From Kiloniellales bacterium (lineage in GTDB: Bacteria; Pseudomonadota; Alphaproteobacteria; Kiloniellales; JAKSBE01), in the NCBI GenBank assembly GCA_028282935.1, contig JANQGU010000085.1:1-40016 (forward strand): 40,016 nt of DNA, written 5' to 3'. The position numbers and the translations under genes are program-made. Shown here one piece after another: positions 1 to 40,016 of the stretch. Position 1 is the stretch's first letter. Each line of letters begins with the position of its first letter. The notes beneath the pieces were generated by a model. That model did not search any database. It was not told the DNA's origin and saw nothing but the letters and a program-made list of their open reading frames with translations.

Positions 1-802
1 GATCATCCTGCCCTACCTCAAGCCCTCGCTGTTCCAGAAGTTCCGCAAGCGCATCGGCGGCGGCATCCTGCTCTACGGCCCGCCGGGCTGCGGCAAGACC
101 CTGCTGGCCCGGGCCACCGCCGGCGAGTGCAACGCCAAGTTCTTCAACGTCATGATCTCGGACATCCTCGACATGTACATCGGGGAGTCCGAGCGCAAGC
201 TGCACGGCATCTTCGATTCGGCGCGGCAGCAGGCGCCCGCGGTGCTGTTCTTCGACGAGGTCGAGGCGGTCGGCGCCAAGCGCCAGTACAGCCACGAGGG
301 CACCTCGGCCAAGGTGGTGAGCCAGTTCCTCTCGGAGATGGACGGCTTCAACCAGGACAACCAGGGCGTCCTGGTGCTGGGCGCGACCAACGTGCCCTGG
401 GCCCTGGATCCGGCCTTCCGCCGGCCCGGCCGCTTCGACCGGACCTTCTTCGTCCCGCCGCCGGACCGCGAGGCCCGGGCCGCGATCCTGGACCTGGAGC
501 TCAAGGACCGGCCGGTCGTCCCCGGCATCGACCTGGAGGCCATCGCCAAGGCGACCAGCGGCTATTCCGGCGCCGACCTCAAGAACATCATCGAGACCGC
601 CAGCGATATCGCCATCGAACGCTCCATCGACAGCGGCCACGAGGTGCCGATCGAGGCCGGCTTCCTGAAGGAGGCCCTGCAGGACTCGGCGGCGACCACC
701 CTGGAGTGGCTGACCACCGCGCGCAACTACGCGCGCTACGCCAACGACGGCGGCCAGTACAACGCCGTCCTCGAGTTCCTGCGCAAGCATGGCAAGATGT
801 GA
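1..802 (+). CDS. AAA ATPase (Cdc48/FtsH-like AAA domain), 5' truncated by window edge
   Basis: Open frame from position 2; Walker A GPPGCGKT, Walker B AVLFFDEVEAV, RRPGRFDR arginine-finger region, SGYSGADLKNI sensor region. Confidence 0.9.
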   Translation, partial: IILPYLKPSLFQKFRKRIGGGILLYGPPGCGKTLLARATAGECNAKFFNVMISDILDMYIGESERKLHGIFDSARQQAPAVLFFDEVEAVGAKRQYSHEGTSAKVVSQFLSEMDGFNQDNQGVLVLGATNVPWALDPAFRRPGRFDRTFFVPPPDREARAAILDLELKDRPVVPGIDLEAIAKATSGYSGADLKNIIETASDIAIERSIDSGHEVPIEAGFLKEALQDSAATTLEWLTTARNYARYANDGGQYNAVLEFLRKHGKM

Positions 803-842
803 GCCGCGAGGTTCCGGCCGGCAACGACGGGTGGCGTGACCC

Positions 843-1775
843 TTGCCCTGGCGGCGCAAGGACCCCGACCTGGACCTGGCCTTGGTCCAGTTCCAGCAGG
901 GCAGCTATCCGGCCGCCGTCGACAGCCTGAAACGGGTTCTCGGCCGCGATCCCGAGAACGCCCGCGCCTTCGCGCTGCTCGCCCTCTGCCGCCTGAACCA
1001 GGACCGGATCGACGACGCCAGCCGCGCCATCGCCACGGCCCTGACCCTCGACGCCGAGACGGGCTTCTACCAGTGGGTCGACGGCCTGGTGGCCATGGCG
1101 CGCAGCGACTGGAGCAACGCGGAGCGCGCCTTCCGCAGCGCCATCGAGCTCGACGCCCGGGACCCGGAGGGCTACTTCGGCATGGCCTTGCTCTGGAAGG
1201 CCCGGATGAAGCCGAAGCAGGCCCTGGACTGGCTGGACCAGGCCCTGGAGGTCGAGCCGGAGCACCTGGATTCCCTGGCCCTGGCGGCCGACATCGCGCT
1301 GGAGCGCAACGACCTCCAGCGCGCCTACGAGACCGCCGCGCGCGCCCTGAGGGTCAACGCCCAGCACCTGAGCGCCTGCCTGGTCATGGGCGAGGTGCTC
1401 TGCCGCCGCGGCGACACCGAGGCGGCGCTGGACCACGCCGTGCTGGCGCTGACCCAGAGCCCGGACCATGACGGCGCCCTGGAGCTCATGGCGCTGATCC
1501 GGGCCCGGCGCAACCCGCTCTTCGCCCTGTGGTGGCGCGGCGAGCAGGCGCTCAAGCGCCTCGGGCCGGTCTTCCGGGTGGTCACCGTGCTGTCGCTGCT
1601 GACGCTCTACGCCAGCCTCGACTGGCTCTTCGAGGGCCTCGGCCTGCTGTCCTGGAAGTACGCCCTGGCGGCGGTCTTCTTTCCGCTCGGCATCTACTTC
1701 GCCTTCGGCCACATGGCCCTGACCATGATGATCGAATGGGAGAAACGTAAGATCCGCCTGAGCTCGTCGTTCTGA
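843..1775 (+). CDS. TPR-repeat protein with C-terminal transmembrane region
   Basis: Repeating TPR-like helices (GSYPAAVDSLKRVLGRDPENARAFALLALCRL) followed by a hydrophobic C-terminus; follows the AAA gene. Confidence 0.8.
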   Translation: MPWRRKDPDLDLALVQFQQGSYPAAVDSLKRVLGRDPENARAFALLALCRLNQDRIDDASRAIATALTLDAETGFYQWVDGLVAMARSDWSNAERAFRSAIELDARDPEGYFGMALLWKARMKPKQALDWLDQALEVEPEHLDSLALAADIALERNDLQRAYETAARALRVNAQHLSACLVMGEVLCRRGDTEAALDHAVLALTQSPDHDGALELMALIRARRNPLFALWWRGEQALKRLGPVFRVVTVLSLLTLYASLDWLFEGLGLLSWKYALAAVFFPLGIYFAFGHMALTMMIEWEKRKIRLSSSF

Positions 1776-1946
1776 TGCACACCCCGTTCCATGGATCGCG
1801 CGGCCGGGGAGAGAGGCTTGGATTCTCTTGGCCGCATTCTGCATTCTGATCCTGCCGTGGTTGCGCCTGGTCCCGATGATCCCTTTCCTGGTCAAGCGTG
1901 AACCGCGGTCGCTCGACATCGCGTCCGGATCTTGAGGAAGGTTGCC

Positions 1947-2444
1947 ATGGCAAACGCGCGAGAGGGATACCGCATCATCGACGAACCCGGGCCCACGCGC
2001 GGGCCCTGGATCGCGGTCAATCCCTTCTGGCCGCTGCTGTCCCTGGTCCTGACGGGGATTCTGCCGGGGGTCTTGTGGTTCCTCTACAACGGCCGGGCCC
2101 TGGGCTCGGCGACCTGGCGGCGGCAAGTCGTCGTCGCCGGCGTCGGGGTCCTGGGATCCCTGGCTTGCGCCCTGGCGCTGGGCGCGGCCCGCCCGTCGAT
2201 CCCGGCCTCGGCCTTCCCCTACCTCGGTCTTTCGCTGGTCGCCTGGAAGGTGATGATCGGGTACCTGCTTCACATCGACCAGGCGCGCAGCGTCGAGCTC
2301 TACCAGTACTTCGGCGGCCGGCTCGGAAAGGGCTTTCTGCTCCTGATCCTGGTCCTCGTCCTCAGCGTGTTCCTCAGCGCCCTGGCCCACAATCAATCCC
2401 CGATCCTGGGAGCCCTCTTCGGTGAGCGTTTCTTCCTTTCTTGA
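1947..2444 (+). CDS. small multi-pass membrane protein of unknown function
   Basis: Hydrophobic helices; SD-like gaggaag upstream of ATG 1947; overlaps next ORF by 23 bp. Confidence 0.65.
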   Translation: MANAREGYRIIDEPGPTRGPWIAVNPFWPLLSLVLTGILPGVLWFLYNGRALGSATWRRQVVVAGVGVLGSLACALALGAARPSIPASAFPYLGLSLVAWKVMIGYLLHIDQARSVELYQYFGGRLGKGFLLLILVLVLSVFLSALAHNQSPILGALFGERFFLS

Positions 2445-3366
2445 TCCCGGCCGGGTCCTGATCGAGCGCGCCCGCCGTCAGCTCGGCCACGGCGACCTCG
2501 AAGGTGCCGTCGAGAGTCTGCGCCAGGCCCTGTCCGAAGACCCGGACCACGCCGGCGCCCACGCCTTCCTGGCGCTCTGCCTGCAGGACCAGAAGCGCCT
2601 GGCCGCGGCGGAGCACGAGGCCCGCCTGGCGCTGACGCTCGAGCCCGAGCTGACCCTGGGGCATCACGCGCTCGGCATGGTCGCCCTGGCCAAGCAGGAC
2701 GCCCGGACGGCCGAGGAGAGCTTTCGCAAGGCCCTGGAGCTCGAGCCCGGCAACCCCAGCAGCGCCCTCGGCCTCGCACGGAGCTTCCTGCTGCGCCGGG
2801 ACACGGCGGAGGCCCTGGCCTGGGTCGACCGGGCCCTGGAGCAGGACCCCGAGCTGGTCGAGGCCCTGGTCCTCAAGGGCGGCATCCACCTGGAACGCAA
2901 CGAGGTCGAGGCCGCGCGGCACCTGGCCGAGCAGGCCCTCGGCCTCGACGCGGAGGACGTCGACGCCTGCGTCCTGCTCGGCAACCTGCTGCTGCTCGAC
3001 AACGAGATCGAACAGGCCCGGCAACTGGGCGCCCTGGCCCTGTCGCGCAACCCGCAGGACGAAGGCGCGGTCGAGCTGCTGGTCCGGATCCGCTCGCGCC
3101 GCCAGCCGCTGCTGCGGCTCTGGTGGCCCTATGCCGCCTGGATGCAGCGCCGCCGCCAGAGCGTTCAGATCGCGATTCTGGTCGCCGCCTACATCTCGCT
3201 GCAGGCCATGAACATCGCCTACCGCCAGGGCCAGGTCGGCGCCTCGGTCTGGATCGTCTTCCTGCTCTGGCTGGCCTTCTGCATCCTGACCTGGGCGGCG
3301 CCCGCCCTGATCAAGCGCGCGGTCGACAAGGAGCTTCGGGCGACCGACCTCAAGCCCGAGTACTGA
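2422..3366 (+). CDS. TPR-repeat protein with C-terminal transmembrane region (paralog of 843..1775)
   Basis: Same architecture as 843..1775 (DLEGAVESLRQALSEDPDHAGAHAFLALCL; C-terminal TM segments). Confidence 0.8.
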   Translation: MSVSSFLDPGRVLIERARRQLGHGDLEGAVESLRQALSEDPDHAGAHAFLALCLQDQKRLAAAEHEARLALTLEPELTLGHHALGMVALAKQDARTAEESFRKALELEPGNPSSALGLARSFLLRRDTAEALAWVDRALEQDPELVEALVLKGGIHLERNEVEAARHLAEQALGLDAEDVDACVLLGNLLLLDNEIEQARQLGALALSRNPQDEGAVELLVRIRSRRQPLLRLWWPYAAWMQRRRQSVQIAILVAAYISLQAMNIAYRQGQVGASVWIVFLLWLAFCILTWAAPALIKRAVDKELRATDLKPEY

Positions 3367-3384
3367 TACCAAGGAGCTTTGATA

Positions 3385-4086
3385 GTGAGCGCCCTGCCGC
3401 GCCATAGGCACAGCGAAATGCTGCGCGCCGAGCTGCCGCTCCCCGGCGGGCGGATCCTGGATGTCGGCTGCGGCGGTGGCGGGCTGGTCCGTTTCCTGAC
3501 CCGCGAGGGCGCCGAGGTCGTCGGCCTGGAGTGCGCGCCGAGCCAGCTCCGGCGCGCCGAGGCCGCCGCCAGGGTCGGCACGGAGACCTATGTCTCCGGC
3601 CGCGGCGAGGAGCTGCCCTTCGAGGAGCGGAGCTTCGACGCGGTGGTCTTCTCCAACAGCCTGCACCATGTCCCGCCCGAGCGGATGGAGCAGGCCCTGG
3701 CCGAGGCCGGCCGGGTGCTGCGCCCGGGCGGCCTGCTCTACGTGGCTGAACCCCTGGCCCAAGGCCCGCTCTTCGAGCTGATGCTGCCGGTCGAGGACGA
3801 GACGGCGCTCCGTGCCGCCGCCTATGCCGCCCTGCGGCGCCGGGCCAAGCCGCCGGTCTTCGACGGGCTGCGCGAGATCCTCTACGTCGCGGCGGCGAAG
3901 TACCGAGGCTTCGAGGCCTTCAAGGCGGAGGTCCTGGCCGTGGACCCCGCGCGCCGCGCGGCCTTCGAGGTCGCCGAGGACAAGCTCCGCGCAGGCTTCG
4001 ACTCGGCTGCGGTCCGGCAGGGAGACGCGGACTTCATCGACCAGCCCTTCCGCCTGACCCTGTCGCGCCGCTGCGAGGCTGGGTGA
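3385..4086 (+). CDS. class I SAM-dependent methyltransferase
   Basis: ILDVGCGGGGLVRFL motif I; FDAVVFSNSLHHV; AAGGAG SD 8 nt before GTG 3385 (ORF track starts at TTG 3379). Confidence 0.85.
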   Translation: MSALPRHRHSEMLRAELPLPGGRILDVGCGGGGLVRFLTREGAEVVGLECAPSQLRRAEAAARVGTETYVSGRGEELPFEERSFDAVVFSNSLHHVPPERMEQALAEAGRVLRPGGLLYVAEPLAQGPLFELMLPVEDETALRAAAYAALRRRAKPPVFDGLREILYVAAAKYRGFEAFKAEVLAVDPARRAAFEVAEDKLRAGFDSAAVRQGDADFIDQPFRLTLSRRCEAG

Positions 4087-4123
4087 GCCGCGCTCAATCG
4101 AGTCTGGTCGAGCGTCGCTTGAT

Positions 4124-5086
4124 CTAGAGAGGACAGGGGTAGGCGAAGAGCGCCCACATGTAAGCGGCGTAGGCGAAGAGGAAGAAGCCGCCCTCCCGCC
4201 GGGCGATGCGCCGGCCGGTGAAGAAGAAGACCAGGGCCAGGACCGCGGCGCCGAGGAAGACCGCCAGGTCGCAGGGCGTGACCGCGTCGAGCGGCAACGG
4301 CGTGGCCATCGCCGCGAGTCCCAGGATGCCGAGTACGTTGACGATGTTCGAACCGATGACGTTGCCGAGCGCGACGTCGCCACGGCCCCGCGCGGCCGCC
4401 ACCGTGGCTGCGGCAACCTCCGGCAGCGAGGTGCCGATGGCGACCAGGGAGAGGCCGATCACGGCCTCGGAGACCCCGAAGGCGCGGGCCAGGCCGACGG
4501 CGCCGTCGAGGAAGATGTTGGAGCCGAAGGCCAGGGTCACGAGGCCGGCCAGGGACAGCAGCGCCGCGATCCCGACCCGCCTGGGCACGCCCACGGGATC
4601 TTCCTCGATCTCGGCGCCGGCGGCGGCCAGCTCGTCGCTACGGTTCTTCCGCTCGGAGCGGTAGATGTAGGCCCAGAACAAGATCAGCCCCGCGAAGAGC
4701 AGGATACCCTGCCAGCGGTACATGGTGCCGAGCACGGCGAAGGCCACCACCAGGCCCGAGGCGCCCAGCATGACCATGCCGTCGCGCCAGAGCGCTTCGC
4801 GCGGCACCGGCAGGCTGCGGATCATCGCCGAGAGTCCGAGGATCAGCAGGACGTTCGCGATGTTGGAGCCGATGACGTTGCCGACGGCGATCGCCGGCTG
4901 GCCGGTCAGCGCCGCCTCCAGGCAGACGATCAGCTCGGGCGCGCCGGTGCCGAAGCCGACGACGGTGAGGCCGATGATCATGGGCGAGACGCGGAGGTGC
5001 CGCGCCAGGCTCACGGCGCCCCGAAGCAGGGCCTCGCCCCCAAGAAACAGGAACAAGACTCCCGCAGCGACCAGCAAATAGTCCAT
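4124..5086 (-). CDS. calcium/sodium antiporter family (CaCA) protein
   Basis: Two internal repeats GTGAPELIV...GNVIGSNIANVL and GTSLPEVAAA...GNVIGSNIVNVLG. Confidence 0.9.
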   Translation of the reverse strand: MDYLLVAAGVLFLFLGGEALLRGAVSLARHLRVSPMIIGLTVVGFGTGAPELIVCLEAALTGQPAIAVGNVIGSNIANVLLILGLSAMIRSLPVPREALWRDGMVMLGASGLVVAFAVLGTMYRWQGILLFAGLILFWAYIYRSERKNRSDELAAAGAEIEEDPVGVPRRVGIAALLSLAGLVTLAFGSNIFLDGAVGLARAFGVSEAVIGLSLVAIGTSLPEVAAATVAAARGRGDVALGNVIGSNIVNVLGILGLAAMATPLPLDAVTPCDLAVFLGAAVLALVFFFTGRRIARREGGFFLFAYAAYMWALFAYPCPL

Positions 5087-5234
5087 GGGCGTTTAACCTG
5101 GCCTCGATGTGATGAGCTTACAAGGTAGAAAAATCAAAGGGATCGCAGGTATCACCGAAGGCGGAGGGCAGCCTGACCAGGCGCCCGGAACGTCGGAAGG
5201 AAATCAGATCGCGCGGCATGTCAGCCCCATCATG

Positions 5235-6215
5235 TCAGCCCCACAAGGCCGCGCTCGGAGGATGGACCAGGCCGTTCTCGATCACCAGGCCCTCGCCGCG
5301 GTCCTCCTTCAGCCAAAGGGGGCCGTCCAGGTCGACCACCGCCGCGCCTTGGGCGACCAGCATTGCCGGCGCCATCGACAGCGAGGTCCCGATCATGCAG
5401 CCGACCATGATGCCGAGGCCCCGCGCCTCGGCCGCCGCCTTCAGCTTCAGGGCCTCGGTCAGGCCGCCGGTCTTGTCCAGCTTGATGTTGACCATGTCGT
5501 AACGCTCTTCCAGGCCTTCGACCGTGGCGCTGTCGTGGCAGGACTCGTCGGCGCAGATCGGCACGCTGCGCTGCAGCCTGGCCAGGTCCTTGTCGGCATC
5601 GGCCGGCAGGGGCTGCTCGACCATCTCGACCCCCAGCTCGGCCAGCCGGGGCAGAACCTCCGGCAGCGACTCCGGCGTCCAGGCCTCGTTGGCGTCCACC
5701 ACCAGGCGCGCCTCGGGCGCCGCCTCGCGGACCGCGGTGACCCGCTCGAGCACGGCCTCGCCGTCGAGCTTGATCTTCAGGAGCGGATAGTCGGCGGCCT
5801 CGGCCGCCGCCTCGCCCATGCGCTCGGGCGTATCGAGCGACACGGTCAGGGCCGTAACCACGGGCAGCGGCGCGTCCAGCCCCGCCAGGTCCCAGGCCGG
5901 GCGCGCGCTGAGCTTGGCCTCGAGGTCCCAGAAGGCGCAGTCCAGGGCGCAGCGCGCCGGGCCGGGCGCCAGCCGCTCCTGCAGCTCCTCCCGGGTGAGG
6001 CCGGCTTCCAGCGCCGAGCGCTGGGATTCGATCTGGGTGATGACCGCATCGGCGTCCAAGCCGTAGCGCGGCACCGGAACGCCTTCGCCCCGGCCGCGGA
6101 TGCCGTCTTCGGCCAGTTCGACCACCACGACCTTGGCCTCGGTCCGGCTGCCGCGAGATATGGTGAAGGTGCGGGCCAGTGGCCAGGTCTCCGCTTGAAC
6201 GGTCAGGCTGGGCAT
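5235..6215 (-). CDS. dgcA: enolase-superfamily dipeptide epimerase / N-acetyl-D-glutamate racemase (DgcA-like)
   Basis: Mandelate racemase/enolase-type motifs (LKIKLDGE, LVVDANEAW, ICADESCHD, VNIKLDKTGGL); adjacent to DgcN-like DUF1611 gene. Confidence 0.8.
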   Translation of the reverse strand: MPSLTVQAETWPLARTFTISRGSRTEAKVVVVELAEDGIRGRGEGVPVPRYGLDADAVITQIESQRSALEAGLTREELQERLAPGPARCALDCAFWDLEAKLSARPAWDLAGLDAPLPVVTALTVSLDTPERMGEAAAEAADYPLLKIKLDGEAVLERVTAVREAAPEARLVVDANEAWTPESLPEVLPRLAELGVEMVEQPLPADADKDLARLQRSVPICADESCHDSATVEGLEERYDMVNIKLDKTGGLTEALKLKAAAEARGLGIMVGCMIGTSLSMAPAMLVAQGAAVVDLDGPLWLKEDRGEGLVIENGLVHPPSAALWG

Positions 6216-6309
6216 GATCGTCGCCCCCGTGTTGTCGTGATCCTCGGCTTCCTGTCGAGTGTCGCCGCCAATCGCACCTCCTGCGCTCGTTGCTCTTCGC
6301 CCGATCCGG

Positions 6310-7335
6310 CTAGCCGGCCAGCCGCCCCGCCGCTCCGGACTGGATCCGGTCGACGATCGGCCCCACGCCGTCGCGGACCGGATCGACCGCAGGCAGGCCC
6401 AGGGCCTGCTCCGTCTCGTCCAGGAGGCGGCGCGCCGCCCCCGGGTCCAGCGCCGAGGTGTTGACCGCCACGCCGATGCAGGTCGCGGCCGGGTTGGTCA
6501 GGCGCGCGGCTTCCTCGTTGAGCCGGATGCAGTCCTCGAGCGGCGGCAAGGAATACTCAGGAAGGCCGCGCATGTGCGGCCGGGTCGGCTCGTGGCAGAG
6601 CACCAGGGCATCGGCCTGCGCGCCGTGCAGCAGGCCCAGCGACACCCCGGCGAAGGAGGCGTGGAACAGCGAGCCCTGGCCCTCGATGAGGTCCCAGTGG
6701 TCCTCGTCGTTGGCCGGGCTGAGCCACTCGACCGCGCCGGAGATGAAGTCGGCGACGACGGCATCGACCGAAACCCCCTCGCCCGCGATCAGGATGCCGG
6801 TCTGGCCGGTCGCGCGGAAGTCGGCCTTCATGCCGCGCTTCTGCATCTCCCGCTCCAGAGCCAGCGAGGTGTACATCTTGCCGACCGAGCAGTCCGTGCC
6901 GACGGTCAAGAGCCGCTTGCCGCTCCGCCGCTTGCCGTCGCCGACGTCGAAGCCGCGGCTCGGATGACGGACGTCGTAGAGACTCCTCGAATGAGCCTCG
7001 GCGGCGCCGCGCAGCCGCGGCACGTCTCCCAGGCGGCTGTGCAGGCCGGCCGCCAGGTCGAAGCCGGTCTCGATGGCCTTCTCCAGGACGTCGGTCCAGC
7101 CCTCCGAGATCACCCCGCCGCGGTTGGCGACGCCGACCACCACGGTCTTGGCGCCCTGGGCCGCGGCGTCCTCCAGGCTGAGGTCGGGCAGGCCGAGATC
7201 GGCCTGGCAGCCCGGCAGGCGAAGCTGCCCCAGGCACCAGTCCGGGCGCCACTGCAGGACGCCCTGGGCTGTCTTGGCGGCCAGCTGGTCCGGCGCATCG
7301 CCCAGGAACAACAGATAAGGATGCTCGATCGCCAT
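6310..7335 (-). CDS. dgcN: DUF1611 family protein, D-glutamate N-acetyltransferase-like (DgcN)
   Basis: LTVGTDCSVGKMYTSLALEREMQKRG P-loop, EGQGSLFHASFAGVSLGLLHG; paired with enolase-superfamily epimerase. Confidence 0.8.
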   Translation of the reverse strand: MAIEHPYLLFLGDAPDQLAAKTAQGVLQWRPDWCLGQLRLPGCQADLGLPDLSLEDAAAQGAKTVVVGVANRGGVISEGWTDVLEKAIETGFDLAAGLHSRLGDVPRLRGAAEAHSRSLYDVRHPSRGFDVGDGKRRSGKRLLTVGTDCSVGKMYTSLALEREMQKRGMKADFRATGQTGILIAGEGVSVDAVVADFISGAVEWLSPANDEDHWDLIEGQGSLFHASFAGVSLGLLHGAQADALVLCHEPTRPHMRGLPEYSLPPLEDCIRLNEEAARLTNPAATCIGVAVNTSALDPGAARRLLDETEQALGLPAVDPVRDGVGPIVDRIQSGAAGRLAG

Positions 7336-7607
7336 GCTACCGCCCTCCCCGATTTTCGCCCTGCTGCGGGCCGGTCGTGACAGACAGACCCGTTTTGCCT
7401 TGGCCCGCGGCCGGCCCGCCCCCGTTTACCGCTCTTATATGGCAGTGCAGTTACTACAGCCTCAAGCGGGCAGACGCAAAGCGAGGATTTCCGCCCGCGA
7501 CCGAGCCCAGGACCGAGGACGAGTTCCGGGCTTCGGCCGAAGCGCGCAGACCAGCCCTGCGGGCACGCGCGTTGCCGGGGCGCGGCCGCCGCCCTTATAC
7601 TCCCGGC

Positions 7608-9407
7608 ATGTTCACAACCCGACCAGAAATCCGCGGCACCTTCGGGGTCGTCGCGTCCACCCACTGGCTTGCGTCCGCGAGCGGTATGGCGGTTCTCGAG
7701 AAGGGCGGCAACGCCTTCGACGCGGCGGTGGCCGCAGGCTTCGTCCTCCAGGTGGTGGAGCCCCACCTCAACGGGCCGGGCGGCGAGGTGCCGATCATCC
7801 TCTACGAGCGCAAGGCCGGCAAGCCGGAGGTCATCTGCGGCCAGGGCGTGGCCCCGTCCGGCGCGACCATCGCGCACTACAGGTCCGAGGGCCTGGAGCT
7901 GGTGCCCGGCACCGGCCTGCTGGCCACGGTGGTGCCCGGCGCCTTCGACGCCTGGATGCGGCTGCTGCGCGACTACGGGACGATGCGGCCCCGAGAGGTC
8001 CTGGAGTACGCCATCGGCTATGCCGAGGGCGGCTACCCCCTGGTGCCGATGATCTGCGAGACCATCGGCCGGGTCGAGGCGCTGTTCCGCGAGGAATGGC
8101 AGAGCTCGGCGGCGCTCTACCTGACCGGCGGCGGCGTGCCGGCGGCCGGCTCGCGCTTCACCAATGTCATGCTCGCCGGGACCTACAAGCGGGTCCTGGA
8201 GGAGGCCGAAGCCGCCGGCGGCGACCGGGAGGCCCAGATCGAGGCGGCCCGCGGCGCCTGGTACCGCGGCTTCGTCGCCGAGGCGATCGAGGCCTACTGC
8301 CGGACCCAGGAGGTCATGGATACCTCGGGCCAGCGCCACCGCGGCGTGCTGACCGCCGAGGACATGGCGAACTGGGAGGCGACGGTCGAGGCGCCGCTGA
8401 CCCTGGACTACCACGGCGTGACGCTCTGCAAGGGCGGGCCCTGGAGCCAGGGTCCGGTGTTCCTGCAGCAGCTCGCCCTGCTGAAGGGCTTCGACCTGGC
8501 GGCCATGGACCCGACCGGGCCCAACTTCGTCCATACGGTCACGGAGTGCGCCAAGCTGGCCTTCGCCGACCGCGAAGCCTTCTACGGCGACCCCAACTTC
8601 GTCGAGGTGCCGGTCGAGACCCTGCTGTCCGAGGCCTACAACGAGGCGCGCCGGGCGCTGATCGGCGAGCAGGCTTCGCTGGAGCTGCGGCCCGGCGAGA
8701 TCCCCGGCTACGGCGGCAGCATCGACCTGGAGGCCAGCAAGCGGCGGCAGATGGAGAGCGGCTTCAGCGCCCTGGGCGGCGGCGAGCCGACCGTGCAGAC
8801 CGCAGAGACACCGGCGCAGATCGGCGGCGACACCTGCCACATCGACATCATCGACCGCGACGGCAACATGGTCGGCGCCACCCCCTCCGGCGGCTGGCTG
8901 CACGCCTCGCCGGTGATCCCCGAGCTCGGCTTCTGCCTCAACAGCCGGGCCCAGATGTTCTGGCTGGACGAGGGCAACCCCTCGGCCCTGGCCCCGGGCA
9001 AGCGGCCGCGCACGACGCTCTCGGTCAACCTGGCGCTGAAGGACGGCAAGCCCTGGATGGTCCACGGCACCCCGGGCGGCGACTATCAGGACCAGTGGAG
9101 CCTGACTTTCCTGCTCCGCCACCTGCATCACGGCCTGAACCTCCAGGAAGCCATCGACACGCCGATGTTCCAGACCGATCACTTCCCCGGCTCCTTCTGG
9201 CCGCGCTCGGCGGATCTGGGCTCGCTGAAGGTCGAGGGCCGCATGCCGGAGGCCACGGTCGCGGAGCTGAAGCGCCGCGGCCATAACGTCACCGTCGACA
9301 GCGACTGGTCCCTGGGCCGGCTCTCGGCCGCCCAGCGCGGCGACGACGGCCTGTTGCGCGCCGCCGCCAACCCCCGCTTCATGCAGGGCTACGCCGTCGG
9401 GCGCTAG
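7608..9407 (+). CDS. gamma-glutamyltransferase family protein (Ntn hydrolase)
   Basis: STHWLASASGMAVLEKGGNAFDAAVAAGFVLQVVEPHLNGPGG N-terminal motif; GGDTCHIDIIDRDGNMVGATPSGGW candidate autoprocessing/nucleophile region; ATG 7608 chosen over the longer ORF. Confidence 0.85.
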   Translation: MFTTRPEIRGTFGVVASTHWLASASGMAVLEKGGNAFDAAVAAGFVLQVVEPHLNGPGGEVPIILYERKAGKPEVICGQGVAPSGATIAHYRSEGLELVPGTGLLATVVPGAFDAWMRLLRDYGTMRPREVLEYAIGYAEGGYPLVPMICETIGRVEALFREEWQSSAALYLTGGGVPAAGSRFTNVMLAGTYKRVLEEAEAAGGDREAQIEAARGAWYRGFVAEAIEAYCRTQEVMDTSGQRHRGVLTAEDMANWEATVEAPLTLDYHGVTLCKGGPWSQGPVFLQQLALLKGFDLAAMDPTGPNFVHTVTECAKLAFADREAFYGDPNFVEVPVETLLSEAYNEARRALIGEQASLELRPGEIPGYGGSIDLEASKRRQMESGFSALGGGEPTVQTAETPAQIGGDTCHIDIIDRDGNMVGATPSGGWLHASPVIPELGFCLNSRAQMFWLDEGNPSALAPGKRPRTTLSVNLALKDGKPWMVHGTPGGDYQDQWSLTFLLRHLHHGLNLQEAIDTPMFQTDHFPGSFWPRSADLGSLKVEGRMPEATVAELKRRGHNVTVDSDWSLGRLSAAQRGDDGLLRAAANPRFMQGYAVGR

Positions 9408-9436
9408 TCCCGCTTCGGAGGAGGGCCCGGGGCGCC

Positions 9437-10798
9437 ATGACCGAAGGCGCGGCGGAGCCGGAGCGGCAGGCCGGCACCTGGAACCGGCGGGTGGTCCTGC
9501 TCGCCGGGCCGATCATCCTCTCGAACCTTTCGACGCCGCTGCTGGGCGCGGTCGACACCGCCGTGGTCGGCCACCTGCCGGACCCCACGGCCATCGGCGG
9601 GGTCGGCATCGGCGCCGTGGTCTTCAGCTTCCTGTTCTGGGGCTTCGGCTTCCTGAGGATGGGGACGACCGGCTTCACCGCCCAGGCCTTCGGCGCCGGC
9701 GATGCCGCGGAGCTGCGGGTCGCGCTGCTGCGCCCGCTGTTGCTGGGCCTGGCGCTCGGCGGCCTGATCGTCCTGCTGCAGGGCCCGATCGGCGCCCTTG
9801 CCTTCGGGCTCTTCCACGCCAGCGAGGCGGTCGAGGCCCAGGCCGGCGCCTACTTCGAGGTCCGCATCTGGGCGGCGCCCGCGACCCTGGTGAACTACGC
9901 CATCCTCGGCTGGCTGCTGGGCCTGCGGCGCGCGAACACGGCGCTGGTCCTGCAGGTCGTCCTGAACGGGCTCAACATCGTATTGGACCTGCTCTTCGTG
10001 GTCGGGCTGGGCTGGGACATCCGGGGCGTCGCCCTGGCCAGCGTGATCGCGGAGATCGCCGCCGCGCTCCTGGGCCTGGCGATCGTGCTGCGGCTGCTGC
10101 GGGGCCGGCCGGAGGCGGCCGCGGGGATCTGGCAACGGGTCTGGCAGCGCGACGGCCTGGTCGCCCTGGTCCGGGTGAACTTCGACCTCCTGGTCCGGAC
10201 CCTGACCCTGATCTTCGCCTTCGCCTACTTCACCGACCAGAGCGCGCGCCTGGGCGACCTGCCCCTGGCCGGCAATGCGATCCTGCTGCAGTTCCAGAAG
10301 TTCATCGCCTATGGCCTGGACGGCTTCGCCCACGCCGCCGAGATCCTGGCCGGCAACGCCAAGGGCGCGGGCGACCGCCGCGGCTTCCGCCAGGCGGTGA
10401 GGGTCTGCGGCCTTTGGGGCCTGGGCCTGGCCGCGGTCCTGGCCACCCTGCTGCTGGCCGGCGGACCGGGCCTGATCGCCCTCTTCACCAGCCACCAGGA
10501 CGTCCGCGAGATGGCGCAGGCCTTCCTGCCCTGGCTCGTCCTTTCGCCGCTGGTCTCGGTCTGGAGCTTCCTGCTGGACGGGATCTTCATCGGCACCACC
10601 CGCAGCGCCGCGCTGCGCAACGCCATGCTTCTGTCCCTGGCGGTCTATCTGCCGGCTTGCTGGCTGCTGGTGCCCTGGCTCGGCAACCACGGACTCTGGC
10701 TGGCCTTGACCCTGTTCATGGCCGCGCGGGCGGTGACGCTGGGGTGCTTCTACCCGGCCCTGGACCGGTCGATCGGCGCGCGGCCAGCGGCATCCTGA
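9437..10798 (+). CDS. MATE family efflux transporter (DinF-like)
   Basis: Multi-pass; LAGPIILSNLSTPLLGAVDTAVVGHL N-terminus typical of MATE/DinF. Confidence 0.88.
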   Translation: MTEGAAEPERQAGTWNRRVVLLAGPIILSNLSTPLLGAVDTAVVGHLPDPTAIGGVGIGAVVFSFLFWGFGFLRMGTTGFTAQAFGAGDAAELRVALLRPLLLGLALGGLIVLLQGPIGALAFGLFHASEAVEAQAGAYFEVRIWAAPATLVNYAILGWLLGLRRANTALVLQVVLNGLNIVLDLLFVVGLGWDIRGVALASVIAEIAAALLGLAIVLRLLRGRPEAAAGIWQRVWQRDGLVALVRVNFDLLVRTLTLIFAFAYFTDQSARLGDLPLAGNAILLQFQKFIAYGLDGFAHAAEILAGNAKGAGDRRGFRQAVRVCGLWGLGLAAVLATLLLAGGPGLIALFTSHQDVREMAQAFLPWLVLSPLVSVWSFLLDGIFIGTTRSAALRNAMLLSLAVYLPACWLLVPWLGNHGLWLALTLFMAARAVTLGCFYPALDRSIGARPAAS

Positions 10799-10825
10799 TC
10801 CGCCGGCGTTCCCAAACCGTAGAGG
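10796..10825 (+). promoter_or_regulatory. candidate ECF/RpoE-type promoter TGATCC-N18-TAGAGG upstream of DUF6134 operon
   Basis: TGATCC at 10796-10801, 18-nt spacer, TAGAGG at 10820-10825; same -35 and spacing as the two elements between 18240 and 18327. Confidence 0.6.
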
Positions 10826-10857
10826 TTCGGGTAGTCTTGCTTGGATTGAGGGCGGTC

Positions 10858-11544
10858 ATGTCGCAGAAACTCCAGATTCCCCGCAGAGACCTCCTGGCCC
10901 TGCTGGCCGCCGGGGCCGTCCTGGCGCCGAGCGCGGGCCTGCGCGCCGCCCTGACGCCCGGCGAGCGGATCGCCTTCGACGTCCTGCGCGAGGATTCTTC
11001 GATCGGAAGCCATGTCATCGGCTTCCGGAGAGACGGCGGCGACCTGCTGGTCGACATCGACATCGCACTCGAGGTCCGCTTCGCCTTCCTCACCCTCTAC
11101 CGCTACCGCCATAGCAACCGGGAGCGCTGGCGCGACGGCCGGCTGATCAGCCTGAACAGCGAGACCGACGACGACGGCAGCGCCTACTGGGTGCGCGCCG
11201 AGGCCACGGGCGACGGCCTGCGGGTCGAAGGCAGCGACGGCCGCTACACCGCGCCGGCCGGGACCCTGCCGACCAGCTACTGGAACCCGCGCACCGTCGC
11301 GCAGCGGCAGCTCCTGGACAGCCAGCACGGCCGCCTGCTGTCGGTCGAGGTCCGGCCGCAGGGCCAGGACGACCTGCTGTTGCCGCTGGGCCTGCATAGC
11401 GCCCGGCAATACCGCATCGCCGGCGACCTGGAGCTGGACCTCTGGTACGGCCCGCGGGGCGAGTGGCTGAAGCTGGCCTTCGAGGCCAAGGGCGCCGAGA
11501 TCGAGTACAGCGCGCTCGAAACGGCCAACCCGAGTCGTCTTTGA
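10858..11544 (+). CDS. DUF6134-like exported protein
   Basis: N-terminal signal-like segment (RRDLLALLAAGAVLAPSAGLRAA); beta-rich body; ATG 10858 in frame with ORF track. Confidence 0.65.
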   Translation: MSQKLQIPRRDLLALLAAGAVLAPSAGLRAALTPGERIAFDVLREDSSIGSHVIGFRRDGGDLLVDIDIALEVRFAFLTLYRYRHSNRERWRDGRLISLNSETDDDGSAYWVRAEATGDGLRVEGSDGRYTAPAGTLPTSYWNPRTVAQRQLLDSQHGRLLSVEVRPQGQDDLLLPLGLHSARQYRIAGDLELDLWYGPRGEWLKLAFEAKGAEIEYSALETANPSRL

Positions 11545-12311
11545 ACCGAGCCAAACCGCAGGACCGGGTCTGGATCACGGGCGCCAGCAGCGGCCTGGGC
11601 CGGGCCCTGGCGCTGAAGATGGCGTCCGAGGGCTGGCGGGTCGCGGCCTCGGCACGCAGCCAGGACCAGCTTCAGGCGGTCGCGGCCCTGGCCTCGGCCT
11701 TTCCGGGCAGCATCGAGGCCTTTCCCCTCGACGTGACGGACCGGGATGCGGTCCAGGAGACGGTCGCCCGGATCCTCGAGGACTTCGGACCGCCCGACCT
11801 GGTGGTCCTGAACGCCGGCACCCACAAGCCGACCCCGGCCGCCAGGCTCTCGACCAAGGACTTCCGCCAGCTGGTCGAGCTCAACCTCATGGGTACGGTG
11901 CATTGCCTGGAGGCGGTCCTGCCGCCGCTGCGGCGGCGCCGGGAAGGACAGATCGCCATCGTCGCCTCGCTGGCCGGCTACGTCGGGCTGCCGCTGGCCG
12001 GCGCCTATGGCATGACCAAGGCCGGCCTGATCAACCTGGCCGAGTCGCTGGAGCCCGAGCTGCGGGCCGAGGGCGTCACCCTGCAGGTCGTCAACCCGGG
12101 CTTCGTCAAGACGCCGCTGACCGACCGCAATCCCTTCCACATGCCTTTCCTGATGGACGTCGAGTCGGCGGCGACGGCCTTCTACCGCGGCTTGCAGTCC
12201 GGCGGCTTCGAGATCGTCTTCCCGCGGCGCTTCGCCTACCTTCTCAAGCTCCTCCGGCTCCTGCCCCACCCCCTGGCCCTGGCGATCACCCGCCGCCTGC
12301 TGCCGAAGTGA
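11541..12311 (+). CDS. SDR family oxidoreductase
   Basis: VWITGASSGLGRALA, VVLNAGT, YGMTKAGL (YxxxK); TTG start overlaps preceding TGA. Confidence 0.9.
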   Translation: MNRAKPQDRVWITGASSGLGRALALKMASEGWRVAASARSQDQLQAVAALASAFPGSIEAFPLDVTDRDAVQETVARILEDFGPPDLVVLNAGTHKPTPAARLSTKDFRQLVELNLMGTVHCLEAVLPPLRRRREGQIAIVASLAGYVGLPLAGAYGMTKAGLINLAESLEPELRAEGVTLQVVNPGFVKTPLTDRNPFHMPFLMDVESAATAFYRGLQSGGFEIVFPRRFAYLLKLLRLLPHPLALAITRRLLPK

Positions 12312-12790
12312 TGAAGCAGGAGCGCGCCGCGGCCTATGTCGCCTTCCTGGAGGCGCTGACGGCGGCGCGCCTGCCGGAGCTCTCCGCCTACCTGGCGCCG
12401 CAGGCCCGCTTCGTGGACCCCTTCAACGACGTGACCGGCCGGGAAGCCGTGATCCGGGTCTTCACCAAGATCTTCGAGGACCTGACCGAGGTCGACTTCG
12501 CGGGCCGGGACTTGGCATGCAGCGAGGGGGCCTGCAGCGAGGGGGCCTGCAGCGAGGGGGCCTGCAGCGAGGGGGCCTGCTTCTTCGCCTGGACCCTGCG
12601 CGGCCGTCTGCGCGGCAGCGGCAGGGCGATCACCTTCGAGGGCGTCACCGAGCTGCGCCTCGACGACCAGGGCCGGATCGCCGCCCACATCGACCACTGG
12701 GACGCGGCGAGCCAGCTCTACGCCCGGATGCCGGTTCTGGGATCGCTGTTGGCGGTCTTGCGGCGGCGGCTGGGCGCCAAGGGAGAATGA
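12311..12790 (+). CDS. nuclear transport factor 2-like (SnoaL-type) protein with Cys-rich tandem insert
   Basis: RFVDPFNDVTGREAVIRVFTKIFEDL and HIDHWDAASQLYARMPVLG; 1-nt stop/start overlap with SDR gene. Confidence 0.82.
   Translation: MKQERAAAYVAFLEALTAARLPELSAYLAPQARFVDPFNDVTGREAVIRVFTKIFEDLTEVDFAGRDLACSEGACSEGACSEGACSEGACFFAWTLRGRLRGSGRAITFEGVTELRLDDQGRIAAHIDHWDAASQLYARMPVLGSLLAVLRRRLGAKGE
12518..12580 (+). repeat. perfect in-frame tandem repeat, 4 x 15 bp (TGCAGCGAGGGGGCC) + TGC, encoding (CSEGA)4C
   Basis: Direct reading: tgcagcgagggggcc repeated four times then tgc. Confidence 0.97.
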
Positions 12791-12794
12791 CCGG

Positions 12795-13373
12795 CTACTC
12801 GGCCGCGACTATGGCGGGTTCCGCGGGAAACCTGGCCGAGCGAGCCGGCGGCTTGGTGAAGACGATGGTCACGTCGCCGAGCTTGAGGCCGAACTTGGTG
12901 ATCTCGGCCCGGTTGATGATCACCTGGTCGGCCTGCAGGAACATCCAGTCGTCGAAGTCGACGTTCCAGGTCGAGTCGCCGACCTTGAGCGCCAGGCGAT
13001 AGCGCCAGTTCAGCACGTTGCCGTAGACCTTGCCGGCCGCGGGGCCGATGACGTCCTCGGCCCGCCCCTCGTAGCTGTGCGGCCCGGTCTTGCGGATCGT
13101 CCAGATCCGCTGCTGGGTCTCGCCGTCGTCGTAGAGGAAGTCCTCCTTCAGGACCAGGGTCTCGCCGTCCCAGGTGCCTTCGATATCGACCTCGAACTGC
13201 CGGCGCAGGTCGCCGAAGCGGTCGACGAAGATGCCATGGGCCCGCGTCTCGCCGGCGAAATACTCCTCCAGCAGCAGCTTCGGCTCACGTCCTGCGAAGT
13301 CCTCGGGTTTCATACCACCGCATCCGGTCAAGGTTAGGGTTAAGGCCAGCAAGGCCGCCATATGCCGTATCAT
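12795..13373 (-). CDS. DUF3833 family lipoprotein
   Basis: Lipobox-like LTLTLTGCGG; GTWDGETLVLKEDFLYDDGETQQRIWTI; start chosen at MIRHMAALL. Confidence 0.75.
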   Translation of the reverse strand: MIRHMAALLALTLTLTGCGGMKPEDFAGREPKLLLEEYFAGETRAHGIFVDRFGDLRRQFEVDIEGTWDGETLVLKEDFLYDDGETQQRIWTIRKTGPHSYEGRAEDVIGPAAGKVYGNVLNWRYRLALKVGDSTWNVDFDDWMFLQADQVIINRAEITKFGLKLGDVTIVFTKPPARSARFPAEPAIVAAE

Positions 13374-13380
13374 GGGACTT

Positions 13381-14721
13381 CTACGCCGCGAGGCCCGACT
13401 TGGATGCCTGCCGATCGGCAATCCGGCGCCGCAGCCGGTCGTGCCGGGCCGCGGTGATGGGATAGCCGCGCATCAGGGCGATGCTGGCCAGCTTGAAGGC
13501 CACCGGGACCAGGCTGTAGAGCGCCGCCAGAGCGAAGAGCGGCAGCTCTCCGCCGCCTCCGGGGGAGGCCTCGAAGCCGGCCAGATCGAGCAGCGGGAAG
13601 GCGATCCCGACCGCCAGCGCCAGGGCCAGCTTGGTGCCCATGCCCCAGATCGCGAAGTAGAGCCCGGCCCGCTCCCGCCCGCTGCGCAGGCGGTCGAGAT
13701 CGATCACGTCGGCCTGCATCGAGGGCGGCAGCACGAGGTCGGCCCCCAGGGCCAGGCCCGTGAGCACGCAAACCAGGAAGAACCAGGCGCCGTCGCCGGG
13801 GCCGAGCAGCGGCACGCAGACGAAGACGGCGCAGGCCAGCAGCATGGCGCCGATCCAGACCCGGTGCTTGTCGAAGGGCCGCGTCAGCCGGAGCCAGAGC
13901 GGAACCGAGAGGATGCCGCAGAGGAAGTAGGTCAGCAGGAAAGCGCCGCTGCTGGCCTTGGCGTCCAGGCCGAACTCGGCGAAGAGCAGGAACAGGGTCG
14001 CCGGCAGGCCGTTGGCGATCCCGTTGAGAAAGTAGGCCAGGATCAGCCGCCGGAAGGGCCCGTTGGACCGCAGCAGGCCCAGGCTGCGGCGCCAGGGCAG
14101 GGCCGCGGTCGACCTGGGGGCCGGTTCCGGCACCAGGGTCAGGGCCAGCGTCAGGGCGACCGGCAGCGACACCAGCAGGATCCAGAACAGCATCTCCAGG
14201 GCCCGGCCCCGGTCCTCGCCGAAGGCCGCCGGCAGGGCCGCGGCCAGGATCGTGCCGACGACCACGAAGACCTCGCGCGCCGCCGAGACCCGGCTGCGGC
14301 CGTGATAGTCCACGGTCAGCTCGGCGCCCCAGGCGCTGTAGGGCAGGAGCACCATGGTCCCGCCCAGGGTCAGGATGGCGACCCAGAGCAGCAGATAGGG
14401 CAAGCTCGCGCCGGGTGCCGGCAGGAAGAGGAAGTAGGCGCTGACCAGGAGCAAGGGCGCGCCGGCCAGCATCCAGGGCCGGCGCCGGCCGAAACGGCTC
14501 CGGGTGCGGTCCGACAGGGACCCGATCAGGGGATCCGTGAAGACGTCCCAGATCCGCGTGGCCGTCAGGACGGCGGCGACCGCCGCGAAGCCGAGCCCGA
14601 GGTCAGCGGCGTAGAAGGTCGGCAGGTAGACGTAGAGCGGCAGCAGCAGCGCCGCCAGCGGCAGGCCAGGCAGACCGTAGGCCGTCAGCCGTAGCAGCGA
14701 GGACGCCGCCGCGCGCTCCAT
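13381..14721 (-). CDS. MFS transporter (GPH sugar:cation symporter-like)
   Basis: 12-TM pattern; RIWDVFTDPLIGSLSDRTRSRFGRRRPWML. Confidence 0.88.
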   Translation of the reverse strand: MERAAASSLLRLTAYGLPGLPLAALLLPLYVYLPTFYAADLGLGFAAVAAVLTATRIWDVFTDPLIGSLSDRTRSRFGRRRPWMLAGAPLLLVSAYFLFLPAPGASLPYLLLWVAILTLGGTMVLLPYSAWGAELTVDYHGRSRVSAAREVFVVVGTILAAALPAAFGEDRGRALEMLFWILLVSLPVALTLALTLVPEPAPRSTAALPWRRSLGLLRSNGPFRRLILAYFLNGIANGLPATLFLLFAEFGLDAKASSGAFLLTYFLCGILSVPLWLRLTRPFDKHRVWIGAMLLACAVFVCVPLLGPGDGAWFFLVCVLTGLALGADLVLPPSMQADVIDLDRLRSGRERAGLYFAIWGMGTKLALALAVGIAFPLLDLAGFEASPGGGGELPLFALAALYSLVPVAFKLASIALMRGYPITAARHDRLRRRIADRQASKSGLAA

Positions 14722-14757
14722 GCGCCGTCTCCTTCATCGTCTTCGCCGCCGGCATCT

Positions 14758-15963
14758 TCAGGGCCGGCGCAAGGCCATCTGCAGGACGTCGATCCGGCCG
14801 GCGCGGAACCCGGCCTCGCAGTAGGCCAGGTAGTAGCGCCACATCCGCTGGAAGCGCTCGTCGAAGCCGAGCCGGCCGATCTCGGGCCAGGCCTCGCAGA
14901 ACCGCTGGTGCCACAGGGCCAGGGTGCGGGCGTAGTGGGTGCCGTAGCCCCGGTCGGCCAGCCAGGCGAGCCCGGCGCCCTGGGCCCGCTCGACCAGGGC
15001 CCCGCGCGGCGGCAGAACGCCGCCCGGGAAGATGTAGCGCTGGATGAAGTCGGCGCTGCGCCGGTAGCTCGGCCAGACGTCCTCGGCGATGGTGATCACC
15101 TGCAGCGCCGCCGTGCCGCCCGGCCGCAGCACGCCGCTCAGCTTGCGGAAGAAGGGGTCCCAGTAGCGCTCGCCCACGGCCTCGAACATCTCGATCGAGA
15201 CGACCCGGTCGAAGACGCCCTGGGTATCGCGATAGTCCTGGAAGCGGACTTCGACCTTGTCCTGCAGGCCCTCGGCGGCGATCTGCGCCTGGACGTGCGC
15301 GTACTGCTCCTGCGAGATGGTCAGCGCGGTCACGCGGCAGCCGAGGCGCTTGGCGGCATAGAGGGCAAAGCCGCCCCAGCCGCAGCCGATCTCCAGCACG
15401 TGATCGCCCGCGCTCAGCCCGCCCAGCGCGGCCAGGCTCGCGTACTTGTTGCTCTGGGCCGCTTCCAGCGGCTGATCGGCCTTGTCGAAGACCGCCGAGG
15501 AGTAGGTCAGGCTGCGGTCCAGCCAGGCCGAATAGAAGCTGTTGCCCAGGTCGTAGTGCTGGGAAATGTTGCGCCGCGCGCCGCGCCTGGAGTTCGGCCT
15601 CAGGACGTGGAACAGGCGGTGCAGGCCGGCCAGCATCGAGGTCCGGGTCAGGAAGTTGCCCCAGGCGTCCTCGTTGCGGGCCCCCAGCTCCAGAAGGGCC
15701 GCCAGGTCGGGCGTCTCGAACTCGCCGGCGAGGTAGCCTTCCGCGAAGCCGTTGCTGCCGTTGGTCAACATGCGGCGCAGGACCCTGCGGTGGCGGAACT
15801 CGATCTCGGCCTGCGGCCCCGGCTCCGGGCCCTGGAAGTCGTGCTCGCTGCCGTCCGGCAGGATCACCCGGATACGGCCGTAGCGGGTCCGCTCCAGCAC
15901 CCGGAACATCAGACCGAAGTGGCCGGTGCCGCCGCGCGCGGCCGGTTTGGCTGGTATCTCCAT
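14758..15963 (-). CDS. cyclopropane-fatty-acyl-phospholipid synthase family SAM methyltransferase
   Basis: ISQHYDLGNSFYSAWLDRSLTYSSAVF, VLEIGCGWGGFALYAA, SIEMFEAVGERYWDPFF, YIFPGG. Confidence 0.93.
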   Translation of the reverse strand: MEIPAKPAARGGTGHFGLMFRVLERTRYGRIRVILPDGSEHDFQGPEPGPQAEIEFRHRRVLRRMLTNGSNGFAEGYLAGEFETPDLAALLELGARNEDAWGNFLTRTSMLAGLHRLFHVLRPNSRRGARRNISQHYDLGNSFYSAWLDRSLTYSSAVFDKADQPLEAAQSNKYASLAALGGLSAGDHVLEIGCGWGGFALYAAKRLGCRVTALTISQEQYAHVQAQIAAEGLQDKVEVRFQDYRDTQGVFDRVVSIEMFEAVGERYWDPFFRKLSGVLRPGGTAALQVITIAEDVWPSYRRSADFIQRYIFPGGVLPPRGALVERAQGAGLAWLADRGYGTHYARTLALWHQRFCEAWPEIGRLGFDERFQRMWRYYLAYCEAGFRAGRIDVLQMALRRP

Positions 15964-15978
15964 CTCCCCTGCTCCCCT

Positions 15979-16788
15979 CTACTCGGCCGGCAGCCGCGGA
16001 GCGGGCATTTCGAGGGAGACCGGCTCCCTCGGTGGCTGGGGACGACGGTGGTAGCGGGCCCCCTTTGCCCAAAGCCACAGCGCCTGCCAATGGATTGCGA
16101 GGACGATTTTGAAGGTGAGCAAGGGATAGAGCAACAGGGCGCGCGACAGGCTGCCGAGACCCAGCCGGGCGCCCCGGCCCGACCAGGTCGCGAGCAGGAT
16201 CTCGCCCTCCTTCACCGCCTGGCGGATCAGGACCGCGAGCCGCCGTCCCGGCGGCCGCAGGCGGAAGCGGTAGGACGCCGCCATCGGGATGAAGGGCGAG
16301 ACGTAGAAGCCCTTGTCGCAGGCCTGGTCGAAGGCCTCCTCCCCCGCCGGCGGCGCGGTCAGGGGGATCACGTAGCTGTGCTGCTGGCCGAAGGTGTTGC
16401 GGACCTCGTAGATCACGGCGCGCAGCTCGCCCTCGGCGCCGTGACAGAACCAAAGGGACAGCGGATTGAAGACATAGCCGAAGAGGCGCGGCAGGCAGAG
16501 CAGCTCGACCCGGCCGCCGCCCAGCTCGACGCCGGCCTCGGCGCAGAGCCGCTCGGCCCAGGGCTTCAGCGCGCTGCCGTCGCGGGGACCGTGGTCACGG
16601 TCGCGCAGGCTGAAGAGGTTCGCGCGGTTGTGGGAGAACAGCGGCAGCTCCCGGTCGAGCCGGCCGAGCTCGTCGAGGTCGAAGAGAAAGGCATAGACCC
16701 GGTAGGCGAAGCGGTGGCGGAAGGGCCGCAGCCGCTTGTGCATGACCCGGCCGAAGTAGATCCGAGATCTGAGGGCGGATGCCGGCAT
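15979..16788 (-). CDS. DUF1365 family protein
   Basis: IYFGRVMHKRLRPFRHRFAYRVYAFLFDLDEL; RLFGYVFNPLSLWFCHG. Confidence 0.88.
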   Translation of the reverse strand: MPASALRSRIYFGRVMHKRLRPFRHRFAYRVYAFLFDLDELGRLDRELPLFSHNRANLFSLRDRDHGPRDGSALKPWAERLCAEAGVELGGGRVELLCLPRLFGYVFNPLSLWFCHGAEGELRAVIYEVRNTFGQQHSYVIPLTAPPAGEEAFDQACDKGFYVSPFIPMAASYRFRLRPPGRRLAVLIRQAVKEGEILLATWSGRGARLGLGSLSRALLLYPLLTFKIVLAIHWQALWLWAKGARYHRRPQPPREPVSLEMPAPRLPAE

Positions 16789-16797
16789 CGCCCGCGC

Positions 16798-18129
16798 CTA
16801 CTCCGCCGCTTCCAGGGCCAGCACGGGCTGGACGGCGCGCCAGGCCGGGCTCGAGGTCCCCGCCTCTTCCGCCCAGGGCACGGCGGCGCCCAGCTCGGCC
16901 GCCACCTTGAAGCCGGCCTCCAGGCCGTCCTCGTGGAACCCATAGCCGCAGTAGGCGCCGCAGAACCAGGTCCGCTGCCCGCCCTGGATCCGATAGAGCG
17001 CGGCCTGGGCCTCCAGGGCCGCCTGGTCGAACTGCGGATGGGCGTAGCTGTAGCTGGCCAGCACCTTGTCCGGGTCGGGCCGCTGGATCGGATTGAGGCT
17101 CAGAAGCAGCGGCTCGCTGGTCTTCAGGTTCTGCAGCCGGTTCATCCAGTAGGTCACCGAGACCTTGCGGCCCCGCGCCTCGACCTCGCCGCCGAGGTAG
17201 TTCCAGCTCGCCCAGGCGCCGCGGCGGCGCGGCATCAGCTCGGGATCGCGGTGCAGCACCGCCAGGTTGTCCTCGTAGCCGAGCGCGCCCAGGGTCTCGG
17301 CCTCCTCACGGGTCGCGTCCGGGCCGAGGATGCGCAGGGCCTGGTCGCTGTGGCAGGCCAGAACAAGCTGATCGAAGCGCTCCTCGCCGCCAGCCTCGGT
17401 GGTTACGAAGACGCCCAGCGGCGTGCGCCGGCAGGCGACCACGGCCTGGTTGAGGCGGACCCGGTGCCGGAAGCTGTGGCTGAGCCGGCGCACGTACTCG
17501 CGGCTGCCGCCCTTGACCGTCATCCACTGCGGCCGGTTGGTGAGCAGCAGCAGGCCGTGGTTCTGGCAGAACTGGACGAAGGTGCGCGCCGGAAAGGATC
17601 GCATGTCGGACAGGGAGGTCGACCAGATCGCTGCCCCCATCGGCAGCAGGTGGTCGTTGACGAAGTCGTCGGAATAGTTGCCGGCCTCCAGGTAGGCGCC
17701 CAGGCTCGGGCCCTCTTCGGCCTCCTGCGTCAGCAGTTCCGGGGCCTCGCGGTAGAAGCGGAGGATATCGCGCAGCATGCGCCAGAACCTCGGCCGGCCC
17801 AGGTTGCTGGGCTGGGCCAGCAGGCCGGGAAGGTCGCCCTTGTACTCGAAGGCGCCCTGACCGAGCGACGCCGAGAAGGACATCTCGCTCTTCTCGGTCG
17901 GGACCTCGAGCTCCCGGAACAGGCGGGTCAGCTTCGGATAGGTCAGCTCGTTGTAGACGATGAACCCGGTGTCCACCGGAACCTGGCGTCCCCGGTCCAC
18001 GACCTCCACCGTGTGCGCGTGCCCGCCGAGGTAACCTTCGGCCTCGAAGACCGTGATTTCGTGCTGCTGATTGAGGGCCCAGGCCGCGCCGAGACCGGCG
18101 ATGCCACTACCAACGATGGCGATCTTCAT
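16798..18129 (-). CDS. FAD-dependent oxidoreductase (flavin amine oxidase-like)
   Basis: MKIAIVGSGIAGLGAAWAL dinucleotide-binding motif; VDTGFIVYNELTYPKLTRLF; TWFCGAYCGYGFHEDGLEAG. Confidence 0.9.
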   Translation of the reverse strand: MKIAIVGSGIAGLGAAWALNQQHEITVFEAEGYLGGHAHTVEVVDRGRQVPVDTGFIVYNELTYPKLTRLFRELEVPTEKSEMSFSASLGQGAFEYKGDLPGLLAQPSNLGRPRFWRMLRDILRFYREAPELLTQEAEEGPSLGAYLEAGNYSDDFVNDHLLPMGAAIWSTSLSDMRSFPARTFVQFCQNHGLLLLTNRPQWMTVKGGSREYVRRLSHSFRHRVRLNQAVVACRRTPLGVFVTTEAGGEERFDQLVLACHSDQALRILGPDATREEAETLGALGYEDNLAVLHRDPELMPRRRGAWASWNYLGGEVEARGRKVSVTYWMNRLQNLKTSEPLLLSLNPIQRPDPDKVLASYSYAHPQFDQAALEAQAALYRIQGGQRTWFCGAYCGYGFHEDGLEAGFKVAAELGAAVPWAEEAGTSSPAWRAVQPVLALEAAE

Positions 18130-18239
18130 ACGTTAACCAACTCCTGCCGGGGTCCCGTGAAAGCGGCCAAAGGGTCCTTGGCCCTGGATGTAAGTGCTGG
18201 ACCGAGGGCTCCGGGTTCACTCTCCAAACGCACTAAGGG

Positions 18240-18269
18240 TCGATACGTCAGGCACTTGGCACCGGATCA
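18240..18269 (-). promoter_or_regulatory. candidate RpoE-type promoter TGATCC-N18-TATCGA driving FAD-oxidoreductase operon
   Basis: Minus-strand TGATCC (18269-18264), 18 nt, TATCGA (18245-18240). Confidence 0.6.
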
Positions 18270-18297
18270 CCGCGCGGGCCGAGCGCGAAAAAAATGG

Positions 18298-18327
18298 TGA
18301 TCCGGGGGAGCGGCGGGCCCGTAGATA
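18298..18327 (+). promoter_or_regulatory. candidate autoregulated RpoE-type promoter TGATCC-N18-TAGATA upstream of sigma factor
   Basis: TGATCC 18298-18303, 18 nt, TAGATA 18322-18327; back-to-back with the minus-strand copy. Confidence 0.65.
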
Positions 18328-18425
18328 CTGGGAATGGAGGCCTTATGGTAGCAGGGGTTGAAGCAGTCGGGTCATCCAGCCGCCGTACGCTTGTAGGTGT
18401 CGCTGTGTTGCCCTTAGATAGCCGG

Positions 18426-19004
18426 ATGGGTTCGAACGCCAAAGTCGCTTCGCGCGCCGTCCCGGATGAGCTGAGCGAACTCTTGATCGCCGTCGCGGTG
18501 CATCGGGACCGCAAGGCCTTCATCAGGCTGTTTGAGCATTTTGGCCCGCGGGTCAAAAGCTATCTCAAGCGGCTGGGGGTGAACGACAGCGAGGCCGACG
18601 ATCTGATGCAGGAAGTCATGCTGACCGTTTGGCGTCGGGCCGAGCAGTTCGACCATCGAAAGGCGCGGGCGAGCACCTGGATCTTCACGATCACCCGGAA
18701 CAAGCGGATCGACGCGATCCGCAAGGAACGGCGGCCGGAGCTCGATCCCAACGACCCGGCCCTGGTGCCGGACCGTGACGACGATCCCTCCGAGGCCGTA
18801 TCGGCGAACGAGTGGCGCGCGGCGATCCGGAAGGCGATCGACGAGGTGCCGGAGGAACAGGCAAGACTGCTACGTATGTCGTTCTTTGAGGACAAAACCC
18901 ACGACGTGATCGCCAAGGAGCTCGACTTGCCGCTCGGCACGGTGAAGTCGCGGATCCGACTGGCGGTGGCGAAGTTGCGTCGTAGTCTGGAGGACTTGCG
19001 GTGA
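18426..19004 (+). CDS. rpoE: ECF RNA polymerase sigma factor, RpoE (ChrR-controlled group)
   Basis: Region 2 (VNDSEADDLMQEVMLTVWRRAEQFDHRKARASTWIFTITRNKRID) and region 4 (DVIAKELDLPLGTVKSRIRLAVAKLRRSL); start uncertain (18345 or 18426). Confidence 0.9.
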   Translation: MGSNAKVASRAVPDELSELLIAVAVHRDRKAFIRLFEHFGPRVKSYLKRLGVNDSEADDLMQEVMLTVWRRAEQFDHRKARASTWIFTITRNKRIDAIRKERRPELDPNDPALVPDRDDDPSEAVSANEWRAAIRKAIDEVPEEQARLLRMSFFEDKTHDVIAKELDLPLGTVKSRIRLAVAKLRRSLEDLR

Positions 19005-19654
19005 TGCCGCACCATCATCCCTCGGAAGAGATGCTGCTCGGCTATGCCGCCGGCAGCACGAGCGAGCCCCTGTCGCTGCTGATCGCGACGCACCTGGCGC
19101 TCTGTCCCGAGTGCCGGCGCAAGGTCGCCGCCTACGAGGCGCTTGGGGGCAAAGAGCTGGAAGTTGAGGCGCCGGCCATGCTGAGCAGCGACAGCCTGGT
19201 CAGCGTTCTGGATCGCCTGGACACAGCGGAAGAGCCGGCGATGGCGCCGCCGCGGCCCTCCGCCGAGGGCGACCTGCGGCTGCCGCGACCCCTGCGCGAC
19301 TACGTCGCCGGCTCTTTGGACAGCCTGGATTGGCATCAAAGGGGCGGTATCGCCGAGGCGAGCCTGCTGACGGAGCGCAGCGACTTCAAGACCCGCCTGA
19401 TGCGGATCAGGCCGAAGACCGCGATCCCGGAGCACAGCCACCACGGCTCGGAGTACACCCTGGTGCTGACCGGCGGCTTCAGCGACCACACCGGGCATTT
19501 CCTCCGCGGCGACGTCGCGATCGCCGATCCGGCGGTCCAGCACAGGCCGATCGCCGATGCCGGTGAGGACTGCGTCTGCCTGGCGGTCACCGATGCCCCC
19601 CTACGCTTCACCGGAACCATTGCGCGCCTGCTGAGTCCGCTGCTGCAGCGCTGA
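19001..19654 (+). CDS. chrR: ChrR family zinc-binding anti-sigma factor with C-terminal cupin
   Basis: HLALCPEC (HxxxCxxC) zinc anti-sigma motif; cupin PEHSHHGSEYTLVLTGGFSDHTGHFLRGD; overlaps sigma gene stop. Confidence 0.92.
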   Translation: MMPHHHPSEEMLLGYAAGSTSEPLSLLIATHLALCPECRRKVAAYEALGGKELEVEAPAMLSSDSLVSVLDRLDTAEEPAMAPPRPSAEGDLRLPRPLRDYVAGSLDSLDWHQRGGIAEASLLTERSDFKTRLMRIRPKTAIPEHSHHGSEYTLVLTGGFSDHTGHFLRGDVAIADPAVQHRPIADAGEDCVCLAVTDAPLRFTGTIARLLSPLLQR

Positions 19655-19668
19655 GCGCGGCAGCGGCT

Positions 19669-20784
19669 TCAGCCGGTCAGGACCAGGGTGTCCTGGGGGT
19701 CCCAGGAACACCAAAGGTCGTCGCCGACTGCGACATGGGAATCGGTGCGCCGCGCCTCGTTCTGGATGTTCGCGGACACGGCCCGGCCCGCAGCGTCGGT
19801 GATGAAGATGTTGCTGGTGTCGCCGTAGTAGGCGACCTCGCTCACCCGGCCGCGGAAGGCGATGCGGCCGGCGCCGGGATCCTCGCGGTCCAGGCGCAGC
19901 TTCTCGGGCCGCACCGCGATGCCGACCTCGCCCTCGGCTTGCTCGACCGCGGGCAGCGTCACTTCGCCGAGACCCTCGACCTGGACCGTGATCTGATTGC
20001 CCGCGAGGCCGGTGACCCGGCCTTCGAAGAGATTCATCTTGCCGATGAAGTCGGCGACGAAGCGGCAGTTGGGGTACTCGTAGAGCTCCGCCGGGCCGGC
20101 GACCTGGCGCACCTTGCCGGACTCCATCACGGCGATCCGGTTGGCCATCGACAAGGCCTCGGCCTGGTCGTGGGTGACGATCACGAAGGTGATGCCGACG
20201 GTCTCGCGCAGCCGCACCAGCTCCAGCTGCATGGCTTCCCTCAGCTTGGCGTCCAGCGCGGAAAGCGGCTCGTCGAGCAGCAGCACGCGCGGCCGCTTGA
20301 CCAGGGCGCGTGCCAGGGCGACGCGCTGGCGCTGGCCGCCGGAGAGCTGGTCCGGCCGGCGGCCGCCGAAGCCGCCCAGCTTGACCAGCTCCAGGGCCTC
20401 GTCGACGCGGGCCATGGTCTCGGCCTTGTCGACGCCGGTGATCTTCAGGCCATAGGCGACATTGTCGAAGACGCTCATGTGCGGGAAGACCGCATAGGAC
20501 TGGAAGACCATGTTGATCGGCCGCTTGTTGGGCGGCACCCCGTCGAGCGACTGCCCGTCGAGCAGGACCTGCCCGAGGCTCGGGATCTCGAAGCCGGCCA
20601 GCATCCGCAGCAGGGTGGTCTTGCCGCAGCCCGAGGGCCCGAGCAGGGCGAAGAACTCACCTTCGTGGATGTCCAGGCTGACGTCGTCGACCGCGGTCAC
20701 GGCACCGCCGAAGATCTTGCTCACCTCGCGGATCGAGATGATCGGCTTGCCGCCTGCGCCGCCGATACCTGCGCTTTCGGTCAT
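19669..20784 (-). CDS. potG: polyamine ABC transporter ATP-binding protein
   Basis: LLGPSGCGKTTLLRMLAG, QLSGGQRQRVALARAL, LLLDEPLSALD, TOBE-like C-terminus; ATG 20784. Confidence 0.9.
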   Translation of the reverse strand: MTESAGIGGAGGKPIISIREVSKIFGGAVTAVDDVSLDIHEGEFFALLGPSGCGKTTLLRMLAGFEIPSLGQVLLDGQSLDGVPPNKRPINMVFQSYAVFPHMSVFDNVAYGLKITGVDKAETMARVDEALELVKLGGFGGRRPDQLSGGQRQRVALARALVKRPRVLLLDEPLSALDAKLREAMQLELVRLRETVGITFVIVTHDQAEALSMANRIAVMESGKVRQVAGPAELYEYPNCRFVADFIGKMNLFEGRVTGLAGNQITVQVEGLGEVTLPAVEQAEGEVGIAVRPEKLRLDREDPGAGRIAFRGRVSEVAYYGDTSNIFITDAAGRAVSANIQNEARRTDSHVAVGDDLWCSWDPQDTLVLTG

Positions 20785-21668
20785 CCGAGTTCCTCCGCTT
20801 TCTGCCCGCTTCGGTTCTGCAGCCACATCGCCAGGGCGGTCAGGACCAGGGTGATCACGATCAGCACGGTCGAGGCGGCGTTGACCTCCGGGGTCACCGA
20901 GAAGCGCACCATGGAGTAGACCTTCACCGGGAAGGTCACGGTGTCCGGACCCGAGGTGAAGAAGGTGATGACGAAGTCGTCGAGCGAGAGGGTGAAGGCC
21001 AGCAGGCCGCCTGCGACCAGACCCGGCCGCATGAAGGGTATCAGGACGTCGCGGAAGGTCTCCCACTCGCTCGCGCCCAGGTCCTTGGCCGCCTCCTCCA
21101 GCTCCCGGTTGAAGTTGGCCAGGCGGGCGCGCACGACCATGGCGACGAAGGGGAAGCTGAAGGAGATGTGGGCGATGATGATGCTGCCGAGGTTGAAGGG
21201 CCAGATCAGATCGCTCGGCCAGCCGACCCGGGCGAAGAAGGCCAGCATGGCGACCCCCATGCAGATCTCGGGGATCACGATCGGCAGGGCCATGGCGCCT
21301 TCCAGCGGCGCCTTGCCGGGAAAGCGGAAGCGCCACAGCAGCACCGCCACCATGGCGCCGAGCACCACGCTGGCCGCGGTCGACAGCAAGGCGATGGTCA
21401 GCGAGTTCGTGAAGGCCTCGATCAGGCTCTCGTTGCCCAGCGCCTTCTCGTAGTACTTGAAGGTGAAGCCGCGCCAGACGATGTTCCGCCGGCTGTCGTT
21501 GAAGCTGAATACGATCAGCGTGATGATCGGCGCGTAGAGGAAGACCAGGGCCGCGAGGAAGGTCAGGCGCAGCCAGAGCCGCCGGCTGTAGTCCAGCGGC
21601 CCGATGGCCTCGCGCCGCCATCTCCGACGCAGGACCGGCGCGGGGGTCGCTTCGTCCGCCACGCTCAT
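20781..21668 (-). CDS. potI: polyamine ABC transporter permease
   Basis: EEAAKDLGASEWETFRDVLIPFMRPGLVAGGLLAFTLSLDDFVITFF. Confidence 0.9.
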   Translation of the reverse strand: MSVADEATPAPVLRRRWRREAIGPLDYSRRLWLRLTFLAALVFLYAPIITLIVFSFNDSRRNIVWRGFTFKYYEKALGNESLIEAFTNSLTIALLSTAASVVLGAMVAVLLWRFRFPGKAPLEGAMALPIVIPEICMGVAMLAFFARVGWPSDLIWPFNLGSIIIAHISFSFPFVAMVVRARLANFNRELEEAAKDLGASEWETFRDVLIPFMRPGLVAGGLLAFTLSLDDFVITFFTSGPDTVTFPVKVYSMVRFSVTPEVNAASTVLIVITLVLTALAMWLQNRSGQKAEELG

Positions 21669-22588
21669 CAGGCCGCCTCCATGGACGAACTCCCCCTGGC
21701 CAGCAGGGCGCGCAGGGCCAGGGCGAAGAAGGTCGCGTACATCAGGATGAAGGACAGCGCCGCGCCGAAGGGCCAGTCGTTGGCCGACTTGAACTGGCGT
21801 TCGATCACGTTGGCGATCATCTGGCTGTCGGTGCCGCCCAGCAGGTCCGGGGTCAGGAAGGAGCCCAGCGCCGGGATGAAGGTGATGATCACCGCCGAGA
21901 TGATCCCGGCCTTGGCCAGCGGCACGACGACGGTGAAGAAGGTCCGGAACTGGCCGGCACCGAGGTCCAGGCTGGCCTCGATGTAGGAGGAGTCCATGCG
22001 CTCCAGGGCCGCGTAGAGCGGCAGCACCGTGAAGGGCAGGTGGACGTAGACCAGCCCGAAGACCACCGCGAAGTTGTTGTAGAGCAGGGGCAGCGCCTCG
22101 AACTGGGCGCCCAGAAGCTGGTACTGGCCGAGACCGAGCAGCGCCAGCAGCCAATTGCCCTGGTCCCAGAACCACTCCAGGGTGAAATTGACGTAGCCGC
22201 GGGTCCGCAGCACCGCGATCAGGGCGTAGGTGCGGATCAGCAGGTTGGTCCAGAACGGCAGGATGATCGCCAGCAGCAGCCAGGGCTTCCACTTGGCCGG
22301 CGCGAAGGAGATCCCGAAGGCGATGGGAAAGCCGACCGCCAGGCAGAGCAGGGTGGTGATGGCGGTGAACCAGAGCGACTTGGCGAAGATCTGCAGGTAG
22401 AGCGGGTCCATCGCCCGCAGGTAGTTGGCCAGGGTCCAGGTGATCTCGATGTCGACGACGCCGCGCTTCTCGCCGAAGGAGAAGATCCAGATCAGGCCGA
22501 GGGGTATCAGGAAGAAGAACAGCAGCCACAGGCTCGGCGGCAGGTTGATCACCCAGAAGACCAGGGGATTTCGCCGCCAGCTTTCCAT
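21668..22588 (-). CDS. potH: polyamine ABC transporter permease
   Basis: Multi-pass; EASLDLGAGQFRTFFTVVVPLAKAGIISAVIITFIPALGSFLTPDLLGG. Confidence 0.9.
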   Translation of the reverse strand: MESWRRNPLVFWVINLPPSLWLLFFFLIPLGLIWIFSFGEKRGVVDIEITWTLANYLRAMDPLYLQIFAKSLWFTAITTLLCLAVGFPIAFGISFAPAKWKPWLLLAIILPFWTNLLIRTYALIAVLRTRGYVNFTLEWFWDQGNWLLALLGLGQYQLLGAQFEALPLLYNNFAVVFGLVYVHLPFTVLPLYAALERMDSSYIEASLDLGAGQFRTFFTVVVPLAKAGIISAVIITFIPALGSFLTPDLLGGTDSQMIANVIERQFKSANDWPFGAALSFILMYATFFALALRALLARGSSSMEAA

Positions 22589-22675
22589 GCCCGCCCCGCC
22601 TTTCGCCCCTCTGCCTCGCCCCCCGGAAACCGAAAGCGGCCCCGCCGGAGCGGGACCGCGTAGCCTAAGCCGACG

Positions 22676-23749
22676 TCAGGCGGCCAGGATCCGGGTCCAG
22701 GCCTCGTCCTTGATGCGCTGCAAGGCCTCGCCCTGATAGAGCTCGGCCTCGCAGTTGGCGAGAGTCTCGTCGCTCGGGAAGATCGCCGGGTTCTCGGTGT
22801 ACTCGGCCGGCAGCAGGGCCTTGGCGGCCTTGTTGGGCGTCGCGTACTGGATGAAGTCGGCGATCGCGGCGCCGGCCTCGGCGTCCAGGAGATAGTTGAT
22901 GAACTGGTGGGCGTTCTCCGGGTGCGGCGCGCCCTTCGGGATGCAAAGCGTGTCCTGCCAGAGCAGGCCGCCTTCCTTGGGCACGACATAGGAGATGTCG
23001 TCGTCCTCTTCCATGACCTGCAGGATGTCGCCGTTCCATTCCATCGCGAGATCGACTTCGCCCGCCAGCAGCAGGTCCTGCCCGTTGTCTTCCGCGATCG
23101 TCTTGACGTGCGGCTTCTGCTTGATCAGCAGTTCCTCGGCTTCCTTGATGTGCTTTGGATCGCTCGAGTTCAGGGAGTACCCGAGGTACTTGAGCGCGGT
23201 CTCGAAGGTGGTCTCGCTCAGCCAGGCGGTTCGTCCCGAATACTCCTCAGAATCGAAGATGTGCTTCCAGCTGTCCGGCACTCCGGAGACCTTGGACTTG
23301 CGGTAGCCGATGCCCTGGGTGCCCCACATGTAGGGCATGGAGTACTTGCGTCCGGGGTCGAATTGGGCCTCCTGGAAGGCGGGATCGATGTTGGCCCGGA
23401 AGTTGGGGATCTTGCCGTGATCCAGAGGCACCAGCATCTCGGCCGTGATCATGCGCTCGACGAAGTCGTTGGTCGGGACGATCAGGTCGTAGCCCGGATT
23501 GCCTTCCTTGAGCTTGGCGAAGAGTTCCTCGTTGTCGGCGAAGAGGTCCATCTTGACCTCGATCCCGCTGGCGTCCTTGAAGTCGTCCAGCGTGTCCTCG
23601 CCGATGTAGGTGTCCCAGTTGTAGAAGTTGAGCTTGGGCTCCTCGGCGCTCCGGCCGAAGCGGGGCGCGAAGGTCAGGCCGGCGGCGACCGCGCCGCTGC
23701 CGGCCAGGAAAGCGCGCCGTGAGAAGGGCCGTTTGTTCAAGCGTTTCAT
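22676..23749 (-). CDS. potF: polyamine ABC transporter substrate-binding protein with Tat-like signal
   Basis: SRRAFLAGSGAVAAGL signal; LNFYNWDTYIGEDTLDDFKDASGIEVKMDLF. Confidence 0.9.
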   Translation of the reverse strand: MKRLNKRPFSRRAFLAGSGAVAAGLTFAPRFGRSAEEPKLNFYNWDTYIGEDTLDDFKDASGIEVKMDLFADNEELFAKLKEGNPGYDLIVPTNDFVERMITAEMLVPLDHGKIPNFRANIDPAFQEAQFDPGRKYSMPYMWGTQGIGYRKSKVSGVPDSWKHIFDSEEYSGRTAWLSETTFETALKYLGYSLNSSDPKHIKEAEELLIKQKPHVKTIAEDNGQDLLLAGEVDLAMEWNGDILQVMEEDDDISYVVPKEGGLLWQDTLCIPKGAPHPENAHQFINYLLDAEAGAAIADFIQYATPNKAAKALLPAEYTENPAIFPSDETLANCEAELYQGEALQRIKDEAWTRILAA

Positions 23750-23911
23750 GATGTTCTCCCAGCCTCCAGGTCTTTTCTTGTCCTTTGGGACGGGGCAGCG
23801 GCTCTGCCCGCCGGTCCAAAGGTATTGAGCCTTCGGCCAAGCCGGGTTGTCAAATGAAACGCTGGAGCTTGAGGCGGCCCGAAAGCGCCGCCGGAGCGGC
23901 GCGCTTCGCGG

Positions 23912-24991
23912 TCAGGTCGAGTGGGCCTCGCCGGCGCCGCGGGCATCCCGACGGCCGCGGATCATCCGGACCACCCATTGCCCGAGATCGAAGGCGGTAT
24001 CGGTCAGCCGGCCGCGCAGGCCGGGCCGGCGCGCGGGCGCTTCGCGGGCCGCCTGCTCGAGGTCCCAGGACCGGACCGTGGCCTGCAGCGCGGTATCGAC
24101 CTCGATCGGCGGCTGCCAGCCCAGGTCGCGCACGATCTCCTGGTCGTCGAAGACCACCTCGCGGGTCAGGGCCCGGACCTCCTTGCCGCAGCCGGCAAAG
24201 CCGGCGAGCAGGCCCAGAAGCGGAGTTGGGCAGGGCCAGAGGTCGAGGTCGTGCTGCATGGCGTCGGCCAGGCGCTCCGCCAGCTCCGGCGTCGAGACGA
24301 CCTCGCCGTCGCTGACCGAGAAGGTGCGGTCGGCGGCGGCCGGGTGCTCCAGGCAGGCCTCGATCGCGCTGACCAGGTTGCCGACGAAAAGCAGGCTCAT
24401 CTGGTTCTGCACGCTGGCCAGCGGCAGCGGGCGGTCGCGCAGGATCGCCTCCGCCATCGCGCGCAGGGCGTCCTGCTTCTCCGGGCCGTAGAGCGCCGGC
24501 AGGCGCAGGACCACGAGCTCGAGCGCCGCGTCGGCGACGGTCTTGCGCAGCATCTGCTCGGCCTCGTGCTTGCTGGTCTCGAAGCCGGTCGGGTCCTCGC
24601 CGCGCTCTGCGGCGCGCACGCCGACGGAGCTGAGAAAGACCAGGCGCTTGATACCGTGGTCCATCGCCGCCTGGGCGAGAGAGGCGGTGCCGGCCACGTT
24701 GATCTGGTTATGAGCCACCAGCCAGCGGCCGAGGGGCTCGGTGAAGTCCTCGGTGGTCCCGGCGGCATGGACCACGATGTCGATGCCTTGAAGGGCGCTC
24801 TGCCAGTCGGTGTGGTCGTCGATGTCGCCGATGGCGACGTAGTCCACCCCCTCCTCCGCGTAGGACGGGCGCGCCCGCAAGGCGCCCCGGACCGCGAAGC
24901 CCCGGCGCGCCAGGAAACGGCAGACGTGATGGCCGACGAACCCGCCGGCCCCGGTAACCAGAACTGCCGCCTTGCGGCTCTCTTCCGACAT
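23912..24991 (-). CDS. NAD-dependent epimerase/dehydratase (extended SDR)
   Basis: VLVTGAGGFVGHHVCRFLARRGF; start at MSEESRKAAV inside the longer ORF. Confidence 0.85.
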   Translation of the reverse strand: MSEESRKAAVLVTGAGGFVGHHVCRFLARRGFAVRGALRARPSYAEEGVDYVAIGDIDDHTDWQSALQGIDIVVHAAGTTEDFTEPLGRWLVAHNQINVAGTASLAQAAMDHGIKRLVFLSSVGVRAAERGEDPTGFETSKHEAEQMLRKTVADAALELVVLRLPALYGPEKQDALRAMAEAILRDRPLPLASVQNQMSLLFVGNLVSAIEACLEHPAAADRTFSVSDGEVVSTPELAERLADAMQHDLDLWPCPTPLLGLLAGFAGCGKEVRALTREVVFDDQEIVRDLGWQPPIEVDTALQATVRSWDLEQAAREAPARRPGLRGRLTDTAFDLGQWVVRMIRGRRDARGAGEAHST

Positions 24992-25285
24992 CTGCCTGAT
25001 CCAGGCCTGATCGAACTCCGACTTCGCCCGCGGATCCGCGGGATACGATAAGGCTAACGCGGCATTCTTAAGCCTTTGTATCTTTGCGCCTTTTCTTCGC
25101 ATTTTGCACAAATTCAGGGCTTTGCCGGAGTCCTCCGCGGCGAGGGAGGCGGTCGGACGCAACAGCGTTGACGACTCCGGCGCGCGCACTTCATGGTAGC
25201 GCGCAACAAAGCTGCCGCAGGGGGGCAGAAGGCCGGGCCGCCGACGGGACCGCCGACGGGGCTGGGCCAGAAGGGAGAGGTTTTC

Positions 25286-26359
25286 TTGCCGGAATACCGT
25301 ATCGCAGCCATCCCGGGCGACGGGATCGGCGCCGAAGTCCTGGGCGCCGGTCTGCGGGTCCTCGAGGCCGTCGCGGCCCGCGAGACGGGCCTCGAACTGC
25401 AGGTCGAAAGCTTCCCCTGGGGCTCCGACCACTACCGTCGCGAGGGCCGGATGATGCCCGAGGACGCGCTGGAGACCCTCAAGGGCTTCGATGCCATCTA
25501 TTTCGGCGCCGTCGGCGATCCGGAGGTCCCCGACGACGTCACCCTCTGGGGCCTGCGCCTGGCCATCTGCCAGGGTTTCGACCAATACGCCAACCTGAGG
25601 CCGGCCCGGATCCTGCCCGGGGTCAAGAGCCCGCTGGCCGGGGTCGAGGGCGCCGACATCGACTGGATCATCGTCCGCGAGAACACCGAGGGCGAGTACT
25701 CCGGGGCCGGCGGCCGGGTCCATCGCGGCCTGCCGGAGGAGCTGGCGGTCGAGACCGCGGTCTTCACCCGCGGCGGCATCCGACGGGTCCAGAAGGTCGC
25801 CTTCGAGCTGGCCCGCAGCCGCCGGCGCAAGCACCTGACCCTGGTCACCAAGTCCAATGCCCAGCGCCACGGCATGGTGCTCTGGGACGAGGTCTTCGCC
25901 GAGCTGGCCGCCGACTACCCCGAGGTGACCACCGAGAAGGTCCTGGTCGACGCCATGACCACGCGCATGGTGCTGAAGCCCGGCAGCCTCGACGTCGTGG
26001 TCGCCTCCAACCTCCACGCCGACATCCTGAGCGACCTGGCGGCGGCGCTGTCCGGCAGCCTGGGCATCGCGCCGACCGCCAACCTCAACCCCGAGGGCGC
26101 CTTTCCCTCGATGTTCGAGCCGATCCACGGTGCCGGCTTCGACATCGCCGGCAAGGGCATCGCCAACCCGGTCGGCGCCTTCTGGTCGGCGGCGCTGCTG
26201 CTGGAGCACCTGGGCCAGGCCGGACCGGCCCGCGCCCTGATGACCGCGGTCGAGCAGACCCTGGCGGCCGGCGTGCTGACCCCCGACCTGGGCGGCAGCG
26301 CGACCACCGACGAGGTGACCGAGCAGGTCCGGCGCGCCCTGGAGGGGCTGAACGCCTAG
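25286..26359 (+). CDS. isocitrate/isopropylmalate dehydrogenase family, tartrate dehydrogenase-like
   Basis: YRIAAIPGDGIGAEV, VRENTEGEYSGAGG, NLHADILSDLAAALSGSLGIAPTANL; TTG 25286 preceded by gggagagg. Confidence 0.88.
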   Translation: MPEYRIAAIPGDGIGAEVLGAGLRVLEAVAARETGLELQVESFPWGSDHYRREGRMMPEDALETLKGFDAIYFGAVGDPEVPDDVTLWGLRLAICQGFDQYANLRPARILPGVKSPLAGVEGADIDWIIVRENTEGEYSGAGGRVHRGLPEELAVETAVFTRGGIRRVQKVAFELARSRRRKHLTLVTKSNAQRHGMVLWDEVFAELAADYPEVTTEKVLVDAMTTRMVLKPGSLDVVVASNLHADILSDLAAALSGSLGIAPTANLNPEGAFPSMFEPIHGAGFDIAGKGIANPVGAFWSAALLLEHLGQAGPARALMTAVEQTLAAGVLTPDLGGSATTDEVTEQVRRALEGLNA

Positions 26360-26384
26360 CTCCTTTTTTGGGGCGGTTTTCCCG

Positions 26385-26424
26385 CTCAAGCCTTTGTGAT
26401 GCGACTCAAGACCTTGTGATTGGC
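26385..26424 (+). repeat. two tandem imperfect 20-bp direct repeats (CTCAAGcCtTTGTGATgcGa / CTCAAGaCcTTGTGATtgGc)
   Basis: Direct alignment, 15/20 identical, in 5' region of DUF3179 gene. Confidence 0.7.
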
Positions 26425-26459
26425 CCGTGACGCCTTGGCCGCGCCAAGCTGGGGCCACG

Positions 26460-27506
26460 ATGTCAGCGCGCGATTCCCTTGTTTCGAGGCTTTGGCGGCC
26501 CGGTCGACGCTGGGGACGACGATGGGCTGCCCCTGGGGTGCTGGCCGCGCTGCTTCTGGCCGTGGTCCTGGCGCTGCCGGTCTCGGCGCCGGCGAACTCC
26601 TGGCAGGCGGCCTGGCCGCGCACCGACTTCTCGCTGCACAGCGTGCCGCTGGAGGAGATCATCTCCGGCGGCCCGGGCAAGGACGGCATCCCCTCGATCG
26701 ACGCGCCGAGCTTCGTCTCGGTCGCCGAGATGCTGGCCCGCGACGAGCTCGCGCCCCAGGAGCCGGTGATCGGCTTCGCCATCGAGGGCGACGCCCGCGC
26801 CTATCCCCTGCGGATCCTGACCTGGCACGAGATCGTCAACGACGAGGTCGGCGGCCGGCCGGTCGCGGTCACCTATTGCCCGCTCTGCAACTCGGCGGTG
26901 GTCTTCGACCGCCGCCTGGACGACCGGGTCCTGGAGTTCGGCGTCACCGGCAAGCTGCGCAAGTCCGACATGGTGATGTACGACCGCAACACCGAGAGCT
27001 GGTGGCAGCAGTTCCTCGGCGAGGCCATCGTCGGCGAGCTGACCGGCAGCCGGCTGAAGGCGATCCCGGCGCGCCTGGAGTCCTGGGAGAAGTTCTCGGC
27101 GCGGCATGCCGACGGCAAGGTGCTGGTGCCCAACGGCGACGTCCGCCGGCCCTACGGGGTCAACCCCTACCGTGGCTACGACAGGTCGCAGACGCCCTTC
27201 CTCTACCGCGGCGACTATCCAAAGGACATCGCGCCCATGACCCGCGTGGTCGCGGTGGGGACGCAGGCCTGGAGCCTGCCGCTGCTGCGCGACAAGGGCC
27301 GGATCGAGAGCGGCGACCTGGTGCTGACCTGGACGCCCGGGCAGAGCTCGGCGCTCGACAGCGAGACCATCGCCGAGGGCCGCGACGTCGGCAACGTGGT
27401 GGTGCAGCGCAAGACCGGCTCGGGCCTGGCCGACGTGCCCTACGACGTGACCTTCGCCTTCGTGTTTCACGCCTTCCAGCCTGAGGGGACCTGGCACCTG
27501 AAGTGA
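26460..27506 (+). CDS. DUF3179 domain-containing exported protein
   Basis: YPLRILTWHEIVNDEVGGRPVAVTYCPLCNSAVVFDR signature; N-terminal hydrophobic segment. Confidence 0.88.
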   Translation: MSARDSLVSRLWRPGRRWGRRWAAPGVLAALLLAVVLALPVSAPANSWQAAWPRTDFSLHSVPLEEIISGGPGKDGIPSIDAPSFVSVAEMLARDELAPQEPVIGFAIEGDARAYPLRILTWHEIVNDEVGGRPVAVTYCPLCNSAVVFDRRLDDRVLEFGVTGKLRKSDMVMYDRNTESWWQQFLGEAIVGELTGSRLKAIPARLESWEKFSARHADGKVLVPNGDVRRPYGVNPYRGYDRSQTPFLYRGDYPKDIAPMTRVVAVGTQAWSLPLLRDKGRIESGDLVLTWTPGQSSALDSETIAEGRDVGNVVVQRKTGSGLADVPYDVTFAFVFHAFQPEGTWHLK

Positions 27507-27570
27507 CCGAGACGACAGGATCCGCCTTCGGGCGGTCACGGGGCGTGGGGTGGTTGTGGCACGGGCCGCC

Positions 27571-28812
27571 TCACGCCCTACCCTTTTCCGGGTCCCGGGC
27601 GGAGATCATCCCGGCCCGCAGCAGGAGAAAGGCCAGCAGCGGCGCGAGCGCGGCCAGCGCGAAGGAGGCCGTCGGCGCCCAGGCGTAGAGACCGCCGAGC
27701 AGGGCACCGCAGGCATAGCCCAGGGTCTGCGCCGAGGCGGAGACCCCCATGACCCGGCCCCGTCGAGCGGTGCCGGCGAGCGCCAGCAGAACCGCGGTCC
27801 CGATCGGAAAGGCGACGGAGACCGCGGCCCCGACAGCGATCACGCCGACGATGAAGTGCGGCGCGCTTGCGCCCCAGGCGAGGATGCCGCAGCCCGCCGA
27901 GGCGAGCAGGCAGAGCAGTCCCAGCAGCCCGGCGCGGCCCGACTTGAGCCGTCGGGCGAGGAGAAGCTGCATCGTCAGGGCCGCCAAGGCCCCCAGGGTC
28001 AACAGCAGAGCGACGAACTGGACCGAAGCCGTGGCATCGAGGCCGAGCCGCGTCTGGACATGGAGCCCGAGGGTGAACTGGAGCTGGCCCAGCATGGTGG
28101 TCAGCAGGAAAACTCCGGCGAGGGCGCGGAAGACTCCGCCGGGCCCGCTGCCGCCCTCCACCGGCGCGGCGGCGCGGGGCGGCGTGGGCAGGAACAGCAG
28201 GGCGACGAAAGCCAAGAGCGCCGCCGCCAGCAGGGCGTAGAGCGGCAAGAGCGGCGCCAGGACCGTCAGCGCGGCGGCTAGGGGCGGTCCGAGCAGGCGC
28301 CCGGCGGTCATCGCGGCCGAGAGCCCGGCCAGGCCGCGCAGGCGCCCCGACTCGGCCGCCACGTCCCCGACCCAGGCCTGGGCGAGCGGAAACAGGGCCG
28401 CGGAGGCCGCGCCGTAGACCACCCGGGCGGCCAGGAGACCGAAGAGCCCGGTCTCCGGCGCGATCCTCTCCGCGGCGACGGCTTCCAGGACGAGCAGGAA
28501 ACCGGCGTGGCCGAGCAGCAGGACGAGGCTGCCGCCCAGCATCACCCCGCGCCGGCCCAGGCGGTCGGCCAGGCGGCCCCAAAGCGGCGCCGCCAGGAAG
28601 AACGCCAGTATGCCGGCGGTCATGACCAGGCTGAGGCCAGCGGCGCCGATCCGGGACTCCGCCGCCAGGATCGGCAGCAGGGTGAAGAGCATCGATTGCC
28701 CGAGGCCGACCACCGAGACCGCCAGACAGAGCGGCAGCATCCGGGGCGACGGCGCCGATGCCTCGTCGTGCAACACCATGGACTTCCCAAGGGGTTGGGA
28801 TTCCTGGCTCAT
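27571..28812 (-). CDS. MFS transporter, probable siderophore exporter (ShiF-like position)
   Basis: 12-TM MFS pattern (GRLADRLGRRGVML); divergent from iucA-like gene; start at MSQESQPLG. Confidence 0.8.
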   Translation of the reverse strand: MSQESQPLGKSMVLHDEASAPSPRMLPLCLAVSVVGLGQSMLFTLLPILAAESRIGAAGLSLVMTAGILAFFLAAPLWGRLADRLGRRGVMLGGSLVLLLGHAGFLLVLEAVAAERIAPETGLFGLLAARVVYGAASAALFPLAQAWVGDVAAESGRLRGLAGLSAAMTAGRLLGPPLAAALTVLAPLLPLYALLAAALLAFVALLFLPTPPRAAAPVEGGSGPGGVFRALAGVFLLTTMLGQLQFTLGLHVQTRLGLDATASVQFVALLLTLGALAALTMQLLLARRLKSGRAGLLGLLCLLASAGCGILAWGASAPHFIVGVIAVGAAVSVAFPIGTAVLLALAGTARRGRVMGVSASAQTLGYACGALLGGLYAWAPTASFALAALAPLLAFLLLRAGMISARDPEKGRA

Positions 28813-28858
28813 CCGGACAACCTCCTGCGAGTTGTTTTTCGAGCAATACAGGGTATAG

Positions 28859-28878
28859 TTGCAAGACTCTTCTTGCAA
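28859..28878. promoter_or_regulatory. perfect 8-4-8 inverted repeat TTGCAAGA-CTCT-TCTTGCAA
   Basis: Direct reading in MFS/iucA divergent spacer. Confidence 0.8.
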
Positions 28879-28879
28879 T

Positions 28880-28894
28880 TGCGAATCATTCGCA
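28880..28894. promoter_or_regulatory. Fur-box-like palindrome TGCGAAT-C-ATTCGCA
   Basis: Perfect 7-1-7 inverted repeat within ttgcgaatcattcgcattat, resembling Fur boxes, in front of siderophore biosynthesis genes. Confidence 0.7.
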
Positions 28895-28948
28895 TTATGC
28901 TGCGCCGCACACCACCCAGGCAACAGGGCAGTCAGACCAGGAGCCGGA

Positions 28949-30760
28949 ATGCCGTCGACACGACCTCTCGCGCCCTCCGCCGGCGCCTTCCTCAACGCTC
29001 TCCTGCGGGAGGTTTCGGACTGGGAGCTGGTTCGCGCGCCGCTCGGCGACATCAGCCTCCAGGCCGTCTCGCTGCCGTTGGCCGGCAAAGGCGCGCGCCT
29101 CCTGGTTCCCGTGCAGCGGCTGTCCTCCGCCGGAAGGCACCGCTTCTTGGAGCCTCTGCTCCTGGTCGAGACGGGCGCGCCGCCCCGCGAGATCGCGTTT
29201 CGACGCTTCGCCGAGCTGGTCATCGGCGACGCGGCACTGGTCGGACGGATCAGCCCCGAGGCGCGGGCCCTGTTCCTCGCCCGGCTGGACGACAGCGAGC
29301 GGCGGATCCGGAAGGTGCTCGAGGCCCGGAGGCAGGACCTGGACGCGCTCTTCGCCGCGCCCCTCCGCTTCATCGAGGCGGAGCAGGCCCTCCTTCTCGG
29401 GCATCCCGTGCATCCGACCCCGAAGAGCTATGACGAGTTCTCCGAGTCCGACGCCGGCGACTTCGCCCCGGAGTTCGCCTCGGCCTTTCCGCTCCGCTGG
29501 TTCCTGGTCCGCCGCCAGCACCTCCAGGCCTCGGGGACCGAAGACCTGCCATTGGAGGCCGCGCTCGAGGGCCTGGTGACCTCCGATCCGGCGCTGCCGC
29601 CCGCGGCCCGCAGCGAGCTGCTGGGCGATTCCCGGCGCCTGCCCCTGCCGGTCCATCCCTGGCAAGCGCAGCGGCTTCTCGAGCTGCCGGCGCTGCGCCG
29701 CCTGCTCGCCACCGGCGAGCTGATCGATCTCGGCCCGAAGGGCAGCGCCTACAGGCCGACCTCCTCCTTGCGGACGCTCTACGCCGAGCATAGCGACTTC
29801 ATGCTGAAGTTCTCCATCAGCCTGCGGGTCACCAACTCGCTGCGCGTCCTGCTGCCGAAGGAGTGGGAGCGCGGCAAGGAAGTGCATCGCCTGCTGCAGA
29901 GCCCGCTCTGGCGCGAGATCGCCCGGCGCCTGCCCAGCTTCAAGGTCATGAGCGAGCCGGTCCACCTGGCCCTGCGGGATCCGGAGGGCGGGCCGCTCTT
30001 GGAAAGCGCCGTGATCCTGCGCCGGAACCCCTTCCGCGGCGAGGCCGCGCAGGACGCCTGCGTCATGGCGACCCTCTGCCAGGACCATCCCCTGGGCGGC
30101 CGGAGCCGCCTGGCCTGGCACGTCAGGCGGATCGCGGCCCGCGAGGGCATCTCGGCCGAAGCCGCCGGCGCAGCCTGGTTCCGGCGCTTCTGCACGGTCG
30201 CCCTGCGGCCCCTGCTGATCCTCCAGGCCGACTACGGCCTGCTGTTCGGCGCGCACCAGCAGAACACCGTCCTGCGCCTGGAACAGGACTATCCGGCCGT
30301 CCTCTACTACCGGGACTGCCAGGGCACCGGCTACTGCGACAGCCGGATCGCGGAGCTGACCGAGGCCCTCCCCGGCCTCGGCGAGCTGGCGGAGAACACG
30401 GTCGAGGACGCGCTCGGCCACCGGCTCCTCGGCTACTACCTGATCGTCAACAACGTCTTCAACGTCATCGCCAGCCTGGCCCATGCCGGCCTGGGCCGGG
30501 AGCCGCGGCTCTTCGAGCAGCTCCGCCGCTTCCTCCTCGACCTGCGCGAGGACGGCCTGCGCGACCCCAGCTTCGTGGACGGCCTGCTGCGGACCCCCGA
30601 GATCTGGTCGAAGGGCAACTTCCTGACCTGCCTGCAGAACATCAACGAGAACCACAGGGGCGGCGAACAGCTAGCGGTCTATCGGCCGATGGCGAATCCG
30701 ATCGCCGCGCGCGACGCGCCCGCCCTCGCCGCCGCCCCCATCCTCGCCGACGCCGGCTAG
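28949..30760 (+). CDS. iucA: IucA/IucC family NIS siderophore synthetase (first copy, IucA position)
   Basis: HPVHPTPKSYDEFSESDAGDFAPEF, LPVHPWQAQ, KFSISLRVTNSLRVL, FGAHQQNTVLRLE. Confidence 0.9.
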   Translation: MPSTRPLAPSAGAFLNALLREVSDWELVRAPLGDISLQAVSLPLAGKGARLLVPVQRLSSAGRHRFLEPLLLVETGAPPREIAFRRFAELVIGDAALVGRISPEARALFLARLDDSERRIRKVLEARRQDLDALFAAPLRFIEAEQALLLGHPVHPTPKSYDEFSESDAGDFAPEFASAFPLRWFLVRRQHLQASGTEDLPLEAALEGLVTSDPALPPAARSELLGDSRRLPLPVHPWQAQRLLELPALRRLLATGELIDLGPKGSAYRPTSSLRTLYAEHSDFMLKFSISLRVTNSLRVLLPKEWERGKEVHRLLQSPLWREIARRLPSFKVMSEPVHLALRDPEGGPLLESAVILRRNPFRGEAAQDACVMATLCQDHPLGGRSRLAWHVRRIAAREGISAEAAGAAWFRRFCTVALRPLLILQADYGLLFGAHQQNTVLRLEQDYPAVLYYRDCQGTGYCDSRIAELTEALPGLGELAENTVEDALGHRLLGYYLIVNNVFNVIASLAHAGLGREPRLFEQLRRFLLDLREDGLRDPSFVDGLLRTPEIWSKGNFLTCLQNINENHRGGEQLAVYRPMANPIAARDAPALAAAPILADAG

Positions 30761-30804
30761 CCCGGCGCCGCAGCCACACCACGAGCCAGATCGCGAGACC
30801 CAGC

Positions 30805-31794
30805 ATGCTCAAGAGCGCGCCAGTCCTGCTGCCCCTCGAAGACGAAGGGCGGCTCCTGGTCCGGGCCGAAGCCGGACCCGAGGAATCCGTCCTGCTGTCA
30901 CTGCAAGACCCGGGACCCGCGGAGGGCGGGGCGCCGGGCCGGGCCTCGGTTCTCCGCTTCCTCGAGTCGGCCTTCGCCCGCTTCCCCGAGGCGCAGGAGC
31001 TGGAGCTGGCCCCGGATCTGGCGGCGACCCTCTGCGCCGAGGGCGACGACATCCCCTTGCTGCCGGCCAAGGGACATGGGCACGGCGAGGCCGCCGGGAT
31101 CTGCCGGCGGGCGATGTTCTTCCAGCGCAGGACGCCCTGGCTGCGCGGCCGGCCGGCGAGCCGCTTCCCCCTGGCCCCGACGCCGGGCCCCCACGGCCAG
31201 CCCCACCCGATCCGGCCGCCGCAGCCCGAGGGCACGGTCTACGAGCGCTTCGATCCGCAGCTCGGCATGACGGTCAGCTTTCGCGGCATCGACCCGGTCG
31301 GCGACCTGGAGCGGTTCCACGCCTGGATGAACGACGGCCGCGTCGCCTTCTTCTGGGAGCTGGCGAAGCCTGAGCCCGAGCTGGCGCGCTACCTCGAGGA
31401 CCTGCGGGACGACCCCCACGCCTTCGGCCTGATCGGCTGCTTCGACGGCGATCCGGCGGGATACTTCGAGGCCTACTGGGCCAAGGAGGACCGGCTCGGC
31501 GCCCACTACGAGGCCGAGGACTACGACCGCGGCTGGCACGGGCTGATCGGCAATCCGAAGCACCTGGGTCGGGCCAAGACCCTGGCCTGGCTGCGCAGCC
31601 TGACCCACTACCTCTTCCTCGACGACATCCGGACCCGCAAGGTCGTGGGCGAGCCCAACGCCGCCCACAAGAAGCTGCTGCGCTACGCCGACGCGGTCGC
31701 CTACTACAAGGTCAAGGAGTTCGACTTCCCGCACAAGCGCGCGGCCCTGATGCACTGCGACCGCGAGGCCTTCTTCGACAAGGTGCGGCTGTGA
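30805..31794 (+). CDS. iucB: GNAT acetyltransferase, siderophore biosynthesis (IucB-like)
   Basis: FHAWMNDGRVAFFWELAKPEPELARYLEDLRDDPHAFGLIGCFDGDPAGYFEAYWAKEDRLG; between two IucA/C genes. Confidence 0.85.
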   Translation: MLKSAPVLLPLEDEGRLLVRAEAGPEESVLLSLQDPGPAEGGAPGRASVLRFLESAFARFPEAQELELAPDLAATLCAEGDDIPLLPAKGHGHGEAAGICRRAMFFQRRTPWLRGRPASRFPLAPTPGPHGQPHPIRPPQPEGTVYERFDPQLGMTVSFRGIDPVGDLERFHAWMNDGRVAFFWELAKPEPELARYLEDLRDDPHAFGLIGCFDGDPAGYFEAYWAKEDRLGAHYEAEDYDRGWHGLIGNPKHLGRAKTLAWLRSLTHYLFLDDIRTRKVVGEPNAAHKKLLRYADAVAYYKVKEFDFPHKRAALMHCDREAFFDKVRL

Positions 31795-33647
31795 CGGCCT
31801 CGGTCGACCTCGATCCCGCCGAGGCCGAGCCCGGCCCGGCGCTGTGGCGCCGGGCTGGGCAGAGGCTGTTGGCCAAGACGATCGGCGAACTCGCCTGGGA
31901 GGAGGTCTTCGCGCCGGAGCCCGAGGGCGCGGCCTGGCGCCTGCGCCTGGCCTCGGGTGCGGTCTATCGCTTCGCCGGATGGCGGAACATCTGGGGCCAG
32001 ATCTGCATCGAACCGGAAAGCCTGACCCGTTCGGCCGAGGGCGGGGACGAGGCGGCCCGCGACGTCTTCCGATTCCTGGCCGACGCGCGGGCCGAGATCG
32101 CCATGGCGCCCGCCGACCTGGCCTGGTACCACCGCGAGCTCTTGACCACCCTGGTCGTCGACCAGGAGCTGCTGCGGCGCAACCGGGGTCGGCCGGCGGC
32201 GCAGCTGATCGAGCAGCCGAGCGACGACCTCCAGGCCTGCCTGGAAGGCCATCCCAAGGCGATCCCCAGCAAGGGCCGGGTCGGCTGGGGCCACGACGAT
32301 CTGCGCGCCTACGCGCCGGAGTACGGCGGCCGCTTCCAACTCTGCTGGATCGCGGTCGTGGGAAGCCCGGTGCGCAGCGGCTTCGCGGCGGAGATCTCGC
32401 AGGAGGCCCTGCTCGCCTCCGCCCTGGGTCCGGAGGCGCAGCAGGGCCTGCAGGATCGGATCGCCGAGCTCGGGCTGCGGCGCGAGGACCTGCTGATCCT
32501 TCCCGTCCATCCCTGGCAATGGAAGAAGACGGTCTCGCTGTGGTTCGCGCCGGAACTGGCCGAAGGCCGGATCGTCTTCCTCGGCGCCTTCGGCGACCGC
32601 TTTCGCGCCCAGGCCTCGCTGCGCACCCTGACCAACGCCGAGCGGCTGGTGCCCTACGACATCAAGCTCTCGCTCTCGATCCTCAACACCTCCTGCTACC
32701 GCGGCATCCCCGGCCGCTACATCGCGATCGGCCCCCGGCTGTCGGACTGGCTGGCCGGGGTGGTCGCCGGGGACCCGGTGCTGAGCCGCGGGCGCCGCGT
32801 GCGCCTGCTGCGCGAGGTCGCCGGGGTCCAGGTGCCGAACCGGACCTTCCGCCTGATCGAGGACCTGCCCTACCACTACGACGAGGCCCTGGGCGTGATC
32901 TGGCGCGAGCGGGCGGAGGCGCAGCTCGGCCCCGGCGAGAGGGCGATCATGCTCTCGGCGCTGCACCACTGCGACGACCGCGGCGAGCCCCTGCTCGCCG
33001 CCTATGCCGCGGCCGCCGGGATGAGCGCCGAGGCCTGGCTCGGCCGGCTCTTCGAGACGGTGACCCTGCCGCTCTACCACTTCCTCTGCCGCTACGGCGT
33101 GGGCTTCATCGCCCACGGCCAGAACATCACGGTGATCCTGCGAGACGGGGTCCCGGCCGGCGTCTTCCTCAAGGACTTCCAGGGCGACCTCGACCTCGTC
33201 GACCAGGACTTTCCCGAGCTGGACGGCCTGCCCGAGGAGGTCCGCGCCGTGCTGCCGCGCAAGCGGCCGGAGGTCATCATCCACGACATCCAGACCGCCC
33301 ACTTCGTCACCGTGCTGCGCTTCATCTCCAGCGCGGCGGCGCGGGCGGGCGTGATCTCCGAGCCGGCCTTCTACCGCCTCCTGGCGAAGGTCATCCGGGA
33401 CTATCAGGCCGCGCATCCGGAGCTGGACGCGCGCTTCCGGCTTTTCGACCTCTTCCAGCCGACGCTGCCGCGGGTCTGCATCAACCGGGTGCGCTTCGCC
33501 ATCGGCTATGCCGAATCCAACGCCCGGCCGCTGCCCGCCGTGGGCAGCGCGCTGGAGAACCCCTTGCACCTCGGCGACCCGACAAGGGACGGCCGGGGCG
33601 CCGAGGACTTCGATCACTGCGGAACGAAAGGGACAGGGACTTCATGA
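31791..33647 (+). CDS. iucC: IucA/IucC family NIS siderophore synthetase (second copy, IucC position)
   Basis: GHPKAIPSKGRVGWGHDDLRAYAPEY, LPVHPWQWKKTV, FIAHGQNITVILRDGVP; GTGA overlap with previous gene. Confidence 0.92.
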   Translation: MTASVDLDPAEAEPGPALWRRAGQRLLAKTIGELAWEEVFAPEPEGAAWRLRLASGAVYRFAGWRNIWGQICIEPESLTRSAEGGDEAARDVFRFLADARAEIAMAPADLAWYHRELLTTLVVDQELLRRNRGRPAAQLIEQPSDDLQACLEGHPKAIPSKGRVGWGHDDLRAYAPEYGGRFQLCWIAVVGSPVRSGFAAEISQEALLASALGPEAQQGLQDRIAELGLRREDLLILPVHPWQWKKTVSLWFAPELAEGRIVFLGAFGDRFRAQASLRTLTNAERLVPYDIKLSLSILNTSCYRGIPGRYIAIGPRLSDWLAGVVAGDPVLSRGRRVRLLREVAGVQVPNRTFRLIEDLPYHYDEALGVIWRERAEAQLGPGERAIMLSALHHCDDRGEPLLAAYAAAAGMSAEAWLGRLFETVTLPLYHFLCRYGVGFIAHGQNITVILRDGVPAGVFLKDFQGDLDLVDQDFPELDGLPEEVRAVLPRKRPEVIIHDIQTAHFVTVLRFISSAAARAGVISEPAFYRLLAKVIRDYQAAHPELDARFRLFDLFQPTLPRVCINRVRFAIGYAESNARPLPAVGSALENPLHLGDPTRDGRGAEDFDHCGTKGTGTS

Positions 33648-34954
33648 CAGGGGAACATCTGGACGCGATCGGGGTCGGGGTCGGGCCCTTCAACCTCAGC
33701 CTCGCCGCGCTGCTCGCGCCCGTCGAGGGCGTCGCCGCCCAATTCTTCGACAGGCGGCCGGGCTTCGACTGGCATCCCGGCCTGCTGCTGCCCGACGCGC
33801 GGCTCCAGACCTCCTTCCTGAAGGATCTGGTGACCGCCGCCGATCCCAGGAGCCCCTACTCCTTCCTGTCCTACCTGGTCGAGAAGCGCCGCTTCTACGA
33901 GTTCCTCAACGCCGACTTCCAGGCGATCACCCGGGCCGAGTTCGCCGACTATCTCGCCTGGGCCGCGGCCCGGGTCCCGGCGCTGAACTTCGGCACCGAG
34001 GTCCGCGAGATCGACTTCGACGGCGAGGCCTTCGAGGTCCGGACGGATCGGGGCCGCCGGCTGGCGGACAACCTGGTCGTCGCCACCGGCCAGCAGCGCT
34101 ACCGCCCGGCCTGGGCCGAGCCCTTCTGCGGCGCGCGCTGCTTTCACGGCGCGGAGCTGCTGCAGCGCAATCCCGACGCCGCCGGCGCAACGCTGGCGAT
34201 CATCGGCGGCGGGCAGACCGGCGCCGAGGTCTTTCTCGCCTTCGCCCGGGGGCTCTTCGGCCGGGTCCGCTCGATCACCTGGATCAGCCAGCGTCCGAAC
34301 TTCGAGCCCCTGGACGAGACCCACTTCACCAACGAGTACTTCACGCCCGGCTACCAGCGGGTCTTTCTCGACCTGCCGCCGGAGCGGCGGCGGGAAATCG
34401 TCGAGGCGCAGCGACTGGCCAGCGACGGGATATCGCCCGACACCCTGGCCGAGGTCTATCAGCTGCTGTACCGGGAGCGGCACCTCTCGCAGGCCGGCGC
34501 GCGCTACCGCCTCTGCCCCGACCGGGAGGCGGTCGCCATGGAGGGCGTCGGCGCGGCCATGAAAGTCACCCTGCGCAACCAGCTGACCGGCGAGGCCGAG
34601 GCCTGCCAGGCCGATCTGGTGCTGCTCTGCACTGGCTATCGCTCGGAGCTGCCGGAGATCCTGGCGCCGATCGCGCGGCGGCTGAGGCGCGACGACGAGG
34701 GCCGGCCAGAGCTGGACGCCTGCTATCGCGCCCTCTGGGACGGCCCGGCCGGCAAGCGGATCTACCTGCAGAACTTCGGCCGCCACAGTCATGGCATCGC
34801 GGATCCGCAGCTCAGCCTCATGGCCTGGCGCAGCGCGGTCATCGCCAACGACCTGGCCGGGCGGCAGGTCTACGACATCGCCCCCTGCGCGCCGCCGATC
34901 ACCTGGCGCAGCGGCGATGCCCCCCGGCGGGAAAGCCGCTTCGAGGCGGCCTGA
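33644..34954 (+). CDS. iucD: L-lysine N6-monooxygenase / L-ornithine N5-oxygenase family (IucD-like)
   Basis: IGVGVGPFNLSLAALL, FFDRRPGFDWHPGLLLPDARLQTSFLKDLVT, LAIIGGGQTGAEVF; ATGA overlap. Confidence 0.93.
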   Translation: MTGEHLDAIGVGVGPFNLSLAALLAPVEGVAAQFFDRRPGFDWHPGLLLPDARLQTSFLKDLVTAADPRSPYSFLSYLVEKRRFYEFLNADFQAITRAEFADYLAWAAARVPALNFGTEVREIDFDGEAFEVRTDRGRRLADNLVVATGQQRYRPAWAEPFCGARCFHGAELLQRNPDAAGATLAIIGGGQTGAEVFLAFARGLFGRVRSITWISQRPNFEPLDETHFTNEYFTPGYQRVFLDLPPERRREIVEAQRLASDGISPDTLAEVYQLLYRERHLSQAGARYRLCPDREAVAMEGVGAAMKVTLRNQLTGEAEACQADLVLLCTGYRSELPEILAPIARRLRRDDEGRPELDACYRALWDGPAGKRIYLQNFGRHSHGIADPQLSLMAWRSAVIANDLAGRQVYDIAPCAPPITWRSGDAPRRESRFEAA

Positions 34955-34979
34955 CCCGCGGGGCGGAGAGGCGGTCGTT

Positions 34980-35390
34980 TCAGCTGTTCACGGCGTCGAT
35001 GCAGCGGTCGGAGGTCCGGCGCAGGTAGGCGGCGAAGTCGCTCCGGTCGGCCGCGGTCTTGATCACCTGGTCGACCGCCTGCCCGAGGCCGCTCACCAGG
35101 CCGGCCTCGTCCTGCCCGGCCCCCTGGCTGTCCAGCCAGCGCAGCGCGGCCTTTTCGCTCAGGGCCAGGAAGTGCTTGGCCGGGCCGCCACCCGCGGCAC
35201 CCTGCGCCGGCGTCGGGCCGCCGTGCGCGATCAGGATCGTCGCCATGCCGGTGAAGACGGCGAAGCACTCCGCCCATTGATCCCCGGAGAGCTCGGCCCC
35301 CAGGGCTTGGCTGGACCGCTGCGCAAAGGCCGGTGCCGCCACTTGGGCGGCAAGCAGCAGGGCGCAGACCATAGCGAGGCAAGCTCTCAT
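34980..35390 (-). CDS. small secreted hypothetical protein
   Basis: Signal peptide MRACLAMVCALLLAAQVAAPAFAQ; no recognised family. Confidence 0.6.
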   Translation of the reverse strand: MRACLAMVCALLLAAQVAAPAFAQRSSQALGAELSGDQWAECFAVFTGMATILIAHGGPTPAQGAAGGGPAKHFLALSEKAALRWLDSQGAGQDEAGLVSGLGQAVDQVIKTAADRSDFAAYLRRTSDRCIDAVNS

Positions 35391-35514
35391 ATCGCTCTCC
35401 CAATGCCCATATGACGAGCGATATAGTATAATTGCTTCCAATATTATGACAATAGTATCTTTTATACTGGATTATATTTGAAGTATATTTGCCTATAATG
35501 CTTGATATTTCGGA

Positions 35515-36555
35515 TCAAGCGGCGGTCGACCGCCGCTGCGTCGCCATGACCGCGTCCAGGGCCGCCGCGATGACCTCGGGGCCGGCGCCGGGGCGATGGG
35601 CCGACTCGCTCAGGCTGCGCCGCCAGGCCCGGGCGCCCGGCAGGCCGTTGAACAGGCCCAGCATGTGCCGGGTGATGCACTTGACCGGGAGGCCGCGGGC
35701 GGTCTCGCGCCGGGCATAGGCGATCATCGCCTCGACCACGGCCTCGCGCCCGACCGGCAGGTCGGGGTCGCCGAAGAGCCGGCGGTCGGCCTCGGCCAGG
35801 AGGTAGGGGTCCTGGTAGGCGGCCCGGCCGATCATCACCCCGTCCACCTGCGCCAGATGGACCTCGGCCTCGTCCAGGCTCCGGATCCCGCCGTTGATGA
35901 CGATCTCGAGCTCCGGCCGCTCGGCCTTGAGGCGATAGACCCGGTCGTAGTGCAGCGGCGGAATCTCCCGGTTCTGCTTCGGGCTAAGGCCCTGCAGCCA
36001 GGCCTTGCGGGCATGGATCGTGAAGCTGCGGCAGCCGGCCGCGGCGACGCAGTCGACGAAGCGCAGCAGGTCGGCGTAGTCGTCCTGCTCGTCGATGCCG
36101 ATCCGCGACTTCACCGTGACCGGGAGTCCGACCGCGGCCCGCATAGCGGCGATGCAGCGGGCGACCAGTTCCGGCTCGGCCATCAGGCAGGCGCCGAAGC
36201 GGGCCTGCTGCACGCGGTCGCTGGGGCAGCCGACGTTGAGGTTGACCTCGTCGTAACCCTGGGCCTCGGCCAGGCGCGCGCAGGCGGCCAGCTCCTCGGG
36301 TTCGGCGCCCCCGAGCTGCAGGGCCAAAGGATGCTCCGCCGGGTCGAAGCCGAGGAAGCGGGCCCGGTCGCCGTGCAGGATCGCCCCCGTCGGCACCATC
36401 TCGCTGTAGAGCAGCACGCGCCGGCTGAGCAGCCGCAGCAGATAGCGGCAGTGCCGGTCCGTCCAGTCCATCATGGGTGCTGCACACAGTCTATGTGCTT
36501 GATATTGTGTCACTTTTCCAATAATCTCAAAAAGATAAAACGTGAACGTGTGCAC
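35515..36555 (-). CDS. dusA: tRNA-dihydrouridine(20/20a) synthase DusA
   Basis: CAAPMMDWTDRHCRYLLRLLSRRVLLYSEM, QLGGAEPEELAACARLAE, DEVNLNVGCPSDRVQ, TIHARKAWL; start uncertain. Confidence 0.93.
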   Translation of the reverse strand: MHTFTFYLFEIIGKVTQYQAHRLCAAPMMDWTDRHCRYLLRLLSRRVLLYSEMVPTGAILHGDRARFLGFDPAEHPLALQLGGAEPEELAACARLAEAQGYDEVNLNVGCPSDRVQQARFGACLMAEPELVARCIAAMRAAVGLPVTVKSRIGIDEQDDYADLLRFVDCVAAAGCRSFTIHARKAWLQGLSPKQNREIPPLHYDRVYRLKAERPELEIVINGGIRSLDEAEVHLAQVDGVMIGRAAYQDPYLLAEADRRLFGDPDLPVGREAVVEAMIAYARRETARGLPVKCITRHMLGLFNGLPGARAWRRSLSESAHRPGAGPEVIAAALDAVMATQRRSTAA

Positions 36556-36624
36556 TCAAAATCACGCAAGTTCACGCTTTGTCCCGGCCCTTCACTCTGT
36601 GACTGCACACAGAGCGCACACGAA

Positions 36625-37110
36625 ATGGCAACCTTCACACAGCTCTCCTCCGACACCTGGCGCTGTCAGGTGAGACGCCGGGGAAGGTATGCCGCGGAGA
36701 CCTTCCGCCGCAAGAAGGATGCCGACTCCTGGGCCCTCGAAATCGAGCGCCGTTTCGACCGCTGCGAAGAGCTCGTTGCGAAGCGGCCCGCCGTGGCCTG
36801 GACCTTCGGCGACCTGATCGACATTCATATCAAGGACATGATGGAGGTCGGCAAGGCGCCCCGTCGCTCGAAGGCCTACAGCCTCGAGATGTTGAAGAGG
36901 CGGCTCGGCCGCGTCCGGCTTCGCCAGATCACGCGGGAGAAGCTCATCGAGTTCGGCCGGAAGCGCGCGAAACAGGGCGCCGGCCCGGTTACGCTGGCGG
37001 CCGATCACTCCCTGAAGCTATCGCGGATTCTTGGGGCGCTACACAAAACCATGCAGTGGAGCGAAGTCGACCTACCAGGCCTGCTGGCGTGCGACCTTTC
37101 GCTCCAGTGA
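36625..37110 (+). pseudogene. truncated tyrosine-type integrase (N-terminal part only)
   Basis: TWRCQVRRRGRYAAETFRRKKDADSWALEIERRFD arm-binding-like domain, core-binding-like domain to SRILGALHKTMQWS, then stop; no catalytic R..HxxR..Y domain; lies at 5' end of dusA. Confidence 0.75.
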
Positions 37111-38409
37111 CTATAACGATCTCGCCCGCTCGCGCAGCCCGGCGGTAACACTTTCGGCAAGCGCCTCAGGGAATCCCTTCGGCAGATCGTTCAGCGTCTC
37201 ATCCACCGCTTTGTCTACACTTGCGGCGAGCTCATCGAATATCTCGGCCACCAGCCCCGGAGCCAAGCCCGCGGCTTTCGCCGTTTGCCCGAAATGCCGG
37301 GGCATGATCTCGAAGATGATCTTATGGCGGTTATCGCCGACCGCCATTGCGAGCTTTAACTGATTGTGGCGGAGAGCGCCCTTGTCGAGATAGGGCTGCG
37401 TTGACATGACATCATAGAGCGGCGCGAGCCGGAAGCGTCCGCCCGGCAGGAGCCGCAGCGAGTAGTTCTTGGCATGACCGTCAGTCGCCGCGAGCAACCA
37501 GTTGACGACCTGCGCCTTCAAAAACAGTTTCCGGTCTTCCTCAGGCTCATCGCTCGACCCGAGCAGTTCCAGGATTTGAACCATGCCTGGCCCTTCCGGT
37601 TCGTGTTTGCGGGCAGGAGGCACCGACAGTGCTTGGCAGAAGTCCTCCTGCGGAATTCGCAACAACCTACCGCCTTTCGTCCAAAGCCGGTCGAAGCGTT
37701 CGACCACAAGCGCCTTCTCCCCGGCAAAGCTCTCCATGGCGACCCCAGCCGCCGGCAGACAGAGTGCGGCGATCAGCTTCATGCACAAGAATTCGTTTTC
37801 GACGGAGTCCGATAGATCGATGCCACCGTGCCGCTCCTTGATCGGCGGCTTGATGATATGCGTGGTCGCGGTGCTCCCATGGGGCACATGCCAGCAATCG
37901 TTCCACCACAGCAGCGCGGTCTTCTCCTGCACGCCAGCCAGCGAAATGCGGAACTCGCCCTCTTCATCGAGGCCGAGCGGTGCGCCATGCAGGTCGGCGA
38001 TCAGTGCGGCGACGGCCTCGTCATCGACAGGCCGGCCGGACACCATGCCCGCCGGGCCCGGAGCCTGTCCTTGTGGCATGAACTGCAACGCACCAACACA
38101 GTCGCGCCCGACAGCTGAGAGCAGGTTGTACATATCGCTGCCAGGGGCCTTGACCTGTACCGCCATGGCCCGCCGCATCGCTTCATCGTCAGGAAGCAGG
38201 TTCTCGAAGACGGCAATGACCGGCTCGCCGACGAAGCGCTGCTCACGCAGCGGCAGCGAGAGCGAGACCGGAATGGCGTGCTCCCAAGCGAGCCAGTCCT
38301 CATCGTAGCGAAAATCGATTGCGCCGCTGGCCTGCTTGCGGAGTTGTCCGACGAGACGGCCATTGAGGTAGACATCGAGCGGCACATGGAACGGGCGACG
38401 GGCCATCAA
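37111..38409 (-). CDS. hipA: HipA family serine/threonine kinase toxin
   Basis: LDVYLNGRLVGQL, FRISLAGVQEKTALL, NWLLAATDGHAKNYSLRL, LAPLYDVMST. Confidence 0.93.
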   Translation of the reverse strand: MMARRPFHVPLDVYLNGRLVGQLRKQASGAIDFRYDEDWLAWEHAIPVSLSLPLREQRFVGEPVIAVFENLLPDDEAMRRAMAVQVKAPGSDMYNLLSAVGRDCVGALQFMPQGQAPGPAGMVSGRPVDDEAVAALIADLHGAPLGLDEEGEFRISLAGVQEKTALLWWNDCWHVPHGSTATTHIIKPPIKERHGGIDLSDSVENEFLCMKLIAALCLPAAGVAMESFAGEKALVVERFDRLWTKGGRLLRIPQEDFCQALSVPPARKHEPEGPGMVQILELLGSSDEPEEDRKLFLKAQVVNWLLAATDGHAKNYSLRLLPGGRFRLAPLYDVMSTQPYLDKGALRHNQLKLAMAVGDNRHKIIFEIMPRHFGQTAKAAGLAPGLVAEIFDELAASVDKAVDETLNDLPKGFPEALAESVTAGLRERARSL

Positions 38410-38672
38410 AAAAGCGTCTCGACATCGAACGCGGCCTTGCTCCGCTCCCTGATCACCAGCTCCAGATCAAGCGCCTGAAGCACGGCGAGCATGGTCTGGA
38501 GCGGCGCGCCTGGCCGGCCTGATTCCAGCTTGGAAACCGTCTCCTGGCGCAACTGCGCTTTCTCGCCGACCTGGGCTTGTGTCAGGCCGAGCGCCTTGCG
38601 CCGGCGGCGCAGCGCCTGCCCGATCTGCTTGGCGTCTCTTGCAATCTGCTCCATATCGACTGACTTTGGCAT
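38406..38672 (-). CDS. hipB: HipB family HTH antitoxin
   Basis: XRE-type HTH LRRRRKALGLTQAQVGEKAQLRQETVSKLESG; overlaps hipA start. Confidence 0.92.
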   Translation of the reverse strand: MPKSVDMEQIARDAKQIGQALRRRRKALGLTQAQVGEKAQLRQETVSKLESGRPGAPLQTMLAVLQALDLELVIRERSKAAFDVETLF

Positions 38673-39419
38673 TTTACAGTATATGCTCTATCGATAATAA
38701 ATTTTGGTATACTTATGCAATCATAAATCATATACATGCGAGAGAGATCATATATGTGACTTATTCGTGGGTGCGCATAAGTCGTGTATGGGAAACTGCC
38801 CCCGCTAATGTAAGCTCGAGTGCTCCATCCAGACCGCTCTGCGCAAAATGGACCAGCGCCTATCAAATCGCCCAGCAACAGGTCTAGCGCCTGAGCGCTT
38901 GGCTCCGTCGCGGCAACTGGCATCGCCTCCGTGCCGGTCTCAAGGCCAGAGTGCCATCAGCGCATGCTTTCCAAGGGCGACCCGTTGAGGCCCGCGTTGT
39001 GCCTCCGGGGGGCGACCTCAGGGACGGCGAAGCTCAGCAACACGTACGCTTGGTCGCTCGCCTCGCTGACCTGGGGCCAGCCTGCACCGACCTCGGCGTT
39101 ATCGGCTTAGGTCCGGCAGAGCCGGCCGGAGCTGTGCTTCCGGGGCGGGCTCTGCTGGGGACGGGTGCCCTCCGGAAGGACAAACGCCAGCTTCACGGTG
39201 CGAGCTAGCAAGTATGCTTTGGGTTGGGTGCCCTCTGCCAGCGCGGCGTGTACTAGCACCATCACTGCCACGATGGCTGGCACCAAGCCACCAGCTCGCG
39301 CACGTGGGCCCGAGGAGCGCTCGTAGCACCTTGAAGCCTCTTCGCTCGACGGATAGCCGTGTCTTGATGGCGCTTGAAGACTTCATGGCTCCAATCCACT
39401 GCCCGTAGGAGGTGGCCAG

Positions 39420-40016
39420 TCACACGGTGCCCTTCCGTACCTCCACGAATCGGACACCTCCGTAGTCGAATGCGACAACGAAGGTTTCGTCCAACCTACG
39501 CCCCGGCCCCCTCCGGAGCGCCAGCTTGAGAAGGAAGTGGTCACCGCGGGTCCCCACGACCTCGTGAGAGACGATGCGCAGCGTTTGCCCGGACGTGTCG
39601 CCGTTCGCGTGCTTCCAGAACACGTTTACCCGGTACCTGAACTCCCTATTGTTGTCCTCGATCCAGCGGAGCAGGTCGTCGACGGTGGGCTTCGGCTCTT
39701 CATCGCAGTTGCGCGGGGCCCATTTGGCCGCTAGGAGCCCGGCTCTGGTGACCTCTTCGGCATCCAATCCGGAAATCGTCCGGTCAAGGTTTGCAGACAG
39801 AATGCGGGAGTTGTCCTGGTCCAACTCCTGAGTGGCACTTATTATCATGTACCATTTAAGTGATTGGACGAGGTCTTTGTCCGTGCCGACACCTGACTCG
39901 TAGCCGGCCGCCACGCTCCACTGAGACCGCCAGTCCCCGCATTCGGCGTCGTGCAGGTCCTCGGTAAACTGAAGCACCAGGTCCTGTTCTGGGCCGCGCT
40001 TGATGCCCCTGGCGGC
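39420..40016 (-). CDS. Sel1-repeat-like protein, truncated at window edge
   Basis: AAGYESGVGTDKDLVQSLKWYMIISA resembles a Sel1 repeat; frame remains open to window end. Confidence 0.5.
   Translation of the reverse strand, partial: AARGIKRGPEQDLVLQFTEDLHDAECGDWRSQWSVAAGYESGVGTDKDLVQSLKWYMIISATQELDQDNSRILSANLDRTISGLDAEEVTRAGLLAAKWAPRNCDEEPKPTVDDLLRWIEDNNREFRYRVNVFWKHANGDTSGQTLRIVSHEVVGTRGDHFLLKLALRRGPGRRLDETFVVAFDYGGVRFVEVRKGTV

Follow-up and report, generated by a model that had tools for sequence, protein, structure and literature searches.

Gene content of the locus

The window, i.e. the whole 40,016-nt stretch of DNA analysed, belongs to a metagenome-assembled genome (MAG) of a Kiloniellales bacterium (5.2-Mb assembly, 460 contigs, 81% complete) and carries a sigma/anti-sigma gene pair together with two further operons. 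The sigma factor gene, rpoE (18345..19004, + strand), encodes a protein with the two-domain ECF architecture, both sigma70 r2 and r4 being present (Pfam). Its closest solved structure was sigmaE of Rhodobacter sphaeroides (2q1z_A, E = 2.4e-43; next best 8e-17). The longest ORF starts at 18294 and overlaps a promoter, but the ATG at 18345, located behind GGAGG, is the start that members of the genus share. The adjoining chrR (19001..19654, +) encodes a zinc anti-sigma factor with a cupin domain (TIGR02451, Cupin_7), which scored 210.6 bits against the TIGR02451 cut-off of 124.5 and whose structural matches were sigmaE-ChrR structures only (2z2s_B, E = 2e-51). Compared with the zinc ligands listed for R. 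sphaeroides ChrR (PMC6852236), the anti-sigma ligands H6, H31, C35 and C38 had the same residue numbers, and the cupin ligands H145, H147, E151 and H181 corresponded to H141, H143, E147 and H177; both sets were invariant in the alignment. Because the sigma factor best matches 2q1z, ChrR matches the sigmaE-ChrR structures and the zinc ligands are kept, rpoE-chrR is classed on sequence as an ECF11 pair.

The leftward operon (all - strand) begins with a gene for an FAD amine-oxidase-like protein resembling ufaD (RSP_1091-type, Table 2 of PMC5507510; 16798..18129; Pfam Amino_oxidase, 2.2e-18). This is followed by a ufaO-like DUF1365 gene (15979..16788; Pfam, 1.9e-79), a ufaM-like methyltransferase gene of the CFA/CMAS family (14758..15963; Pfam CMAS, 3.1e-85), an MFS/GPH-type transporter gene (13381..14721; Pfam MFS_2, 1.1e-79) and a DUF3833 lipoprotein gene (RSP_1088-type; 12795..13421; Pfam, 1e-66). 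In R. sphaeroides, RSP1091 is UfaD and RSP1090 is the DUF1365 protein UfaO, and with the methyltransferase UfaM these make furan fatty acids (PMC7380195). The gene families at the locus fit this ufaD-ufaO-ufaM pathway (Pfam, NCBIfam). A UfaM-like role for the methyltransferase also appears to fit, since its scores against the NCBIfam CFA synthase models (257 and 248 bits) lie far under the thresholds curated for true CFA synthases (600 and 400 bits, respectively).

The rightward operon (all + strand) comprises genes for a DUF6134 protein (10858..11544; Pfam PF19630, E = 2.5e-56), a short-chain dehydrogenase (SDR; RSP_1087-type in the core regulon table of PMC5507510; 11541..12311; Pfam adh_short, 2e-48) and a SnoaL/NTF2-like protein (12311..12790; Pfam SnoaL_2, 2.6e-14). 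The SnoaL/NTF2 gene carries a species-specific 15-bp tandem repeat. The first-pass annotation had placed eight flanking genes under the sigma factor, and this count was correct (DUF6134, SDR, SnoaL/NTF2, FAD, DUF1365, CFA/CMAS, MFS/GPH and DUF3833).

An N-terminal hydrophobic stretch suggests that the DUF6134 protein is exported and thus presumably secreted or periplasmic. Its AlphaFold2 model, built with 21 homologues, had a mean pLDDT of 89, and the best Foldseek match was the Brucella DUF1849 protein 6NTR (E = 3e-6, TM ~0.57), with weaker fold likeness to VioE and LolA/LolB. A role in the envelope or in lipid binding may reasonably be guessed at, but no more than that. Our literature search gave no paper naming DUF6134.

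Promoter motifs within the window and among relatives

Three sites of the form TGATCC-N18-TA, as predicted in the first-pass annotation, were found at 10796..10821 (+), 18244..18269 (-) and 18298..18323 (+). The TA held at all three as the beginning of the proposed -10 element; however, it was preceded by CG in every case, so that the core of the element is CGTA and TGATCC-N16-CGTA is the better form of the motif. The putative ECF11 promoters thus read TGATCC-N16-CGTA(GAGG) ahead of DUF6134-SDR-SnoaL, TGATCC-N16-CGTA(TCGA) ahead of the ufa-type operon and TGATCC-N16-CGTA(GATA) ahead of rpoE-chrR. Both strands of the window held 34 TGATCC hexamers, and only these three had TA after exactly 18 nt, in agreement with an earlier exclusion by eye. 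The two central promoters stand back to back with 28 bp between them, the -10 element of the ufa-type operon lying ~110 bp upstream of the FAD gene start. All three sites had been called intergenic, but the site at 10796 is not strictly so because its -35 element shares bases with the stop codon of the preceding MATE gene (TGA, 10796-10798).

Relative to 400 dinucleotide-preserving shuffles of the window, the three observed sites far exceeded expectation for both the looser TGATCC-N18-TA (mean 0.20) and TGATCC-N16-CGTA (mean 0.0075), and no shuffle reached three with either form. TGATCC-N16-CGTA occurred 14 times in the whole genome and its reversed control 0 times, and at this genome-wide rate three occurrences in 40 kb have a probability of ~2e-4. 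A genome-wide search for TGATCC-spacer-TA, which had been suggested as a check, was less informative: TGATCC-N18-TA was not enriched over other spacings (30 of 428 matches across N14-22) and many matches fell within coding sequence. The looser form was therefore dropped as a predictor of the regulon; what carries the signal is the CGTA form together with its position.

Non-conservation of the motif at orthologous loci had been named as evidence against the prediction; instead, the motif was conserved both across the order and among 80 named relatives. ChrR scored above the family cut-off in 41/63 Kiloniellales genomes, and the same ten-gene layout recurred among the loci fetched from the order, where the exact N16-CGTA motif preceded 41/44 rpoE and 18/19 linked FAD genes. 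The 80 named loci were from Kiloniellales, Rhodospirillales and others, the closest being that of a Kiloniellales MAG (85% ChrR identity). In these, which share some contigs with the order set so that the two counts are not independent, TGATCY-N16-CGTA was found before rpoE (65/79), FAD (30/41) and DUF6134 (16/26) genes, spacings of 10-15 and 17-22 giving 0-1 each. Pelagibius marinus (L175), a cultured relative, has a largely similar layout, in which rpoE-chrR, the FAD operon and an SDR operon each carry the site. The base following TGATCC was a purine in nearly all compared sites.

Conservation of the DUF6134 site was lower than that of the rpoE and FAD sites. Each of the three species of the genus kept it, one of them as TGATCT, and relaxing the first base raised its occurrence to 19/26 named loci. 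The site was present in L092, had an altered first base in L076, L078 and L086, and was absent from the searched stretch in L080 and L083, though these loci kept the genes. This pattern bears on a narrower reading, in which RpoE truly targets no more than rpoE-chrR and the FAD operon, the DUF6134 site being a chance or decayed sequence and its operon expressed from elsewhere, e.g. by read-through from MATE. The overlap with the MATE stop codon and the relatives that have DUF6134-SDR-SnoaL with no site in the searched stretch are in its favour. We nevertheless consider it very improbable, given that the site was retained throughout the genus and in 16-19 of the 26 named loci, always with N16 and never with another spacing, and that chance would supply only 0.0075 such motifs in the entire window.

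Different ECF groups can share related promoters, and sigma specificity was assigned here from sequence, so a different ECF sigma factor encoded in the genome may in principle read the motif, rpoE-chrR then being just one more of its targets. This is more improbable still: the motif stands directly before rpoE at nearly all ECF11 loci, and ChIP-seq of an RpoE-Rsp-type sigma factor in Pseudomonas syringae returned the same consensus, TGATCC-n16-CGTA (PMC5507510). Chance clustering of a short motif, for which only the missing genome-wide enrichment of TGATCC-N18-TA speaks, has a negligible probability in view of the shuffles and the genome-wide rate, and is refuted by the conservation of positions and spacing across families.

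A predicted ECF11 stress regulon gathered at one locus

It is thus almost certain that this locus brings together the core RpoE-ChrR (ECF11) stress regulon of a member of the Kiloniellales. The first-pass annotation had likened the -35 element to that of the ChrR-linked ECF sigma factor of R. sphaeroides, and the likeness proved stronger than stated, as the whole motif is the published ECF11 promoter (PMC5507510, PMC5036791). In R. sphaeroides the promoter of Pos19 is TGATCC(N15)GCGTA (PMC5036791), equal to TGATCC-N16-CGTA here, and start sites in Shewanella map to TGATCC / CGTA elements (PMC4336711). According to PMC5507510, which cites Dufour 2008, the core regulon consists of an SDR, a lipoprotein, a hypothetical protein (RSP_1090), an FAD protein, phrB and cfaS. 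The SDR, lipoprotein, DUF1365-type, FAD protein and cfa-like families were all present behind the promoter here; phrB was not in the locus, and none was recognised among the ORFs downstream of exact motif matches in this 81% complete assembly. In view of this literature, the RpoE-ChrR system itself is already known, and it is the species and the arrangement that are new.

The sigmaE-ChrR system of R. sphaeroides (RSP_1092-1093, ECF11; RSP_1087-1091, RSP_2143-2144) is of the same sigma/anti-sigma type with the same zinc ligands, and its regulon shares the ufaD, ufaO, CFA/ufaM, lipoprotein and SDR families with our locus. In contrast to R. sphaeroides, the ufaM-like gene here shares an operon with ufaD/ufaO, the SDR gene is located in a separate operon with DUF6134 and SnoaL, there is no phrB at the locus and no ECF11 site was found before the rpoH genes of the genus. 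The PSPTO_1043/1042 regulon of P. syringae has an identical consensus and likewise combines SDR, RSP_1090-type, FAD and cfa genes in one locus; there, however, phrB is the first gene of the operon, and the genes listed do not include DUF6134 (PMC5507510). RpoE2-ChrR of Shewanella oneidensis uses the same promoter elements for different targets (pgpD, phr, cfa) (PMC4336711).

By analogy with these systems, we infer that ChrR, a zinc anti-sigma factor of the cytoplasm, would hold RpoE as long as cells are unstressed. Singlet oxygen or organic peroxides would then lead to loss of ChrR, as is known from R. sphaeroides (PMC6852236), and RpoE, once free, would guide RNA polymerase to the TGATCC-N16-CGTA motif of each of three start points. 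Transcription of rpoE-chrR would provide positive autoregulation and renewed inhibitor. The leftward operon, with its ufaD-ufaO-ufaM-like, transporter and DUF3833 genes, would serve the synthesis of furan or methylated fatty acids. Such synthesis may feed back on the anti-sigma factor as in R. sphaeroides, where ChrR turnover under singlet oxygen needs the furan fatty acid synthesis genes (PMC6852236). The rightward DUF6134-SDR-SnoaL operon would probably act in envelope or lipid handling.

Sites outside the locus and a candidate small RNA

Exact TGATCC-N16-CGTA motifs occurred at 11 further places in the genome, which we judged by their position and by recurrence in either of the two other genomes of the genus (G001 or G002). 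Several were conserved in the genus before genes. Sites before genes for a fasciclin lipoprotein and an AraC-family regulator each recurred in 3/3 species, and those before genes for a PDZ-containing ChaN-like protein and a membrane protein of ~102 residues each in 2/3. Sites before a second DUF3833 gene and a DUF3429 gene were seen in this genome only. The description of a compact regulon in one locus therefore needs amending: the core genes are gathered there, but the genus-conserved motifs preceding genes elsewhere show that the predicted regulon is not confined to it.

At 9 nt after one motif (G000:C35:9512 in this genome; G001:C134:19542 and G002:C43:17697 in the others), each of the three genomes of the genus has a conserved stretch in which no plausible gene is present. 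We regard this stretch as a candidate small RNA of ~90 nt (G000:C35 ~9547-9640). Two of its hairpins read GACAG...CTGTC and CGCGCC...GGCGCG, and a third, which is strong and GC-rich, has a short tail rich in T. The flanks were much less conserved than the RNA itself. With three sequences only, covariation was uninformative. No Rfam family matched at gathering or permissive thresholds, and strong matches in the order and class were limited to the three genomes of the genus. The weaker matches in the order and class that were inspected lacked a promoter and resembled other RNAs or chance, and were rejected. A precedent is offered by Pos19 of R. sphaeroides, a small RNA behind a perfect RpoE promoter (PMC5036791). 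The likeness is one of promoter context, as Pos19 is 219 nt long and coding, whereas the candidate is ~90 nt with no Rfam match.

DUF6134 and the candidate small RNA behind the same promoter motif are the newer and least documented parts of the regulon. A combined proposal, to which we give even weight for and against, adds two elements to the ECF11 regulon of the genus. One is a small RNA that is non-coding, acts in trans and consists of two hairpins plus a terminator; the other is DUF6134, with its DUF1849-like fold, which at many related loci would form a so far overlooked envelope branch of the response to singlet oxygen.

Several relatives also carry a sigma-32-type gene behind the motif, either just after chrR (L085, L090, L101, L103 and L113) or divergent from DUF6134 (L092). 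By its arrangement, this motif-preceded rpoH would represent, in cis-linked form, the sigmaE -> RpoHII cascade that R. sphaeroides is known to have (PMC6852236). A corresponding sigmaE -> RpoH link was rejected for the present genus, though relatives have such a site, as NGATC-N16-GTA did not occur within ~1.5 kb of the rpoH-like genes of its three genomes.

Taken as a whole, these loci allow an exceptionally clean comparison within a known system, in which different families share the promoter spacing to the exact base. DUF6134 is added as a frequent putative ECF11 target with a predicted envelope-type fold. Finally, since several relatives have rpoH genes behind ECF11 promoters at this same locus, it becomes possible to test how the sigmaE -> RpoHII cascade evolved.

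Variation in ChrR, SnoaL and the rpoE-chrR complement

The sister species G002 carries a second ECF11 rpoE-chrR pair (locus L070, G002:C34:98950-100687), which is accompanied by its own ECF11 site and by a divergent gene for a small membrane protein. The homologue of this gene in G000, the genome of the window (contig C226), retains the ECF11 site and has no linked rpoE-chrR pair. Both anti-sigma-domain cysteines were missing from the ChrR copies of two loci in family f8 of the order, L090 and L103, with LAPES and LSPQS replacing LCPxC, so their N-terminal zinc site has probably been changed or lost. Within the SnoaL gene, a 15-bp tandem repeat (4.5 copies, window 12514-12580) was identified, and the encoded protein exceeds both sister-species versions by 15 residues, equivalent to three ACSEG units.

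ECF11 promoters at further regulators

A stretch with two hairpins and a terminator, conserved across the genus (3/3 species), begins 9 nt past an ECF11 promoter (L003:1501-1640, G000:C35:9512-9640, promoter included; counterparts L117 and L138). It held no plausible gene in any of these loci and represents a candidate RpoE-dependent small RNA. An ECF11 motif also precedes an AraC-family regulator in 3/3 species (L016, L133, L118), possibly a second tier of the response.

In relatives, ECF11 promoters lie ahead of a sigma-32-type (rpoH) gene, either directly 3' of chrR (L085:10298, L090:10388, L101:10252, L103:10240, L113:10268) or divergent from DUF6134 (L092:1291; all positions with chrR on the + strand). 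This arrangement was not found in a search of about 1.5 kb around the rpoH-like genes of G000, G001 and G002. Judged from sequence, its predicted role in the relatives is a cis-linked sigmaE to RpoH cascade.
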